From NCBI RefSeq assembly GCF_021172045.1, contig NZ_CP087164.1:2976001-3040000 (forward strand): a stretch of DNA of 64,000 nucleotides, given 5' to 3'. Position 1 is the stretch's first letter; every line of letters starts with the position of its first letter. A program made the translations under genes and the position numbers. This DNA comes from Capillimicrobium parvum. GTDB lineage: Bacteria; Actinomycetota; Thermoleophilia; Solirubrobacterales; Solirubrobacteraceae. Below the pieces are notes generated by a model. The model made no database searches and was not told the DNA's origin. It saw only the letters and a list, made by a program, of their open reading frames with translations. Positions 1-64,000 of the stretch are shown piece after piece.

Positions 1-369
1 ATCCTCTTCGGCATCGGGGTCGGCATCGGCCTCGTGCTGATCATCGTCCCCGGCCTGATCCTGCTGACGTTCTGGTCGGTCGGCGCGCCGGCGATCGTGG
101 TGGAGCGCGCCGGGCCGATCGAGGCCTTCGGGCGCAGCTGGCGGCTGGTGCGCGGCGACGCCTGGTCGGTGTTCGGCGCGCTGCTCGTGATGCTGCTGTT
201 CATCATCGTGATCGGCGTCGTGCTCGCCGTCATCGCCACGCCGATCGGCAACGGGGCCATCGTCGTCGCGAACGTCATCTCGAACGTCATCACCGCGCCG
301 CTGTTCGCCATCGCGGTCAGCGTGATGTTCTTCGACCTCGGCGGCGGCCGGCCGGCCGGCCGGGCCTGA
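1..369 (+). CDS. Integral membrane protein, C-terminal part
   Basis: Only the last 122 residues are in the window; the frame is open from base 1. Three hydrophobic segments are visible at about residues 1-25, 60-82 and 92-112. The loop after the first (PAIVVERAGP, then EAFGRSWRLVRG) resembles the conserved loop of actinobacterial multi-helix membrane proteins related to the membrane domain of glycerophosphodiester phosphodiesterase. That family has no reliable activity assignment, so none is given here. The C-terminus is a short Gly/Arg/Pro-rich tail. Only 19 nt separate it from the next gene on the same strand, so co-transcription is possible. Confidence 0.7.
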   Translation: MLFGIGVGIGLVLIIVPGLILLTFWSVGAPAIVVERAGPIEAFGRSWRLVRGDAWSVFGALLVMLLFIIVIGVVLAVIATPIGNGAIVVANVISNVITAPLFAIAVSVMFFDLGGGRPAGRA

Positions 370-388
370 GCCCGGGCCCGGCCGATAG

Positions 389-1135
389 ATGGCCGGCGTG
401 GGACGCATGAGCCTGGCCCTCGCCGCGGCGGTCGCGGCCTGCGCCGTCCCGGCCGCCGCCTCCGGCGCCGTCCACCTCCGCGGCACGGCCTACGAGTTCA
501 ACAACACGGACGTGCGGCTGGCCGGCGCGACGATCCGCGTCGCGGAGAACCGAAGCGTCGTCGCGACGACGCGGCCGGACGGCACGTACGACCTGCGCGT
601 CCCGGGCCGCGGACGCGTGACGCCGTACATCGTCGCGGCCGGCTACCACACCATCTACCTGCAGACGTTCCGCATCCGGGGCCGCGACCTCGCGCGCGTG
701 AACTTCCAGACGCCGACCGACGCGGTGTACGGCGCGCTGGCGACCCTGCTGCAGGTGCCGCTGGACGCCGCCGGCGAGCCGCAGGAGTGCGCGATCGTGT
801 CGACCTTCAGCACGCGCCGGGTCCGCACGCTGAGCTTCGACGAGTTCACGGCCTTCGGCGCCCACGGCGTCGCCGGCGCCACGGCCTCGGCGACCCCCTC
901 CCTGCCCTCGCCCGTGTACTTCAACGACCAGGTCGTCCCCGACCCGGCGCAGCAGCGCTCCTCGATCGACGGCGGCGTCATCTGGACCCGCGTCCCCGCC
1001 GGGATCTACCGGATCCGCGCGAAGCATCCGACCCGGCGGTTCGCGAGCTTCGTCGCCACCTGCGAGCCCGGGCGCATCGTGAACGCCAACCCGCCCTGGG
1101 GCCTCCACGAGCTGAGGGCGAAGCGGCGCGGCTGA
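389..1135 (+). CDS. Secreted protein with carboxypeptidase-regulatory-like beta-sandwich
   Basis: A 248-residue protein with an N-terminal signal peptide (hydrophobic Ala-rich stretch at residues 8-27, probable cleavage near AAASGA). Residues about 28-100 look like a carboxypeptidase-regulatory or peptidase-associated beta-sandwich: an LRGTAYEF start, then TTRPDGTYDLRVPGRG, the 'variable-input, rendered as loop' pattern of that domain. The rest is not recognised. Two cysteines in the mature part could form a disulfide. An internal ATG at 410 is an alternative start that keeps the signal sequence. The stop overlaps the next gene's ATG by one base (TGATG). It is probably exported, with unknown ligand. 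Confidence 0.65.
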   Translation: MAGVGRMSLALAAAVAACAVPAAASGAVHLRGTAYEFNNTDVRLAGATIRVAENRSVVATTRPDGTYDLRVPGRGRVTPYIVAAGYHTIYLQTFRIRGRDLARVNFQTPTDAVYGALATLLQVPLDAAGEPQECAIVSTFSTRRVRTLSFDEFTAFGAHGVAGATASATPSLPSPVYFNDQVVPDPAQQRSSIDGGVIWTRVPAGIYRIRAKHPTRRFASFVATCEPGRIVNANPPWGLHELRAKRRG

Positions 1136-2073
1136 TGGCGCACGGCACGCACGACTTCGAGGACGACCCCCGCAACGAGCACATCCTGATCTCGGTCAAC
1201 GGCGAGCTCGTGCCCCGTGAGCGGGCGGTGGTCTCGGTGTTCGACTCGGGGTTCGTGCTCGGCGACGGCGTCTGGGAGGGCCTGCGGGTCCGCGGCGGGC
1301 ACCCCGCGTTCCTCGAGCGTCACCTCGACCGCCTGTTCGAGGGCGCGAAGGCGATCATGCTCGACGTCGGCCGCAGCCGCGCGGAGCTCGCCGCCGCCGT
1401 CTACGCCACCCTGCGCGCGAACGGCATGACCGACGGCGTGCACGTGCGCCTCATGGTCACCCGCGGCGTCAAGCGCACGCCGTACCAGGACCCGCGCGTG
1501 ACCGTCGGCCCCGCCACCGTCGTGATCATCGCCGAGCACAAGCAGCCGCTGCCCGCGACCGTCACGCACGGCATCACGCTCTTCACGACCCACGTGCGCC
1601 GGGCGACGCCCGACACGCTCGACCCCAAGCTCAACGCGCACAGCAAGCTCAACGACATCACCGCGTGCATCCAGGCCTACACGGCGGGGGCCGACGAGGC
1701 GCTGATGCTGGACCCGCACGGCTTCGTCGCGACGTGCAACAGCACCCACTTCTTCGTCGTGACCGGCACTGCCGAGGAACCCGAGGTCTGGACGTCGGAC
1801 GGGCGCTTCTGCCTGCCCGGCATCACCCGGTCCAACGTCCTGGCGCTCTGCCGCGACGGCGGCATCGCCCACCGCGAGACGACCTTCAGCCTCACCGACG
1901 TCTACAGCGCGCGGGAGGCGTTCGTCACCGGGACGTTCGCCGGCGTGGTCCCGGTGCGCAGCGTGGACGGCCGGACGATCGGCACCGGCGCGCGCGGTCC
2001 TGTGGTGGAGCGGCTGCAGACGATGTACGCGGAGCTGGTCGACGCGGACGTCGCGGGCCGGGCCGCGTCGTGA
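1135..2073 (+). CDS. Class IV aminotransferase (branched-chain/D-amino-acid type)
   Basis: A 312-residue fold-type IV PLP enzyme. The start is set by the TGATG overlap with the gene before. Visible features are the N-terminal strand ISVNGELVPRERAV, a candidate PLP lysine in HSKLND (about K171) and the cofactor-phosphate motif LPGITR (about 227-232). One key position is odd: the Glu that contacts the PLP ring nitrogen in this fold (TEG or AET motif) is Thr here (GFVATCNST, about T200). The reading frame overlaps by 4 nt (GTGA) a sulfotransferase-like gene, so the two are probably translated together. Substrate is unknown; the family includes BCATs, D-amino-acid aminotransferases and ADC lyases, and sequence alone does not decide. 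Confidence 0.85.
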   Translation: MAHGTHDFEDDPRNEHILISVNGELVPRERAVVSVFDSGFVLGDGVWEGLRVRGGHPAFLERHLDRLFEGAKAIMLDVGRSRAELAAAVYATLRANGMTDGVHVRLMVTRGVKRTPYQDPRVTVGPATVVIIAEHKQPLPATVTHGITLFTTHVRRATPDTLDPKLNAHSKLNDITACIQAYTAGADEALMLDPHGFVATCNSTHFFVVTGTAEEPEVWTSDGRFCLPGITRSNVLALCRDGGIAHRETTFSLTDVYSAREAFVTGTFAGVVPVRSVDGRTIGTGARGPVVERLQTMYAELVDADVAGRAAS

Positions 2074-2825
2074 CGGATGCCGAGGCGCGCGTCACGCCGG
2101 TCACGCGGGTGGCGATGTGGTCCGGGCCGCGCAACATCTCGACGGCGATGATGCGCAGCTTCGAGAACCGCCCGGACACCGTCGTCGTCGACGAACCGCT
2201 CTACGCCGCCTACCTCGCGCGCACCGGGATCGACCACCCGGCCCGCGAGGAGGTCGTCGCGTCGCAGCCGACCGACCTCGCCGAGGCCATCGCGGCCCTG
2301 AGCGCCCCGCTGCCCGGCGCCGTCCGCGTCCACTACGCCAAGCACATGACCCACCACGTCTCCGACGACATGGACCTCGGCTGGACGCTGGCCTTCCGCA
2401 ACGTCATGCTCATCCGCGACCCGGCGGAGGTCGTCGCGTCCTACGTCCGCGCGCGGGAGACCTGCGAGCCCGAGGACATCGGCCTGCCCCAGCAGGAGTG
2501 GCTGGTCCGCCTCTGGGACGAGCACGGCGTGCCCCCGCCCGTCATCGATGCCGGCGAGTTCCTGCGCGCACCCGAGGCGCACCTGCGGTGGCTGTGCGAC
2601 TGGCTCGAGATCCCGTTCACCGACCGCATGCTCTCCTGGCCCGCCGGTCCGCGCGAGAGCGACGGCGTGTGGGCGCCGCACTGGTATGCGGCGGTGTGGG
2701 CGTCGACCGGCTTCGAGCTGTGGCGGCCGCGCGCAATCGAGCTCTCGGACCACGACGCCGCCGTCGCCGACGCCTGCCGGCCGGCGTACGAGATGCTGCG
2801 CGCGCGGCGGGTCCGGATCCAGTAG
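2070..2825 (+). CDS. Sulfotransferase-like P-loop protein, partner of the aminotransferase
   Basis: A 251-residue protein read from GTG at 2070, which overlaps the upstream stop by 4 nt; ATG at 2115 is an alternative but would cut just before the nucleotide-binding motif. The PAPS-binding-like loop WSGPRNISTAMMRSFENR sits at about residues 17-34 and a second conserved block LIRDPAEVVASYVRARE near 110-126, both as in the sulfotransferase superfamily. The C-terminal half is rich in Trp and Pro. It is paired with an aminotransferase, and as I recall the two domains are fused in the plant branched-chain-aminotransferase-like proteins; that suggests one functional unit. Whether it transfers sulfate is not shown. 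Confidence 0.8.
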   Translation: MTDAEARVTPVTRVAMWSGPRNISTAMMRSFENRPDTVVVDEPLYAAYLARTGIDHPAREEVVASQPTDLAEAIAALSAPLPGAVRVHYAKHMTHHVSDDMDLGWTLAFRNVMLIRDPAEVVASYVRARETCEPEDIGLPQQEWLVRLWDEHGVPPPVIDAGEFLRAPEAHLRWLCDWLEIPFTDRMLSWPAGPRESDGVWAPHWYAAVWASTGFELWRPRAIELSDHDAAVADACRPAYEMLRARRVRIQ

Positions 2826-2869
2826 TGGACCGATCAGCGCATCCGTCCTTGTCGGTACAGTCCCGCGCC

Positions 2870-4489
2870 GTGTCGTGGACGACCGCCGCCCGCCGCGCCC
2901 TCGGCGGACTCCTTTGCGCTCTCGCCGCGGTCGCGGTCGGGGTCGCGCCGGCACACGCCGCCGCCGGCTCGCCCTGGACCCCGATCGCCGGGATGGCGCT
3001 CACCGAGCCGCAGCAGGTCCACGCGGAGAACGGCGTCCTGCGCGTGACGCTCGACGCGCGGCTCGACACGATCACGGTCTCGGGCTCACCGATCCTCGCC
3101 CAGCCGTTCAATGGTCGGCTCGTCGGCCCCACGCTGCACGTCCGCCCCGGCGACACGATCGACGTCACGTTCGTCAACGCCACCCCGCAGGACACGAACA
3201 TCCACTTCCACGGGATGCACGTCTCGCCGCGCCGGGACGCGGACAACGTCTTTCGCAGCTTCGCTCCCGGGACGACGCATCACACGATCGTCAAGGTGCC
3301 GAAGGGGCACTCACCGGGCACGTACTGGTACCACGCGCACCTGCACGCCATCACCGAGCCGCAGCTCATGGGCGGCCTCAGCGGGCTGGTCGTCGTCGAG
3401 GGCCTCGAGCGGCTGCTGCCCAGGCGCCTGCGCGGCATCGCTCAGCGCCAGATCGCCATCCGCGACCTGCAGACGTCCCCGGACGATCCGGGCCGCGCCG
3501 CGCTCAGCACCGCGGAGATCGACACCACCGCGCCGACGACGCGGCTGGTCAACGGGCTGCTCAGGCCGCGCGCCACGATGCGCGCCGGCCGGACGCAGCT
3601 CTGGCGCCTGGCCAACATCGGCTCCGACCTCTTCTACCAGGTGCAGCTCGAGGGCCACCGCTTCCGCGTGATCGCCGAGGACGGCTCGCCGGTCTGGCGC
3701 GTGCGCAGCGCCCGCACGCTGGTGATGGCGCCCGGCAAGCGCTTCGACGTGCTCGTCGAGGCGGGCGAGCCCGGCACGTACCGGTTGCGCACGCTGGCCT
3801 ATCCCGAGGAGGGCTTCCAGCTGCTGCCGGAGGCCGACCTGATGAGCGTCCGCGTGCTTCGCGGCCGCGCGCGCAGGCCGCCACGCGTTCCGCGCCGGCT
3901 CGACACCCCCGCGGGCCCGATCACCGGGTTGCCCGTCGCCCGCAAGCGCACCTTCACGTTCAGCTTCGGCACGGGCGCCACGTTCACGGCGCTCATCAAC
4001 GGCCGGCAGTTCGACCCGGGGAAGACGAACGTCGCCCCGATCGTCGGGACGGTGGAGGAGTGGACGCTGCGCAACCGTGCGCCCGAGGAGCACCCCTTCC
4101 ACATCCACATCAACGCGTTCCAGGTGATGAGCGTCAACGGCAAGCCGTATCCACACGGCCTGCAGGACGTCGTGACGATCCCCCGGATGCGCAACGGCCG
4201 GCCCGGCGAGGTCGTGATCCGGATCCCGTTCCGGCACTTCACCGGCCACTTCGTCTTCCACTGCCACATCCTCGGCCACGAGGATGCGGGGATGATGATG
4301 ACCGTGCAGGTACGTCGCAGGGGCGAGCCGGTGACGCCGCCGCCGACGGGGCTCATGGTCCAGCACGCGCTGCACGCGCGGCCGGCGGCCACGGCGCTGG
4401 AGGCCGGCGACGCGTCGCCGGCCGGCGGGGTCGGGGACCCCCCGGCGACCGCCTGGCTGTGCCGGCTGCGCGACCGGTCCGCCGCCTGA
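2870..4489 (+). CDS. Secreted multicopper oxidase (laccase-like)
   Basis: A 539-residue protein from GTG at 2870. A hydrophobic signal sequence ends near APAHAAAG (residue about 33). All four copper-ligand blocks of multicopper oxidases are present in order: HFHGMH, WYHAHLH, then near the C-terminus HPFHIHINAF and HCHILGHEDAGMM, the last carrying the type 1 Cys and an axial-type Met. The enzyme should oxidise phenols, metals or similar reductants and reduce O2 to water outside the membrane. Three cupredoxin-like domains are consistent with length and motif spacing. It is followed by korA after 76 nt. The C-terminal 60 residues after the last motif are Pro/Ala-rich and unrelated to the family. 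Confidence 0.92.
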   Translation: MSWTTAARRALGGLLCALAAVAVGVAPAHAAAGSPWTPIAGMALTEPQQVHAENGVLRVTLDARLDTITVSGSPILAQPFNGRLVGPTLHVRPGDTIDVTFVNATPQDTNIHFHGMHVSPRRDADNVFRSFAPGTTHHTIVKVPKGHSPGTYWYHAHLHAITEPQLMGGLSGLVVVEGLERLLPRRLRGIAQRQIAIRDLQTSPDDPGRAALSTAEIDTTAPTTRLVNGLLRPRATMRAGRTQLWRLANIGSDLFYQVQLEGHRFRVIAEDGSPVWRVRSARTLVMAPGKRFDVLVEAGEPGTYRLRTLAYPEEGFQLLPEADLMSVRVLRGRARRPPRVPRRLDTPAGPITGLPVARKRTFTFSFGTGATFTALINGRQFDPGKTNVAPIVGTVEEWTLRNRAPEEHPFHIHINAFQVMSVNGKPYPHGLQDVVTIPRMRNGRPGEVVIRIPFRHFTGHFVFHCHILGHEDAGMMMTVQVRRRGEPVTPPPTGLMVQHALHARPAATALEAGDASPAGGVGDPPATAWLCRLRDRSAA

Positions 4490-4565
4490 CGATCACTGGA
4501 GAAATCCCTACATCTGTCGGTCTTTGCTGGCGTAACAGCCGACCGTCGGGGTAGCGTCACAGGTT

Positions 4566-6413
4566 GTGGGTGTCACCCGGAGAAGAAAGGAATCGCGGGA
4601 ACGGGTCATCGTCCGGTTCGCGGGCGACTCGGGCGACGGGATGCAGCTCGCCGGGGGCCAGTTCACCTCCGCGACGGCGACGGTCGGAAACGATCTCGTC
4701 ACGCTGCCGAGCTTCCCTGCTGAGATCAGGGCGCCGCAGGGGACGTTGGCCGGCGTCTCGAGCTTTCAGATCCACTTCGCCAGTCGGGACATCGCGACGC
4801 CGGGCGACACGCCGAACCTGCTGGTGGCGATGAACCCGGCCGCGCTGCAGGCCAATGTCGGCGGGCTGGAGCCGGGGACGGCGATCATCGTCAACGAGGA
4901 CGCGTTCTCCAAGCGCAACCTCATGAAGGCGGGCTATGAGGACAACCCGCTCGACGACGACTCGCTCGAGGCGTTCCAGGTCACGCGGGTGCCGATGACC
5001 ACGTTGTGCCAGCGCGCGGCCGAGGCGGTGGACGGGGCGAGCAGCCGCGACGCGCAGAAGGCGCGCAACCTGTTCGCGCTCGGTCTCGTGTGCTGGATGT
5101 ACGACCGGCCGACCGACGGGACGGAGACGTGGATCGCGCAGAAGTTCGGTGGCCAGCCGCTGGTGCGCGACGTGAACCTCGCGGCGTTGCGGGCCGGCTA
5201 CACGTTCGGCGAGGCGACCGAGCTGATCGGCGCGCGCATCGAGGTGGCGCCGGCCACCGACATCCCGCCGGGGACGTACCGCAACGTCAACGGGACGCAG
5301 ACCACGTCGATGGGCCTGGTGGCGGCGTCGGTCAAGGCGGGGCTGCCCCTGACGCTGGCCGCGTACCCGATCACGCCGGCGTCGGAGCTACTGCACACGC
5401 TGGCGCGGCGCAGGGACTTCGGCGTGCGCACGGTGCAGGCCGAGGACGAGATCGCTGCGGCGGGGATCGCGCTCGGGGCGTCGTTCGGCGGCGGGCTGGG
5501 CGTGACGGCGACGTCGGGGCCGGGCATGGACCTCAAGGCCGAGACGATCGGGCTGGCCGCGATGCTCGAGCTGCCGCTGGTGATCGTCGACGTGCAGCGA
5601 GCGGGGCCGTCGACCGGCATGCCGACCAAGACGGAGCAGTCCGATCTGCTCTTGGCCTTGTATGGCCGCCACGGCGAGTCGCCGGTGCCGGTCGTCGCGG
5701 CCTCCACGCCGGGCAACTGCTTCGACGCGGCATTCGAGGCGGTGCGGATCGCGCTGCGCTACCGCACGCCGGTGATCCTGCTGACCGACCTGTTCCTGGC
5801 GAACTCGTCGGAGCCGTGGCGGATCCCGTCGGCGGCCGACCTGCCGCGCATCGACCCCGCCTTCGCGCGCCACGACGACCCGGACGCGCCGTTCCTGCCC
5901 TATGCGCGCGACGAGGTCGGCGCGCGGGCGTGGGCGATCCCGGGCACGCCGGGCGCTCAGCACGTCATCGGCGGTCTGGAGAAGGCCGACCGGACCGGGA
6001 CGATCAGCTACGACGGCGTCAACCACGCGCGCATGACCGAGCTGCGGGCGGCGAAGGTCGCCGGGATCGAGGTCCCGGACGTGGTGGTCGACGCCGACGA
6101 GGGCGCGCGCGTGCTGGTGCTCGGATGGGGCTCGACCGCGGGCGCCACGCGCGCCGGGGTGCGCCGGGTCCGCGACCGGGGGCTGCCGGTCGCCCGCGCG
6201 CACCTGCACCACCTCAATCCGTTCCCCGCGAACCTCGCGGACGTCCTGCGCCGCTACGAGCGGGTGCTGGTGCCCGAGATCAACTCCGGCCAGCTCGCGC
6301 AGCTGCTGCGCGCGCGCTATCTGGTCGATGTCATCAGCCACACGCGGATGGAGGGCCAGCCGCTGCTGGCCGGAGCGATGGAGCAGGCGATCCTGGAGGC
6401 CATGCCCGCATGA
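4566..6413 (+). CDS. korA: 2-oxoacid:ferredoxin oxidoreductase, alpha subunit with fused gamma domain
   Basis: A 615-residue subunit (GTG start) of the ferredoxin-dependent 2-oxoglutarate synthase family, which makes acyl-CoA, CO2 and reduced ferredoxin from a 2-oxoacid and CoA. Residues about 14-190 form the gamma domain (VRFAGDSGDGMQLAGG), then the pyrimidine-binding alpha domain starts near AAYPITPASELLH (about 265) and contains EDEIAAAGIALGAS and TATSGPGMDLKAE. This gamma-alpha fusion is the usual actinobacterial KorA form. The stop overlaps korB by 4 nt. It is an oxygen-tolerant alternative to the 2-oxoglutarate dehydrogenase complex in many actinobacteria; the substrate could also be pyruvate or a branched 2-oxoacid. 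Confidence 0.93.
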   Translation: MGVTRRRKESRERVIVRFAGDSGDGMQLAGGQFTSATATVGNDLVTLPSFPAEIRAPQGTLAGVSSFQIHFASRDIATPGDTPNLLVAMNPAALQANVGGLEPGTAIIVNEDAFSKRNLMKAGYEDNPLDDDSLEAFQVTRVPMTTLCQRAAEAVDGASSRDAQKARNLFALGLVCWMYDRPTDGTETWIAQKFGGQPLVRDVNLAALRAGYTFGEATELIGARIEVAPATDIPPGTYRNVNGTQTTSMGLVAASVKAGLPLTLAAYPITPASELLHTLARRRDFGVRTVQAEDEIAAAGIALGASFGGGLGVTATSGPGMDLKAETIGLAAMLELPLVIVDVQRAGPSTGMPTKTEQSDLLLALYGRHGESPVPVVAASTPGNCFDAAFEAVRIALRYRTPVILLTDLFLANSSEPWRIPSAADLPRIDPAFARHDDPDAPFLPYARDEVGARAWAIPGTPGAQHVIGGLEKADRTGTISYDGVNHARMTELRAAKVAGIEVPDVVVDADEGARVLVLGWGSTAGATRAGVRRVRDRGLPVARAHLHHLNPFPANLADVLRRYERVLVPEINSGQLAQLLRARYLVDVISHTRMEGQPLLAGAMEQAILEAMPA

Positions 6414-7426
6414 CCACGACCGCAGGGCTGACCAAGGCGGACTTCCAGTCCACGCAGGAGACGCGGTGGTGCCCGGGCTGCGGCGACTACTCGATCCTCG
6501 CCGCCGTCCAGGGGTTCATGCCCGAGCTCGGCATCCCGCCCGAGCGGGTCGTCTTCGTCACCGGGATCGGGTGCGCCGGGCGCTTCTCGTACTACATGAA
6601 CACGTACGGGATGCACGCGATCCACGGCCGCGCGCCCGCGGTCGCGACCGGGCTGGCGGCCGCCCGCGACGACCTGTCGATCTGGATCGTCAGCGGCGAC
6701 GGCGACGCGCTGTCGATCGGCGGCAACCACCTGATCCACGCGCTGCGGCGCAACGTGCCGATCAAGATCCTGCTGTTCAACAACCGCATCTACGGGCTCA
6801 CGAAGGGCCAGGCCTCCCCCACCTCGGAGCTCGGCAAGGTGACGAAGTCCACGCCGGCCGGCAGCATCGAGGCGCCCGTCGACGCGCTCTCGCTCGCGCT
6901 CGGTGCCGGCGCGACGTTCGTCGCGCGCAGCATCGACCGTGACAAGCAGCACCTGCCCGACGTGCTGCGCGCCGCCGCCGAGCACCCCGGCGCCGCGTTC
7001 GTCGAGATCCTGCAGAACTGCCCTGTCTTCAACGACGGCGCCTTCGACCACGTCGCCGACAAGCAGCAGGCCGCCGAGCACCGCATCCCGCTCGTGCACG
7101 GGCGCCCGATCATCTTCGGGACCGAGCAGGAGCAGTGCGTCGTCAGGGCCGGCGACGGGTCGCTGCGGATCGCCGCGGCCGCCGACGTCGGCCGCGAGGC
7201 GATCGTCGTCCACGACGCCCACCGCCACGACCCCAGCCTCGCCTTCGCGCTCAGCCGCCTCGGCGACCTCTCCCGCGGGCCCGTCCCGATCGGCGTGCTG
7301 CGCTCCGTCCCCACCCCCGCGTGGGGCGAGGGCCTCGTCGCCGAGAACCGCCGCGCCCACGCGGCCGCCGGCGACGCCGAGCTCGACGCGCTGCTCAGCG
7401 CCGGCGACACCTGGTCGGTCGCGTAG
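6410..7426 (+). CDS. korB: 2-oxoacid:ferredoxin oxidoreductase, beta subunit
   Basis: A 338-residue partner of KorA, translated from an ATG overlapping the korA stop. It binds TPP and one 4Fe-4S cluster: cysteines at WCPGCGDYS (about residues 22-25), GIGCAGRFS and QNCPVFNDGAF are the expected cluster ligands, and GDGDALSIGGNH (about 105-116) is the TPP/Mg motif. KorA carries the gamma-alpha part, so the two genes make a complete alpha2-beta2-type enzyme. Ferredoxin is not encoded nearby. The next gene is convergent, so transcription of the pair should end in the short gap at 7427-7453. Confidence 0.94.
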   Translation: MTTTAGLTKADFQSTQETRWCPGCGDYSILAAVQGFMPELGIPPERVVFVTGIGCAGRFSYYMNTYGMHAIHGRAPAVATGLAAARDDLSIWIVSGDGDALSIGGNHLIHALRRNVPIKILLFNNRIYGLTKGQASPTSELGKVTKSTPAGSIEAPVDALSLALGAGATFVARSIDRDKQHLPDVLRAAAEHPGAAFVEILQNCPVFNDGAFDHVADKQQAAEHRIPLVHGRPIIFGTEQEQCVVRAGDGSLRIAAAADVGREAIVVHDAHRHDPSLAFALSRLGDLSRGPVPIGVLRSVPTPAWGEGLVAENRRAHAAAGDAELDALLSAGDTWSVA

Positions 7427-7453
7427 GCCGGGCCGGGCGACCGGGCGCTGCGG

Positions 7454-8419
7454 TCAGCGCACGCGGTACCCCCGCGCCGAGTCCCAGTGCAGCGGCGCCG
7501 AGCTGCGCGGCAGCGGCGCGTCGCGCGCCGACACGCGCGCCCCGTGCGGGCTGCCTGGCGGGCAGATGGCGATGTAGCGCGCATAGCCGCCGAGCCCGCC
7601 GCGGAGCTCCGGGTAGCCGATCGACACCAGGCAGCCGGTCTGCGGCACCTGGTCGAGGTTCGCCACGCCCTCCGCCTGCGCGTAGCCGTGGTGCATGAGC
7701 CACGCCTCACCCTCGAGCGTCGGCGTCGTGTCGGTGTCCAGCGGCTCATGGCCGTGGAACAGGATGTGACGGCGCAGCTGCAGGAACTTCAACGCGTCCA
7801 GCGACACGCCCGGGAACACGGGGTCCGCCGCCAGCGCCTTGGCCTTGACCGGGTCGTCCGTCCAGCGCTTGGACCAGTCGGAGCGGACCATGACGACCGA
7901 CCCGGCCGGCACGCGCCCGTGGGCGCGCTCCCACGCGCGGACGTCGGAGACCTGCAGCGCGTACGCCGGGTCCCTGCGCACCTGGTCGACGATGGAGATC
8001 ACGACGAGCGGGCGCACCGCGTACGTCGCCGGCAGCTCGTCGATGCTCGGGTACTCGGGAGCCCAGTGCGCGGGCGGGTCGAGCTGGGTGCCGAACTGGT
8101 CGGTCGACAGGTCGTAGTGCGTCGCCTCGAAGCCGTCGCGCGCGTACGCGTACGGCTGCCCCGTCTCCGGGTTCACCGACGGGCCGAACGCCGACGGGCC
8201 GAAGCCCTTCCACACCGGCATGCTTGGCGTGATCTTGTGCGTCAAGTCGACGTAGCGCGCGTGACGCAGCACGGTCTGGTACGTCGACCACAGGCTCGCG
8301 GCGCCGTGCTTGGGGGCCGCGGCCGCGACGTCGTCGTGCCCGCGGCTGGTCCCCGCCACGTAGCCGGCCGCGACGAGCGCGGCGACGACCAGACCTGCGG
8401 CGATGCTGCGTACGCGCAC
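7454..8419 (-). CDS. Secreted cyclase-family protein with altered metal motif
   Basis: A 321-residue protein of the cyclase/kynurenine-formamidase-like family. The GTG start at 8419 is preceded by a good GGAGG and gives a hydrophobic signal or anchor at residues 4-22. The family's metal-binding motif is HxGTHxDxPxH; here the block at about residues 106-117 reads QFGTQLDPPAHW, so the first two histidines are glutamines while Asp and the last His remain. Later conserved pieces (VVMVRSDWSKRW, FHGHEPLDTD) are intact. It may be a subgroup with different metal use or no hydrolase activity. It ends 27 nt from the convergent korB. Confidence 0.8.
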   Translation of the reverse strand: MRVRSIAAGLVVAALVAAGYVAGTSRGHDDVAAAAPKHGAASLWSTYQTVLRHARYVDLTHKITPSMPVWKGFGPSAFGPSVNPETGQPYAYARDGFEATHYDLSTDQFGTQLDPPAHWAPEYPSIDELPATYAVRPLVVISIVDQVRRDPAYALQVSDVRAWERAHGRVPAGSVVMVRSDWSKRWTDDPVKAKALAADPVFPGVSLDALKFLQLRRHILFHGHEPLDTDTTPTLEGEAWLMHHGYAQAEGVANLDQVPQTGCLVSIGYPELRGGLGGYARYIAICPPGSPHGARVSARDAPLPRSSAPLHWDSARGYRVR

Positions 8420-8477
8420 TGCTCCCACCTCCCGTTCGGTTCGACTGAGGCGGGAGGCTAGACCGCCGCGCCGCGCG

Positions 8478-8843
8478 CTACGAGGCCGGCTTGTAGCGGT
8501 GGTGCAGCATGAGGTCGTTGCCGTCCGGGTCGGTGAACAGCGCCATGTGGCAGACGCCCGTGTCGAACGTGTCGCCGGCGAACTGGACGCCCTTGGCCTC
8601 GAGGTCGGCCCGGGCCGCCGCCACGTCCTCGACGTGCAGCGCCAGATGGGCGTTCTTCTGCGGCGCGAACGGCCTGCCCTGCTTCTCGGGCTCCCAGATG
8701 CCCAGGCACGTCTCGCCCACCCAGAACTCGTACTCGCCGTTCGGGTCGGGCTGCAGGCCGAGGGTCTCGCCGTAGAACCGGCGCGCGCGGTCGGCGTCCT
8801 GGGACGGGATGCCGACGAAGTCGAGCTTGGTGATGAGGGACAT
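8478..8843 (-). CDS. VOC (glyoxalase/bleomycin-resistance fold) protein
   Basis: A 121-residue single-domain vicinal-oxygen-chelate protein with two beta-alpha-beta-beta-beta halves: KLDFVGIPSQDADRARRFYG opens the first and HLALHVEDVAAARADLEAKG the second. An AGGAGG lies 7 nt before the ATG. Possible metal ligands are His in AHLALHVED and the C-terminal Glu/His region (CHMALFTDPDGND). Members range from glyoxalases and dioxygenases to antibiotic-binding proteins; nothing here fixes the substrate. Upstream, an inverted repeat at 8892-8922 may control it. Confidence 0.85.
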   Translation of the reverse strand: MSLITKLDFVGIPSQDADRARRFYGETLGLQPDPNGEYEFWVGETCLGIWEPEKQGRPFAPQKNAHLALHVEDVAAARADLEAKGVQFAGDTFDTGVCHMALFTDPDGNDLMLHHRYKPAS

Positions 8844-8891
8844 GGTCTGGCCTCCTGCGTGGGGGGATGGTTCGAGATGACCATGCTCCCA

Positions 8892-8922
8892 ACCATTGCG
8901 GTCAGGCGGTGACCGCTTTGGT
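8892..8922. promoter_or_regulatory. Inverted repeat, candidate operator upstream of VOC gene
   Basis: Two 13-bp arms around a 5-bp spacer: ACCATTGCGGTCA and TGACCGCTTTGGT match at 11 of 13 positions as an inverted repeat. It lies between the end of the alcohol dehydrogenase gene (8980) and the start of the VOC gene (8843), 49 nt before the latter. There is no T-run on either strand, so an operator is more likely than an intrinsic terminator. Confidence 0.45.
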
Positions 8923-8979
8923 GGACCGTCGCGAACCGGCGGCGGGCATGACCGCGACCGGGCGGCCCGGTGCGGCCCG

Positions 8980-10032
8980 TCAGGCCGGCCCGTGACCGTT
9001 GGGGGCGAGCATGACGCGAACGATCGAGCCGGACGGGTGGTGGGCCGCGAGCTCGATCGCCTCGAGCGCCGAGTCCAGCGGGAACGTCCGTGAGACCGAC
9101 CCGCCCAGGCTCAGCCGGCCGTCGGCGGCCAGCCGCCCGACGGCCCGCAGATCGTCCATGGATGAGGCGAAGATGCCGATGACGGTCAGCTCGCGGCTCA
9201 CGATCCCGCTCATCGTCGTCCCGAGGATGAGCGGCTCGTCGCGTACGCCGCCCAGCACCAGCCGGCCGCCATGGCGCAGCATCCGCACACCCTCGCCCGG
9301 AGCGTCGCGCGCGCCGCTGAAGTCGATGACCGCGTCGACGGCGCCGACCGCCTCGCGTACCCGCCGTCCCGATCGCGGCAGGCCCTCGACGGGCTCCGCC
9401 CCCAGCGCGCGCACGCGCTCCGCGCCGGCCCGGCTGCGCACGACGGCGGCGAGCCGGGCGGCCGGGTACAGCGTGCGCGCGAGGATGAGCACGTGCGTGC
9501 CGACGCCGCCCGGTCCCACGACACACAGCGCGCCGTCGTCCGGCAGCTCGGCCGCGACCAGCGCGCGGTAGGCGGTCGCCACCGCGTCCGGCAGCAGCGC
9601 CGCCTCCTCCGGCGGCAGGCCCGAGACGCGGATCATGCGGTCCGCCGGCCAGACGACCTCCTGCGCCATGCCGCCCGGGACGTGAAAGCCGAGCGCGCGC
9701 TCGCGCTCGCATCGCCGGCCGTTGCCACCCAGGCACGCCTCGCACTCCCCGCAGACATCCAGGGGATGCAGGGCGACGAGGTCCCCCACGGCGATGTCCG
9801 CCGCGCCGTCAGCCACCTCCTCGACGATGCCCGCCACCTCGTGCCCGGGACGGATCGGGTACGTCGCCCCGCGGGGCAGCACCATCCCGTGCAGCGCGTG
9901 GAGGTCGGTGCCGCAGATCCCGCAGGCGAGCACGTGCACGCGCGCGTCTCCGGGCCCCAGGTCGGGCGGCGGCCCCTCCATCAGCACGACCTCACCCGGG
10001 ACGAGCTGCACGTAGCGCATGGTCCGCGTCAT
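8980..10032 (-). CDS. Zinc-dependent alcohol dehydrogenase (MDR family)
   Basis: A 350-residue medium-chain dehydrogenase. The catalytic-zinc motif CGICGTD (about residues 37-43), GHEVAGIVEEV and the structural-zinc lobe (CGECEACLGGNGRRC) are all present, followed by the nucleotide-binding GPGGVGTH. It should oxidise an alcohol with NAD(P). The ATG at 10032 overlaps the stop of the acyl-CoA dehydrogenase gene by 4 nt; the second Met, at 10020, is an alternative. The pairing with an acyl-CoA dehydrogenase suggests a short degradative route, but the substrate cannot be read from sequence. Confidence 0.88.
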   Translation of the reverse strand: MTRTMRYVQLVPGEVVLMEGPPPDLGPGDARVHVLACGICGTDLHALHGMVLPRGATYPIRPGHEVAGIVEEVADGAADIAVGDLVALHPLDVCGECEACLGGNGRRCERERALGFHVPGGMAQEVVWPADRMIRVSGLPPEEAALLPDAVATAYRALVAAELPDDGALCVVGPGGVGTHVLILARTLYPAARLAAVVRSRAGAERVRALGAEPVEGLPRSGRRVREAVGAVDAVIDFSGARDAPGEGVRMLRHGGRLVLGGVRDEPLILGTTMSGIVSRELTVIGIFASSMDDLRAVGRLAADGRLSLGGSVSRTFPLDSALEAIELAAHHPSGSIVRVMLAPNGHGPA

Positions 10033-11150
10033 CGCCCGAGCAGGTCGCGGGCGATGACGAGCTGCTGGATCTCGGCGGTGCCCTCCTCGAACCAGTACCC
10101 GCGGGCGTCGCGGTAGAGCCGTTCGATCGGCGAAGCGGTCGTGTAACCGATGCCGCCGTGGACGCGCAGCGCGAGGTCGGTGACGCGGCCGACCATGCGC
10201 TGGCAGAAGAGCTTCGCGGTCGCCGATGCGGCGCCGGTCGGCGCCTCCGCGGATTGACGCACCAGCGCGCGCCCGGCCGCCACCTCGGCGTGCATGTCGG
10301 CCAGGTGGACCTGGATCGCCTGGCGCTCGGCGATCGGCCGGCCGAACGTCACGCGCTCGCGCGCGAAGGCGACCGCCTCGTCGAGCGCGCGCTGGGCCGT
10401 ACCGACCATGCAGCTCGACAGCGACACGCGGCTGTAGTCGAGGAAGCACATCGCCACTTCCAGGCCGTGGCCGACGGGACCGAGCCGGTGACGGTCCTCG
10501 ACCGCCATGTCGTCGAAGCGCAGCGTGCGGTGGCCGGTCCCGGCGAGCCCCATCGTGTGCTGCGTCTCCTCCACCTGCAGGCCGGGGGTCCCGCGCGGGA
10601 GCAGGAAGCTGGTCAGCGAGTCGGCGGCGCGGCGGTCGTCGCTCGCCGCGGTGAGCAGGAACGCGTCGGCGCGGTCGGCGAACGTGATCAGGTGCTTCTC
10701 GCCGCTCAAGCGCCAGCCGTCGCCGTCGCGCCGGGCGCGCGAGTGCAGATCGCGGCCGCTGCCGCCGCTGCGCTCCGTCAGCGCAAACGCGACGAGCGCC
10801 TCGCCGGCCGCCATCCGCGCAACCACCGACTGCTGCTCCTCGGACCCGTAGCGGACGATCGGTCGCCAGATGCCGTTCGCCACGTGCGCGAGCATGCGGC
10901 CCCAGGCCGGCCCCATGCCGGCCCGCTCGAGATAGGGCACCACCTCCGGCGGGGCGAGCCCGAGCCCACCGAACTCGGGTGGCACGGTCAGCGCGCAGAG
11001 GCCGAGCGCGTGAAATCGGGCGAGATCCTCGGGTGGGATCTCGTCGCTCGCGTCGGCCGCGCGGGCGCCCTCCTCGAACTCGGACACGAACAGCGCCCGG
11101 ACGACATCGAGGGCGGGCGGCGCGACGTGGGTGCGGTCCAGCCCGGACAT
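10029..11150 (-). CDS. Acyl-CoA dehydrogenase
   Basis: A 373-residue flavoprotein of the acyl-CoA dehydrogenase family, chosen from the Met at 11150. The N-terminal helical domain (about 20-120), the middle beta domain with the FAD-contact block ALTERSGGSGRDL, and a C-terminal helical domain ending EGTAEIQQLVIARDLLGR are in the usual order and length. The Glu in the FEEGTAEIQ segment lies where the catalytic base sits in several subfamilies. It introduces a C2-C3 double bond into an acyl-CoA and passes electrons to ETF. Its stop overlaps the alcohol dehydrogenase start. Confidence 0.9.
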   Translation of the reverse strand: MSGLDRTHVAPPALDVVRALFVSEFEEGARAADASDEIPPEDLARFHALGLCALTVPPEFGGLGLAPPEVVPYLERAGMGPAWGRMLAHVANGIWRPIVRYGSEEQQSVVARMAAGEALVAFALTERSGGSGRDLHSRARRDGDGWRLSGEKHLITFADRADAFLLTAASDDRRAADSLTSFLLPRGTPGLQVEETQHTMGLAGTGHRTLRFDDMAVEDRHRLGPVGHGLEVAMCFLDYSRVSLSSCMVGTAQRALDEAVAFARERVTFGRPIAERQAIQVHLADMHAEVAAGRALVRQSAEAPTGAASATAKLFCQRMVGRVTDLALRVHGGIGYTTASPIERLYRDARGYWFEEGTAEIQQLVIARDLLGR

Positions 11151-11254
11151 GGCCGGGCACCCTAGCGTGCCGGGCCGTCCCACTCGTCCTGCCCTCCCCC
11201 TGATGGCGCGTCAGGCCGGCGGGCAGGTACGTGGCCGTCACGTCGCGACCGGCG

Positions 11255-12253
11255 CTAGATGTCGGCGCTGACCGTTCGCAGGTCGACCGGAACGACGAGC
11301 ATCTGGCGCTCTCGACCGTCGCGGAGCAGCGACACCGACAGCCGCGTGCCGATGATCTCGTGCTGGAGGAGGGCCTGGAGGTCGGCGACGCTTTCCATGC
11401 GCCGGTGGCCCACGTCGATGATCAGGTCGCCCTCGCGGATGCCGGCGGCCGCCGCCGGTGAGCCGAGGACGACCTCAACGACCTCGATGCACCCCTCGCC
11501 ACTCCAGGCCGTTCGTGCGCGTGCCGGCAGCGGCCGGGCCGCGCCGGCGAGGCCGAGGTAGCCGCGGCGAACCTCGCCGTGCGTCATCAGGGCGCCGATG
11601 ATGCCCCGCGTGGCGGTGTTGATCGGCACCGCGAGGCCGAGCCCCACACCCGCGACCGCAGTGTTCACGCCGACCACGGTGCCGCGATGGTCGGCCAGCG
11701 CCCCGCCGGAGTTGCCGGGGTTGAGCGCGGCGTCGGTCTGGATCACGTCGTCGATGCGGCGGACCACGCCGCTCGAGCGTGTCGGCAGCGAGCGGCCGAG
11801 CGCGGAGACGACGCCCGCCGTCACCGAGCCCGCGAACCCGTGTGGGTTTCCGATCGCGACGACCAACTGCCCGGCGCGCAGCTTGGTGGCGTCGCCGAGC
11901 GCGGCCGGAGCGAGGTCGCCCTCGTCGCAGCGCAGCACGGCAAGATCGGTGAAGGGGTCGGCGCCGACGACGGAGAACCCCATCTCGCCGCCGTCGGTGA
12001 ACGCCGCCACGCCGCGCGATCGCGACGGTCGCGTGTGGCCGGAGACGACGTGCGCCGAGGTCAGCAGGAAGCCGTCGGCGGTCAGGACGATCCCGCTGCC
12101 CGCGCCTGCGGGAACCCGCCGGCCGTCGCGACGGCGCGCGAGGACCTGCAGGTTGGCGACCGACGGGGACAGCACGTCGGCGACGTGGATGACGCTCTCG
12201 CTGTAGGCGTCGAGTGCCTCGGCCTCCGACGGCACGTCCAGCCGGGCGCTCAT
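11255..12253 (-). CDS. HtrA-like trypsin-fold serine protease with PDZ domain
   Basis: A 332-residue protease. The catalytic triad is intact: His in LLTSAHVVSGH (about residue 67), Asp in PFTDLAVLR (about 104) and Ser in NPGNSGGALAD (about 181). A single PDZ domain fills about residues 235-325 (SPAAAAGIREGDLIIDVG). Unlike most actinobacterial HtrA proteins, it shows no signal peptide or membrane segment before the protease domain, so a cytoplasmic enzyme is likely. Its ATG overlaps the stop of an upstream paralogue whose active site is lost. Regulation probably comes from the divergent HxlR gene. Confidence 0.9.
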   Translation of the reverse strand: MSARLDVPSEAEALDAYSESVIHVADVLSPSVANLQVLARRRDGRRVPAGAGSGIVLTADGFLLTSAHVVSGHTRPSRSRGVAAFTDGGEMGFSVVGADPFTDLAVLRCDEGDLAPAALGDATKLRAGQLVVAIGNPHGFAGSVTAGVVSALGRSLPTRSSGVVRRIDDVIQTDAALNPGNSGGALADHRGTVVGVNTAVAGVGLGLAVPINTATRGIIGALMTHGEVRRGYLGLAGAARPLPARARTAWSGEGCIEVVEVVLGSPAAAAGIREGDLIIDVGHRRMESVADLQALLQHEIIGTRLSVSLLRDGRERQMLVVPVDLRTVSADI

Positions 12254-13110
12254 GCGCGCGCCTTCGCCGACAGGTCGACCTCGAGCCGATGCTCGTCGAC
12301 TCCGCGCACGACATGGAGCGCCACGGTCGTGCCCGCGACGCGCTGCAGCGTGTCGACGAGCGCGTCCGGGTGTTGCACCTCCTCGTTGCCCACAGCGACG
12401 ATGAGATCGCCGGCGAGCACCCCGCCGGCCTCCGCCGCGGAGCCTGCTTCGACGTCGCGCACCAGCACACCGGCGCGGTCCGGGAGGCCGACGGCGCGAC
12501 GCATGCGGCGGGCCGCTCGCGGCGGCGCCACCGCGACGCCGAGGCGCGCGACGTCCGGCTCGCCGCGCAGCAGGCGATCGCTGGCTGCGCGCGCGGACTC
12601 GGCCGCCAGCGCGATGAGGAACCCCGGGTCGCCGCGCAGCGCGTTGATCCCGATCAGCTCGCCCGCGGCGTTGACGAGGGGGCCGCCGCCGGCGCCGCGC
12701 GGCATCGGCGCGGTGTGCTCGATCGCGCTCACGAGCCGCCCGCCGCGTCCCCGCACCCGCAGGAGGTCTGCCGATACCCGCCCCTCGGTCACCCGCAGGC
12801 CGGTGCCGGGATCGCCGAGGGCGAAGACCGGATCGCCGAGGTTCGGCGTCACCGGCGACCAACGGAGCGCTTCGACGCCGCCGGTCTGCGTCTCCAGCAC
12901 GGACAGGCCCGATCCGAGGTCGCTCGCGAGGACCTTGCCCTCTTTCACGTCGCCGGCGACGTCGAGCTCCACGCGGTCACCGGCCAGCGTGTGGCTGAAG
13001 ACGAGCACGCGGTCGGAAGCCACGACCGTGCCGCAGCCCCGTCTCGCACCCCGGCCGAGCCGCACGACAGCGGGACCGACACGCTCCGCTACCGTCGTGA
13101 CTTGCAACAT
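12250..13110 (-). CDS. Catalytically dead HtrA-like protein with PDZ domain
   Basis: A 286-residue paralogue of the next gene, read from ATG at 13110. The trypsin-like fold is recognisable, but the active site is not: the Ser motif GNSGGP reads GAGGGP (in RGAGGGPLVNAAGEL), and the Asp segment reads SGLSVLE instead of TDLAVL; only a His (FSHTLAGD) remains. The C-terminal PDZ domain is well kept (GSAAEAGGVLAGDLIVAVG). No signal peptide is visible. It overlaps the active protease gene by 4 nt. A regulatory or scaffold partner that presents substrates is the simplest reading, though this is inference. The start codon lies inside a palindrome. Confidence 0.8.
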   Translation of the reverse strand: MLQVTTVAERVGPAVVRLGRGARRGCGTVVASDRVLVFSHTLAGDRVELDVAGDVKEGKVLASDLGSGLSVLETQTGGVEALRWSPVTPNLGDPVFALGDPGTGLRVTEGRVSADLLRVRGRGGRLVSAIEHTAPMPRGAGGGPLVNAAGELIGINALRGDPGFLIALAAESARAASDRLLRGEPDVARLGVAVAPPRAARRMRRAVGLPDRAGVLVRDVEAGSAAEAGGVLAGDLIVAVGNEEVQHPDALVDTLQRVAGTTVALHVVRGVDEHRLEVDLSAKARA

Positions 13111-13115
13111 GCAAG
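13101..13115. promoter_or_regulatory. Palindrome, likely HxlR operator
   Basis: CTTGCA-ACA-TGCAAG is a perfect 6-bp inverted repeat with a 3-bp spacer. It sits in the 24-bp gap and start-codon region between the divergent pseudo-protease (ATG ends at 13110) and HxlR (ATG at 13135) genes. HxlR-type winged-helix dimers commonly bind short palindromes containing TTGCAA-like sequence, so this site may control both genes. Confidence 0.6.
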
Positions 13116-13134
13116 TGAGTCTACCAACCGGCAT

Positions 13135-13566
13135 ATGCTTCGATCGGTGATCGACGACGCTCTGCTTTCCGGCCTCACCAACGCGACCAGCATCCTCGGC
13201 GACCGCTGGTCGCCCGCGATCATCGCCGCGCTGCTCGACGGCCCGCAGCGATACGGGGAGCTCAAGGACCGGCTCGGCATCGCGCCGAACATCCTCAGCG
13301 CTCGCCTGAAGGCACTTGAACAAGAGGGCCTCGTCGTGTCGACGCCCTACTCCGATCGACCCGTCCGCCTCTCGTACGCGCTCACCGCCGACGCCCGCGA
13401 GCTCGCCGACCTGCTGCGGCTCCTCGCCGCCTGGGGCGCTCACCGCACCGGTACGCCCGATGCGATCACCCACGCGCGCTGCGGCACGCCGCTCGAGGTG
13501 CGCTGGTGGTGCCCGACCTGCGCCGACACGGCGTCCCCGGGCGACGATGAGTCGATCAGGCTCTGA
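13135..13566 (+). CDS. HxlR-family transcriptional regulator
   Basis: A 143-residue winged-helix protein. The core LGDRWSPAIIAALLDGPQRY (about residues 20-39), then LKDRLGIAPNILSARLKALE and the wing LVVSTPYSDRPVRLSY, is textbook HxlR/MarR-like. The C-terminal tail has three cysteines (RCGTPLEVRWWCPTC), seen in many HxlR proteins and possibly redox- or metal-sensing. It is divergent from the HtrA-like pair with a shared palindrome in the short intergenic gap, so it probably represses itself and the pair. Confidence 0.9.
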   Translation: MLRSVIDDALLSGLTNATSILGDRWSPAIIAALLDGPQRYGELKDRLGIAPNILSARLKALEQEGLVVSTPYSDRPVRLSYALTADARELADLLRLLAAWGAHRTGTPDAITHARCGTPLEVRWWCPTCADTASPGDDESIRL

Positions 13567-13704
13567 ACGCGGCCGCGCGGTGGAACGCTGCCGGCACCCG
13601 CCCGCACACCCGCGTGCGCTGACCCCATGCCCGTTGGCCCGCGATGGCCCGGCTCGCCAACCTTGCCACGCCTCGTCTGGCGGCGCACCGGCGAGGCGAT
13701 AGAG

Positions 13705-13734
13705 CGATCGAGGACTGTTTGCTCGGATACGTGG
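13705..13734 (+). repeat. Copy A of a 30-bp repeat in a gene-free gap
   Basis: This 30-bp stretch, with core AGGACTGTTTGCTCG, matches 18631-18660 at 28 of 30 positions in the same orientation. Both copies are in otherwise unexplained intergenic DNA. The gap here (13567-13825) holds no supported gene between the convergent HxlR and serine hydrolase genes. Both copies can be read as similar peptides (DCLLGYVG and DCLLAYVA), which could mean decayed copies of one gene. Confidence 0.5.
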
Positions 13735-13825
13735 GATGCGGACTCGGCTTCCGCCTCGCCGAGCGTCTCCAGGGCCGGTACGCGCAGGCGCGAGGGCGTG
13801 ATCGGTGAGCGGACAGGCGACGAAC

Positions 13826-15055
13826 TCAGCGATGCGTTGTGGCCAGAGCGTGCACCGCCGGCAGCAGCAGCGGTGAAGGGTCTTCGGCCCAGTTGATCGC
13901 CGACGCGATCGTCACGTGCTGGGCGGGCAGCCGGGCGACGTACGCGTTGTAGCCGGCGGCCGTGCCGAGATGGCCGATCATCTCGACGTTCCCGGGAAAG
14001 ATCCGTTGCTCGACTCCGAGGCCGTAGCCGACCTGGCCGCCGACGTCCGGGGCCGGGGCGAACGTGAGCATCTGGCGCAGGGTGTCGCGGTGGCGGAACA
14101 GCCGTCCTTTCAGCAGCGCATCAAGGAACCGGGTGAGGTCCTGAACGGTGGTGACGAGCGCGCCGCCGCCCGCGGCGCCGGCGATCGATGGATCAACGCG
14201 GGTCTGATCGACCGTTCTGCCGTCGAGCTCGCCGTAGGCGTGTGCGTGAGCACCCTTGATCGACGCGTTCCCGGGGGCGGGCAGCGTCGTGTGCCGCAGG
14301 CCCAGCGGTGTGATCACGCCCCGCGTGACCGCCTTGCGCCATGACCCGCCGGTGAGCCCTTCGATGATCAGGCTCAGAAGGTTGTACTCCGTGTTGCAGT
14401 ACTTGTAGTTGGTCCCGGGCGCGAACGCCGGCGGCTGGGCGGCCGCGAGATCGAGGAACTCCGAGACCGTCCAGACCTTCAACGGGTCGCGGGCGATCTG
14501 CTCGTCGATGGCTGGCAGATCCCATTCGGGGATGCCGCTGCGGTGGCTGAGCAGCATGCGCACCGTGACGTCGGGCGCGGTCGGGAAACGGCCGATGACG
14601 CTCGCGGGCAGCACGTCGGGCAGCTTCGCGTCGAGCGAGAGGCGGCCGCGCTCGGCGAGTTGCAGAACCGTGGCGGAGACGAACGGCTTGACGATGCTGC
14701 CGGCGCGGAACCGATCGTTCGGGCGCATGGGCACATCCGGCGCCACGCGACCGAGGCCGGCGACGCCTGTCCAGGCGCCGAGCTTCGCGCTCCGCACGTG
14801 CAGGATCGCTCCGGGGGCGTGGATGCTTGGATCGCGAAGCGCGTCGTGAAGCGCCCGCTGGAGCTGACGCGCGAGGGCAGGATCGAAGCGCGGGCCCGAA
14901 CTCGCCGCCACCAACGCGCGGTGTGCCGCAGCGCGCACGGGCGCACTGAGCCCGGCCGCGGCAAGGGCGCCGGCTGCACCCACCAACAGCGTCCGGCGGT
15001 TGAGGGAGCGGCTTGCGCCGCCGTCCACGACGGTGGCGGGTCCAAGGTCCGGCAT
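13826..15055 (-). CDS. Tat-exported beta-lactamase-fold serine hydrolase
   Basis: A 409-residue class C beta-lactamase/D-Ala-D-Ala carboxypeptidase-like enzyme. The N-terminus has a twin-arginine signal (NRRTLLVGAAGALAAAG, about residues 21-37). Catalytic motifs are SIVK (SxxK, about residue 120), YCN (YxN, about 220) and HLG (HxG, about 365). This family cleaves peptides or esters such as cell-wall stem peptides; the substrate is not identifiable. Its tail is convergent with the HxlR gene. A second member of the family is at 47888-49042 but with a Sec-type signal. Confidence 0.9.
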   Translation of the reverse strand: MPDLGPATVVDGGASRSLNRRTLLVGAAGALAAAGLSAPVRAAAHRALVAASSGPRFDPALARQLQRALHDALRDPSIHAPGAILHVRSAKLGAWTGVAGLGRVAPDVPMRPNDRFRAGSIVKPFVSATVLQLAERGRLSLDAKLPDVLPASVIGRFPTAPDVTVRMLLSHRSGIPEWDLPAIDEQIARDPLKVWTVSEFLDLAAAQPPAFAPGTNYKYCNTEYNLLSLIIEGLTGGSWRKAVTRGVITPLGLRHTTLPAPGNASIKGAHAHAYGELDGRTVDQTRVDPSIAGAAGGGALVTTVQDLTRFLDALLKGRLFRHRDTLRQMLTFAPAPDVGGQVGYGLGVEQRIFPGNVEMIGHLGTAAGYNAYVARLPAQHVTIASAINWAEDPSPLLLPAVHALATTHR

Positions 15056-15178
15056 GCTCGCCTCCTTCCCCGCGCGATCGCGCGAAGCACCCGATGTCCC
15101 GTCCAGATGGAGGAACTGGGTCAGGGCAACCGTAGTCCCTCGCGCACCGCAACGCCACTGCTCCTCGGACGCTGGCCT

Positions 15179-15784
15179 TCAGCTCGCCCGGCGGTAGCGG
15201 ATGTGCGTGGCCAGCGGCGAATGCAGCACCTCGACGGGCTCCAACCGCAGAGATCCGACGCCGTCGAAGATCCGCTCGCCGGATCCGAGCAGGACCGGGG
15301 CGATGTCGAGCGTGAGCTCGTCGACGACCCCGGCGGCGAGGGCCTGCCGAACGGTGGAGGCGCCGCCCGCGATGTCCACGCCGTCGTCGCCGGCCGTCTC
15401 GCGCGCCTGTGCGTAGGCGGCGTCGAAGCCGTCGGTGACGAAGTGGAAGGTCGTCCCGCCCTCCATCTCGATCGGCTCGCGGGCGTGATGGGTGAGCACG
15501 AACACCGGTGCGTGGTACGGCGGCTCGGGCCCCCACCAGCCGCGCCAGTCCTCCTCCCACTCACCGCGGATCGGCCCGAACATGTTGCGGCCCATGACGT
15601 AGGCGCCGCGCGGGCGCATGAGCCAGCCGACAGCGGTCTCGTCGGCCTCGTTGGCGCGCTCGTCGCCGAGGTGCCAGCCGTGGAGCTCCATTCCGCGCTT
15701 CCCGAGCGGATGCTCGCGACTCTGGTCCGGCCCGGCGACGAAACCGTCGAGCGAGATCGACATGTGGCAGGTGGTGTCCGGCAT
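15179..15784 (-). CDS. RibD C-terminal/dihydrofolate-reductase-like protein
   Basis: A 201-residue reductase-fold protein of the RibD-C family. Visible motifs are MSISLDGFVAGPDQS (N-terminal strand), the GRNMFG segment, VFVLTHHAREP, the nucleotide-contact IAGGASTVRQAL and LLGSGERIFDG. A GGAGG precedes the ATG by a few bases. Stand-alone members are NADPH-dependent reductases of unknown substrate, not true RibD or FolA. A close paralogue is encoded at 45612-46247. A TTTGCAAGTA element lies about 25 nt upstream and resembles half of the HxlR palindrome at 13101. Confidence 0.85.
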   Translation of the reverse strand: MPDTTCHMSISLDGFVAGPDQSREHPLGKRGMELHGWHLGDERANEADETAVGWLMRPRGAYVMGRNMFGPIRGEWEEDWRGWWGPEPPYHAPVFVLTHHAREPIEMEGGTTFHFVTDGFDAAYAQARETAGDDGVDIAGGASTVRQALAAGVVDELTLDIAPVLLGSGERIFDGVGSLRLEPVEVLHSPLATHIRYRRAS

Positions 15785-15868
15785 CGCGACTCCTCCGAAG
15801 GTTGACGATTTGCAAGTACTGGCCCGGGATCTACCAGGCGGCGAAGGGGCGCTGGTGCAGCGCGAGCC

Positions 15869-16330
15869 TCATGCGGCAACCTGCTCACCGAGGAAGGCGG
15901 CGAGCCCGTCGAGCAGCAGGCCGGTGCCGTGCTCGCGCTCCGCCGGATCCTCGAGGTCGTCGAAGAACGCGCCGTGCTCGGTGAAGACGAGCCGCGTGCC
16001 GTCGCCGTCGGGCCGCACCTCGACGGTCGTCAGCGACACGGAGATGAGCCGCCCGTCGAGCAGGAGGTCGTAGGCGAAGACGATCCGCTCACCGTCGACG
16101 ATGTCGTGGTAACGGCTACGGAACTCGTGCAGCGTCCCGCGCGGATCCCGTCCCACGCTCACCTCGCTGCCGCCGACGCGGAAGTCGAGCTCCCAATGGG
16201 CGTCGGTCCAGCCATCGGGCACGCCGAACCAGCGCTGCTTGAGCTCCGGGTCCGCGAACGCGCGGAACGCCTGCGCCGGGGTCTGGCGGAACCGGCGCTC
16301 GATCGTGAAGTCGTGCTGGCGGATGCTCAT
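15869..16330 (-). CDS. AHSA1/SRPBCC-domain protein
   Basis: A 153-residue START-like helix-grip protein. FTIERRFRQTPAQAFRAFAD opens the domain and WFGVPDGW, FRVGG and FTEHGAFFDD follow in family order. Proteins of this kind bind small hydrophobic ligands and are very often co-transcribed with an ArsR regulator, as here, where its ATG overlaps the regulator stop by 4 nt. The ligand is unknown. It may act as a ligand-binding helper to the regulator or as a small detoxifying enzyme. Confidence 0.88.
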   Translation of the reverse strand: MSIRQHDFTIERRFRQTPAQAFRAFADPELKQRWFGVPDGWTDAHWELDFRVGGSEVSVGRDPRGTLHEFRSRYHDIVDGERIVFAYDLLLDGRLISVSLTTVEVRPDGDGTRLVFTEHGAFFDDLEDPAEREHGTGLLLDGLAAFLGEQVAA

Positions 16331-16680
16331 CGGCGGTCTCCTGGGTCGGCGGGAAAGGTGTCGTCGAGGACGTCGGAGAGGCGGTCGAAGTGCCTCTCCC
16401 AGATCGCACGGTGCTCGGCGATCCACTGCTCGAGCGTGCGCATCGGGCCGGGCTCGAGCCGGCACGTCCGGACGCGGCCGATCTTCTCCGAGCGCACGAG
16501 GCCGCTGCGCTGCAGCACGTCGAGGTGCTGCATCACGGACGGCAGCGACATGTCCAGCGGTGCGGCGAGCTCGCTCACGGACGCCGCGCCGCTCGACAGG
16601 CGGACGACCATCGCGCGGCGGCTCTCGTCGGCGAGCGCGTGGAACGCCCGGTCGAGCTGTGCTGCGTCGGCGGTCGGCAT
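16327..16680 (-). CDS. ArsR-family transcriptional regulator
   Basis: A 117-residue winged-helix repressor from the Met at 16680 (upstream Met codons at 16689 and 16701 are alternatives). The recognition part reads SVSELAAPLDMSLPSVMQHL, followed by VLQRSGLVRSEKIGRVRT. No CxC metal motif of arsenic- or cadmium-sensing members is present, so it belongs to the non-metal group that pairs with AHSA1 proteins. The palindrome at 16698-16721 directly upstream is probably its own operator. Confidence 0.88.
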   Translation of the reverse strand: MPTADAAQLDRAFHALADESRRAMVVRLSSGAASVSELAAPLDMSLPSVMQHLDVLQRSGLVRSEKIGRVRTCRLEPGPMRTLEQWIAEHRAIWERHFDRLSDVLDDTFPADPGDRR

Positions 16681-16697
16681 GAGCCGCATCGTAGCGC

Positions 16698-16721
16698 ACA
16701 CTTAGGCAACTGACTAAGTGT
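16698..16721. promoter_or_regulatory. Perfect palindrome, likely ArsR operator
   Basis: ACACTTAG and CTAAGTGT form a perfect 8-bp inverted repeat around an 8-bp spacer. It begins 18 nt upstream of the ArsR start codon. Spacing and position fit autorepression by the ArsR-type dimer encoded next to it. The remaining gap up to 16958 shows no supported gene. Confidence 0.65.
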
Positions 16722-16958
16722 CATGCTCGATCGCGCGCCCCGTTCAGAGAGGCGAGCAGCGCGACCGTGATGTGCTCTTGAGCGACCTCTTCGCCGGTCG
16801 TCAGGCGGTATGCCATAACGCGCTCGCGGGGTCGCCGGCGGTTCCGGTGCCGGTTTTCCGCGGCCGTGCCGCTCGAGGATCGCGCGAATGGCCCCGCGAT
16901 GCCCGAGAAGGAGATCGCCGTGATCGCTGCCGTCCTGCTCCTTTCGAGGGGTACCTGT

Positions 16959-17966
16959 TCAGCCGGCCGCGCCTGGCGTCGCGGTCGCCTGAAACTCGAA
17001 CCGCGTTCCTACGCTGTTCTGGAGGAACGCGTCGGGGAAGCGCGCCGCGATTGCATGCGTCGCGCGCCACCCCGTGCAGTGCGTCGGCACGAGGTAGTCC
17101 GCGTCGAACTCTGCCAGCGCCGCGCACGTCGGCTCGATGATCTGCTCGAACGCGCGGCCGCTCAGGTGGAAGCCACCCACGACCGCATGAACGTCGTGCT
17201 GGCCCGTCAGCTTTCGGACATAGCGCAGGATGTTGACGATGCCCGAGTGGCCGCAGCCCGTGAGCACAACGAGCCCATGGCCGCGAACGGAGGTAACGAG
17301 CGCCTGGTCATCGAGGATCAGCGGATCGGGTTGCCAGGTTCCGTCCCGGTGAGCCTCGTGGCCGGGGAATCCGCGCTCGAACTCCGTCGTGCGGTCCACC
17401 TCGCCGGTGACGAGCAACGACCCCTCGAGCAGGAACGATGGCTGCTTCTCCTCGACGATGTCGAAGCCGGCACCTTGAAGGGCGTTCTTGCTCGTCGTCG
17501 GCAGCTCCACCCGGTTCCCGCCCGGGAATGTGAGCCGCCGCCGGGACCAGAACTCCGGGTGGATGAGCACGGGCATGCTCGGCCTGCCGAGCGCCCTCGT
17601 AAGGCCGTCCATCCCGGTGACATGGTCCCAGTGGCCGTGACTGAGAACGATGACGTCGATCTCGCCCGGAGGGACCTGCAGGCGGCGCATGTTCTCCACG
17701 AGCCCGTCGGGCGTGCGGCCGGCGTCGAAGAGCACGCGGGTCGTGCGATCGCCCTTGGTGACGGTCACCAGCGCCGAGAAGCCGTGCTCGGCGCGCAGCG
17801 CGTCGTCCGTGTCGCCCGAGACGCTGAAGCGCGCGGGCATGCGCGGCGACCGCGTCATCGACGGCCGCTTCGCGGGGCCCTGGTCAGCAAGCAGCGAGTC
17901 CGTGACGTTATCCACCAGCGTGGTGATCGTCAGCGCGTCGACGGGCTCCAGCGCGATCGCTTGCAT
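16959..17966 (-). CDS. MBL-fold metallo-hydrolase
   Basis: A 335-residue metallo-beta-lactamase-fold protein. The metal motif VIVLSHGHWDHVTGM (HxHxDH, about residues 108-122) is intact, with later ligands in LTGCGHSGIVN and VPTHCTG. The layout matches the group annotated as 7,8-dihydropterin-6-methyl-4-aminobenzene-5'-phosphate synthase-like hydrolases, which are abundant outside methanogens with no proven role there. The gene stands alone, with a long gene-poor stretch upstream. Confidence 0.85.
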   Translation of the reverse strand: MQAIALEPVDALTITTLVDNVTDSLLADQGPAKRPSMTRSPRMPARFSVSGDTDDALRAEHGFSALVTVTKGDRTTRVLFDAGRTPDGLVENMRRLQVPPGEIDVIVLSHGHWDHVTGMDGLTRALGRPSMPVLIHPEFWSRRRLTFPGGNRVELPTTSKNALQGAGFDIVEEKQPSFLLEGSLLVTGEVDRTTEFERGFPGHEAHRDGTWQPDPLILDDQALVTSVRGHGLVVLTGCGHSGIVNILRYVRKLTGQHDVHAVVGGFHLSGRAFEQIIEPTCAALAEFDADYLVPTHCTGWRATHAIAARFPDAFLQNSVGTRFEFQATATPGAAG

Positions 17967-18344
17967 CCGCTCGATCCGAGCCTCTCAGTTCGGGTGGCTG
18001 CCCACAAGGTCCGCTGCCGCCGCCCGTAGGTGATGCGTGGCGCGAAGACCGTCAACGTCAACTGGTCATTGCAGGCAGCGTCCGGCCGCGCATCGCGCGC
18101 GAGGGACAAGAGTGCGTTCGGCGGGTGAGCCTCCCGGACGGGCAGGCCTGACCACACGCTGGTGTCACAGCAGCTGCCTTATGCCGGAGTCGACGCCATG
18201 CTCGGGTCGTTGGGGATTGTTCGGTGGTCCCACGCAAACGCTGCAAGTGCTGGCTGACTCACCGATCGTAGACGCCGCCCGCAGCGACCCCGACATCTGC
18301 CCCGCGACTGAAGGTCCAGGCGTCTGGGCGGTTCCTGCCACCAC

Positions 18345-18393
18345 GAAGGCTCTCCCCCGCAGAAGGCTCCCCCGCAGAAGGCTCTCCCCCGCA
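18345..18393. repeat. Three tandem 15-17-bp repeats
   Basis: The unit GAAGGCTCTCCCCCGCA occurs at 18345-18361 and 18377-18393; the middle copy, 18362-18376, lacks two bases. The copies are directly adjacent, in a stretch without a supported gene. Confidence 0.75.
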
Positions 18394-18630
18394 AGCTCAC
18401 GGCGCAAAGCTCGTGCGACTGACAGTGATCTACCGCGACCCCGCCGGACGCAGGCACGTCGAGCGGCTGGTACCGCTCAGTTGACAGCGGCACGGCGGAC
18501 CGCAGAACGTCCCATGACGGCCGTCGATGGAGTCTCGCGCGGGCGCTGCCGCCGCGAACACCGGCGACGCTCGATGCGGCTATCGCAGTGCGCGCCAGGA
18601 CAGCGCCCCCGGCTGCGTGCGGCCCGAGAC

Positions 18631-18660
18631 CGATCTAGGACTGTTTGCTCGCATACGTGG
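18631..18660 (+). repeat. Copy B of the 30-bp repeat
   Basis: Matches 13705-13734 at 28 of 30 positions, same orientation. The flanks outside the 30 bp do not align. The shared peptide reading (DCLLAYVA here) has a stop just before it in this copy, which is consistent with decay. Confidence 0.5.
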
Positions 18661-18936
18661 CCTACGAGGCGAGCCTGCAGGGATTATGCCGGCGCTCCGT
18701 GGGTCCGGGCTCGCGACGCGGGCGCCGCCTCCCTGACCTCGGTTCGAAGCAATGGAAGCCGAATATGCGAGGCTGCTCGACGGTTGCATGGCGCTCCGCG
18801 ACGCCCATGCCCCGACGAGGCAGCAGGGCCGGAGTTCGCCCCAAAGAGTGCCACGTCAGCCGGAGAGATCAGTCGAGTCTCATCCCTGTTCCCATGCCTA
18901 ACCTGGACGCCACAGTCCATTCCCGCGAATTGGCCG

Positions 18937-18966
18937 TTGTGCAAGTGCGGGGGTCAACCCTAGGAT
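18937..18966 (+). promoter_or_regulatory. Candidate sigma-70-type promoter
   Basis: TTGTGC (18937-18942) and TAGGAT (18961-18966) are separated by 18 bp and end 21 nt before the ATG of the glutamine amidotransferase gene. A CGGGAG sequence suitable as a ribosome-binding site lies between them and the start. Confidence 0.4.
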
Positions 18967-18987
18967 CGTTCCTCGGGAGCCGAGCTG

Positions 18988-19773
18988 ATGCACATCGCGG
19001 AACACCCCGAGGACCGGATCCTCGTGATCCAGCACATCGCCTGTGAGCCTCCCGCGGCCTACGAGGACGTGCTGATCGGTCGCGGGATCCCGATTCAACG
19101 GGTGGAGGTCGACGAAGGCGAGCCGCTCCCTGACTGGCGGGGGTTCGCAGCGATAATCGCGATGGGCGGCCCGATGAGTGCCAACGATGGCGATCACCTC
19201 CCGTGGCTGGGTGAGGAGAAGCGGCTCATCGCCGAGGCGATCCGTGCAGGCATGCCGTACTGGGGGGTCTGTCTCGGCGCCCAGCTCCTGGCCAGCGCTC
19301 TGGGTGCTCGGGTCTTCCGAGGGCCCGCACCTGAGGTCGGGGTCTACCACGACATAGAGCCGACCGCGCATGCCGCAGAGGACCCGGTCTTCCGGGGCTT
19401 GACCGGCCCGCTGACCTCACTGCAATGGCACAGCGACACGTTCGATCTCCCCCATGAGGCTGTGCTCCTCGCCAGCTCTCCCGCGTATCGACACCAGGCG
19501 TTCCGCTGGGGCAACGCCTACGGAATCCAGTTTCACCTCGAGGTGCCGCCCGACCTGGCCGCGCAATGGGCCGACGTGCCGGCCTACGCCAATGCGCTCA
19601 ATCAGATCCTGGGGCCCGGCGCTCTGCCCCGTCTCGTGGCCGACGTGACGTTGACCGCCCCCGTCACCATCGCAGTGGGCCAAGCGCTGTTTGCCCACTG
19701 GCTCGACGACGTGGTCGCACCAGCAGCATCGCGGCGGCGAACCACGCACACGGCGCCGACCATCGGCGACTGA
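18988..19773 (+). CDS. Class I glutamine amidotransferase
   Basis: A 261-residue stand-alone GATase1 domain. The nucleophile elbow YWGVCLGAQLLA (Cys about residue 93) and the histidine in IQFHLEVPP (about 180) are present; AAIIAMGGPMSAND forms the oxyanion-hole segment. Such GMP-synthase-like proteins transfer glutamine amide nitrogen or hydrolyse gamma-glutamyl bonds, with unknown acceptors. Low GC for this window, and a gene-poor neighbourhood, may indicate different history. It is convergent with the broken aldehyde dehydrogenase gene, 15 nt away. Confidence 0.87.
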   Translation: MHIAEHPEDRILVIQHIACEPPAAYEDVLIGRGIPIQRVEVDEGEPLPDWRGFAAIIAMGGPMSANDGDHLPWLGEEKRLIAEAIRAGMPYWGVCLGAQLLASALGARVFRGPAPEVGVYHDIEPTAHAAEDPVFRGLTGPLTSLQWHSDTFDLPHEAVLLASSPAYRHQAFRWGNAYGIQFHLEVPPDLAAQWADVPAYANALNQILGPGALPRLVADVTLTAPVTIAVGQALFAHWLDDVVAPAASRRRTTHTAPTIGD

Positions 19774-20916
19774 CGCGAGTCAGTCAAGTCACGCGACCGC
19801 AAGGTACTTCGTCTCGAGGTACTCCGAGAGGCCTTCGGCCCCGCCCTCGCGCCCGAGCCCGGACTGCTTGATGCCGCCGAACGGAGCGCCGGCATTCGAC
19901 ACGATCCCCTGGTTGAGACCGACCATCCCGGTCTCCAGCGCGTCGCTGACGCGCAGCGCTCGCGCCAGATCGCGCGTGTACACGTAGGCCACTAGCCCGA
20001 AATCGGTGCCGTTGGCGAGCTCGATCGCCTCCTCCTCCGCAGCGAACGTGGTCACCGGTGCGACGGGACCGAAGATCTCCTCGGAGAGCACCCGTGCGTC
20101 CTCGGGCACGGACGTGAGCAGCGTTGGCTGGAAGAAGTATCCGGGGCCATCGATCACGCTCCCGCCGACCACCGGTCGCGCTCCCCGCTCGATCGCGTCC
20201 GACACGAGCTCGGCGACGCGAGCGCGCTGTCGCGCGTCGATAAGGGGCCCGATGGTGACGCCGCTCTGCGAGCCGCAACCGACCCTGAGGTCAGCGGTCC
20301 GCTTTGCCAGTTCAGCGATGAACTCCTCCGCGACCGACTCATGGACGTGAAACCGGTTTGCTGACGTGCAGGCCTGGCCGCCGTTGCGCATCTTGGCCAG
20401 GACAGCGCCGTCGATGGCCGCCTCGATGTCCGCGTCCTCGAAGACGACGAACGGTGCGTTGCCGCCGAGCTCCATGGAGACGCGGAGCACCTGCTGGGCC
20501 GACTGCTCGATAAGCAGCTTTCCAACGGCCGTAGATCCCGTGAACGAGAACTTGCGCAGCCGTGGATCACGGATCAGGGGCTCGACGATCGACCCCCGCC
20601 GAGCTCGAGGCGATCACGTTGAGCACGCCGCCCGGGAGACCGGCGTCCTCGAGGATAGCTGCCAGCGCGAGCATGGTCAGTGGAGTCTGAGGCGCTGGCT
20701 TAGCGACCATCGTGCATCCCGCGGCGATTGCCGGGGCGATCTTCCGAGCGCCCATGGCGAGCGGGAAGTTCCACGGAGTGATGAAAAGGCATGGACCCAC
20801 GGGCTGAGCCATCGTCAGCACACGCCCGAGACCCGTCTCGCTGCGCGACAGTCTGCCCCTGATCCGCACCGCTTCCTCGCCGTAACACCGGATATAGCTC
20901 GCCGCGTACGCCACCT

Positions 20917-22389
20917 GAGGTTGTCCCGGCGCTCGTGGAACTTTGAAGGTGGCGGTCCTCCCGCCTCGTCCGCTCGCGTTGCGAGCGTGACAGGTGCCAA
21001 CCAAGTCCGCGAGGACAGGAGGACCACCGATGAGGACCGTAGATCAGGAGCAGGACGCCCGCGAGCTCGGGCTGCCGCCGAGCGTGCAGGAGGCGCTCGG
21101 CGAGCTGGTGAGTGCGGCGAAGGATGGACTGCTCGCGTTGAGCGTCGGCGTCGGGCTCGGCGTGCTCGCCGAGATGATGCAAGCGGAGGTCGACGATGTC
21201 GTGGGCCCCAAGGGCCAGCGCAACCCGGACCGTGCTGCGGTGCGCCACGGATACGAGGGCGGCGAGGTCACCTTGGGCGGGCGCCGGGTCGGTGTGCAGC
21301 GCCCGCGGGCCAGGACTGCGGACGGCGGCAGCGAGGTGGCGCTGAAGACCTACGCGCACTTCGCCGACCGCGATCCGCTGACCAGGGTCGTGCTCGAGCA
21401 GATGCTGGCCGGCGTCTCGACGCGCAGGTTCTCACGCACCAGGGAGCCGGTCGGCGAAGAGGTCCTCGCCGCCGAGCGCTCGACGTCGAAGTCCGCGGTC
21501 TCGCGCGAGTTCGTGGGCCGCACCCGCGAGCACCTCGACGCGCTGATGTCGCGGCCGCTGGGCGACATGCGGCTGGCCGCGATCATGCTCGACGGGATCG
21601 AGCTCAAGGGCCGCTGCTGCGTCGTGTGCCTGGGCATCACGACCGCCGGGATCAAGGTTCCGCTTGGGCTCTGGGACGGCTCGACGGAGAACAAGACCGT
21701 CGCCGCGCACCTGCTCTCAGACCTCGTCGGCCGCGGCCTGGATGTCGAGCAGGGCGTCCTCGTCGTCCTCGACGGATCGAAGGCGCTGCGGGCTGCGGTC
21801 AGCGAGGTGTTCGGGCCCGTGCCGGTGCATCGGTGTGCGCGTGACAAGGAGCGCAATGTCGTGGAGCACCTTGCCGAGCGCGACCGTCCGGCGGTGAAGA
21901 TGCGGCTGCGCAAGGCGTGGGCGTCGGAGAACTACGAGCTTGCGCTCGATGGCCTGCGCCTGCTCGCCGGCGAGCTTGACCGCTCCTACCCGGGCGCCGC
22001 CGCGTCGCTCAAGGAGGGCATGGAGGAGACGCTCACGCTCACCCGCCTCGGAATCGGCGGCAAGCTCAAGACGACGCTGCAGAGCACGAACCCGATCGAG
22101 TCGATGATCGAGACCGTGCGCCGCACGAGCCGCAACGTCAAGCGCTGGCAGAATGGCGACATGTGCCTCAGGTGGACCGCTGCCGGGATGCTCGAAGCCG
22201 AGCAGCAGTTCCGCAAGATCATCGGCTACGCGGATCTCGCGAAACTCGCGCTCGCCGTCGAGCGCGACCTCCTCGCCGCACGCGCTGCCGTTCACACCAC
22301 GACCAGCCAGGAGGCCGCTACGCGCGCGACCGCCAGCTGATCACACCCGGACCGCCGCCACGAAGTTCCACGACCGACGGGACAACCTC
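20917..22389 (+). mobile_element. IS256-family insertion sequence, complete copy
   Basis: A 1473-bp element bounded by imperfect inverted repeats of about 42 bp, each starting GAGGTTGTCCCG when read inward. Flanking it is a perfect 8-bp direct repeat CGCCACCT (20909-20916 and 22390-22397), the expected target duplication of this family. It carries one transposase gene with intact frame and ribosome-binding site. The target is the aldehyde dehydrogenase gene, and joining the flanks restores its frame exactly. The intact ends and duplication suggest a recent insertion. Confidence 0.95.
21030..22340 (+). CDS. IS256-family (Mutator-like) transposase
   Basis: A 436-residue DDE transposase from the ATG at 21030, 8 nt after AGGAGG. 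Recognisable blocks are SKSAVSREFVGRTREHLDAL, the first catalytic Asp in IMLDGIELKGR, the second in VVLDGSKALRAAV, and the region TNPIESMIETVRRTSRNVKR that carries the likely Glu. The reading frame is uninterrupted, so the element may be active. A degraded homologue is at 43190-44403. Confidence 0.95.
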   Translation: MRTVDQEQDARELGLPPSVQEALGELVSAAKDGLLALSVGVGLGVLAEMMQAEVDDVVGPKGQRNPDRAAVRHGYEGGEVTLGGRRVGVQRPRARTADGGSEVALKTYAHFADRDPLTRVVLEQMLAGVSTRRFSRTREPVGEEVLAAERSTSKSAVSREFVGRTREHLDALMSRPLGDMRLAAIMLDGIELKGRCCVVCLGITTAGIKVPLGLWDGSTENKTVAAHLLSDLVGRGLDVEQGVLVVLDGSKALRAAVSEVFGPVPVHRCARDKERNVVEHLAERDRPAVKMRLRKAWASENYELALDGLRLLAGELDRSYPGAAASLKEGMEETLTLTRLGIGGKLKTTLQSTNPIESMIETVRRTSRNVKRWQNGDMCLRWTAAGMLEAEQQFRKIIGYADLAKLALAVERDLLAARAAVHTTTSQEAATRATAS

Positions 22390-22718
22390 CGCCACCTCCG
22401 CACGCGACTCAGTGAGGGGTCTGCCTGTCTCCAGGGTCATGAGCAGCGCGAGTGCTTCGGTGCTCGCGGTCATAGCGCTGTAGGCACGGCGCAGGATGTC
22501 CGCACGCGCCCACGGCGGCATCGACCGCCACGCAGGGAACGCGTCGTGCGCGGAAGCGAGCGCGGCCCAGGCGTCGGTGAGCCCGGCCTCGGCCACCTCG
22601 GCCAAGAGGGTCGCGGTCGCCGGGTTCTCGACTGCGAATATGGCGCCAGAGGCGGCCTCATGCCATCGGCCGCCGATGAACAGCTCCTTGGGCGTCACCG
22701 CGATCAGGGCCTCCGCGT

Positions 22719-23363
22719 TCATCGCGTTCCCCGGACGGCCTTGATCGCAGGTCTGTGTCGATCGTCCAGCCGGTCCATTGGCGAGGAGCCGACCGCACGC
22801 AGCAGCCATGCGGCGGTCGCTGTGCGTTCCACGACCTCGGCACGGGCGAGCGCCGTGTCTGCGTCAGCGCCAAGCGTGAGGACTCCATGGCGAGCCAGCA
22901 GCATCGCGTCGTTTCGGGTGGCGGCCGCGGCGACTCCATCGGCGAGAGCACGCGAGCCTGGCGCTGCCGCGGACACGACTGGGATCTCTCCGATCCCGTA
23001 GTAGTCCTGCTCCTCGAGCATCCGCGGCAGCGCCGTGCCGAGGATGCTCAGCACGGTGGCATACGTGCTGTGTGTGTGCACGATCGCCCGGGCATCCGGG
23101 CGGGCGCGATACGCCGCGAGGTGGATCGGCAGCTCCCGTGAAGCTGGGCGTCGTCCCGCGATCTTGTCGCCGGTGAGGGTCACGATCACGGTGTCGCGTC
23201 GACGTAGCGCGTCGTATGGCATCCGCGTCGGTGTGATGCAGACGTGGTCGCCGTCCCGCACGCTGACGTTGCCCACCGAACCGACGACCAGGTCTCGCCG
23301 GCTCAGTTCACGAGCGACCCGGATGACCTCCCGCTCAGTTCCGCGACGACGCTGGCCGATCAT
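22719..23363 (-). CDS. Class II aldolase/adducin-family protein
   Basis: About 214 residues, of the fuculose-1-phosphate aldolase type. Visible motifs are VVGSVGNVSVRDGDHVCITP, the zinc-ligand block AIVHTHSTYATV and LLARHGVLTLGAD with the third His. The Met at 23363, with AGGTGG upstream, is preferred; the Met at 23384, 3 nt after the fbiC stop, is the alternative. These enzymes split or epimerise sugar phosphates or decarboxylate small acids using Zn or Mn. The gene sits between fbiC and the aldehyde dehydrogenase, suggesting aldol cleavage followed by aldehyde oxidation. A second member is at 56126-56776. Confidence 0.88.
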   Translation of the reverse strand: MIGQRRRGTEREVIRVARELSRRDLVVGSVGNVSVRDGDHVCITPTRMPYDALRRRDTVIVTLTGDKIAGRRPASRELPIHLAAYRARPDARAIVHTHSTYATVLSILGTALPRMLEEQDYYGIGEIPVVSAAAPGSRALADGVAAAATRNDAMLLARHGVLTLGADADTALARAEVVERTATAAWLLRAVGSSPMDRLDDRHRPAIKAVRGTR

Positions 23364-23386
23364 GTGACATTGCACCACCTGCATGT

Positions 23387-25603
23387 TCAAAGCGCGAGCA
23401 GCGGCAGCTCGTAGCGGCAGCGGATGTCGTAGAGGGTGGTGCGTTCGGCGGCGGGGCGGCCGGCTTTGTGGGCGGCGGCGATGAGCTGGGGTGGGTCGAG
23501 GCGGACGCCGTGATAGGAGCCGGCGAGGCGGCTGATCGACTCCTCCATGAGGGTGCCACCGAGGTCGTTGACGCCCCAGCGCAGCGCTTCGGTGGCGGTG
23601 TCGAGGCCCATCTTGACCCAGGAGGCCTGGAGGTTGGTGATCGTCTTTCCGAGCGCGAGGCGAAAGACCGCGGTGTGCTTGAGGTTCTCCTCCGGTGAGA
23701 TCTCCTCCACGCCGTGGGTGCGGCCGAGCAGGGTCTGGAAGGGGATGAACGACAGCGGGACGAACTCGGTGAAGCCGCCGGTGCGCTCCTGCAGCGTGCG
23801 GATGACGCGCATGTGCTCGGCGAGCTCCCATGGCTCCTCGATGTGGCCGAACATCACGGTCGAGGTCGAGCGCAGCCCGGAGCGGTGCGACGCCTCGATG
23901 ACCTCGATCCAGCGCGCGACCGGCAGCTTGTTGGGGCTGATGCGCTCGCGGACGCCGTCGTGCAGGACCTCGGCGGCGGTGCCGGGGGTCGACCCCAGGC
24001 CGGCCGCTTGCAGCCCGGCGAAGATCTCCGGCAGCGGGCGGCCCGAGATGTCGGCGATGTGCGCGATCTCCATCGGGCTGTAGGCGTGCAGGTGCAGTTG
24101 CGCCGCCTCGTCCTTGGCGATGCGCAGGTACGCCAGGTAGTCCTCGAAGCTCCAGTCGGGGTGGATGCCGGACTGGATGCACAGCTCGGTGGCGCCGTAG
24201 TCGACCGCGTCGCGGATGCGGGCGCGAAACTCCTGCCCGGGGTGCTGGTAGGCGTCCGGCGAGCGCTTGCCCTGGCCGAAGCCGCAGAACGCGCAGCCCA
24301 CGATGCACACGTTGGAGACGTTGATGTTGCGGTTGACGACGAAGGTCACCGTGTCGCCCGCGAGCTCGGCGCGCAGCTCGTCGGCGGCCTGGCGCATGTC
24401 CTCGATCGCCTCCGGCCGGTTCTCGGCGAACAGCGCGGTCAGCTCATCCTCCGACAGCGACACGCCGTCGCGGCCCTTGGCGATCGCGCCCGCGACGAGA
24501 TCGCGGCGGATGACGCGTTCCTCGCGCCGGCCCGACGCCCCGCGTGGGATGAAGCTCCAGTACTTCGTCTTGACCACGTCGAGCACGCCCTGGGCCATCC
24601 ACTCGCGGTCGAGGTACTGCGGGTAGACGCACAGCCGCTCGGTCAGCGCGTAGCCGAGCGGCGCCAGGGTCTTGCGGACCTTGTGCGGCGACGGGAACGG
24701 ATGCTCGGGGCTGATGTGGTCGCCGTTGGCGCTCAGCCCGCCGAGGTCGGTCGCGCCGGCGGCGATCAGCTGCGGCCACCAGTCCGCGAGGTTCGGCGGG
24801 ATCTGCACGCCGACGTCGGGCATCAGCTCCCGGCTCGCCGTCACGAGCTCGAGCATGTCGTCGATCGAGATCTCGCAGGCCCAGTCGGGCAACAGCAGCT
24901 GCGGGTGCGTGCCCAGCCCGGTGCGCCAGTACCGCTCGGCCGCCTCGGTGGCGATATCGGCCGGCTCCTCACCGTAGTAGCGGCGATGCGGCACGAAGTT
25001 CTGCAGGATGACCTCCTGCAGATGCCCATACTCGCCATGCACAGCGGCCAACGCGCCCAACGCATCCAAACGATCCTGACGCGACTCGCCGATCCCCACC
25101 AAGATCCCGCTGGTGAACGGGATGCGCAACTCCCCCGCCGCCCGGATCGTCGCCAGCCGCAACGCAGGGTCCTTCGTCGGCGAACCCTGATGCGCAACGA
25201 GATCCGCCCGCAACGACTCCAGCATCAACCCCTGCGACGCCGTCACCTCCCGTAACCGGGCCAGATCCCCGGCCGACAGGCCACCGAGGTTGGTGTGCGC
25301 CAACACCCCCCGCTCCAGCGACCGCTCACACGCCCACGCCACATACCCCACGAAATCATCAAAACCGAACTCCGCCAGCCGCTCACGCACCCCGACGTGA
25401 TAACCCGGCTCATCACCGGTCAACACCAACAACTCCTTGACCCCACGCCGCGCCGCACGATCAATCAGCTGCTCGACCTCCCCCGGCGTGTGCAGATGCG
25501 CGCGATGCGTCGAAAACGCGCAGTACTTGCAATGCGAAACACACGTCCGCGACAACGACAACGTCACATTGCGGGAGAAGGTGATCCGGCGGCGCGGCGA
25601 CAT
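23387..25603 (-). CDS. fbiC: FO synthase (CofG-CofH fusion), coenzyme F420 biosynthesis
   Basis: A 738-residue fused radical-SAM enzyme that makes FO, the deazaflavin core of F420, from tyrosine and the riboflavin precursor 5-amino-6-ribitylaminouracil. The CofG half (about 1-330) has the cluster motif CVSHCKYC (Cys21, 25, 28); the CofH half (about 370-738) has CIVGCAFCGF. Both radical-SAM sites are intact. The 5' third (about 25020-25603) uses many T- and G-ending codons (TTG, GAT, GGT, CGT), unlike the C-ending usage of the rest. It is embedded in a catabolic-type operon, directly after an F420-type oxidoreductase gene (9-nt gap). Confidence 0.96.
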   Translation of the reverse strand: MSPRRRITFSRNVTLSLSRTCVSHCKYCAFSTHRAHLHTPGEVEQLIDRAARRGVKELLVLTGDEPGYHVGVRERLAEFGFDDFVGYVAWACERSLERGVLAHTNLGGLSAGDLARLREVTASQGLMLESLRADLVAHQGSPTKDPALRLATIRAAGELRIPFTSGILVGIGESRQDRLDALGALAAVHGEYGHLQEVILQNFVPHRRYYGEEPADIATEAAERYWRTGLGTHPQLLLPDWACEISIDDMLELVTASRELMPDVGVQIPPNLADWWPQLIAAGATDLGGLSANGDHISPEHPFPSPHKVRKTLAPLGYALTERLCVYPQYLDREWMAQGVLDVVKTKYWSFIPRGASGRREERVIRRDLVAGAIAKGRDGVSLSEDELTALFAENRPEAIEDMRQAADELRAELAGDTVTFVVNRNINVSNVCIVGCAFCGFGQGKRSPDAYQHPGQEFRARIRDAVDYGATELCIQSGIHPDWSFEDYLAYLRIAKDEAAQLHLHAYSPMEIAHIADISGRPLPEIFAGLQAAGLGSTPGTAAEVLHDGVRERISPNKLPVARWIEVIEASHRSGLRSTSTVMFGHIEEPWELAEHMRVIRTLQERTGGFTEFVPLSFIPFQTLLGRTHGVEEISPEENLKHTAVFRLALGKTITNLQASWVKMGLDTATEALRWGVNDLGGTLMEESISRLAGSYHGVRLDPPQLIAAAHKAGRPAAERTTLYDIRCRYELPLLAL

Positions 25604-25612
25604 GGGTGTGAC

Positions 25613-26686
25613 CTACGCGGTGACGCCCGGTCCTCCGAGCACCTCGCTCCAGCGCGTGGCCTCGATCGCCTGGGTCTCTGGGATGATCTCGCGCCCAACC
25701 TTGAGGATCTGCTCGACCTCGCCGTTCAGCACTCCGGGGGCGATCTCCTCGACGCCCACCGCCGCGAGCTCCTTGATCTTCTCCAAGCACTTGTCACGCG
25801 GTCCGGCGATGGAGAAGTCGTCGACGACCTCGCCGGGGAGGACCATGTGCTCGGCGTCTGACTCGCAGTGACCGCCCCAGTAGTCGTACGTCGCACGGGG
25901 CGTGTTGACGAGCCGGTCGATCGGCCCCGGAAGCTCGACGCCCGGGTTGTACTTGACGGTGTCCGCGAACTGGTTCGCCGCAATGTTCGGCGAGAAGCGG
26001 CAGAACTCCCACGCCGCCTCCTGATCCTCGCCGACGAACATCGCCGTGAAGCAGCCGATCTCGATGTCGTCGAAGTTGCGGCCCGCCTCGTCCGCCCCCT
26101 CGCGCACGTACTCCAGCGCCCAGCGGATCGAGTCGGGATGCGTCCCCACCTGGAGCTGGACGATGTCGGCCAGGGCTCCCGCGAGGCGCAGGTTCTTCGG
26201 GCCCGTCGCCGACATCATCGTCGGGATGTGCTCCTTGGCCCAGACGATGTGGGTCTCCGGACCGGTCTTGCCCGTGTGGTCGACGATGCCGACGCTCCCG
26301 CCGGCCATGAGCGTCTGGATGTCGCGAACGACCTCCTTGAACGAAGCGGTCGGGAACGGATGCAGGCCGAGCGTGCGCCGCGCGCTGTCGCCGCGGCCGA
26401 TACCGAACAGCACACGCCCCGGATAGATCTGGTTCAGCGTCGCGTGCGCGTTCGCCGTCACCGTGAAATGCCGAGTGAACGGATTGGTGACTCCGGTCCC
26501 CAGCGCGATGCGCTCCGTCACGGCGAGCGCATGCGACATGTACACGTACACGTCCTTCCACAGCATCTGGGAGTCGAAGACCCAGGCGCGATCGTAGCCG
26601 GCCTCCTCGGCGGCCTTCACCGAATCGATGAACTTCTCGAACTCCCCCTCGCCCGGCTTGGGATAGAGGTAGGCACTCATCTTCAT
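25613..26686 (-). CDS. LLM-class, probably F420-dependent oxidoreductase
   Basis: A 357-residue luciferase-like TIM-barrel protein. GYDRAWVFDSQMLWKDVYVY, RIALGTGVTNPFTRHFTVTA and GRVLFGIGRGDSARRTLG match F420-dependent members such as methylene-tetrahydromethanopterin-reductase-like enzymes. The adjacent fbiC supports F420 over FMN. Hydride transfer between F420H2 and the pathway substrate is likely; the substrate is not known. A GGGAG ribosome-binding site lies 9 nt before the ATG. It follows a SnoaL-like gene in the operon. Confidence 0.88.
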   Translation of the reverse strand: MKMSAYLYPKPGEGEFEKFIDSVKAAEEAGYDRAWVFDSQMLWKDVYVYMSHALAVTERIALGTGVTNPFTRHFTVTANAHATLNQIYPGRVLFGIGRGDSARRTLGLHPFPTASFKEVVRDIQTLMAGGSVGIVDHTGKTGPETHIVWAKEHIPTMMSATGPKNLRLAGALADIVQLQVGTHPDSIRWALEYVREGADEAGRNFDDIEIGCFTAMFVGEDQEAAWEFCRFSPNIAANQFADTVKYNPGVELPGPIDRLVNTPRATYDYWGGHCESDAEHMVLPGEVVDDFSIAGPRDKCLEKIKELAAVGVEEIAPGVLNGEVEQILKVGREIIPETQAIEATRWSEVLGGPGVTA

Positions 26687-26738
26687 GGCGCTGCTCCCTT
26701 CGATGTTCGGCTGACTGCCGGTCTCGCTCGCTTGCTGC

Positions 26739-27167
26739 TTACTCCTGCGGCTGGTCGTCGACGATCTTGCGGAACGCGTTCTTGCGCCTGACGAACGGGC
26801 CCTCGAACTCGAGCAGGTCGCATCCGCGCACGGAGGTGCGCTCGCCGTCGGCGTTCGTGCTCACGAACGTCCACTCCGCCGAGCCGCGATCCCCGTCCAC
26901 CGTCACCTCCGTGTCGATGAACTGGCCGTCCGGATAGGCGGCGAAGAAGCTCCGTACGCCCTCACGAACCTGGTCGCGCCCGACATAGCTGGCCCCGAGC
27001 GCGGTCGGACCGAACGAGGCGTGGTACTCGCAATCCTGCGCGAAGTACCGCATCACGCCCTCGAGGTCGTGCCGGTTCCACTGCTCGAGGGCTTCGAGCA
27101 GGCGCTCGCGCGTCATGGTCGAGGTCCTGCTCGCACCGTCGCCCGGTGGCTGTGTCCTGGATGTCAT
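26739..27167 (-). CDS. SnoaL/NTF2-like protein
   Basis: A 142-residue protein. The Met at 27167 is chosen because AAAGGA precedes it; a shorter start is the Met at 27116 (MTRERLLEALEQWNRHD). The cone-shaped NTF2 fold is recognisable from LEQWNRHDLEGVMRYFAQDCEY and later the GRDQVREGVRSFFAAYPD segment. Family members are isomerases, cyclases, dehydratases or binding proteins. Between hydantoinase B and an F420 oxidoreductase gene, it may process the pathway intermediate; no catalytic residues can be assigned. Confidence 0.8.
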   Translation of the reverse strand: MTSRTQPPGDGASRTSTMTRERLLEALEQWNRHDLEGVMRYFAQDCEYHASFGPTALGASYVGRDQVREGVRSFFAAYPDGQFIDTEVTVDGDRGSAEWTFVSTNADGERTSVRGCDLLEFEGPFVRRKNAFRKIVDDQPQE

Positions 27168-27274
27168 CGGTGTCCTTTCTCTGATCGGTGTTGGCGTCGT
27201 AGGCGCAGTCAGACCGCCGCCGGCTGCCGGCGGCGCCGCGGCGCACGCGACCCTGCAGTTCGCTGGACCGGGGA

Positions 27275-29251
27275 CTAGCCCCAGAACGCCGCCGTCCGTC
27301 GCGCCAGCATCTGACGGAACTGGGCGGTCGTCTTCGGCAGCAGCTCGCCCGTCCCCCAATCGAGGATCACGCCGTGCTGGCGGACCGCGTCGAGGGCGTC
27401 GATCTCACCGGCGCGATACCGCTCGGCGACGGCATCGGCCGGCTCTTCCAGCCAGCCGTGCCGCGCGCCCGCGATGCGCGTCCGCTCGGCGGAGGTCGCG
27501 TCGAGGTCGACCTCGTACATGGCGAGCTCGGAATCGATCACGCGGATGACCACCCCGTAGTCCTTCCGCGCCCTGTCGACCGACACGTACCCGTCGACGA
27601 CGTCCTCGCAGACGAGGTCCGGATCGCGCAGCAACGGGTCGCCGATGCCTCCGCCGCCGGCCGACGGGCGGGTGAAGCGGTCGCCGGGACCGACCGGCAC
27701 GTTCGAGAAGATCGCCCCGAGGTACCGGGGCTCGTCCTCGCCGGCGCGGGTCAGCCACAGGCCCAGCGGAAGCGACGGCAGACCCCCGTCCATGCCCCAG
27801 ACGACGGAACGGGCGCGGTCGCAGCAGTACGACATGACGGTGCCGGCGACCTCGGTCAGCTCCCCGCCCTTCTGCACCCCGCACCCGCCGCGGTACGTTC
27901 CCGGGCCGCCCGAGTCCATCAGGATCTGGTGCTCACTGGTCACCACCGGGCACAAGCGCTCCTGGCCCTCGACGGGCTGGATCGCCTCGCCGACCCCGAA
28001 CACGGAGGACGTCGCGGTGTTGCCGTCCTTCCCGTTGCGGGCGCCCCACCCTCCGGACATCCAGTCGTACCACATGAAGATGTCGTTGTCGGGCGTGCGC
28101 CCGTCGCGACCGCCCACGAGCAGGTACTCGATGTCCACGCAGCAGGCGATCGCCCGATCCGGCTGGACCTTCGACCACAGCTCGAAGACGCAGTTGACGA
28201 TCTTGCCGTAGGCCCCCGAGCAGAAGCCGGTGACCGCGACGGGCCACGGTGCGTTGACCACCGTGCCCTCGGGCCCCGGGTTGACCTCCAGCGGCCGGTA
28301 GAAGCCGGAGTTGAGCGGCAGATCCGGGAAGAACATCTTCGTCCCGGTCACCACTCCGGAGAAGGTGGCTCCGAGCGACGCGTTGAGGAACGTGCCGATC
28401 GCCGGATGCGACCCGGTCAGGTCGTAGAGCACGCGATCGCCCTCGATCGTCATCTTGACCTTGATCGGGATCAGCCCTTCGCCGATCGCCGGGTCGTAGT
28501 CGATGTAGTCCTCGGTCTCCCAAGTCCCGTCCGGCATCTCGGCCACGCGCTGGCGCGTCAGCTGCTCGACGTAGTCCTGGACCTCTTCGAGCGCGACGAG
28601 GATCGTGTCCTTGCCGTACTTGTCGACGAGGCGCAGCATCTCCCGCTCGGCGACCTGCGTGGCCGAGACCTGCGACTCGAGGTCACCGGTCGCCGCCGCC
28701 GGCGCGCGCGTGTTCGACATGATCAGCCGCACGACGTCCTCGCAGTAGCGTCCGCGATCGTAGATGCGCACCGGCGGGATCCGCAGGCCCTCGCCGAAAT
28801 GCTCCTTGGCGTTGACGTCGAACGAGCCGGGCACGCTGCCGCCGATGTCCGCCCAGTGCCCGTTGGACTGCGCGTAGGCGATGATCTCGTCGCCGACGAA
28901 GATGGGACGGACGATCCGGACATCGGAGAAGTGCGTCCCACCGAGGTACGGATCGTTGATGGCGAAGACGTCCCCCGGACGGATGTCGCCCTCGAACGCC
29001 TCGATGACCGCCTTTGCCGTGAAGTGAAGCGTTCCCACGTGCACCGCGATGTCATAGCTGCCCTGCATGGCGGTGTTGCCGTGGCGGTCACACAGAGCGG
29101 AGGAGAAGTCCCGCGCGTACATGACGAACGAGTGACAGGTTCGCAGGATCTGCTCGGCCATCTCGTCGACGATGGTGGTGAACGAGTTCTTGAGAACCTC
29201 GAGCGTCACCGGATCGAGGGACTTCGCGGGTGTTGCTGTGCGCTGGGTCAT
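27275..29251 (-). CDS. hyuB: Hydantoinase B/oxoprolinase-family protein
   Basis: A 658-residue HyuB-type subunit, full length for the family. It opens LDPVTLEVLKNSFTTIVDEM, with FAINDPYLGGTHFSDV and YKVVNPSG-type spacing later. Together with HyuA it forms ATP-dependent N-methylhydantoinases, 5-oxoprolinases or acetone/acetophenone carboxylase-like enzymes. These hydrolyse cyclic amides or carboxylate ketones. GAGGAG precedes the ATG. It is 22 nt after the hyuA stop. Confidence 0.92.
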   Translation of the reverse strand: MTQRTATPAKSLDPVTLEVLKNSFTTIVDEMAEQILRTCHSFVMYARDFSSALCDRHGNTAMQGSYDIAVHVGTLHFTAKAVIEAFEGDIRPGDVFAINDPYLGGTHFSDVRIVRPIFVGDEIIAYAQSNGHWADIGGSVPGSFDVNAKEHFGEGLRIPPVRIYDRGRYCEDVVRLIMSNTRAPAAATGDLESQVSATQVAEREMLRLVDKYGKDTILVALEEVQDYVEQLTRQRVAEMPDGTWETEDYIDYDPAIGEGLIPIKVKMTIEGDRVLYDLTGSHPAIGTFLNASLGATFSGVVTGTKMFFPDLPLNSGFYRPLEVNPGPEGTVVNAPWPVAVTGFCSGAYGKIVNCVFELWSKVQPDRAIACCVDIEYLLVGGRDGRTPDNDIFMWYDWMSGGWGARNGKDGNTATSSVFGVGEAIQPVEGQERLCPVVTSEHQILMDSGGPGTYRGGCGVQKGGELTEVAGTVMSYCCDRARSVVWGMDGGLPSLPLGLWLTRAGEDEPRYLGAIFSNVPVGPGDRFTRPSAGGGGIGDPLLRDPDLVCEDVVDGYVSVDRARKDYGVVIRVIDSELAMYEVDLDATSAERTRIAGARHGWLEEPADAVAERYRAGEIDALDAVRQHGVILDWGTGELLPKTTAQFRQMLARRTAAFWG

Positions 29252-29273
29252 GGTTGGCTCCTCGTGTGGGCCG

Positions 29274-31295
29274 TCAAACGGTGATCCGCAGGTTCAGCCA
29301 CGGGTCTACCTCGGCCGTACAGCCCGGCGGAAGTGGCGTCGTCGAGTCGAACTGCTCGATCACGGCGGGGCCGGGGATCACCATCCCCGTCCGGAGCTCG
29401 GCGCGGTCGTAGATCGGCGTCTCGACGGGGTCCGGCTCGTCCTGGAAGTGGACGGGTCGGTACGACGCCGGCCGCGCCGGCGCCGGGTCCTCGTCGTGCT
29501 CACGGAGCTCGGGCTTGGGCACCCGTCCGATCGCGGTGACGTTCAGGCGGTACACCTCGACCGGGGCGCCGTCCCGGCGATAGTTGTGCTCGCGTTCGTG
29601 GTCGACGTGGAACCGCTGGGTGGCCGGCTGCAGGTCGGTGATCGGCGGCTCGACCGGGATGGACATCGAGCGCCACTGCCCGGCGTAGCGCATGTCGATG
29701 GTGCGCGTCAGCCGCATGTCATCGGGCACGACGCCCTCCGCGTCCAGCCGCTCGCGAGCCTCGGCCTCCAGCCGCTGGAACTCGGCCTCCACCGCGGCCG
29801 GATCCGCCGACTCGGCACGGGCGAGGTACATCGTCGACAGATCGTGGTGCACGTCCACGAGCAGACACCCCAGCGCCGAGGTGATCCCCGGGTTGGGCGG
29901 CACGAGCACCGTGGGGATCCCGAGCTCCCGCGCGAGATCGACGCCGTGCAGGGGCCCCGCTCCTCCGAAGACCACGAGCGCGAACTCGCGCGGGTCATAG
30001 CCCCGCCGGATGGAGATCAGGCGCACCGCATCGGCCATGTTCGCGTTGGCCACGCGGATGACCGCGTTCGCCGCCTCGGAGACGTTCATCCCGAGCGGCT
30101 CGGCCACGCGGGATTCGATCGCCTCCTCGGCCGCGTCCGCGTCGAGGCTCATCTGTCCGGAGATCAGCGCGGGTCCGAGCCGCCCGAGCACCAGGTTCGC
30201 GTCGGTGTTCGTGGGCTCGGAGCCGCCGCGCCCGTAGGCCGCGGGACCGGGGTTCGCGCCGGCCGACTGAGGCCCGTTGCGCATCGCGCCGGCATCGTCG
30301 ATCCACGCCAGGGAACCGCCGCCCGCGCCGATCGTGAGCACCTCGATGCTGGGAAAGCAGATCGGATAGCCGAACTCGACGTACCACTCCTTCGTGGTGC
30401 GCAGGTGACCGTCGGTCACGAGGGAGATGTCCGTGCTGGTGCCCCCCATGTCGAGGCCGATCGCGTTGGGAAAGCCCGCCAGCTCGGCGATGTGCCGGCA
30501 GGCGATCGCGCCCGCCGCGATGCCGGATGCGGCGAGACGCACCGCCAGCTTGTCGACGGTCTTGGGGGTCATGACACCCCCGCCCGAGTGGAGGATCAGC
30601 AGATCCCCGCTGTACCCGCCCTCCGTCAGCCGGTCGCTCAGGCGATTGACGTAGCCGCTGACCAGCGGGGCGAGCACCGCGTTGGCGACCGTCGTGGCGA
30701 ACCGCTCGTGCTCGAAGATCTCCGGCAGCACCTCGCTGGAGGTCGTGACCCGCACTCCCGGCAGCTCTTGGGCGAGGATCTCCTGCATCCGCCGTTCGTT
30801 GGCCGGGTTCGCGTGCGCGTTCATGAAGCACACCGCGACGGTCTGGACGCCCTTGCGGCGCAGGACACCCGCGACCCGCAGCGCCTCCTCCTCGTCCAGC
30901 GGCGTAAGGACCTCGCCGGAGTAGGACATGCGCTCGAGCACCTCGTGACGATCGCGTCGCCGGATATACGGCGGCGCGAGGTCCTTGTAGGTGTCCCAGA
31001 GGTCCTCCTTGATGCCGTTGCGGATCTCGATCACGTCGCGGAACCCGCGTGTCGTGACCATCGCGGCCGCAGGCAGTCTCCGGGTGATCAGCGCGTTCGT
31101 GGCCACCGTCGTGCCGTGGGCGAACATCGCGACGTCGTGCAGGTCGATCCCGGCCTGGGCCACGCCGGCGAGGACCGCGTCGATCGGGTCGGTGCTGGAG
31201 GGGACCTTCTCGACCTGCATCTCCCCGGTCGTCTCGTCGAGGATGCAGATATCAGTGAACGTGCCGCCGACATCAACCGCAATTCGCGTGTCCAT
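29274..31295 (-). CDS. hyuA: Hydantoinase A/oxoprolinase-family protein
   Basis: A 673-residue ATP-binding partner of HyuB. The N-terminus RIAVDVGGTFTDICILD is the phosphate-binding signature of the ASKHA-like hydantoinase A fold; FAHGTTVATNALI, LDMGGTSTDISLV and FGGAGPLHGVDLARELGI follow as expected. AGAGGA lies 7 nt before the ATG. An acetophenone or acetone carboxylase role cannot be excluded, but the neighbouring amino-acid-type ABC importer fits a cyclic amide or hydantoin better. It is 237 nt downstream of the MFS gene, a gap with no gene that could hold a promoter. Confidence 0.93.
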   Translation of the reverse strand: MDTRIAVDVGGTFTDICILDETTGEMQVEKVPSSTDPIDAVLAGVAQAGIDLHDVAMFAHGTTVATNALITRRLPAAAMVTTRGFRDVIEIRNGIKEDLWDTYKDLAPPYIRRRDRHEVLERMSYSGEVLTPLDEEEALRVAGVLRRKGVQTVAVCFMNAHANPANERRMQEILAQELPGVRVTTSSEVLPEIFEHERFATTVANAVLAPLVSGYVNRLSDRLTEGGYSGDLLILHSGGGVMTPKTVDKLAVRLAASGIAAGAIACRHIAELAGFPNAIGLDMGGTSTDISLVTDGHLRTTKEWYVEFGYPICFPSIEVLTIGAGGGSLAWIDDAGAMRNGPQSAGANPGPAAYGRGGSEPTNTDANLVLGRLGPALISGQMSLDADAAEEAIESRVAEPLGMNVSEAANAVIRVANANMADAVRLISIRRGYDPREFALVVFGGAGPLHGVDLARELGIPTVLVPPNPGITSALGCLLVDVHHDLSTMYLARAESADPAAVEAEFQRLEAEARERLDAEGVVPDDMRLTRTIDMRYAGQWRSMSIPVEPPITDLQPATQRFHVDHEREHNYRRDGAPVEVYRLNVTAIGRVPKPELREHDEDPAPARPASYRPVHFQDEPDPVETPIYDRAELRTGMVIPGPAVIEQFDSTTPLPPGCTAEVDPWLNLRITV

Positions 31296-31532
31296 TTCCG
31301 ATCCTCTCGCTCCCTCGTCACACGCTGTAACAGCAAGTCATCGCCCAGAGGGCGCAGAGTTTGCGCTCTCGCTCTCCGGTGCTCACTATGGCCGCCAATC
31401 AGGTCCAGCGCAACACGCCAATCGGCACGAAGTGGTCGGAATGCACGTGTCATGGCCCACGGACAAGCCGAATTCCGGCCTCGGCCGTCGCGCACCCGAT
31501 GCAGGCCACTAGGGAGACCAATCACGGTGCGT

Positions 31533-32720
31533 TCACCCTCTCGATGGCACGCGCCGTCCGTTGCCACAAAAGAGCGCTATTCCGGTAACAAGCGCCACAC
31601 CAATGACCGCCGCCGTGAAGTACTGCATCGTTCTGGTGAGACCCAGGGTGTCGATGACCAGACCGACCGCCACCACAGGCAGACCGAAAGACGCGTACGC
31701 CACGACGTAGTACGTCGACATCACCGCGCCACGCCGGTCGTACGGGGTGACCTCCGCGAGCAGGCCGATGCCTCCCCCGAACGCCAGCCCGAAGCCGACG
31801 CCGACGACGGCGCTCGAGCCGACGAGCAGCACCGGCGAGCCCACCGACAGCGATGCCGCGGCCAGCGCCATGCCGGCCGCCAGGGCCAACGTCCCGACCG
31901 CTGCGGCGCGGCGCACGTCGATGCGTGCCATGGCGAGCTGCGCCGACCCCGCCGCGACACTCAGCAACCCCACGGCCAGCCCGCCCGGCACGATCCCGCC
32001 CATGCGCAGCATCTCGGCGCTGATCGTCGGCCCGAGCGCCAGATAGACGCCGGCGACCGACCAGGTTGCGACGGCGCCGAACGCCACGAGGGCAAAACGG
32101 CCCCGGACGCTGGCCGGCACCTCGGGGCGCGTCGGTCGCAGCCGCACCGCGCGACCCGGCGGGGCGGTCTCGGGCAGACGGACGATCGCCCGGATCGCGA
32201 CGATCAGCAGCGCGCCGAACAGCGCGAACACCGTCATCTCCGGTGCCGGCCCGTACCCGACGAGCAGGGTCGCCGCGACGGCCCCGCCGGCGATCCCGAA
32301 CTCCACGGCCATCACGTTGACCGCCGCGGCGCGGGGCGCCGTCAACGGCCACAGGTCCAGCATGGCGGCGCTCGCGGCGCCGAGGACCGCCCCCGTCGCA
32401 ATGCCCTGCAGGGACCGGGCGGCCAGCAGCCACGTGATGGATCGCGCGCCCATGAAGAGCAGGGCGACGATCACGAGCAGCCCGATCGCGCCGATCAGCA
32501 CCGGCCGCCGCCCCACGACGTCCGACAGCGAGCCGAGCGTCAGCAGCGCCGCCAGCACGCCCAGCGGATACACCGCGAAGACCGCGGTCATCGCGACCGT
32601 CGACAGCCGCCACTCGCTCGCGTACCAGCCGTAGAGCGGCGTCGGCAGTGCCGAGCCCGCCAGCGTCAGCCCGAGGACGCCGGCGACCGTCAGGCGGCCC
32701 CGGATCCTGCGCGGCGTCAG
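31533..32720 (-). CDS. MFS transporter with non-canonical start
   Basis: A 12-helix major-facilitator permease; DVVGRRPVL is the loop 2-3 signature. The first ATG in frame is 32591, but helix 1 (GLTLAGSALPTPLYGWY) is encoded upstream of it, and no ATG, GTG or TTG is available there before an in-frame stop. CTG at 32720 overlaps the livM stop as CTGA and would give 395 residues; this is my preferred start. It could export a product or import the substrate in parallel to the ABC system. Confidence 0.8.
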   Translation of the reverse strand: MTPRRIRGRLTVAGVLGLTLAGSALPTPLYGWYASEWRLSTVAMTAVFAVYPLGVLAALLTLGSLSDVVGRRPVLIGAIGLLVIVALLFMGARSITWLLAARSLQGIATGAVLGAASAAMLDLWPLTAPRAAAVNVMAVEFGIAGGAVAATLLVGYGPAPEMTVFALFGALLIVAIRAIVRLPETAPPGRAVRLRPTRPEVPASVRGRFALVAFGAVATWSVAGVYLALGPTISAEMLRMGGIVPGGLAVGLLSVAAGSAQLAMARIDVRRAAAVGTLALAAGMALAAASLSVGSPVLLVGSSAVVGVGFGLAFGGGIGLLAEVTPYDRRGAVMSTYYVVAYASFGLPVVAVGLVIDTLGLTRTMQYFTAAVIGVALVTGIALFCGNGRRVPSRG

Positions 32721-33829
32721 ACGCTTGCCGACGACGAGGGACGTAGCACGGCATCGCCGTGCTCACCGATGATCGCCTTCCCGTTCCCGCGGTCGCGCGA
32801 CAGCCAGCTCGGCAACGGAACCTCCCGGCCGCCGGTCAGCCCGTTGGGGCGGATGATCAGCGCGCCGAGCAGCACGACGGCCAGCACCAGGTTCGCCGTG
32901 CCCGAGGGTGGCTGGGCGCCGAGCACGCCGTTGACCTCGATCCGCTGGACCGCGACGTAGACCACGGTCAGAAAGAACGTCCCCACGACCGCGCCCGTGA
33001 CGCTGCCCAGCCCCCCGACCACCAGCATCGCCACAACGATGAACGTGAGATCGAAGTAGAAGTCGGTGTAGCTGAACCCGACGAAGTAGTGGGCGTAGAG
33101 CGCGCCGGCGATGCCGAAGACGAACCCGGCGAGGACGAAGGCGACGTAGCGCTCGCGGCGGACGCCGACGCCGACCGACTTCGCCGCGTTCTCGTTCTCC
33201 CGGCTCGCCCGAAGGCGCAGCCCGATGCGCGACTGCTTGAGGCCATAGGCCAGGAAGATCGTCAGCACCACCCACACGACGGTCGCGCCCAGCGTCGCGG
33301 TCTGCGGGACCCCGTTGATCGTGTCGCTGCCCAGCGTCAGCGCCGGCGTCTGGCTGATGAACACGTTCGTGATCACGAGCACCGCGAGCGTCGCGATCGC
33401 CGCCGCGATCCCGGACAGCCGCACGATCGGGAAGGCGAATATCGCGGCCAGCAGCGCGGCCACGAGTGCCGCCACGAGCGTGCCCGCCAGCGGGCCGAAC
33501 TGCGCAGGGAAGATCCACGAGCTCAGGAAGCTCGGCATTTCGGTGAAGGTGATCTCCTTGATCTCCGTGGGAATGGTGAGCAGCGCCGACGCGTAGGCAC
33601 CGACCGCCATGAACGCGACGTGCCCGAACGACATGACCCCGGAGTTCCCACTGAACATCTGCAGGCCGAGCACGAGCATCAGCCGCAGGAACATCTTCTC
33701 GCCCTCCCGCTCGTAGAAGATGTCGCCGCCGGACTCGATGAGCACCCAGGTGACGACGACGACGACCGACAGCACCAGCGGCGTCCAGGTGAGGCGAATC
33801 CCGCGTTGGAGTGTGGCCAAGGGGTTCAT
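32717..33829 (-). CDS. livM: Branched-chain-amino-acid-type ABC transporter permease LivM
   Basis: A 370-residue integral permease of the LivM type with about ten hydrophobic segments. GNSGVMSFGHVAFMAVGAYA near residue 70 and the EAA-like cytoplasmic loop LRLRASRENENAAKSVGVG are diagnostic. It has a hydrophilic C-terminal tail. The start overlaps the livH stop by 4 nt. The complex imports amino acids or related amides and carboxylates using ATP. Confidence 0.94.
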   Translation of the reverse strand: MNPLATLQRGIRLTWTPLVLSVVVVVTWVLIESGGDIFYEREGEKMFLRLMLVLGLQMFSGNSGVMSFGHVAFMAVGAYASALLTIPTEIKEITFTEMPSFLSSWIFPAQFGPLAGTLVAALVAALLAAIFAFPIVRLSGIAAAIATLAVLVITNVFISQTPALTLGSDTINGVPQTATLGATVVWVVLTIFLAYGLKQSRIGLRLRASRENENAAKSVGVGVRRERYVAFVLAGFVFGIAGALYAHYFVGFSYTDFYFDLTFIVVAMLVVGGLGSVTGAVVGTFFLTVVYVAVQRIEVNGVLGAQPPSGTANLVLAVVLLGALIIRPNGLTGGREVPLPSWLSRDRGNGKAIIGEHGDAVLRPSSSASV

Positions 33830-34785
33830 GCGAGCTCCCCGGTCGCCACGGGCTCAGCGCTCGCGGCCTCGCGCCGCCGGCGCCATCTGGCGCGGATGCG
33901 CCGGCCCGTCACGACCATCCCGTCGGGCTGCCAGACGAGGATCGCGATCACGGCCAGGAAGGCGAACACGAGCGTGTAGCCGTTGAGGCTCGTCGGCAGG
34001 GCGGCCTGCAGGAGGTTGATCAGGAAGCCGAGGACGAACCCTCCGAACGCGGCGCCCGACAGGCTCCCGAGCCCGCCGATCACGCCGCCCACGAAGGCGA
34101 TCAGCAGCGGCCCCTGGCCCATCGTCGGCGCGATGGCTCCGGAGCGCAGCACGTAGAGGACGGTCACCGCGGCGGCGAGGAACCCGGTGATGGCGAACGC
34201 GAAGGCGATCACCCGATTGGCCTTGACGCCGACCAGCTGAGCCATCCCGAAGTCCTCGGTCGATGCGCGCAGCTGAACGCCCAGCGAGGTGCGTTTGAGC
34301 ATCAACGTCATCGCGATCAGCAGGAGGACGGTGGTGACCGCGGTGATGATCTCGAGGTTGCTGACGAGCACGCCGAGCACGTCGTGCTGGCGGGTGGTCC
34401 ACGGATACGGGGTGACGCCCTGCTGCGTGCTCTTGCCCACCGTCATGAACGCCAGCTGCTGCAACCCGTAGCTCACGGCGAACGAGGTGATCAGCAGGGT
34501 CACAGGCGACCCGCGCCGGACCGGGCGGAAGGCCAGCCGCTCCATGAGCACCGCCAGCACGACGACGATCGCGAAGGTGACGGCGATCATCGGGATCACG
34601 CCCCACGTCCGTGTGTAGAACATGGTGAACGCGCCGGCCATGATCAGCTCGCCGTAGGCGAAGTTCATCAGGCCCATCACGCCGAACAGCAGCGACAGCG
34701 ACAGGGCGATCAGCGCGAAGAGGCTCCCGTAGGCGATGGAGTCGAAGCCGTACTGGAGCACCGTCGTCGCGGTGGCGAACATCAT
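33826..34785 (-). CDS. livH: Branched-chain-amino-acid-type ABC transporter permease LivH
   Basis: A 319-residue permease with eight or more hydrophobic segments. Signature stretches are LFGVMGLMNFAYGELIMAGA near residue 40 and the loop LRASTEDFGMAQLVGV. It partners LivM in the membrane. It starts 8 nt after the livF stop. A hydrophilic, Arg-rich C-terminal tail of about 25 residues is present. Confidence 0.94.
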   Translation of the reverse strand: MMFATATTVLQYGFDSIAYGSLFALIALSLSLLFGVMGLMNFAYGELIMAGAFTMFYTRTWGVIPMIAVTFAIVVVLAVLMERLAFRPVRRGSPVTLLITSFAVSYGLQQLAFMTVGKSTQQGVTPYPWTTRQHDVLGVLVSNLEIITAVTTVLLLIAMTLMLKRTSLGVQLRASTEDFGMAQLVGVKANRVIAFAFAITGFLAAAVTVLYVLRSGAIAPTMGQGPLLIAFVGGVIGGLGSLSGAAFGGFVLGFLINLLQAALPTSLNGYTLVFAFLAVIAILVWQPDGMVVTGRRIRARWRRRREAASAEPVATGELA

Positions 34786-34792
34786 GCCCTCC

Positions 34793-35503
34793 TCATCCCA
34801 TTCCGATGTAGGCGCTCTCGAAGTCCCCCATGGCGGCGAGCTCCTCGGACGTCCCGTGGAACTGCACGCGGCCTCCGGTGCGCAGCACGTAGGTGCGGTC
34901 CGCCACCTCGATCGTGCGGGCGGCGTTCTGCTCGACCAGCAGGATCGTCAGGCCCTCCGCGTGAAGCTGCTCGAGGATGTCGAAGACGCGATCGACCATG
35001 AGCGGTGCCAGGCCCAGCGTGGGCTCGTCGAGCAGGAGCAGCCGGGGCGAGGCCAGCAGGGCGCGGGCGATCGCCAGCTGCTGCTGCTCTCCGCCGGAGA
35101 GCTGTGCTCCAGGCTTGTGCCACGTCTTCTTCAGGACGGGGAACCGCTCGAGCATGCGGTCGAGGTCCTCGTCGACCTGCCGGCGCTCGCGCCGGCAGAT
35201 CGCGCCGATCTTCAGGTTCTCCCCGACCGACAGCCGCCCGAAGATGCGCCGTCCTTCGGGAACCATCGAGACGCCCGCGCGCAGGATGCGGTCGGGGGAG
35301 AGCCGGGTCAGGTCGCGTCCGTCGAAGCCGACCGAACCGGAGGTCGGCCGATACGCGCCGACGATCGTCATCAGCGTCGTGGTCTTGCCCGCGCCGTTGT
35401 GGCCGACGAGCCCTACGAACTCGCCCTCGCGGACGTCGAGCGACAGGCCCTGCACCGCCGCGACGCGCCCGTGATGCACGGTCAGGTCAGTGACGCTCAG
35501 CAT
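34793..35503 (-). CDS. livF: Branched-chain-amino-acid-type ABC transporter ATPase LivF
   Basis: A 236-residue ATPase. Walker A GHNGAGKTT, signature LSGGEQQQLAIARAL and Walker B LLLDEPTLGLAP are intact, as is the switch His region. Its start overlaps the livG end by 17 nt, which argues for one transcript. Paired with LivG it drives the importer. Confidence 0.95.
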   Translation of the reverse strand: MLSVTDLTVHHGRVAAVQGLSLDVREGEFVGLVGHNGAGKTTTLMTIVGAYRPTSGSVGFDGRDLTRLSPDRILRAGVSMVPEGRRIFGRLSVGENLKIGAICRRERRQVDEDLDRMLERFPVLKKTWHKPGAQLSGGEQQQLAIARALLASPRLLLLDEPTLGLAPLMVDRVFDILEQLHAEGLTILLVEQNAARTIEVADRTYVLRTGGRVQFHGTSEELAAMGDFESAYIGMG

Positions 35504-36263
35504 GCGAGTGCCTCTCCGCGGCTTCGGAGCCCTTCTGGCCGAGATACGCCGCCATCACCCGGGGGTCGGCGCGCACCGCCTCCGGAGGCCCTGCGGCCAG
35601 CGTCTTGCCGAAGTCGAGCACGTGGATCGACTCGCAGGCCCCGAAGATGATCCGCATGTCGTGCTCGACGAGCAGTACGCCGCAGCCGCTGTCGTCGCGG
35701 ATCCGCACGATGGTCGCGGAGAGCTCGAGGCTCTCCGCGTCGTCGAGGCCGGCCGCCGGCTCGTCGAGCAGGAGGAAGCGGGGCTGGGCCGCGACGGCAC
35801 GCGCGATGCCGAGCCGGCGCTCGTCGCCGTGGGGCAACGCCGACGCCGGCAGGCCCGCGACGCCGTGCAGGTCGAGCCCCATCAGCAGCTCCCGGGCGCG
35901 GGCCCGCGCCCGGGAACGCGACAGGCCCGCGCCCAGCGCGCCGAGCTCCACGTTCTCGAACACCGTCAGCGTCGGGAAGGTGACGACGTCCTGGAACGTC
36001 CGCACGACGCCGAGTCCGACGAGCCGGTGGGGCGGCCAGTCGGACACGTCCCGGCCGCCCACCTCGATCCGCCCCGTCGTGAGCGGGACGAACCGTGAGA
36101 TGGCGCCCATCAGCGTCGACTTCCCGGCCCCGTTGGGTCCGATCAGCCCCATGATCTCGCCGGCCCGCAGCGTCAGGTCGACGCCGTCGACCGCGCGTAC
36201 GCCGTCGTAGTGCACACGGACATCCCGCGCCTCGAACACGCTGCGCCCAGGCTCGTCGCTCAT
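35487..36263 (-). CDS. livG: Branched-chain-amino-acid-type ABC transporter ATPase LivG
   Basis: A 258-residue ATPase from the ATG at 36263, close behind GAGGAGGGA. Walker A is GPNGAGKST, the signature is LPHGDERRLGIARAV, and Walker B FLLLDEPAAGL. The signature is a modest variant of the LivG-type LPYG/LSYG. The C-terminal extension (VMAAYLGQKG) is the usual LivG ending. It follows the binding-protein gene by 41 nt. Confidence 0.94.
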   Translation of the reverse strand: MSDEPGRSVFEARDVRVHYDGVRAVDGVDLTLRAGEIMGLIGPNGAGKSTLMGAISRFVPLTTGRIEVGGRDVSDWPPHRLVGLGVVRTFQDVVTFPTLTVFENVELGALGAGLSRSRARARARELLMGLDLHGVAGLPASALPHGDERRLGIARAVAAQPRFLLLDEPAAGLDDAESLELSATIVRIRDDSGCGVLLVEHDMRIIFGACESIHVLDFGKTLAAGPPEAVRADPRVMAAYLGQKGSEAAERHSHAERH

Positions 36264-36304
36264 CTTCCCTCCTCGGTGTCGCCGGTCTGCGCTGGGCCGG
36301 TCCG

Positions 36305-37606
36305 CTACTTCACCGCCGGGGGCTTGGTGCAGGTGTTGCCGTCGCCGATGTCCGGCACCGCATCCACGGACGCCGTGCCGACCTGGCTGGACTGTCCGTT
36401 CTTGAACTCCTCGACGCTGTAGGCGCCGGGCTGGGGCCGGTGGCACTCCGACGTGAACTGCACCTTGTTGCCGCTGAGCTCGTCGACGGTGATGCCGGAG
36501 TCGAAGAGCGCGGCGGCGATCTTGTCCCCGTCGGTCGATCCGGCCTTCTCGATCGCCGCGGCGATCGCGGTGGCGAGGTCGTACCCCGGCAGCGCGTAGC
36601 TCGACGCGATCTTGGCCCCGTACTTGTCCTCGAACCGCGCGTTGACGTCGGCGACGGCGGCGTTGCCGCCCTTGCAGTACGTATCCACGCAGGCGAATCC
36701 CAGCGCGTAGACATCCGACACGTTGCCGGCCACCTGCTTGATCGCCGTGCCGTTCACGGCGGCGTTCGTCGCGATCGGCAGGTCGATGCCCGCGTCGCGG
36801 ATCCCGCGGATCAGCTGCGCGCCGAACGGGATGATCGACGAGTCGTAGACGACGTCGCAGCCGGAGACCTTGCTGCGCAGACGCGTGACCTGGGAGCTCA
36901 GGTCCAGGGTGGGCCCGCCGACGAAGCTGTCCTCGCCGCAGATCGTGCCGCCGAGCTCCTTCCACCGCGCTGCGAAGTAGGCCGCCGTCGCCTTCGAGTA
37001 CTGGATGAAGGTGTCGGTGATCACGTAGGCGCGCTTGAGGTCCGGGTGGTTCTCGTGGAGCCAATTGGCCATTGCGACGCCCTCGGTGTCAGAGCCGAGG
37101 CCCATCGTCCCGGAGTACGGCCCGACAAGCGCGGGCGACGCCGACTTCGGCGAGGACGCGCACAGCGCCATCGCCGGCACCTTCTGCGTCGATGCCGCCT
37201 GGATCGCAGGGAACGAGTAGTCGAAGTCACACGTCGCGACGATGACCTTGGCGCCCTTGTCGATGAGCTCCTGGGCGTTGGTGCCCGCGGTCGGCTTCTC
37301 CGACTTCGTGTCGATCCACTCCACGCGGATCGGCCGGCCCAGCACGCCCCCGTCCTTGTTGATCTCGTCGAAGCGCATCTGCAGGAGCTGGCTGGCCTGC
37401 TCGTCGTACGGCTGGTAGATGCCGGTCTTCGCCGCGGAGATGCCCACGACGATCGGATCCTTGCTCCCGGCCTGCGTCGCGGCGCCGGCGTCGGTCGACG
37501 CCGAGCTGGACCCCGTGTCGCTATTGGACGAGGATCCACAGCCGGCAAGGGCCATCACGGACGTCGCCGCGAGGGCACAGGTCACTGCTAGACCGCGAGC
37601 GATCAT
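36305..37606 (-). CDS. ABC transporter substrate-binding lipoprotein (Leu/Ile/Val-type)
   Basis: A 433-residue periplasmic-type binding protein fixed by AAAGGAG 8 nt before the ATG at 37606. The signal ends in a lipobox (LAGC, about residue 22), then a Ser-rich linker. The type I binding fold begins PIVVGISAAKTGIY. It is the first gene of the 13-gene block and probably sets substrate specificity: amino acids, amides or aromatic acids are bound by this family. The candidate operator (37629-37642) lies just upstream. Confidence 0.92.
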   Translation of the reverse strand: MIARGLAVTCALAATSVMALAGCGSSSNSDTGSSSASTDAGAATQAGSKDPIVVGISAAKTGIYQPYDEQASQLLQMRFDEINKDGGVLGRPIRVEWIDTKSEKPTAGTNAQELIDKGAKVIVATCDFDYSFPAIQAASTQKVPAMALCASSPKSASPALVGPYSGTMGLGSDTEGVAMANWLHENHPDLKRAYVITDTFIQYSKATAAYFAARWKELGGTICGEDSFVGGPTLDLSSQVTRLRSKVSGCDVVYDSSIIPFGAQLIRGIRDAGIDLPIATNAAVNGTAIKQVAGNVSDVYALGFACVDTYCKGGNAAVADVNARFEDKYGAKIASSYALPGYDLATAIAAAIEKAGSTDGDKIAAALFDSGITVDELSGNKVQFTSECHRPQPGAYSVEEFKNGQSSQVGTASVDAVPDIGDGNTCTKPPAVK

Positions 37607-37628
37607 GGCGTTGCTCCTTTTGGGTTCA

Positions 37629-37642
37629 TGGTGCACTCCATT
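37629..37642. promoter_or_regulatory. Candidate MocR-binding site 1
   Basis: TGGTGCACTCCATT, 22 nt before the ATG of the binding-protein gene. It matches site 3 (39642-39655) at 12 of 14 positions. The location could block transcription of the operon. Confidence 0.4.
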
Positions 37643-38079
37643 GCGACGCCGTCCGATCGCGGCTCAGCCACGTGCAGACGTGCGAAGGCGGCGCGGCCCG
37701 TGGCGCAGCGATTTTCGGGTAGAGGCTGCGCCCGTTCACAGCAGGTCGCGGACGGCGTGTGCCGCGCGCCACGCCGTCACACCGGCTCAGTGCCGGTCGG
37801 AGGTCTTAATCCTGTTACCAATGGCCATGGCCGCCGGTTTCACAGAAACCCGACGGCAACAGCCGTCACGTCGACGTATGATCGTGCATCCCAACGTCCT
37901 CCTCCTCCGCGCTGAGTGGGTTCGGGAGACCGTCTCCCACGCAGTAGCGGTGTCGACCCGGCCGCGAATGAGCGACGTGCGCGAAGCGCTGTTTCGCCCT
38001 CAACCGCTCCTCTAGAATGGCAATATGGTGATGCGGGGCGGCATGGGACAAGGGCCAATGGCAGGAAATTGGGTGCTCG

Positions 38080-38093
38080 TGGACCGTTCCATT
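38080..38093. promoter_or_regulatory. Candidate MocR-binding site 2
   Basis: TGGACCGTTCCATT, ending 8 nt before the MocR ATG. TGGA and TCCA form a short inverted repeat. It shares the TGG-C-TCCATT pattern of site 1. It suits autoregulation. Confidence 0.4.
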
Positions 38094-38101
38094 TGCCGGT
38101 A

Positions 38102-39604
38102 ATGTCCACAGGCGCGATGCATCTCGAGCAACCATCAGCGCCGCAGGACTCACCGCAGATCTCGCTGGCCCGGTTGGTCGAGATGCTCGGGCCGGATTGG
38201 AACGAGGGGCCCGGGCCTTTGTACGCGAAGCTGGGCGCCGCCCTCCGGTCGATCGTGGAGACCGGCTTCCTGGCCAGCGGCACGCGACTGCCGCCCGAGC
38301 GCGACCTCGCCAAGCAGCTGTTCATCAGCCGCAGCACCGTGGTGTCCGCCTACAGCGTGCTGCGCGACGAGGGCGTCGTCGCCAGCCGGCAGGGCAGCGG
38401 CACCTGGGTACACAACCGGCGCCAGGGCACGTTCAGTGACGAGGCGGCGCTCAGCGCCCTGGTCCAGAGCTCGTACCTGTCGAGCTTCATCGATCCCAGT
38501 CCCGCGCCGATCGACCTGACCGTTCCGATGCCGGTGGCGGCGCTCGAGTCGATCGTCGGCATGATGCTGCCGGGCGAGCTCGGTCGCGACCTCCTGCGTG
38601 AGGCGACGCCGGTCGGCTACCAGCCGCTCGGGCTGCCTTCGCTGCGGCGCCAGATCGCGCGGTATCTCGAGGCACGCGGGCTCCCCACCGACGAAGAGGA
38701 CCTCCTGATCACGAGCGGCGCACAGCAGGCCATCTCCCTGCTGCTGAACCTGTTCGTGCGGCCGAACGATGCCGTGATCGTGGAGAACCCCACATATCGA
38801 GGCCTCGTGGATGCTCTGACCCCTAGCCACGCCCGTCCCGTGACCCTGCCGATCGAGGACGCCAATCTGCCCGGCCGCCTACGCGAGCTGATCGACGCGG
38901 ATGCGCCGCGGCTGATCTTCATCACGCCGACCTGCCACTACCCGACCGGTCTGACGGTGCCCGAGCACCAGCGTCGCAGCCTCGTGGAGGTCGCAGCGAG
39001 GGCGTCGGTGCCGATCGTCGAGGACACGGTCAACGCCGATCTGAGCCTCGAGCGTCCGCCGCCGTATCTGGCGACCTACGCGGACGGCCTGACTCCGGTG
39101 ATCCTCGTCGGCTCGGCCAGCAAGATCGTGTGGGGCGGGCTTCGGGTTGGCTGGATCCGCGCCTCCTCACCGCTCATCTCGCGGCTGGCCCGGCTCAAGG
39201 CGCTGAGCGACATGGGCACGTCGCTGCTCAGCCAGATCGTCGTCCGCGAGCTGCTCGGCAACCTCGACGCCATCCTGACAACCCAGCGCAACGAACTGCG
39301 GGACTCGCTGGAGCTCATGGAGGACACGCTGAATGCCCACCTCCCCGACTGGCGCTGGCGTCGCCCGCACGGAGGCCGCTCGATGTGGATCAGGCTGCCG
39401 CGCGGCGATGCGCGGCACTTCGCCCAGTTCGCGCTGATGAGCGGGGTGGCCGTCACCGCCGGCGACACCCTGTCCGTCGACGGGAGCTTCGCCGACCACC
39501 TCCGCCTTCCGTTCGTCTATCCCCCGGAGATCATCCGAGAGGCGTGCCAGCGGCTCTCGCACGCTTGGATGGCCTACTCCGAGTCGCTCATCCGCGGCGA
39601 GTGA
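38102..39604 (+). CDS. MocR-type regulator (GntR domain fused to aminotransferase domain)
   Basis: A 500-residue protein from ATG at 38102. Residues about 38-110 are a GntR winged helix (GTRLPPERDLAKQLFISRST, then VASRQGSGTWV). Residues about 140-500 are a fold-type I aminotransferase domain with the PLP lysine in VGSASKIVWGGLRVGW. MocR proteins sense amino acids or amines by forming PLP adducts and control nearby genes, often divergent ones. Here the divergent gene is the ABC/hydantoinase/F420 block, so it is the likely local regulator. Confidence 0.93.
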   Translation: MSTGAMHLEQPSAPQDSPQISLARLVEMLGPDWNEGPGPLYAKLGAALRSIVETGFLASGTRLPPERDLAKQLFISRSTVVSAYSVLRDEGVVASRQGSGTWVHNRRQGTFSDEAALSALVQSSYLSSFIDPSPAPIDLTVPMPVAALESIVGMMLPGELGRDLLREATPVGYQPLGLPSLRRQIARYLEARGLPTDEEDLLITSGAQQAISLLLNLFVRPNDAVIVENPTYRGLVDALTPSHARPVTLPIEDANLPGRLRELIDADAPRLIFITPTCHYPTGLTVPEHQRRSLVEVAARASVPIVEDTVNADLSLERPPPYLATYADGLTPVILVGSASKIVWGGLRVGWIRASSPLISRLARLKALSDMGTSLLSQIVVRELLGNLDAILTTQRNELRDSLELMEDTLNAHLPDWRWRRPHGGRSMWIRLPRGDARHFAQFALMSGVAVTAGDTLSVDGSFADHLRLPFVYPPEIIREACQRLSHAWMAYSESLIRGE

Positions 39605-39641
39605 GGCCGCGCTGGCGTGCGGACGCCTGAATGGACTGGCA

Positions 39642-39655
39642 TGGTCCACTCCACT
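39642..39655. promoter_or_regulatory. Candidate MocR-binding site 3
   Basis: TGGTCCACTCCACT, 109 nt before the aquaporin-like gene. The sequence just before it (TGGACTGGCA) adds an inverted half, so the full site may be TGGAC with TGGTCCA. It is close to site 1 in sequence. Confidence 0.4.
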
Positions 39656-39764
39656 TTTCGTGGATTGGCTACCTCGCGGACTGTTGGACCGAGCCGATAA
39701 TCGGCCGTGACCGGCTCGCACACCGCGAGCGCCAATCAGCACCGCCAAAGGCAAGGGGTGTCCG

Positions 39765-40592
39765 ATGTCTCAACCCCGTTCCGATACGCAGGCTGGGCTC
39801 ATCCGCCTGACCACACGGTTCTCGCTGGCCCGCGCATCGGCCGAGAGCAGCCGCTTCTCACTGCGTCAGCGCGCAGTGGCGGAGCTCGTGGCCACCGCGC
39901 TGTTCATCTTCATCGGTGTGGGCTCCGTTCCGGCTGTCCTCCTGCAGGGCGATGTGACGTCCGCCAGCGGCGCGGATCTCGGCTTCATCGCTCTCACCTT
40001 CGGGTTGATCATCGCCGGTGTGTGTTACGTCTTCGGCCCCGTCTCAGGATCACACATCAACCCCGCCGTCACCATCGCCCTGGCGGCGGTCCGGCAGTTC
40101 CCGGCGCGCGAGGTACCCGCGTACGTGGCGGCACAGATGATCGGGGCCGTGGCCGGCGCGGCCGGCATCTGGATCATCTTCACCGACCGGGCGATCGACC
40201 TCGGATACGGGTTCGGGCTCACGCACTTCGACACGACCGTGACGAGCTGGACATCCGCGCTGCTGGCCGAAGGCTTCGGCACGGGCGTGCTGATGTTCAT
40301 CGTGCTCGGCCTCGGATCGAAGGTCGCGCCGAGCGGCTGGGCGGGCCTGATCATCGGGCTGGCGGTGGCGGCCATCATCGTGACGCTGGGGCCCGTGACC
40401 GGGGGCGCCATCAACCCGGCGCGCGCGTTCGGTCCGCTCGTGATCTCGACGATCGCCGGAAGCGTGCACAACTGGGACCAGTGGGTCGGGTACCTCGTCG
40501 CCGAGTGCCTCGGGGCATGCGTGGCCGCGCTGGCCTACATGGTGGTCACGTCGCCGCGGCCCGAGCTCGACGAGATCTCACCGCGCGCTTGA
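39765..40592 (+). CDS. Aquaporin/glycerol-facilitator (MIP family) channel
   Basis: A 275-residue six-helix channel. Both NPA boxes are present: SGSHINPAVT (about residue 105) and GGAINPARAFGP (about 212), the latter with the Arg of the selectivity filter. A hydrophilic N-terminus of about 35 residues precedes helix 1. It passes water or small neutral solutes such as glycerol, urea or an amide. Its location beside a MocR gene and the catabolic block suggests passage of a neutral pathway substrate or product. The next gene begins 3 nt after the stop. Confidence 0.9.
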   Translation: MSQPRSDTQAGLIRLTTRFSLARASAESSRFSLRQRAVAELVATALFIFIGVGSVPAVLLQGDVTSASGADLGFIALTFGLIIAGVCYVFGPVSGSHINPAVTIALAAVRQFPAREVPAYVAAQMIGAVAGAAGIWIIFTDRAIDLGYGFGLTHFDTTVTSWTSALLAEGFGTGVLMFIVLGLGSKVAPSGWAGLIIGLAVAAIIVTLGPVTGGAINPARAFGPLVISTIAGSVHNWDQWVGYLVAECLGACVAALAYMVVTSPRPELDEISPRA

Positions 40593-40595
40593 GCG

Positions 40596-41273
40596 ATGAC
40601 GTCCATGTCCCATCAGCCCCTACGCACGGCCCGCACAAGGCTGCGGCGGTTCCCCCAGCGCGGCATCTTCGATCGGCAGGCGATCAACTCCATCCTCGAC
40701 GAAGGGCTGGTCTGCCATCTCGGGCTCGCGGATGCGACAGGCCAGCCGTTCGTGCTTCCGACGACATACGCACGAGTGGAGGACGAGCTCTACATCCACG
40801 GCTCGGCCGCCAGTCGCACCATACGCGCGATGAGCACCGGTCAGCCGGTGTGCGCGACGGTGACCCTGGTGGACGGGATCGTCCTGGCACGCACCGCGTT
40901 CAACCACTCGTTCAACTACCGGTCGGTGGTGATCCTCGGCAGCGCAACCGCCATCACCGACCCGGTCGAAAAGGCGCGCGGCCTCACAGTCCTCATCGAC
41001 CGGCTGGTGCCCGGTCGCTCCAACGAGGTGCGGCCACCAACGTCCCAGGAGCTCAAGGCGACGTCGCTGCTCGTGCTGCCGATCGACGAAGCCTCAGCGA
41101 AGATCCGCTCCGGTCCGCCGGGCGACACAGGAGACGATTTGCTGACCGATGCGTGGGCCGGGGTGGTTCCTCTGCAGACGAGCGTGCTGCCGCCGGTGCC
41201 TGATCCCCGACTCGCGCCTGACCGCCCGATCCCTGCACACATCCGTAGCTGGCGTCAAGAGACACCGAACTGA
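40596..41273 (+). CDS. Pyridoxamine-phosphate-oxidase-fold flavin-nucleotide-binding protein
   Basis: A 225-residue split beta-barrel of the PNPOx-like, NimA-like family: INSILDEGLVCHLGLAD, then LPTTYARVEDELYIHGS, then VCATVTLVDGIVLARTAFNHSFNYRSVVILG. This family binds FMN, heme or F420. Because fgd lies 34 nt downstream, F420 is a reasonable cofactor, by inference only. It could reduce a pathway intermediate or act in detoxification. Confidence 0.85.
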   Translation: MTSMSHQPLRTARTRLRRFPQRGIFDRQAINSILDEGLVCHLGLADATGQPFVLPTTYARVEDELYIHGSAASRTIRAMSTGQPVCATVTLVDGIVLARTAFNHSFNYRSVVILGSATAITDPVEKARGLTVLIDRLVPGRSNEVRPPTSQELKATSLLVLPIDEASAKIRSGPPGDTGDDLLTDAWAGVVPLQTSVLPPVPDPRLAPDRPIPAHIRSWRQETPN

Positions 41274-41307
41274 CCTCTTGTACCCCTCGACCTCAGGATC
41301 GGCAACA

Positions 41308-42336
41308 TTGCTCAAGCTTGGTTACAAGGCCTCGGCGGAGCAGTTCGCTCCGCGGCCGCTTCTCGAATTCGCCGTCGCCGCGGAGGACCTCGGCTTCGAC
41401 AGCGTCGTCGTCTCCGACCACTTCCAGCCCTGGCGCCACGACGGCGGCCACTCGCCGTTCTCGTTCTCCTGGCTCGGGGCCGCGGGGGAGCGGACGAAGA
41501 AGATCGAGCTCGGCACCAGCGTGGTCGCGCCCGCGTACCGCTATCACCCGGGCATCGTCGCCCAGGCGATGGCGACGCTCGGCTGCCTGTACCCCGGCCG
41601 CGTGATGCTCGGCATCGGGACGGGCGAGGCGATGAACGAGGTCCCGCTCGGCGTCGACTGGCCCGAGCAGAAGGTGCGCTTCCAGATGCTCAAGGAGTCC
41701 GCCCAGCTCATGCAGCAGCTGTGGCGCGAGGAGCGGGTGTCGTTCTCCGGGGAGCACTTCCAGACGACGGACGCGACGATCTACGACCGGCCGGAGGAGG
41801 GCGTCCCGCTGTACATCGCGGCGTCCGGCCCCGCCGCGGCGCGCCTGGCGGGGCGCATGGCCGACGGCTTCATCACCACCAGCGGCAAGGACCCGGCGCT
41901 GTACTCCGAGAAGCTGCTGCCCGCGCTGCAGGACGGCGTCGAGAAGGCCGGCCGCCAGCCGTCGGAGATCGAGCTCACCCTCGAGGTCAAGGTCTCCTTC
42001 GACCAGGACATCGACCGCGCCCGCGAGGACACGAAGTTCTGGGGCGCGCTGGCCCTCAAGCCCGAGGAGAAGATGGGCGTCGAGGACCCGATCGAGATGC
42101 AGCGCCTCGCCGACGCGCTGCCGGTCGACCGGACGGCCAGCCGCTGGATCGTCTCCGACGACCCCGACGAGCAGGTCCGCCAGATCCAGCCCTACATCGA
42201 CCTCGGCTTCAGCCACCTCGTGTTCCACTTCCCGGGGCCCGACCAGGAGCGCGCGCTCACGCAGTACTCCGAGCATGTCCTCCCGCGGCTGCGCGAGCAG
42301 GACACCAGACAGGCCGCCTCCCAACGCGTCGCTTGA
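41308..42336 (+). CDS. fgd: F420-dependent glucose-6-phosphate-dehydrogenase-like LLM oxidoreductase
   Basis: A 342-residue enzyme. The N-terminus LKLGYKASAEQFAPRPLLEF and VSDHFQPWRHDGGHSPFS are nearly those of mycobacterial Fgd1, as are GCLYPGRVMLGIGTGEAMNE and the tail SHLVFHFPGPDQ. The start must be TTG at 41308, directly before LKLGYK, with AGGA 9 nt upstream. Fgd reduces F420 with glucose-6-phosphate; relatives use other hexose phosphates or alcohols. It is the obvious F420H2 supply for the LLM enzyme across the regulator. Confidence 0.9.
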   Translation: MLKLGYKASAEQFAPRPLLEFAVAAEDLGFDSVVVSDHFQPWRHDGGHSPFSFSWLGAAGERTKKIELGTSVVAPAYRYHPGIVAQAMATLGCLYPGRVMLGIGTGEAMNEVPLGVDWPEQKVRFQMLKESAQLMQQLWREERVSFSGEHFQTTDATIYDRPEEGVPLYIAASGPAAARLAGRMADGFITTSGKDPALYSEKLLPALQDGVEKAGRQPSEIELTLEVKVSFDQDIDRAREDTKFWGALALKPEEKMGVEDPIEMQRLADALPVDRTASRWIVSDDPDEQVRQIQPYIDLGFSHLVFHFPGPDQERALTQYSEHVLPRLREQDTRQAASQRVA

Positions 42337-43140
42337 CCCGCGCGTTCGCAATGCAGGTGCGGCAACTCGGCAGCCCGAGCCAAGGACGCTCTCTGCAAAA
42401 CTGCTCGAGCGCCAACACGGTGCGAAGCATTTGCTGCTAACCGGGGCCACGGGTCTCGCGTGCGTTGCGCCGCATCGGCGAGCATCACACGCGGTGGACG
42501 AGAATCATGCTTTTGCCCAAGGCTGCCTCGTGTACGAGCAGTCCGTCCGGGCGGCACGGGCATGCGCAACGACATCGCGGCGCTTGGGCCGCATCGCTCC
42601 GCAGCGCAGCGACACCAAGGAACGTGCCGGGAGTGGACTCGCGTTCGACCGCGGCCGCCACGACGATCATCACCATCCTCGGACGGCACGGCGTCGAAGA
42701 CTACGCGGTTGGTGACCGCGGTGACGCAAGGCACGAGCCTCCGGTCGCGGGGGTGCTCGTCGACCCCGCACACTCGTTTCCCTGCCGCGATCCGCAGGAC
42801 ACAGTCGTGTGTGCCGAGGCGTGGGCCAATAAGTACGTCACCGCGGGGGCGCGACGTGCCACGACCGCGCTGCGCCCCACTACAGCGACGATACGTCGAT
42901 AAAGCCACCAGAGTAGCCATCGACGATGACGCGAGATCGAGCGCGGGCTCCTCGCAATAGTTGCTTAAGTCCTCACCAAGTCGCCTCGCTGTGACATCTC
43001 CGAGTGTGATCCTGTGTCCAAGTCTGCAGGGTTCTACGGATGCGTCCTCCCAGCAGGATCCAGGATGCTGCCGCCATGTCGCCGTCCTGCCCACCGCTTG
43101 TCGCCGTGGCGACCGTGGCAGTGAGCCTCGCGCTCGGGGC
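42337..43140. other. Gene-poor 0.8 kb left of the second IS copy
   Basis: No frame here has recognisable homology. The frame 42621-42902 (+) has fairly GC-rich third positions and reads ATTIITILGRHGVEDYAVGD, and could be the remnant of a gene, but without start signal or known family. On the other strand, the frame continuous with the broken transposase is arbitrary. The stretch looks like decayed DNA next to mobile elements. Confidence 0.5.
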
Positions 43141-44515
43141 GAGGTTGTCCCGTCCGTCGTGGAATTTCGTGGCGGCGGTCCGGTGATGCTCAGCTGATGG
43201 TGGCGAGCGTATCGGCCTCCTGGCGGGTCGTGGGGGCAACGGCGGCGCGGTGGGCGGTGAGGTCTTGCTCGACGGCGAGTGCGAGCTTGGCGAGGTCGCT
43301 GTAGCCGATGATCTTGCGGAATTGCTGCTCGGCTTCGAGCATCCCGGCGGCGGTCCAGCGCAGGCACATGTCGCCGTTCTGCCAGCGCTTGACGTTGCGG
43401 CTGGTGCGGCGCACCGTCTCGATCATCGACTCGATCGGGTTCGTGGATTGCGCGTCGTCTTGAGCTTGCCGCCGATCCCGAGGCGCGTGAGCGCGTGAGC
43501 GTCTCGGCCATGCCTTCGCGCAACGAGGCGGCGGCGCCCGGGTGCGAGCGGTCGAGTTCGCCGGCGAGCCGGTTCAGCGCGTCGAGCGCGACGGCGTAGT
43601 CGTCGGTTGCCCACGCCTTGCGCAGCCGGGCCTTCACTGTCGGGCGGTCGCGCTCGGATAGGTGCTCGAGCACGTTTCGTTCCTTGTGGCGCACACAGCG
43701 ATGCACCGCGACGGGCCCGAACACCTCGTTGACCGCGGCCCGCAGCGCCTTGCTTCCGTCCAAGACGACGAGCACGCCCTGTTCGACGTCAAGGCCGCGG
43801 TCGATGAGGTCTGAGAGCAGGTGCGCGGCGACGGTCTTGTTCTCCGTCGAGCCGTCCCACAGCCCCAACGCGACCTTGATCCCGTCGGTCGTAATGCCCA
43901 GGCACACGACGCAGCAGCGGCCCTTGAGCTCGATCCCGTCGAGCATGATCGCGGCCAGGCGCATGTCCGCGAGCGGGCGGCCCATCAGCGCATCGAGGTG
44001 CTCGCGGGTACGCCCGACGAACTCGCGGCTGACGGCCGACTTCGAGGTTGAACGCTCCGCGGCGAGGACGTCCTCGCCGACCGGCTCGCGGGTGCGCGAG
44101 AACCGGCGCGTTGAGACACCGGCGAGCATCTGCTCCAAGACCACGCGCGTGAGCGGATCGCGGTCGGCGAAGTGCGCGTAGGTTCCCAACGCCACCTCGT
44201 GCGCGCCGTCGACGCTTCGTGCCCGCGGCCGCTCGACCGCGACGCGCCGACCGCCCAACGTGACCTCTCCGCCCTCGTGGCCGTGGCGCACGGCAGCCCG
44301 GTCCGGGTTGCGCTTGCCCTTCGCGCCCGCCCAGCGCTTCCTGCACGCTCGGCGGCAACGCCAGCTCGATGCTGGCGACCTGCACTTGCTCTACGGTCCT
44401 CATGGCGGTCCCTTCGTCTCGGTGGACTGACTTCGCACTCGCCACGCTCGCAACACCAGCGGACGAGGCGACGGGACCGCCACCTACGAAGTTCTACGCG
44501 CTACGGGACAACCTC
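43141..44515 (-). mobile_element. IS256-family insertion sequence, defective copy
   Basis: A 1375-bp relative of the element at 20917-22389, in opposite orientation, bounded by the same GAGGTTGTCCCG ends. It is 98 bp shorter, mainly by a deletion near the transposase 5' end. The flanking 8-mers (CTCGGGGC left, CCCGATCA right) do not match, so there is no target duplication; one side has probably been rearranged. The right flank opens directly into an IS3-type transposase remnant. Confidence 0.9.
43190..44403 (-). pseudogene. Broken IS256-family transposase
   Basis: Related throughout to the intact transposase at 21030-22340. After PPSVQEALG about 98 bp are missing (the segment encoding ELVSAAKDGLLALSVGV and beyond), which shifts the frame. 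The frame recovers as RNPDRAAVRHGHEGG-type sequence and runs through VVLDGSKALRAAV. A second disturbance follows in the ETLT...LTRLGIGGKLK region near 43480-43510, and the C-terminal part (IETVRRTSRNVKRW) is in yet another frame. It cannot make active transposase. Confidence 0.92.
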
Positions 44516-44788
44516 CCCGATCACGTATGGGCGATCGACTCTCAGTTCGACCAGGCCGTCGACGACCGCGCGATCAAGCTGCTCAACGTCGTCGACGGGT
44601 TCACCCGCGAAGCTCTCGCGATGGAGGTTGCGACCAGCATCACCGTTGATCACACCGTCCGCGTATTCGCGCGCCTCGCCCGCGAGCGCGGCGCGCCGGG
44701 GCACGTCCGCTGCGACACGGGCCCGAGCTCACCGCACCTGCCCTCCAGGACCCGAGCAGCGGTCGTCGGCATGATCACCACCCCGTGA
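44516..44788 (+). pseudogene. Remnant of an IS3-type transposase (integrase core)
   Basis: The frame opens without a start as PDHVWAIDSQFDQAVDDRAI, then KLLNVVDGFTREALAMEV and RGAPGHVRCD, which is the rve-type DDE core of IS3-family OrfB proteins (first Asp in WAID, second in RCD). It then shifts frame (a one-base shift gives GPELTAPALQD) and ends. The 5' part was presumably displaced when the IS256 copy inserted at its edge, and is not found on the other side. Confidence 0.85.
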
Positions 44789-45575
44789 AGTCGAGGATGA
44801 GCTGCGCCGTCTCGATCGGGACGTCGAGCTGCGGGCAGTGGCCGACGCCGTCGAGCACGACCCAGTCGGCCGCCGGCAGCCAGTCGCGCCGGTAGCGCTG
44901 CGCCGCCGAGGGCCACGGCAGCAGCCGGTCCTCGGTGCCCCAGACGACGCGCACCGGGCAGTCGACGCGCTCGGCGTCGAGCCGCCACCCCTCGCGCAGG
45001 GCGCTCTCGACGAGGGGGGCTGCGCCGACGCAGCCGGCTGCGCCGAGCATCTGGTGCACGAGCAGGTCGGTGGGGATGTGCTCGAACGCGACCGTGGTGT
45101 AGGCGGTGGCCCGGCGGCGGCCCTCGGGTGTGGCGAGGATCGCCTCGGCGTGCGGCGCCGCGGCCCGCAGCGTCTCCTGCATCGACGTGAAGTACGCGAG
45201 CGTCGCGCGGAAGGACTCGTCGCCCACCGCCCAGCCGCCCGCCGGCGCGAGCGCCACGACCGACTCCGCCCGCCCGCGGGCGGCCAGGTGCAGCGCGACG
45301 TAGCCGCCGAGGGAGTTGCCCACGACGTGCGCCGTCGCGAAGCCTGCCTCGTCCATCGCCTCCTCCACCCCGTCGACGACCTGCGCCGCGCTCGCCTCGT
45401 CGCCGAGCGCCGGTCCGCCCGCGTGCCCCGGCAGCGTGGGCGCCAGCACGTCGTGGCGGCGCTCGAGGGCCGGCAGCACGAGGTCCCACGTCCGCCACGT
45501 GTCGGTGAAGCCGTGCAGGCACAGCAGCGGCGGGCCGCTGCCGCCGCGGTGAGACGGGGTGAAGCGCGTGAACAT
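44775..45575 (-). CDS. Alpha/beta-hydrolase
   Basis: A 266-residue alpha/beta-hydrolase. LCLHGFTDTWRTWD holds the oxyanion region, VGNSLGGYVALHLA the nucleophile Ser (about residue 92), GTEDRLLP the Asp and DGVGHCPQLD the His. No signal peptide. The substrate is unknown; relatives include haloalkane dehalogenase-like and ester hydrolases. The stop lies inside the IS3 remnant, so the last residues may be foreign to the original gene; the tail LILDFTGW is nevertheless family-like. Confidence 0.9.
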   Translation of the reverse strand: MFTRFTPSHRGGSGPPLLCLHGFTDTWRTWDLVLPALERRHDVLAPTLPGHAGGPALGDEASAAQVVDGVEEAMDEAGFATAHVVGNSLGGYVALHLAARGRAESVVALAPAGGWAVGDESFRATLAYFTSMQETLRAAAPHAEAILATPEGRRRATAYTTVAFEHIPTDLLVHQMLGAAGCVGAAPLVESALREGWRLDAERVDCPVRVVWGTEDRLLPWPSAAQRYRRDWLPAADWVVLDGVGHCPQLDVPIETAQLILDFTGW

Positions 45576-45611
45576 CGGGCGGGCGCCGATGCTACGGGCG
45601 CCGCCGCGCCG

Positions 45612-46247
45612 TCACCGCACGACGCGGTAGCGCAGGTGCGTGACGACCGGCGATGCGACCACCTCGACCTGCTCGAGGGTCGGGTGGCCGACGTTCTCGA
45701 GCAGCCGCTCGCCCGCGCCGAGCACGACCGGGACGACGTGCAGGTGCATCTCGTCCAGCAGGCCGGCGGCGAGGTACTGCTGCACCGCGCTCGCCCCGCC
45801 GGCGATGGCCACATCGCCCTCGCCGGCCGCCGCCCGCGCCTGCTCGAGGGCGCTCTCGATCCCGTCGGTGACGAACGTGAACGTCGTCCCGCCCTGCATC
45901 TGCAGCGGCTCGCGCGGATGGTGGGTCAGGACGAACACCGGCGCGTGGAAGGGCGGGTCGTCGCCCCACCAGCCGGTCCACCCCAGGTCCCACTCCCCGT
46001 CGCCGCCGCCGAACATCCGGCGGCCCATGATGTACGCGCCGTTGCGCGCCATCAGCCGGCTCGCGACCTCGGAGTCCACGTTGCGCTCCCCGCCTTCGAG
46101 GCCGTGCTCGCGGCGCCAGCCCTCGGTGGCGACCGCCCAATCGTGCAGGCGCATGCCGCCCTCACCGATCGGGTCCTCGACGCTCTGGTTCGGCCCGGCG
46201 GCGTAGCCGTCCAGCGAGATGGAGATCTGACAGGTGACCTGGCCCAT
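45612..46247 (-). CDS. RibD C-terminal/dihydrofolate-reductase-like protein, paralogue
   Basis: A 211-residue protein from the Met at 46247; an upstream Met (46280) is an alternative. It parallels the protein at 15179-15784: ISISLDGYAAGPNQS, GRRMFG, VFVLTHHPREPLQMQGG, IAGGASAVQQYL and VLGAGERLLENVG. An NADPH-dependent reductase of unknown substrate is likely. The amidase gene lies 29 nt upstream. Confidence 0.86.
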   Translation of the reverse strand: MGQVTCQISISLDGYAAGPNQSVEDPIGEGGMRLHDWAVATEGWRREHGLEGGERNVDSEVASRLMARNGAYIMGRRMFGGGDGEWDLGWTGWWGDDPPFHAPVFVLTHHPREPLQMQGGTTFTFVTDGIESALEQARAAAGEGDVAIAGGASAVQQYLAAGLLDEMHLHVVPVVLGAGERLLENVGHPTLEQVEVVASPVVTHLRYRVVR

Positions 46248-46276
46248 GCTCGTTGGACCGCGCGACGCGCCGGAAC

Positions 46277-47884
46277 TCATCGCCGCGGGCGCGGCCCCCG
46301 TTCGAACGCGTAGCCGAGACGGATGAGGCGCCCCTCGCTCCAGGCCGGCCCGAGCAGGTTGATGCCGAGCCGCTGCCCGCCGGGCAGCGCCGCCCCGGGG
46401 ACGGTGAGGGCGGGCAGCCGGCTGACGGCGGAGAGGACCGTGGGCAGGGCGCCGGGCGCCTCGCCGAGCGTGAGCGGCTGCGGGAACGGCGTGCCGGCGT
46501 CGGTGCAGGTCCACGTCGGGTCGACGACCCCGGGCAGCGGCGATGCCGGGCACGTCATGGTCGGGTACACGAGCGCGTCCAGCCGATGGCGGCGCATGAG
46601 CGCGAGCAGCGTGTCACGGAAGCCGTCGGCCTCGGCCACCGCCGCGTCGAACGCGGGCCCCTCGGGCGCCGCCGTGGTCAGCGCCTGCTCGAGGCCGGGC
46701 AGGACGAAGACCCGGTCGCGGACGTCCGGCTGCGAACTGCGCTCCACCACCTCGGCGAGGCTGTGGACCGGCGCGCCGCGCCCCGGCCCGCGGAACCACG
46801 CGTCGAGCTCCGCGTGGAACTGCGATGCCGTGATCAGCCCGATTCCGTCGAAGGTGAAGCCGGGGACGTCGAACGCCAGCCCGTCGACGATCGTGGCGCC
46901 GGAGCGCCGCATCCGTGTCAGCCCGCGCGCGAACGCCGCCTCGACCTGGGTGCTGTCGGCCGTGAGGTCGATCCCGGCGAGGCTGTCCAGCACGCCGATG
47001 CGCGCCCCGCGCAGGCCGTCGCGGTCCAGGTACGGCGTGTAGTCGCGGCGGAAGCGGCTGCCCCGCGTCGCCGGATCCGCGGGGTCGACGCCCGTGAGCG
47101 GACCCAGGACGCGCGCGAGGTCGGCGACCGATCGCGTCAGCGGGCCGACCACGTCGGTGAACGAGGCGAACGGGATCACGCCCTCGCGGGAGACGAGGCC
47201 GACCGTGGGCCGCAGCCCGACGACCCCGTTCCAGGCGGCCGGCCCCTGGATCGAGCCGCCGGTGTCCGAGCCCATGGCGACGAGCGCCATGCCGCTCGCG
47301 ACCGCCGACGCGGAGCCGCCGCTGGAGCCGCTCGGCCCGCGCGTCGCGCGCCGGCCGTTCGCGGTCTGGCCGCCGAGCGAGCTGTAGCCCGCCACGCCGT
47401 GCGCCCATTCGTCCATGTTGGTCTTGCCGAGGATCACGGCTCCCGCCGCACGCAGCCGGCGGGCGGCGAAGGAGTCCTGCGCGGTGCGGAACCCCGCGAG
47501 GACGAAGGACCCCGCCGTCGTCTGCAGGCGGTCGCCCGTGCCGTAGTTGGCCTTCAGCAGCAGCGGGAGGCACTCCAGCGACCGGGGGCGCCGACCGGCC
47601 CGCCGGCGCGCGTCGAGACGCCGGGCGATCGCCATCGCGTCAGGGTTGACCTCGATGACCGCGTGCGTGGTCGGGTTGACGGCGCGGATCCGCACGAGCG
47701 CCGTGCGGGTGACCGCCTGGCAGGTCGTGCGCCCCGCGGCCAGCGACCGCTCGAGCTTGCCGATCGAGGACGGCAGCCGTCCGGCGGCGTCAGCGGGCGC
47801 GACCGCCGTGAACGCGCCCGCGAGCGCGACCGCCGTGAACGCGCCCGCGAGCGCGCACAGCGCGACGACGATGGATCGCCGCAT
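46277..47884 (-). CDS. Exported amidase (amidase-signature family)
   Basis: A 535-residue enzyme with a Sec signal of about 34 residues. The catalytic Lys (LPLLLKANYGT, about residue 110), the Gly/Ser-rich block GPSGSSGGSASAVASG and the nucleophile region GSDTGGSIQGPA form the Ser-cisSer-Lys triad. It hydrolyses amides, perhaps in the cell-wall space; the specificity is unknown. The signal peptide carries a 9-residue tandem duplication encoded by a 27-bp direct repeat. The upstream neighbour, a serine hydrolase gene, ends 3 nt before its start, so they are probably one operon. Confidence 0.92.
   Translation of the reverse strand: MRRSIVVALCALAGAFTAVALAGAFTAVAPADAAGRLPSSIGKLERSLAAGRTTCQAVTRTALVRIRAVNPTTHAVIEVNPDAMAIARRLDARRRAGRRPRSLECLPLLLKANYGTGDRLQTTAGSFVLAGFRTAQDSFAARRLRAAGAVILGKTNMDEWAHGVAGYSSLGGQTANGRRATRGPSGSSGGSASAVASGMALVAMGSDTGGSIQGPAAWNGVVGLRPTVGLVSREGVIPFASFTDVVGPLTRSVADLARVLGPLTGVDPADPATRGSRFRRDYTPYLDRDGLRGARIGVLDSLAGIDLTADSTQVEAAFARGLTRMRRSGATIVDGLAFDVPGFTFDGIGLITASQFHAELDAWFRGPGRGAPVHSLAEVVERSSQPDVRDRVFVLPGLEQALTTAAPEGPAFDAAVAEADGFRDTLLALMRRHRLDALVYPTMTCPASPLPGVVDPTWTCTDAGTPFPQPLTLGEAPGALPTVLSAVSRLPALTVPGAALPGGQRLGINLLGPAWSEGRLIRLGYAFERGPRPRR
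47799..47852 (-). repeat. 27-bp tandem duplication in the amidase signal peptide
   Basis: Two adjacent identical or nearly identical 27-bp units (47799-47825 and 47826-47852) encode LAGAFTAVA twice in the hydrophobic core of the signal peptide. The duplication is in frame. It lengthens the hydrophobic segment without breaking it. Confidence 0.8.
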
Positions 47885-47887
47885 CGT

Positions 47888-49042
47888 CTACTTGGCCATT
47901 GCCGCGCAGACCGCGAGCCCCCAGGCGCGCCGCAGCGACCGGTACGCGGTGCTGGCCGGGGCGGGCAGCGCCTGCGACAGCTGCGTGCTGACCTGCACGA
48001 CGGCGGAGCGCCGCCCGTCCGGCGTGGCGGCGATGAACGTCGTGTAGCCGGCGTAGTTGCCGGTGTGGCCGAGCACGGTGCCGCAGCGGGTGCGGTAGCG
48101 GAAGATGCCGAGGCCCGCCTCGTTGACGCCGGGGCCGGGCGGTCCGGACCCACCGGGGACGAACTGCCGCTGCGCGGTCACCGGAGCTCCGGGGTACAGG
48201 CGCCCGGATGCGTAGGCCCGCACGAATCGGGTGAGGTCGAGGGGCGACGAGACCATGCCGCCGGACGCCCACGCGATCGTCGGGTTCAGCAGCTCGCTGG
48301 CGTCCTCCGCCGCGTCCGGCGAGCCGTTGGGGAAGTAGCCGTGGACGAACGGCGCGACCATGCGCCACCCCATCGGCAGGCTCGTGCGCCGCAGCGCGAG
48401 CGGGTCGAGCACCAGCGCGCCCAGTGCGCGATCGTACGAGAGCCCGCTGGCCGCCTCGATGAACAGCCCGACGACGATGTTGTCGGTGTCGGAGTACACG
48501 TACTTGGAGCCCGGCGCGAATTCGAGCGGCTCGTCGGCGACGTAGCCGATGATGGTCGACGGCTCGACGGTCTGCCGCGCGTCTGCCTCGATCGCCGCCC
48601 GGAAGCTCGGCGCGTTGATGAAGTCCGGCAGGCCGCTCGTGTGGTGCAGGGCCTGGCCCAGCGTGACCGAGCCCCAGGCCGCGGGCAGCCCCGGCAGCCG
48701 CTGCGCGATCGTGTCGTCGACCGAGAGCTTGCCCTGCGCCACGAGCGCGAGCGCCGTCGCTCCGCTGAACGCCTTCGAGACGCTCGCGATCCGCCAGCGG
48801 TCGTTGACGTCGATCGGGCGCCCGGTGCGCGTGTCCGCGACGCCGCGGCGCACGACCGTGCGCTGCGATCCGCGCTGGATCACGGCCACGGCGCCCGGCG
48901 CACCGCCAGGCATGCGCACCACCTTGCCGAGCGCGCGGCCGAGGGCGCGGTCCGCCTGCTTCGGGGTGGCGGCGGTCGCTGCGGCGGGGCTGATGGCCGC
49001 GGCGACGGCGAGCGCGGCGACGACGAGCAAGCGGGGTGGCAT
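47888..49042 (-). CDS. Exported beta-lactamase-fold serine hydrolase
   Basis: A 384-residue class C beta-lactamase-like hydrolase with a Sec signal ending near ATAATP (about residue 25). SVSK (about residue 88), YSD (about 186) and HTG (about 345) are the three catalytic motifs. Likely substrates are peptide or ester bonds outside the cell. It lies between the SMP-30-like gene (9-nt gap) and the amidase gene, so three hydrolases of one operon may act on related exported substrates. Confidence 0.9.
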   Translation of the reverse strand: MPPRLLVVAALAVAAAISPAAATAATPKQADRALGRALGKVVRMPGGAPGAVAVIQRGSQRTVVRRGVADTRTGRPIDVNDRWRIASVSKAFSGATALALVAQGKLSVDDTIAQRLPGLPAAWGSVTLGQALHHTSGLPDFINAPSFRAAIEADARQTVEPSTIIGYVADEPLEFAPGSKYVYSDTDNIVVGLFIEAASGLSYDRALGALVLDPLALRRTSLPMGWRMVAPFVHGYFPNGSPDAAEDASELLNPTIAWASGGMVSSPLDLTRFVRAYASGRLYPGAPVTAQRQFVPGGSGPPGPGVNEAGLGIFRYRTRCGTVLGHTGNYAGYTTFIAATPDGRRSAVVQVSTQLSQALPAPASTAYRSLRRAWGLAVCAAMAK

Positions 49043-49051
49043 CCCGCGACT

Positions 49052-49948
49052 CTACGGAAGTCCGGCGTGCGGCACATCGACCCGCGCGGTGTAGAGCGCG
49101 GAGGCGCGCTCGCCCTCCGGGCGCGCCTGGCGCCAGTCCGGCGCCAGGCAGGTGAGCAGCGTGCGGCCGTCCTCGCCGCCGAGCATCGCGCCGTAGAAGA
49201 CGAGGTCGTCGTCGGGCACGGCGATCTCCTCGAGGATCTCGCCGCCGGGGCCGATGCGCGCGCAGCGCTTGTGCAGCGAGTCGGCGGCCCAGATGCAGCC
49301 CTCGGCGTCCAGCGTGCAGCCGTCGGGGGCGAAGCGCACCGCGCCGATGACCTCGTCGAGCGTGGTCAGCGGCGGCGTCGGCGCGAGCTGTCCCCACACC
49401 CGGCCGGGGCCCAGCGAGCCGTCGTCGGCCACGTCGAAGGCCGTGAGCCGCGCGGCGATCGTCTCGGCGACGATCAGCGTGCGGCCGTCCTCGCTGAGCA
49501 TCACCGCGTTGGGGAAGTGCAGCCCGGTGGCGGCGCGCGACACGGTCCCGTCGGGGTCGACGCGCACGAGGTCGGCCGGGCGCGGCGCCTCGCCGGCCAT
49601 GAGGTCGAAGCCGTAGTGCGTGACGTACGCGCGCCCCGCGGCGTCGACGAGCATGTCGTTGGCCTCGCCGCGGGTGAAGCCGGCGGTGTCGGCATGCAGC
49701 ACCGGTTCGCCGCCTCCGCCGCGCCGCCACACCTTGTGGCCCGTCATGGACACCGCGAGCAGCGAGCCGTCCGGCAGCCAGCCCAGGCCGGACGGCCGCT
49801 CGATCGACAGCACCGTCTCCTCCACGCCGTCCTCGGTGACCGCGATCACCCGGTCGGCGTAGAAGTCGGACGCGTACCAGCGGCCGTCGTGCCAGCGCGC
49901 GCCCTCGAAGAACGTGCCGCCGTCAAGGAGGAGGGTCAGATCGCGCAC
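49052..49948 (-). CDS. SMP-30/gluconolactonase-like six-bladed propeller
   Basis: A 298-residue beta-propeller from GTG at 49948 (no in-frame ATG nearby). The opening FFEGARWHDGRWYASDFYAD, repeated blade cores such as RPSGLGWLPDGSLLAVSM, and the metal-site pieces EANDMLVDAAG and CIWAADSL match SMP-30 lactonases. It has Ca- or Zn-dependent lactone hydrolase potential. No signal peptide. Divergent from the RsbA-like gene. Confidence 0.88.
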   Translation of the reverse strand: MRDLTLLLDGGTFFEGARWHDGRWYASDFYADRVIAVTEDGVEETVLSIERPSGLGWLPDGSLLAVSMTGHKVWRRGGGGEPVLHADTAGFTRGEANDMLVDAAGRAYVTHYGFDLMAGEAPRPADLVRVDPDGTVSRAATGLHFPNAVMLSEDGRTLIVAETIAARLTAFDVADDGSLGPGRVWGQLAPTPPLTTLDEVIGAVRFAPDGCTLDAEGCIWAADSLHKRCARIGPGGEILEEIAVPDDDLVFYGAMLGGEDGRTLLTCLAPDWRQARPEGERASALYTARVDVPHAGLP

Positions 49949-50083
49949 GCGCGCATGAAACCGCGTCCAGGGCCGGGAAGACAACCCGCGGGACGCCAAC
50001 GGTTGTGCGCCCGGACATCGCCGCTCGCGCGGGACCTCGTGGTTTGACGCCGTGCAGGCGCGCGCCCCGGCGGGCCGGACCGG

Positions 50084-50109
50084 GTTTGAACTCCCCCGAT
50101 GCGGTCTAT
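50084..50109 (+). promoter_or_regulatory. Candidate SigB-type promoter
   Basis: GTTTGA (50084-50089), 14 bp, then GTCTAT (50104-50109), 11 nt before the ATG of the anti-sigma gene. It resembles the GTTTAA/GGGTAT pattern of stress sigma factors at most positions. An anti-sigma kinase gene with its cognate type of promoter would be self-regulating. Confidence 0.3.
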
Positions 50110-50120
50110 CGTGCTCCGAG

Positions 50121-51065
50121 ATGGGTCTGCCCGCGACATCGGCGCCGCCGGCCACCGCCTTCCGTCACGAGGCGCTGTTCTACACGCGCGGGGTCGACGG
50201 GTTCGTCGACGAGATCGCCCCGCGCGTCGCCGGGACCCTGCGCGAGGGCGGCCATGCCGCCGTCGCCGCACCGACGGATCGCGTCCAGCGGCTGCAGTCG
50301 GTGTTCGGAGCCGAGGAGCGCCTGCAGCTGCTCGACATGACCGAGATCGGCGTCAACCCCGCCCGGATCATCCCCGCGTGGCGCGACCTGGCCGACCGGG
50401 CACTCGCGGAGGGCGGGCCGTTCCTCGGCGTCGGCGAGCCGGTGTGGGTCGGGCGCTCGGCCGCCGAGCTGGACGAGTGCCACCGTCACGAGGCGCTCAT
50501 CAACGTGGCGTTCGGCGACGACCCCGCCTGGCAGCTCATCTGCCCGTACGACGCCGACGGCCTGCCGCCGAAGGTGATCGCCGACGCGCGGATGACCCAC
50601 CCGGCCGTGCACGACGGCGGGGCCTGCTGTCATGCCCCGGTGGACGGCGTCGCCGCCTTCAACGCCCTCGAGCGGCCGCTGTCGCTCGTGCCGCCCGACG
50701 CGGTGACGATGCGCTTCCGGCGCAACGACCTGGCGACCGTCCGCGTGCTCGCGGGCGGATGCGCGGCCGCGGCGGGCCTGTCGCACTCGCGCTCCGGCGA
50801 CCTCCTGCTCGCGGTCACCGAGCTGACCGCGAACAGCATCCGCCACGGCGGCGGATCCGGGCTTCTGAGCATGTGGGCGCGCGACGGTGAGGTCGTCGCC
50901 CAGAGCCGGGACGCCGGGCACGTCACCGACGTCATGGCCGGGCGACGGCGCCCAGGCCTGGACGACACCTCGGGCCGCGGGCTATGGATCATGAACCAGC
51001 TATGCGACCTCGTGCAGATCCGTCGTTCGGACCGCGGCACCGTCGTTCGGCTGATCGTGCGCTGA
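50121..51065 (+). CDS. RsbA-like anti-sigma factor: MEDS sensor plus ATPase domain
   Basis: A 314-residue protein. Residues about 12-165 are a MEDS (DcmR-type sensory) domain, starting FRHEALFYTRGVDGFVDE; residues about 195-310 are a GHKL ATPase of the RsbW type, with the N box LLLAVTELTANSIRHGG and G box DTSGRGLWIMNQLCD. This layout is that of actinobacterial RsbA/anti-sigma serine kinases, which bind a stress sigma factor and release it on signal. No cognate sigma or antagonist gene is adjacent. The ATG at 50121 is preferred over an upstream Met at 50052. Confidence 0.9.
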   Translation: MGLPATSAPPATAFRHEALFYTRGVDGFVDEIAPRVAGTLREGGHAAVAAPTDRVQRLQSVFGAEERLQLLDMTEIGVNPARIIPAWRDLADRALAEGGPFLGVGEPVWVGRSAAELDECHRHEALINVAFGDDPAWQLICPYDADGLPPKVIADARMTHPAVHDGGACCHAPVDGVAAFNALERPLSLVPPDAVTMRFRRNDLATVRVLAGGCAAAAGLSHSRSGDLLLAVTELTANSIRHGGGSGLLSMWARDGEVVAQSRDAGHVTDVMAGRRRPGLDDTSGRGLWIMNQLCDLVQIRRSDRGTVVRLIVR

Positions 51066-51922
51066 CGGCGGTCCAGCGGCGCCGGCGGCGCCTCCTCCCC
51101 GCCCTCGCGGCCGTGCTCGCGGTCTCCGCGGTGGCCGCCGTGGCGGCGCTGACCGTCCTGCCGCGCCTCGGCGGCGTGGTGAGCACCGGCGCGCCGGGGG
51201 CGCACGGGGCGACGATCGAGCGCTTCGACGTGCACTCGCGCTACGTGCACGACACGCTGCCGCAGGTGGCGGCCGCGCCCGCCGGCGGCGGTGCCGGGCG
51301 GCCGCTGCTCGTGTTCCTGCACGGCCGCGGGGGCCGGGGCCCCGAGTCCGACTCGAACGCCGCCTTCTACGCGGCGCTGGGCAAGCTCGGCGATCGTGCG
51401 CCGAACGTCCTGTTTGCCAACGGCGGCGACCACTCGTACTACCACCGCCGCGGCTCGGGCGACTGGAACCGCTACATGCTCGACGAGGTCATCCCGGAGG
51501 CGGTGCGCCGCCTGCACGCCGACCCGAAGCGGATCGCGATCGGAGGCATCTCGATGGGCGGCTTCGGCGCCTACCAGCTGGCGCGGCAGCGGCCGCGGAC
51601 CTTCTGCGCCGTCGGCGGTCACTCGGCGGCGCTCTGGCGCGCGGGCGGCGAGACCCCGGCGGGCGCGTTCGACGACGCGCGGGACTTCGCCCGCAACGAC
51701 CTCATCGCCCTGTCCCGGGCGCGCGGGCGGGCGCCTTGGGGCCGCGCGCGTCTCTGGCTCGACGGCGGCACCGGCGACCCGTTCCGGTCGGCGGGCGACG
51801 CGTTCGCCGCCGCGCTGCACATCCCGATGCACCACTGGCCCGGCGGCCACGACGGCAGCTACTGGCGCGCGCACTACGTGCGCTACCTGCGGTTCTACGC
51901 CGCGGCGCTCGCGCGGTGCTGA
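51002..51922 (+). CDS. Membrane-anchored or secreted esterase-like alpha/beta hydrolase
   Basis: About 306 residues. It overlaps the end of the previous gene; starts at 50984 and 51002 are both possible. After an Arg-rich stretch, a hydrophobic segment (about residues 30-52) acts as anchor or signal. The catalytic domain has LLVFLHGRGGRGPE, the nucleophile GGISMGGFGAYQLA, Asp in LDGGTGDPF and His in WPGGHDGSYW, as in the putative-esterase/PHB depolymerase-like group. Likely outside the cell; substrate unknown. Confidence 0.85.
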   Translation: MRPRADPSFGPRHRRSADRALTAVQRRRRRLLPALAAVLAVSAVAAVAALTVLPRLGGVVSTGAPGAHGATIERFDVHSRYVHDTLPQVAAAPAGGGAGRPLLVFLHGRGGRGPESDSNAAFYAALGKLGDRAPNVLFANGGDHSYYHRRGSGDWNRYMLDEVIPEAVRRLHADPKRIAIGGISMGGFGAYQLARQRPRTFCAVGGHSAALWRAGGETPAGAFDDARDFARNDLIALSRARGRAPWGRARLWLDGGTGDPFRSAGDAFAAALHIPMHHWPGGHDGSYWRAHYVRYLRFYAAALARC

Positions 51923-51950
51923 GCAGCCCGCCGCCGCCGGCGAGAGGGCG

Positions 51951-51979
51951 GGGACCCCGAAGGCTCCGCCTGCGGTCCC
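51951..51979. terminator. Hairpin between convergent genes
   Basis: GGGACC (51951-51956) and GGTCCC (51974-51979) form a perfect 6-bp stem, and AGG/CCT within the loop can extend pairing. It lies in the 59-bp gap between the convergent esterase and terC-family genes. No clear T-run; a bidirectional terminator is inferred. Confidence 0.4.
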
Positions 51980-51981
51980 GG

Positions 51982-52968
51982 TCAGGCCTTCTGCGCCCGC
52001 GGCTCGTAGTGCGGCGGGCGATCGGCGCCTCCGGGCCGCCGGTCGCGCACGAGCGAGGCGACCACGCCGGTCGCGAGGATGGCCGCGATGATCGGCAGGC
52101 TGATCTCCGGGCCGATCTTGCCGACGAACTCGGCGAGCGCCATCTTCGCGCCGATGAAGACCAGCAGCGCGGCGAGCGCCGTCTTGAGGTGGTAGAGCCG
52201 CTCGACGAGCTCGGCCACGAGGAAGAACAGCGGCCGCAGGCCGAGCAGCGCGAACGCATTCGCCGCGAAGACGATGAACGTGTCGCTCGTGATCGCCAGG
52301 ATGGCCGGCACCGAGTCCACGGCGAACACGATGTCCACCAGGGCGATGCCGGCCAGCGCGGCGCCGCCGGTGGTCAGCACGACCCGGCTCCTGTCGCGGT
52401 GCATCAGGCGCCCGTCCGACGGCGCGCTCGACATCGGCAGGATGCGCTTGAGCCGGTCCACCATCGCCTGCTCGCCGTCGTGGTCGTGGCGGTGGCGGAA
52501 CATCCGCCAGCCGGTCCAGATCAGGAACGCGGCGAAGACGAAGCTCAGCCAGCCGACGGCCCCGAGGGCGGCCGCGCCGACGACGATGAACAGCGCGCGC
52601 AGGACGAGCGCGAGCACGATGCCGTAGGTCAGCAGCCGGTGGCGCTCGGCGACCGGCAGCGCGAAGGCCGAGAAGACCAGCAGGAAGACGAAGACGTTGT
52701 CGAGCGACAGCGACTTCTCGACGAGGTAGCCGGCGAGGAACGCGCTCGCGTCGCCGCCGTCGCCGGCGACGAGGAGCACCAGGAAGAACGTGAGCGCGAT
52801 GCCGACCCAGGCGACGCTGGCGACGGCTGCCGCCCGCAGGCTCATCTCACCGCCGCGGCCGCGCACGAGCGCGAGGTCGACGACGAGCAGGGCGGCGAGG
52901 GCGCCGACGAGGGCGAGCCAGGGCCAGGCGTCGGCGAGGATGGCAGCGGTGGGGATGGCAGTGGGCAC
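51982..52968 (-). CDS. TerC-family integral membrane protein
   Basis: A 328-residue protein with about eight membrane segments. The start is GTG at 52968, 5 nt after GGAG; frames beginning upstream run through the riboswitch. Family hallmarks are the acidic membrane motifs EKSLSLDNVFVFLLVF (about residue 80) and DIVFAVDSVPAIL (about 215), which bind metal in related Mn exporters. The leader is a Mn-responsive riboswitch class, so manganese export is the most likely job, with tellurite resistance a historical name only. Confidence 0.93.
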   Translation of the reverse strand: MPTAIPTAAILADAWPWLALVGALAALLVVDLALVRGRGGEMSLRAAAVASVAWVGIALTFFLVLLVAGDGGDASAFLAGYLVEKSLSLDNVFVFLLVFSAFALPVAERHRLLTYGIVLALVLRALFIVVGAAALGAVGWLSFVFAAFLIWTGWRMFRHRHDHDGEQAMVDRLKRILPMSSAPSDGRLMHRDRSRVVLTTGGAALAGIALVDIVFAVDSVPAILAITSDTFIVFAANAFALLGLRPLFFLVAELVERLYHLKTALAALLVFIGAKMALAEFVGKIGPEISLPIIAAILATGVVASLVRDRRPGGADRPPHYEPRAQKA

Positions 52969-52997
52969 GAGATCTCCGCGGTTGCGTGGACAATCCG

Positions 52998-53094
52998 CGA
53001 AGGTTTCTCCGCCCTCGGCGAGGGCCGCGAGCACCGGGTGGTCGCGCGCGACCGGCCGTGTTGACGATGCCCGCCGTCGGGATACTTCCCTTCG
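52998..53094 (-). promoter_or_regulatory. yybP-ykoY-type manganese riboswitch
   Basis: On the minus strand the 97-nt leader begins CGAAGGGAAGTATCCC and ends GGAGAAACCTTCG. The outer CGAAGG pairs perfectly with the terminal CCTTCG (P1). Inside are the class's characteristic GGGAAGTA just after P1, CATCGTCAACACGG in the middle and GAGAAACC before the closing strand. It ends 30 nt before the GTG of a TerC-family gene, the class's most common target. High Mn should turn the gene on. The rest of the gap, 53095-53325, shows nothing I can support. Confidence 0.85.
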
Positions 53095-53325
53095 ACGCCG
53101 TCCAGCATAGGAAGGCTGGGAGCTGCCGGCGGCCGCCTTTATGACCTTTTACGCCGGCGCGCTGCGTCAGCCGGTGGCGTCCGCCGCGGCCGGCGGCGTG
53201 CGGACACCCGTTCTCGGGCCGGCTGGGAGCGCACGCAGCGGCGCACGAGAGCGAATTGCGCTGCGCCGGCACCCCGCGCGCCATATGCTCGCCCGCGGAT
53301 TCGTCTCCCGAAAGGACTCCGGCCC

Positions 53326-53928
53326 ATGACCGCCCGCCTTCTGCCGTGCCTCGGCGCCGGCGCCGCCGCACTGCTCGTCGCGCTCCCCGGCGCGGCGGCG
53401 GCCAGGACGCGGACCGTCGACTGCACCGGCTCGCCACAGCGCTGCACGGCGACGTTCCGGCTCGGCGGCCTCGACACCGGCGACCGCCTCGCCGCTCGGC
53501 TGACCGACACCGACCTGCAGCTGCGGTCGGTGGCCCCGTCGTCGCCGAAGGTCCAGGCGGCCATCGGCTTCGACGGCTTCTCGATGCGCCTCGGCGGCTC
53601 GATCTTCGTCGCGCGCCTGAACGTCGTGGGGCCCGTGCCGCCCGGCGGCCGCGTGCGCTTCACGTTCGCCGTGCCGCCCCGGATGCGCTACTGCGGCGAC
53701 GTCCGCTTCGAGATCGACAGCTCCCCGATCCACCTGGGCGACCTGCAGGCCCACGGGCTCACGTGCCGCGCCGCGCGCCGCATCGCACGCAACTGCGTGT
53801 CGGGCATCGGCCCGGGCCGGGGCTGGGGCGCGCTCGAGGTCGACCGCACGGTCATCCTGCGCCGCCGCGCCCAGCGCGTCACGTTCGACCTGCGCAACGT
53901 GAACGCGAGCTGCGCGCCCAGCGGCTGA
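53326..53928 (+). CDS. Secreted hypothetical protein
   Basis: A 200-residue protein with a signal peptide (ALLVALPGAAAA, cleavage near residue 26). Six cysteines lie in the mature part (DCTGSPQRC, RMRYCGD, LTCRAARR, ARNCVSG, ASCAPSG), so disulfides are likely. It is rich in beta-type hydrophobic/hydrophilic alternation. I do not recognise a family. It is alone on this strand, convergent with the OsmC gene. Confidence 0.7.
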   Translation: MTARLLPCLGAGAAALLVALPGAAAARTRTVDCTGSPQRCTATFRLGGLDTGDRLAARLTDTDLQLRSVAPSSPKVQAAIGFDGFSMRLGGSIFVARLNVVGPVPPGGRVRFTFAVPPRMRYCGDVRFEIDSSPIHLGDLQAHGLTCRAARRIARNCVSGIGPGRGWGALEVDRTVILRRRAQRVTFDLRNVNASCAPSG

Positions 53929-53949
53929 GCCGCCCCGAAGCCCCGCAGA

Positions 53950-53972
53950 CGCGGTCGGGCGCCCGGGCCGCG
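53950..53972. terminator. Hairpin between convergent genes
   Basis: CGCGGTCGGG and CCGGGCCGCG pair at 8 of 10 positions around a 3-nt loop. It fills most of the 45-bp gap between the convergent secreted-protein and OsmC genes. No T-run; inferred as a bidirectional terminator. Confidence 0.4.
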
Positions 53973-53973
53973 T

Positions 53974-54399
53974 TCAGCCCTCCAGCTTGGCGTCCAGCGT
54001 GATCTCGCCCACGCCGGCCAGCGCCCGGCTCACCGGGCAGCCCTCCTTGGCACTGCGCGCGTGCTCCTGGAACGTCGCGTCGTCGATGCCCGGCACGCGT
54101 CCGACGGTGCTCAGCGCGATCGTCGTGATCGTCGGCGCGCCGTCGACGATGCGCAGCGTCACCGTCGCGTCGGTCGTCACCGACTCGGGCGGCGAGCCCG
54201 CCTCGGCGAGCATGTTCGACAGCGCCATCGAGAAGCACGACGCGTGCGCGGCGGCGATGAGCTGCTCCGGGTTCGCGCCCGGGCCGTCCTCGAAGCGCGA
54301 CTTGAACGAGTACTCGCCGCTGATGCTGTCGCCCGCGGTGAACGTGCCGCTGCCCGACCGCAGGTCGCCCTGCCATTGCGCTTGGCCCTTCGCTGGCAT
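53974..54399 (-). CDS. OsmC-family organic hydroperoxide reductase
   Basis: A 141-residue OsmC/Ohr protein. The two redox cysteines are in place: AAHASCFSMALSNML (about residue 55) and SAKEGCPVSRALAG (about 121). KGQAQWQGDLRSGSGTF and GANPEQLIAAAHASC mark OsmC rather than Ohr. It reduces organic peroxides with lipoyl-type thiols. Single gene between a convergent neighbour and the PP2C gene. Confidence 0.92.
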   Translation of the reverse strand: MPAKGQAQWQGDLRSGSGTFTAGDSISGEYSFKSRFEDGPGANPEQLIAAAHASCFSMALSNMLAEAGSPPESVTTDATVTLRIVDGAPTITTIALSTVGRVPGIDDATFQEHARSAKEGCPVSRALAGVGEITLDAKLEG

Positions 54400-54554
54400 C
54401 TGCGTCTCCTTCGACGTGGGGGAACGTCGTGAAGTATGGCTGGCCACGCCGCCAGGCCGCCGCCGTCGATGACGAGCGCCGGCCCATCGGGCTGAAGTCC
54501 TCGAGCGCGGCGGCGAACTCGGGATCGTCGAAGGTCCGCGGCTCGTGCGGGCCC

Positions 54555-55298
54555 TCAGGCCCAGATCGAATCCGGGCCGGGGCGCGCCGCGACGTCGGCG
54601 ACGACGACTGTGAGGTCGTCGCGCCCGCCGGCGTCCCGTGCGAGCGCGATGAGCCGGTCGGCGCACCGGTCGCGGGCGGCGATCTCCAGCGCCGCGCGGA
54701 CCTCGTCCTCGGAGACGACGTCGGTGAGGCCGTCCGAGCACAGCAGCAGCCGGTCGCCGGGCCGGGCGGCGTGGCGGGAGATGGTGGGCCGGCGCTCCGC
54801 GGCCCCGTCGAGGGCGGCGAGCACGACGTTGCGCTGCGGATGCGCGCGGGCCGCCTCGGCGGTCAGGTGGCCGGCGTCGACGAGGGCCTGGACGTAGCTG
54901 TCGTCGCGCGTCAGGGCGACGAGCCGCCCGTCGCGGTACAGGTATGCGCGCGAGTCGCCGATGTTCGCCACCGTGTAGTCGGCCTCGAGCGCCACGGCGG
55001 TCAGCGTCGTGCTCATCCCGCTCGCGGGCGGGCGGCACTCGGCGATGAACGCGATCGCGTCGTTGCCGCGCGCGACCGCCGCCTCGAGCGCGTCCGGCAG
55101 CGGTGCCTGCAGGCGGCACTTCTCGAGATGCGCGAGCGCGTCGATGACCGCCCGGCTGGCGACCTCCCCGGCGGCGTGGCCGCCGACGCCGTCGGCGACC
55201 GCGATCATCCTCGGGCTGGCGAAGACGGCGTCCTCGTTGTGCGTGCGTCGCGGGCCGGGGGCGCTGCGGACGGCGCACTCGAGCGTGAGCGTCGGCAC
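54555..55298 (-). CDS. PP2C-type protein serine/threonine phosphatase
   Basis: A 247-residue phosphatase. All metal-binding motifs are visible: RTHNEDAV, AVADGVGGHAAGE, STTLTAV, VANIGDSRAYLYRDG, LLLCSDGLTDVV and GGRDDLTVVV. There is no membrane segment, so the enzyme is cytosolic, like PstP catalytic domains and stress-pathway PP2Cs. No kinase gene is adjacent. It could serve the RsbA-like pathway encoded 3.5 kb away, but nothing proves it. Confidence 0.93.
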   Translation of the reverse strand: MPTLTLECAVRSAPGPRRTHNEDAVFASPRMIAVADGVGGHAAGEVASRAVIDALAHLEKCRLQAPLPDALEAAVARGNDAIAFIAECRPPASGMSTTLTAVALEADYTVANIGDSRAYLYRDGRLVALTRDDSYVQALVDAGHLTAEAARAHPQRNVVLAALDGAAERRPTISRHAARPGDRLLLCSDGLTDVVSEDEVRAALEIAARDRCADRLIALARDAGGRDDLTVVVADVAARPGPDSIWA

Positions 55299-55355
55299 GC
55301 GGCCATGGTACGGCGGCGCGGCGCGGCGTGGCCCGCGTCCGCGTCCGCGCCGGGC

Positions 55356-56138
55356 CTACGTCACCTCGCCGGGCAGGACGATCCCCGCCGTCGACCCCGC
55401 GTCGATCGGCATCGCCGTCCCGGTGACGAACGACGCCCGGTCCGAGCACAGCCAGACGACGGCGTCGGCCACCTCCTCGGGCCGGCCGAAGCGCTTGAGC
55501 GCCTGCGGCGACGCGAGCTCCTGGCGGCGCTCGTAGGGCTGCTGGAGGATCATCGCGGTCGCGATCGCCGCCGGGCACACCGCGTTGACGCGGATCTCGT
55601 GCGGGGCGCCCTCGATCGCCGCCGTCTTCGTCAGGCCGTTGACGCCGTGCTTGCTGGCCACATAGGCGCCGAGTGCGGGCGCGCCGATGAGGCCGGCCAG
55701 CGACGCCGTGTTGACGATCGCCCCGCCGCCGCCCTGCGCGGCCATCTGCGTCATCTGCGCCCTGAGGCCGAGCCAGACGCCCTTGAGGTTGACGTCCATG
55801 ATCAGGTCCCACTGGGCCTCTGTGGTGTCCGCGAGCGTCTCGGAGAGCTCCACCCCGGCGTTGTTGTGGGCGAAGTCGAGCCGGCCGTATGCGTCGACCA
55901 CGGCGCCCACGAGCGCCTCGTGGTCGGCGGCGCGGCGCACGTCGCCGGCGACGAACGCGGCGCGCCCGCCGGCGGCCTCGACGAGCCGGACGGTCTCGTC
56001 GCCGTCGTCACGGCGATCCTCGAGGTCGTTGACGACGACGGCGGCGCCCTCGCGCCCGAACGCGATCGCGGTGGCGCGGCCGATGCCGCCGGCGGCGCCG
56101 GTCACGAGCCCCGCTCTGCCGTCCATCAGTCCCGCCAT
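55356..56138 (-). CDS. Short-chain dehydrogenase/reductase
   Basis: A 260-residue classical SDR. The dinucleotide motif GAAGGIGRA (about residues 14-22), NNAGVE, the catalytic Ser in NTASLAGL, and YVASK (Tyr-xxx-Lys) are intact. The ATG at 56138 is 6 nt after AGGAGG; another, at 56126, overlaps the aldolase stop. NAD(P)-linked oxidation or reduction of an alcohol or ketone. The preceding aldolase gene overlaps it and supports a two-step pathway. Confidence 0.92.
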   Translation of the reverse strand: MAGLMDGRAGLVTGAAGGIGRATAIAFGREGAAVVVNDLEDRRDDGDETVRLVEAAGGRAAFVAGDVRRAADHEALVGAVVDAYGRLDFAHNNAGVELSETLADTTEAQWDLIMDVNLKGVWLGLRAQMTQMAAQGGGGAIVNTASLAGLIGAPALGAYVASKHGVNGLTKTAAIEGAPHEIRVNAVCPAAIATAMILQQPYERRQELASPQALKRFGRPEEVADAVVWLCSDRASFVTGTAMPIDAGSTAGIVLPGEVT

Positions 56139-56776
56139 GTGAGGCCTCCTTCTCCGGTGTGGACATCGCCGTCCCAGGCCAACGGCGCGGGCGCGCCGCG
56201 CAGCAGCCAGCCGACATGGGCCTGGTGCTCGACGGCCTCGGCCGCGGTCACCGCCGTCGCGAGGTCCGCGCCGACCGCGACGACGCCGTGGCCGTGCAGC
56301 AGCACCGCGCCGGCGGTGCCGAGCGACCCGGCGACCGCGGCGGCGAGCTCCGGAGACCCGGCCGGTGCGGCGGGCGCCACGCCGACGCGCCCGATCCCGT
56401 AGTAGGACATCTCCTCGGTCTGCGGCGAGATCGGCTCGCCGAGGAAGCTCCACGCCGTCGCATACGGGCTGTGGGTGTGCACGATCGCGCAGACGTCGGG
56501 CCGCGCGCCGTACACCGCGAGGTGCAGCCACAGCTCGCGCGACGGGCGGTGCCCGCCGTGCAGGACGCGGCCGCGCCCGTCGACGTCGACGAGGTCCTCC
56601 GGGCCCATCGCGTCGTAGTCGCGGCGCGACGGCGTGATGCGCAGGCCGTCGGCGATGCGCACGCTCGCGTTGCCCACCGTGCCCACGACGAAGCCGCGGG
56701 CGCGCAGGCCCCGCATCGCCTCGATGATCTCTTCCGGCCGGTTCACCAGTGCGCCATTCAACCGCACCGGCCGCAC
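56126..56776 (-). CDS. Class II aldolase/adducin-family protein
   Basis: A 216-residue aldolase with FVVGTVGNASVRIADGLRI, the zinc block AIVHTHSPYATAW and VLLHGHGVVAVGAD. It is a homologue of the protein at 22719-23363. It ends in overlap with the SDR gene by 13 nt. It begins 18 nt after the narK-like gene, so could be read on from the nitrate reductase operon, although the function is unrelated. Confidence 0.9.
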   Translation of the reverse strand: MRPVRLNGALVNRPEEIIEAMRGLRARGFVVGTVGNASVRIADGLRITPSRRDYDAMGPEDLVDVDGRGRVLHGGHRPSRELWLHLAVYGARPDVCAIVHTHSPYATAWSFLGEPISPQTEEMSYYGIGRVGVAPAAPAGSPELAAAVAGSLGTAGAVLLHGHGVVAVGADLATAVTAAEAVEHQAHVGWLLRGAPAPLAWDGDVHTGEGGLTWRD

Positions 56777-56794
56777 GGCAGCGGCGGACCGGCG

Positions 56795-58006
56795 TCAGCC
56801 GGGCGCCTTGACCGGTGCGTGCGCGGTGCGAGGGCGCACCGCCGCGAGTACCACCAGGCATGCGGCGGACACGAGCGCCATGAGCACGAACCCGAGCCCG
56901 TAGCCGCCGGTCGCCGACTTCACGATGCCCATGACCAGCGGCGGGAAGAAGCCGCCCAGGCCGCCGGCGGCGCCCACGACGCCGGTCACCGCGCCCACGC
57001 GGTCGGGGAACCACTCCGGCACCAGCTTGAAGACGGCGCCCGTCCCCAGCCCGAGGAAGACGGCCATCACCAGGCAGACGATGGTCAGCGGCACGATGTG
57101 CTTGTACGAGGCCGCGAGCAGCAGGGCGAGACCGGTCACGGAGATGAACGAGGCCAGCAGCACCCGAGCGGCGCCGATGCGGTCCGCCAGCCAGCCGCCC
57201 AGCGGGCGCGCGATGACCGCGAGCAGCGCGAACCCGGCGGCGCGTGCGCCGGCGTCGGACTTGGAGAGGTCGTGCACGCCGGTCAGGAGCTTCGGCAGGT
57301 AGAGGAACATCGCGACGAACCCGCCGAAGGCCATGAAGTAGAAGAGCGTCAGCGCCCACGCCCGGCCGCTGCTGCGGAACACCGACAGGGCGCCGAACAT
57401 GCCCGGGGCGGGGCCGGTCCGCGCCGCGCGCGGAGCGTCGCGGGCCAGCGCGTAGAACACGAAGGCGATCACGATGACCAGGCCCGTGGCCACCCAGAAC
57501 GGCGCGGCGAGGCCCCACGCGTCGGCGATGCGCGGCGCGGTCAGCCCGGCGACGACGGTCCCGCCCATCCCGGCGCCGTAGATGCCGAGCGCCGAGCCCT
57601 GGCGCTCCGGCGGATACCAGCCGTTGACGAACGGCACGCCGACCGCGAACGACGCGCCGGCAAAGCCGAGCAGGAAGCCGAAGACGATGATCGGCGTCAG
57701 CGAGTCGTGCCACAGGGCGAGCGCGATCAGCGGCAGCGGCGTGAACGCCATCAGCGCGGTGAACACCCGCCGCCCCCCGGCCCGGTCGGTCAGCCACCCG
57801 AGCGGGATGCGCATGAGCGAGCCCAGCAGCACCGGCACCGCCACCATCACCGAGCTCTGGAAGTCCGACAGGCCGAGGTCGTCCTGGATGTCGGGCGCGA
57901 GCGGGCCGAGCAGGCTCCACGCGTAGAAGCAGACCGCGAACGCGAGCGTCGCGAGGGCGAGCTCGGTCCCCGCGCTGCCGGCGCGCTCCTGCGGGGCGGT
58001 GCTCAT
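56795..58006 (-). CDS. narK: Nitrate/nitrite transporter (MFS, NNP type)
   Basis: A 403-residue permease of the nitrate/nitrite porter family. FAVCFYAWSLLGPLAPDI, the loop 2-3 RIPLGWLTDRAGGRRVF and the nitrate signatures GASFAVGVPFVNGWYPPERQ and AGGLGGFFPPLVMG mark the NNP group. Length fits the 12-helix NarK1/NarK2 single-domain form. The start overlaps the narI stop by 4 nt. It imports nitrate and/or exports nitrite for the reductase. Confidence 0.94.
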   Translation of the reverse strand: MSTAPQERAGSAGTELALATLAFAVCFYAWSLLGPLAPDIQDDLGLSDFQSSVMVAVPVLLGSLMRIPLGWLTDRAGGRRVFTALMAFTPLPLIALALWHDSLTPIIVFGFLLGFAGASFAVGVPFVNGWYPPERQGSALGIYGAGMGGTVVAGLTAPRIADAWGLAAPFWVATGLVIVIAFVFYALARDAPRAARTGPAPGMFGALSVFRSSGRAWALTLFYFMAFGGFVAMFLYLPKLLTGVHDLSKSDAGARAAGFALLAVIARPLGGWLADRIGAARVLLASFISVTGLALLLAASYKHIVPLTIVCLVMAVFLGLGTGAVFKLVPEWFPDRVGAVTGVVGAAGGLGGFFPPLVMGIVKSATGGYGLGFVLMALVSAACLVVLAAVRPRTAHAPVKAPG

Positions 58007-58710
58007 CGCCGGCGGGTCGGCGCCGCCGCGTAGCGTCGCCGGTAGAGGATGTACGGACGGCCGAGGTACTGCAGCGGGATGCTCCACGCGTGCACGAGGC
58101 GGCTGAACGGGAACAGCGCCCAGAAGCCCCAGGCCACGATCGCGTGGATCTGGTAGACGAGGTTGGCGTTCTCGACGGCGCTGACGTCCGGCTGCAGGAT
58201 GAACAGCGAGCGCCACCAGACCGCGATCGAGGAACGGTAGTTGTACGGCGACTCGGTGATGAGGTTGTGGGCGAACGTCATCCAGCAGCCGAGCCCGATC
58301 AGCACGACGAGGAAGAAGTAGACGAGCATGTCGGTGCGCGACGTGGTGCGCCGGACGCGGACGTTCGTCGCCCGCCGGTAGACGAGCCCGACGAACCCGA
58401 CGGCGGTCACGAGCCCGGCCACCCCGCCGGCGATCGCCGCGATCCACCGGTAGGTGTGCTCGGAGATCCCGACCGCGTCGGTGAACGACTCGGGGATCAG
58501 CAGCCCGATGACGTGCCCGCCGATCGCGGCCAGCGCGCCGTAGTGGAACGCGGGGCCGGCCCACCCCAGGATCTTGTGCTCGAACAGCTGCGTCGACCCG
58601 CTCGTCCAGCCGAACTGATCGGTGCGATAGCGCCACCAGTGTCCGACCAGGAAGCACACCACCGCGGCGTAGGGCAGGATGATCCACAGCAGGATCTCGC
58701 CGGCGCTCAT
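58003..58710 (-). CDS. narI: Respiratory nitrate reductase, cytochrome b gamma subunit
   Basis: A 235-residue membrane subunit with five hydrophobic segments. Histidines suitable as ligands of the two b hemes lie in FHYGALAAIGGHVIG and VYQIHAIVAWGF, and at VHAWS. It takes electrons from menaquinol and passes them to NarH. Overlaps narJ and narK by 4 nt at each end. Confidence 0.95.
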   Translation of the reverse strand: MSAGEILLWIILPYAAVVCFLVGHWWRYRTDQFGWTSGSTQLFEHKILGWAGPAFHYGALAAIGGHVIGLLIPESFTDAVGISEHTYRWIAAIAGGVAGLVTAVGFVGLVYRRATNVRVRRTTSRTDMLVYFFLVVLIGLGCWMTFAHNLITESPYNYRSSIAVWWRSLFILQPDVSAVENANLVYQIHAIVAWGFWALFPFSRLVHAWSIPLQYLGRPYILYRRRYAAAPTRRR

Positions 58711-59348
58711 GCGTGGACCCCTTCCGGCATCGCCTCGGGGGGCCCGTACGGCTCGAGGCCCACCGCCTCCTCGGGCGGGCCCTCGCGCGCCAGGCGGGCG
58801 ACCTCCGACCGCTCGGCGACGCTCAGCGCGGGCAGCAGCGCGGCGATCGCGTCGAGGACGTGGGCGTACGGGCTCTCGAGATCGTGCAGCGAGAGCCGCA
58901 GCAGCTCGATCGCCGGGCGGTGCTCGGCCAGCAGCGCCTCGCCATGCCCAGGCGGCGCGACCGCCGCGAACGCGAGCATGATCACCAGGTCGTCGGGCAG
59001 CTGCGCGGTGTCGAGCGGCAGCCCGGCGGTGCGGTAGAGCTTCTTGAGGCGCAGGAGCGCCATCCCGCGCTCGCGCGTGTCGCCGTGGGCGTAATAGGTG
59101 AGGTGCAGGCTGTTGCGGCGGCGCAGGTCGAAGGTCTCGACGTAGCGCGCGGCGAGGTCCGTCTGGTTGGCGTCCCAGCCGGCGAGGAAGCGCGCGAGCG
59201 CGGCCCGTACGGGTCCGTCGTCGAGCGCGGCGACCTCGGCGGCCAGCTCGTCGCGCGCCGCGGCCACGCGCGCATCGGGGTAGCGCAGGAGAAACGAGAG
59301 CAGGGCCCAGGGCGGCGGGACCTCGGGTGCGGGGCGCCGGCGTCTCAT
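58707..59348 (-). CDS. narJ: Nitrate reductase assembly chaperone
   Basis: A 213-residue helical NarJ/TorD-family chaperone, needed for molybdenum-cofactor loading of NarG. LLSFLLRYPDARVAA, the conserved YVETFDLRRRNSLHLTYYAHGDTR and LPDDLVIMLAFAAV are family blocks. Cytoplasmic; not part of the final enzyme. It overlaps narH by 4 nt. Confidence 0.95.
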   Translation of the reverse strand: MRRRRPAPEVPPPWALLSFLLRYPDARVAAARDELAAEVAALDDGPVRAALARFLAGWDANQTDLAARYVETFDLRRRNSLHLTYYAHGDTRERGMALLRLKKLYRTAGLPLDTAQLPDDLVIMLAFAAVAPPGHGEALLAEHRPAIELLRLSLHDLESPYAHVLDAIAALLPALSVAERSEVARLAREGPPEEAVGLEPYGPPEAMPEGVHA

Positions 59349-60913
59349 GCGCCGTGGTGCTCGTCGCGCTTGAGCAGGTCGATCACGTGGAAGCGCTCGC
59401 CGTCGTACGGCACGACGGGCGACGACGTGTCCGGCCGCGGGTCCACCGCGCCGCAGTTGCCCGGCCCGCCGGCGAAGTCCAGGCCGCAGCCGCCCTGCTC
59501 CTGCATGAGGCGCTCGCCCAGCTCGGCGTGCGCGGGCGGGATGACGTAGCGGTCCTCGTAGTCGGCGATCGCCAGGAGCCGGTACATGCGCTCGAGCTCG
59601 GGTCCGGTCAGCCCCACGAGCCCCGGCAACTCGTCGTCGGTCTCGCCCAGCACCTCGCGCTTGCGGATGTAGGAACGCATCGCGGCGAGGCGCTGCAGCA
59701 CGCCACGCACCGCCTCGACGTCGCCCGCGGTCAGCAGGTTCGCCAGGTACTCCATCGGGATGCGCATGTGCTCGATCGCCCCGAACACGTCGTCCGGGTC
59801 CGCCTCGTAGCCGTCACCCTCGAGCGTCGAGACGATCGGCGACAGCGGCGGCACGTACCAGACCATGGGCAGCGTGCGGAACTCGGGGTGCAGGGGCAGC
59901 GCGACCCCCCAGCGCATCGCCAGGTCGTAGATCGGCGAGCGCTGCGCCGCCTCGATCCAGTCGCGCGGGATGCCGTCGCGCGTAGCTGCGGCCTGCACTT
60001 CCTGGTCATCGGGGTCGAGGAAGACGTCGCGCTGGGCGGCCAGCAGGTCGCGCTCGTCGGGCACCGACGCGGCGGCCTGCACGCGGTCGGCGTCGTAGAG
60101 GACGAGGCCGAGGTAGCGGATGCGCCCGACGCAGGTCTCCGAGCAGATCGTCGGCTGGCCGATCTCGATGCGCGGGTAGCAGAGCGTGCACTTCTCGGCC
60201 TTGCCTGTGCGGTGGTTGAAGTAGACCTTTTTGTAGGGACATCCCGAGACGCAGTAGCGCCATCCGCGGCAGCGGTCCTGGTCGACGAGCACGATGCCGT
60301 CCTCCTCGCGCTTGTACATCGCGCCGGACGGGCACGACGCGACGCACGACGGGTTCAGGCAGTGCTCGCAGATCCGCGGCAGGAAGAACATGAACGCCTG
60401 CTCGTAGGTCATGCGCACCTGCTCCTGCATGTCGCGCAGATGCGGGTCGGCGGTCGCGTGCTCGGGGCCGCCGGCCAGACCCTCGTCCCAGTTCGGGCCC
60501 CACTCGAGGTTCATCGGCTTGCCGCTGAGCTGCGAGTGCGGCCGCGCCACGGGGTCCAGATCGGACAGCGGCGCGTCGACGAGCGTCTCGTAGTCGTAGG
60601 TGAACGGCTCGTAGTAGTCGTCGATGGCCGGCAGGTCGGGGTTGGAGAAGATCGTCAGCAGCTTCTTGATGCGCCCCCCGGCCTTCAGCCGCAGGTTGCC
60701 TTTTCGATCGAGCTCCCAGCCGCCGTTCCAGCGCGCCTGGTCGGACCACTGGCGCGGGTAGCCCTGCCCCGGGTTCGTCTCGACGTTGTTGAACCAGACG
60801 TACTCGGTGCCCGGCCGGTTCGTCCACACCTGCTTGCACGTCACCGAGCACGTGTGGCACCCGATGCACTTGTCGAGGTTCATGACCATCGCGACCTGGG
60901 CCTTGACGTGCAT
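59345..60913 (-). CDS. narH: Respiratory nitrate reductase, iron-sulfur beta subunit
   Basis: A 522-residue subunit beginning at the ATG that shares one base with the narG stop. The four Fe-S clusters are visible: CIGCHTCSVTCK (about residues 16-27), CEHCLNPSCVASC, CRGWRYCVSGC (Trp in place of a Cys as in the 3Fe-4S cluster of NarH) and CTLCYPRIEIGQPTIC. It wires NarI to NarG on the membrane side. Full length for the family. Confidence 0.96.
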   Translation of the reverse strand: MHVKAQVAMVMNLDKCIGCHTCSVTCKQVWTNRPGTEYVWFNNVETNPGQGYPRQWSDQARWNGGWELDRKGNLRLKAGGRIKKLLTIFSNPDLPAIDDYYEPFTYDYETLVDAPLSDLDPVARPHSQLSGKPMNLEWGPNWDEGLAGGPEHATADPHLRDMQEQVRMTYEQAFMFFLPRICEHCLNPSCVASCPSGAMYKREEDGIVLVDQDRCRGWRYCVSGCPYKKVYFNHRTGKAEKCTLCYPRIEIGQPTICSETCVGRIRYLGLVLYDADRVQAAASVPDERDLLAAQRDVFLDPDDQEVQAAATRDGIPRDWIEAAQRSPIYDLAMRWGVALPLHPEFRTLPMVWYVPPLSPIVSTLEGDGYEADPDDVFGAIEHMRIPMEYLANLLTAGDVEAVRGVLQRLAAMRSYIRKREVLGETDDELPGLVGLTGPELERMYRLLAIADYEDRYVIPPAHAELGERLMQEQGGCGLDFAGGPGNCGAVDPRPDTSSPVVPYDGERFHVIDLLKRDEHHGA

Positions 60914-63900
60914 CAGTAGTCCACCTTCTGGGTGCGTCGGCGCACGATCGTGATCGAGTCGCGGTTGGACCCGGTCGGCCCGTAGTAGTTCGGCGACCAG
61001 GACAGCTGGGCGTAGCCGCCGATCATGTGCGTCGGCTTCATCGCGATCGTCGTCAGCGCGTTCTCGGTCCCGCCGCGCCGGCCGTCGATGACGGAGCGCG
61101 GCGTGCCGATCTGACGGTCCTTGGAGTGGTACATGAGGCACACGCCCTCGGGCACGCGATGCGAGACGACGGCTCGCGTGACGAGGATGCCGTTGCGGTT
61201 GTGCGCCTCGACCCACTCGTTGTCGCGCACGCCGATCGCCTCGGCGTCCTGCGGGCTCATCCACAGCCCCGAGCCGCCGCGGAACAGCGTGAGCATGTGC
61301 AGGTTGTCCTGGTACTCCGAGTGGATCGACCACTTCGAGTGCGGCGTCAGGTAGCGCAGGGTGATCTCGGGCGTCCCGTCGCCGTCCTGCGGCCGGCCGC
61401 CGGCCATCATGAGCCGGTGGTCGACCGGCGGGCGATAGGCGGGCAGCGCCTCGCCGAGCTCGCGCATCCAGGCGTGGTCGAGGTAGAGGTGCATGCGCCC
61501 GCTGAGGGTGTGCCAGGGCTTGTCGCGCTCGACGTTGATCGTGAACGCGGCGTAGGCGCGGCCCTCCTCGTCGATGCCCGACCACTCAGGCGACGTGATG
61601 ACGCGCCGCGGCTGCACCTGCGTGTCCTGAAACGTGATGCGCGTCTCCTCGGCCCCCTCCGCCAGGTCCGCGAGGGGCACACCGCACCGGTCCTCCAGCG
61701 AGCGGAAGCCGGCGACCGCGAGGCGCCCGTTGGTCACGGCCGACAGCGCGAGCATCGTCTCGGCGGCGTGCTCGGCGCGCGCCAGCGAGGGGCGCCCGGC
61801 GGCCGCGCCGCCGCGCACGCGCCCGTTGCGGGCCGCGAGCTGGGCGACCTCGTGGTCGGGCAGCAGCGTCGCGCTCTTGACGGTGGCGCCGAGCTGCTCG
61901 GCCAGCGGCCCGAGCGCGCCCCAGTGGTCGGCCACCGCCCCGTAGTCGCGCTCGACGACGGTCAGGTTGGGCATGGTTCGCCCCGGGATCGGCTCGCACT
62001 CCCCCGCCCGCCAGTCGGCGACCTCCCCGCGCGGCTGGGTGATCTCGCCGGGCGAGTCGTGCAGCACCGGCGTGGCGACGATGTCGCGCCGCACGCCCAG
62101 GTGCTCGGCGGCGAGCTTCGAGAACGCCCGCGCGATCGTGCCGAACGTGTCCCAGTCCGTCCGCGCCTCCCACGGTGGCGGGATCGCGGGGTTGAACGAG
62201 TGCACGAACGGGTGCATGTCGGTCATCGACAGGTCGTGCTTCTCGTACCAGGTCGCCGCCGGCAGCACGACGTCGGAGTACAGGCCCGTCGTGGTCATCC
62301 GGAAGTCGACGTTGACGAGCAGGTCGAGCTTGCCGCGGGGAATGTCGTCGCGCCAGTTGACCGTGGACGGGCGCTCGCCCTCAGGCAGAGGGTCGGCCAG
62401 CGGCCCGTCGTGCGTCGCGCCGACGAGGTGGCTCAGGAAGTACTCCTGCCCCTTGCCCGACGAGCCGAGCAGGTTCGAGCGCCAGACGAAGAACACGCGC
62501 GGCCAGTTCTGCGGCGCGCTCGGGTCGTCGACCGCGAAGCCCAGGCGCCCCGCCTTGAGCTCGGAGACGACATGCTCGGCCGCGTCCACCCCGGCCGCCT
62601 GCGCCTCGTCGGCCACCTCGAGCGGATTGCGGTCGAAGGTCGGCAGGCCCGGCATCCACCCCATGCGCACCGCCTTGGCGTGGGCGTCCATCGCGGTCAT
62701 CCCGGCGAACAGCCCCTCGCCCAGCGGGGTGGCGAAGTGGCCGGGCCTGAGCCGGTCGTAGCGCCACTGCTCGGTGTGCGTGTAGAACCACGACGTGCCC
62801 TGCGCCTGGCGCGGGGGGCGCCGCCAGTCCAGCGCGAAGGCGAGCGTCTGCCAGCCGGCGAACGTGCGGATCTTCTCCTGACCGACGTAGTGCGCCCAGC
62901 CGCCGCCGTTGATGCCGACGCAACCGCCGAGCAGCAGCAGCGCGATGAACGCGCGGTACGTCTCGTCGGAGTGAAACCAGTGATTGGTCCCCGCCCCCAT
63001 GCAGATCATCGAGCGCCCGCCGCTGACCTCGGCATTGCGGGCGAACTCCCGCGCGACCTTCACCGCGAGCCGGCGGTCGACCGACGTGATCGCCTCCTGC
63101 CAGGCCGGCGTGTACGGCACGCTCGCGTCGTCGTAGCTCTCGGGCCACTCGCCCGGAAGCCCGTCGCGGGCCACGCCGTACGTCGCGAGCATGAGGTCGA
63201 GGACCGTGGTGACAAGCCGGTCGCCGACGCGGATCGCGGGCACCCCGCGGCGCATGACGCCGCCGCCGGGGCCGTCGCCGACGTCGAAGCGCGGCAGCGC
63301 CACCTCGACGGCCTCCTCGTGGCGGCCATGGAGGGTGAGCGCGGGGTCGAGGTCGCCGAGGCCCAGGTTCCAGCGGCCCTTGCCCTCCTCGCCATAACGA
63401 AAGCCCACCGACCCGTTGGGCACGGCGGGCTGCCCCGTCGCGGCGTCGAAGAGGACGGGTTTCCAGTCCGCGTTCTCGCTGTCCTGGCCGAGGTCGGCGG
63501 CGGTCAGGAAGCGGCCGGGGACGTGGGCGCCGTCGGCGCCGGCATCCAGCGAGACGAGCAGCGGGAGGTCGGTGAAGCGCTTGCCGTAGTCCTCGAAGCG
63601 CGGCACGCGGCGGTCGACCCAGAACTCCTTGAGCATGACGTGGCCCATGGCCATCGCCAGGGCGCCGTCGGTGCCGGGCTGCGCGGGCAGCCAGTCGTCG
63701 GCGAACTTCACGTGGTCGGAGTAGTCGGGCGAGACGACGACCACCTTCTGGCCGCGGTAGCGGGCCTCGGTCATGAAGTGCGCGTCGGGCGTGCGGGTGA
63801 TCGGCAGGTTCGTCCCCCACACGATCAGGTAGCTCGAGTCCCACCAGTCGGCGGACTCGGGCACGTCGGTCTGGTCGCCGAAGACCTGCGGCGACGCGGG

Positions 63901-64000
63901 CGGCAGGTCCGCGTACCAGTCGTAGAACGTCGTCGTGTGGCCGCCGATGAGCGACAGGAAGCGCGTGCCGGCGGCGAACGACACCGGCGACATGGCGGGG
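60913..64000 (-). CDS. narG: Respiratory nitrate reductase, molybdenum alpha subunit, 5' end off window
   Basis: About 1028 residues of the C-terminal part are in the window; the frame is open to base 64000. A full NarG has about 1200 residues, so roughly 200 N-terminal residues, including the Fe-S cluster, are missing. Signatures are SFAAGTRFLSLIGG, FYDWYADLPPASPQ, the Mo-bisMGD region FGDQTDVPESADWW, WRSNLLGSSGKGQEYFL and TPHSKWSIHSEY. It reduces nitrate to nitrite during anaerobic respiration. The internal Met at 63993 is not the start. narGHJI and narK follow in order with overlapping ends, so one operon. Confidence 0.96.
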   Translation of the reverse strand, partial: PAMSPVSFAAGTRFLSLIGGHTTTFYDWYADLPPASPQVFGDQTDVPESADWWDSSYLIVWGTNLPITRTPDAHFMTEARYRGQKVVVVSPDYSDHVKFADDWLPAQPGTDGALAMAMGHVMLKEFWVDRRVPRFEDYGKRFTDLPLLVSLDAGADGAHVPGRFLTAADLGQDSENADWKPVLFDAATGQPAVPNGSVGFRYGEEGKGRWNLGLGDLDPALTLHGRHEEAVEVALPRFDVGDGPGGGVMRRGVPAIRVGDRLVTTVLDLMLATYGVARDGLPGEWPESYDDASVPYTPAWQEAITSVDRRLAVKVAREFARNAEVSGGRSMICMGAGTNHWFHSDETYRAFIALLLLGGCVGINGGGWAHYVGQEKIRTFAGWQTLAFALDWRRPPRQAQGTSWFYTHTEQWRYDRLRPGHFATPLGEGLFAGMTAMDAHAKAVRMGWMPGLPTFDRNPLEVADEAQAAGVDAAEHVVSELKAGRLGFAVDDPSAPQNWPRVFFVWRSNLLGSSGKGQEYFLSHLVGATHDGPLADPLPEGERPSTVNWRDDIPRGKLDLLVNVDFRMTTTGLYSDVVLPAATWYEKHDLSMTDMHPFVHSFNPAIPPPWEARTDWDTFGTIARAFSKLAAEHLGVRRDIVATPVLHDSPGEITQPRGEVADWRAGECEPIPGRTMPNLTVVERDYGAVADHWGALGPLAEQLGATVKSATLLPDHEVAQLAARNGRVRGGAAAGRPSLARAEHAAETMLALSAVTNGRLAVAGFRSLEDRCGVPLADLAEGAEETRITFQDTQVQPRRVITSPEWSGIDEEGRAYAAFTINVERDKPWHTLSGRMHLYLDHAWMRELGEALPAYRPPVDHRLMMAGGRPQDGDGTPEITLRYLTPHSKWSIHSEYQDNLHMLTLFRGGSGLWMSPQDAEAIGVRDNEWVEAHNRNGILVTRAVVSHRVPEGVCLMYHSKDRQIGTPRSVIDGRRGGTENALTTIAMKPTHMIGGYAQLSWSPNYYGPTGSNRDSITIVRRRTQKVDY

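What the first reader, a model, noticed from the sequence alone, without database searches (positions are those of the whole stretch)
11255..13566. Cytoplasmic HtrA-like protease paired with a dead paralogue and HxlR switch
Two overlapping genes encode protease-PDZ proteins without signal or membrane parts. One has the full His-Asp-Ser triad; in the other Ser is replaced (GAGGGP) and the Asp site is lost. A pseudo-protease stably kept beside an active one suggests a heteromeric protease with a regulatory or substrate-binding subunit. The divergent HxlR gene shares a palindrome with them, hinting at redox or chemical stress control.
Basis: partly seen in the sequence, partly recalled or inferred. 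Interest (0 to 1): 0.6.

Follow-up and report, generated by a model that had tools for sequence, protein, structure and literature searches.

The report
HxlR-controlled HtrA pair with pseudoprotease partner
A soil-type actinobacterium carries a small self-regulated gene set for two protein-cutting enzymes, one of which has lost its cutting residues although the rest of it is preserved, and relatives show that this loss happened several times, which hints that the dead enzyme now serves as a helper.

Summary
Gene A (11255-12253, -) is an HtrA-like protease with an intact His-Asp-Ser triad. Gene B (12250-13110, -) is an HtrA-like partner with Asp->Gly and Ser->Gly. HxlR starts at 13135, divergent, with a palindrome between.

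In 69 loci (this one and relatives) where both genes could be read, HxlR is always divergent from B. The palindrome is a conserved 27-bp operator, TAGTnACTTGCAAnTTGCAAGTnACTA, in 67 of 68 loci; its core occurs once in the 5.95-Mb genome. A is an optional third gene.

B is not dead as a family: 57 full-length B proteins keep the triad. Eleven, including this one, lost different triad residues, at least four times by residue pattern, always with A next to B. Dead B proteins keep 87-98% of the other conserved positions but only 11 of 33 triad positions. That fits a pseudoenzyme under selection rather than decay.

A heteromeric A-B protease is plausible (MamO/MamE is the precedent) but untested. 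Redox control is not supported. Verdict: new variant of a known kind; the module itself seems undescribed.

The parts
11255..12253 (-). Gene A: HtrA-like serine protease (Trypsin_2 + one PDZ), intact triad H68/D103/S182, no N-terminal signal/TM
12250..13110 (-). Gene B: HtrA-like protein (Trypsin_2 + one PDZ), triad H-G-G, i.e. catalytically dead by sequence; 4-base overlap with A
13135..13566 (+). HxlR-family regulator, divergent from B; C-terminal HX2C...CPTC motif; GTG 13147 is an alternative start
13095..13121 (.). Conserved operator, 27 bp (consensus TAGTnACTTGCAAnTTGCAAGTnACTA; 17 of 20 scored positions here); 17-bp core ACTTGCATGTTGCAAGT unique in the genome
13118..13123 (-). Possible -10 hexamer TAGACT for B-A, 7 nt before B's ATG, which would give a leaderless mRNA (inferred)
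   Evidence: sequence; (TAnnnT at this offset in 12 of 67 loci, 0-2 at other offsets)

Best explanation
The locus is a compact, self-contained protease module. The HxlR regulator binds the single palindromic operator between the divergent genes and represses itself and the B-A operon until a signal releases it (inferred from the operator and the family). A is the catalytic HtrA-like protease, apparently cytoplasmic. B descends from an active HtrA-like protease that, in lineages without A, works alone under the same regulator. Where A joined the operon, B's own catalysis became dispensable and was lost several times, while its fold, its distinctive loop before the active site, its linker and its PDZ domain stayed under selection. 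The likely present role of B in the window is that of a non-catalytic partner that binds substrate or activates A by subunit contact, as MamO does for MamE. Shown: conservation of gene order and operator, repeated triad loss, retention of the other conserved positions. Inferred: repression, cytoplasmic site, physical A-B contact, activation.
For: HxlR|B divergent in all 69 loci where both could be read, over Actinomycetota and MAGs labelled Chloroflexota, Acidobacteriota and Dormibacterota. Operator in 67 of 68 loci, always with the same spacing; mean score 16.5 of 20, at most 14 in 1,380 shuffled regions. Only exact core match in 5.95 Mb. A triad intact in all 38 A proteins that can be read. 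B triad lost in 12 of 35 loci with linked A, 1 of 34 without (Fisher p = 0.0013, not corrected for phylogeny). Dead B retains 87-98% of 46 non-catalytic columns conserved in live B but 11 of 33 triad positions. AF2 gives a confident HtrA + PDZ fold for the dead B (pLDDT 92.3). B stop and A start overlap by 4 bases in most linked loci. Precedent: MamO/MamE (PMC4794232).
Against: No direct evidence of A-B contact. The constant partner of B is HxlR, not A, so B may act without A. The link between A presence and B death rests on few independent events: only 4 independent pairs on supported branches, too few for significance. In seven genomes A exists unlinked and, in Streptosporangiaceae, lacks this operator. 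The window's B has the longest end branch of its tree (1.83 against a median of 0.39), which also fits partial relaxation.
Confidence: 0.5

Rival explanations
1. B acts with HxlR rather than with A: a PDZ/protease-fold sensor or feedback partner that binds the regulator or an inducing peptide. Catalysis is needed in some lineages and not in others.
For: HxlR-B is the constant pair; A is optional or unlinked. The operator follows B, not A, in Streptosporangiaceae.
Against: Triad loss is found almost only where A is linked, which points to A taking over catalysis. I know of no HxlR regulator that works with a PDZ protein (memory).
Confidence: 0.2
2. B is a redundant copy in slow decay after A took over; the dead versions have no function.
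For: Dead B is more diverged than live B (median identity 51% against 62%), and its gap to A is slightly larger (p = 0.043). The window's B has a long branch, a shortened N-terminus and a start codon inside the operator.
Against: Eleven dead versions keep full open frames and 87-98% of conserved non-catalytic positions; E131, H132, R159, R201, R202 and R204 are kept in 11 of 11. HxlR of the same loci has diverged about as much, so the speed is not specific to B.
Confidence: 0.2
3. B in the window is still catalytic through other residues.
For: H40 is kept and the invariant E131-H132 pair precedes the active-site loop.
Against: Both the nucleophile and the Asp are Gly; E131-H132 are equally invariant in B proteins with a full triad, so they are not replacements.
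Confidence: 0.04
4. The missing triad residues are a sequencing or assembly error in the window.
For: None beyond the window being a single genome.
Against: Two separate codons differ without a frame break, and ten other full-length B proteins show similar losses in other assemblies.
Confidence: 0.02

Closest known systems
MamE/MamO of magnetotactic bacteria (PMC4794232)
   Same: Two HtrA-like proteins, one active and one with a degenerate triad; the paper reports that MamO activates MamE-dependent proteolysis and that triad loss after duplication happened three times.
   Different: MamE/MamO belong to a magnetosome gene island and MamO binds metal through a di-histidine motif. Here the proteins are short, without N-terminal signal/TM, under HxlR, in other phyla; A and B are two separate clades, not a recent duplicate.
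HtrA/DegP/DegQ/DegS/HhoA family (S1C)
   Same: Fold, domain order, triad motifs of A; sequence and structure matches.
   Different: One PDZ, no signal or anchor, no NCBIfam cut-off reached; B has an invariant E-H where A has Q-T before the active-site loop.
Chloroplast Deg5/Deg8
   Same: Two different HtrA-type proteins reported to work as one complex (papers listed; details from memory).
   Different: From memory, lumenal proteases of plants; no shared HxlR regulator.
HxlR regulators of the YodB/HypR/RrpB type
   Same: HxlR domain, divergent gene, palindromic operator.
   Different: No N-terminal cysteine; C-terminal HX2C...CPTC motif in 66 of 68.

Membership tests
HtrA (S1C) serine protease, gene A | Trypsin-like domain with His-Asp-Ser triad plus C-terminal PDZ | tested here: met
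HtrA (S1C) serine protease, gene A | Trimer or higher oligomer | not testable with these tools
   no complex prediction available
HtrA (S1C) serine protease, gene A | Signal peptide or membrane anchor (usual in bacterial HtrAs, not strictly defining) | tested here: not met
   no N-terminal hydrophobic segment (crude hydropathy only)
HtrA fold, gene B | Trypsin_2 and PDZ domains, HtrA fold | tested here: met
Active serine protease, gene B | Complete His-Asp-Ser triad | tested here: not met
   H-G-G
Pseudoenzyme under selection, gene B | Catalytic residues lost while other family-conserved residues are kept | tested here: met
MamE/MamO-type activating pair | Dead partner activates the live one | not testable with these tools
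   needs biochemistry
MamE/MamO-type activating pair | Magnetosome gene island | tested here: not met
   no neighbours conserved over the whole set beyond HxlR-B-A
HxlR family | HxlR domain | tested here: met
   PF01638 1.4e-19
Redox-sensing HxlR (YodB/HypR) | Conserved N-terminal sensing cysteine | tested here: not met
   0 of 68

The most novel reading that the evidence does not exclude
A widespread, undescribed HxlR-HtrA module of actinobacteria and allies, in which a solo cytoplasmic HtrA was turned several times into a non-catalytic allosteric subunit of a second protease that joined its operon.
Probability: 0.35. Interest if true: 0.65.

Novelty: new variant of a known kind. Interest (0 to 1): 0.5.

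Why it matters
It offers a natural series of the same operon with live B alone, live B with A, and dead B with A, all under one operator. That makes it possible to test how a protease becomes a regulatory subunit, for which MamO is the clearest bacterial precedent I found. It also gives an HxlR with a 27-bp operator and one apparent target, a clean system for finding its signal. The literature search found no paper on such a module, in an open-access library only.

Tried and rejected
The first operator pattern with a 3-base spacer was in the wrong register and was replaced after comparison of the loci. A conserved extra partner gene was sought: only lineage-specific neighbours appeared. Defence role: PADLOC gave no credible match (A only weak protease-domain hits, B none). 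Plasmid spread: no plasmid match for one B protein. Recent tandem duplication of A from B: rejected, they are two separate clades. General -10 box inside the operator: only 12 of 67 loci, so not claimed for the family. Phylogenetically independent pairs test: too few pairs.

Full report
What is there. The window lies in a single-contig genome of 5.95 Mb; named relatives with this locus are mostly Solirubrobacterales/Thermoleophilia MAGs. On the minus strand, B (12250-13110) is followed by A (11255-12253) with a 4-base overlap; HxlR (13135-13566) is divergent. Both A and B match Trypsin_2 and PDZ models, and their profiles match DegP/DegQ/HhoA chains in the PDB. AF2 models are confident (B 92.3, A 89.1 mean pLDDT), and Foldseek places B among HtrA structures.

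Conservation of the set. A protein search in 100 relatives found about 15 close homologues of B. Fetched contigs show HxlR, B and A in the same order and orientation in nearly all of them. A scan of public genomes gave 72 loci. HxlR lies divergent from B in all 69 loci (window and three further genomes included) where both could be read; the seven others have B at a contig end. A follows B in about half. B is patchy: 34 of 354 genomes of the class, 2 of 4 of the genus. So this is an accessory module. No other neighbour is conserved over the whole set, and one B protein searched against plasmids found no copy.

The operator. The intergenic regions share TAGTnACTTGCAAnTTGCAAGTnACTA, always with the same spacing. 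It scores 14 or more of 20 in 67 of 68 loci, the window included (17); L103 scores 13. Of 1,380 shuffled regions none exceeds 14. In the window the site is 13095-13121. Its 17-base core has one exact match in the genome; sites with two mismatches are fewer than in the reversed-pattern control, so they look like chance. This points to a local regulator. In the window B's ATG (13110) lies inside the operator, 7 nt after a possible -10 TAGACT, which suggests a leaderless message (inference).

Is B dead? In the window yes, by sequence. In the family usually not: 57 full-length B proteins have H-D-S, and 11 others do not, with the patterns HGG, HGA, HGS, RDG, RGG, RGS, PGA and HDA. No residue is lost in all of them: L060 and L087 keep Asp but lose His and Ser, L120 loses only Asp, L070 and L118 lose only Ser. 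Hence at least four separate inactivations by my count; a simple live/dead label needs at least three changes on the tree. L124 and L115 have broken frames and were left out of the tree.

Where is B dead? With linked A, 12 of 35 (L124 included); without, 1 of 34 (the frame-broken L115); p = 0.0013. This is not corrected for descent, and an independent-pairs test has too few pairs. Seven genomes without linked A have a close A relative elsewhere, with live B. One of these, Solirubrobacter pratensis, has an operator-like site (15 of 20) next to its unlinked A; the Streptosporangiaceae copies do not. A itself is H-D-S in all 38 readable copies. A and B are separate clades, perhaps sisters, distinct from other HtrAs.

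Is dead B kept? Of 46 non-catalytic columns conserved in at least 95% of live B proteins, dead B proteins keep 87-98% each; triad positions are kept in 11 of 33 cells. E131, H132, R106, R120, R159, R201, R202, R204 and the V-G-L after them are present in all 11. Dead B is moderately more diverged than live B, but so is HxlR of the same loci. This is what a protein with a non-catalytic job looks like. Decay is not fully excluded for the window's copy, which has the longest branch.

How it may work. HxlR holds the operator; on a signal, B and A are made together. HtrA activity depends on contacts between subunits (general knowledge of DegS/DegP), so a dead partner can still activate or feed a live one. 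MamO does this for MamE (PMC4794232). I take that as the best reading; the contact itself is not shown. The rival that B serves HxlR rather than A deserves weight because HxlR-B is the constant pair.

The signal. HxlR proteins here lack an N-terminal cysteine; 66 of 68 have the C-terminal HX2C...CPTC motif. RrpB-type redox models match only far below cut-off. So redox control is open, not supported.

Known or new. The parts are known families; the HtrA pseudoprotease idea has the MamO precedent. The HxlR-B(-A) module with repeated triad loss was not found in the papers searched. I file it as a new variant of a known kind.

Noticed in passing
L142:1100-1400, L143:1-145, L144:3918-4218, L145:5295-5595: Unlinked A genes of Streptosporangiaceae share an upstream direct repeat, about TGTAATnnTGTAAT, so they appear to be under another regulator.
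   Followed up: no
L141:6505-6531: The unlinked A gene of Candidatus Solirubrobacter pratensis has an operator-like site (15 of 20) right before its start.
   Followed up: partly
L055, L057, L059, L062, L065, L067, L072, L073, L102, L111, L122 downstream of A: In one Solirubrobacterales group the module sits just upstream of what reads as nusG and neighbouring ribosomal protein genes (recognised by eye).
   Followed up: no
L080, L097: These two dead-B loci have HxlR proteins without the C-terminal HX2C...CPTC motif.
   Followed up: no
window 15869-16701: ArsR-type regulator overlapping a START/AHSA1-like gene, a common autoregulated pair (by eye).
   Followed up: no
window 13826-15055: Serine beta-lactamase-like hydrolase with a twin-arginine-looking N-terminus next to HxlR (by eye); not conserved with the module.
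   Followed up: no
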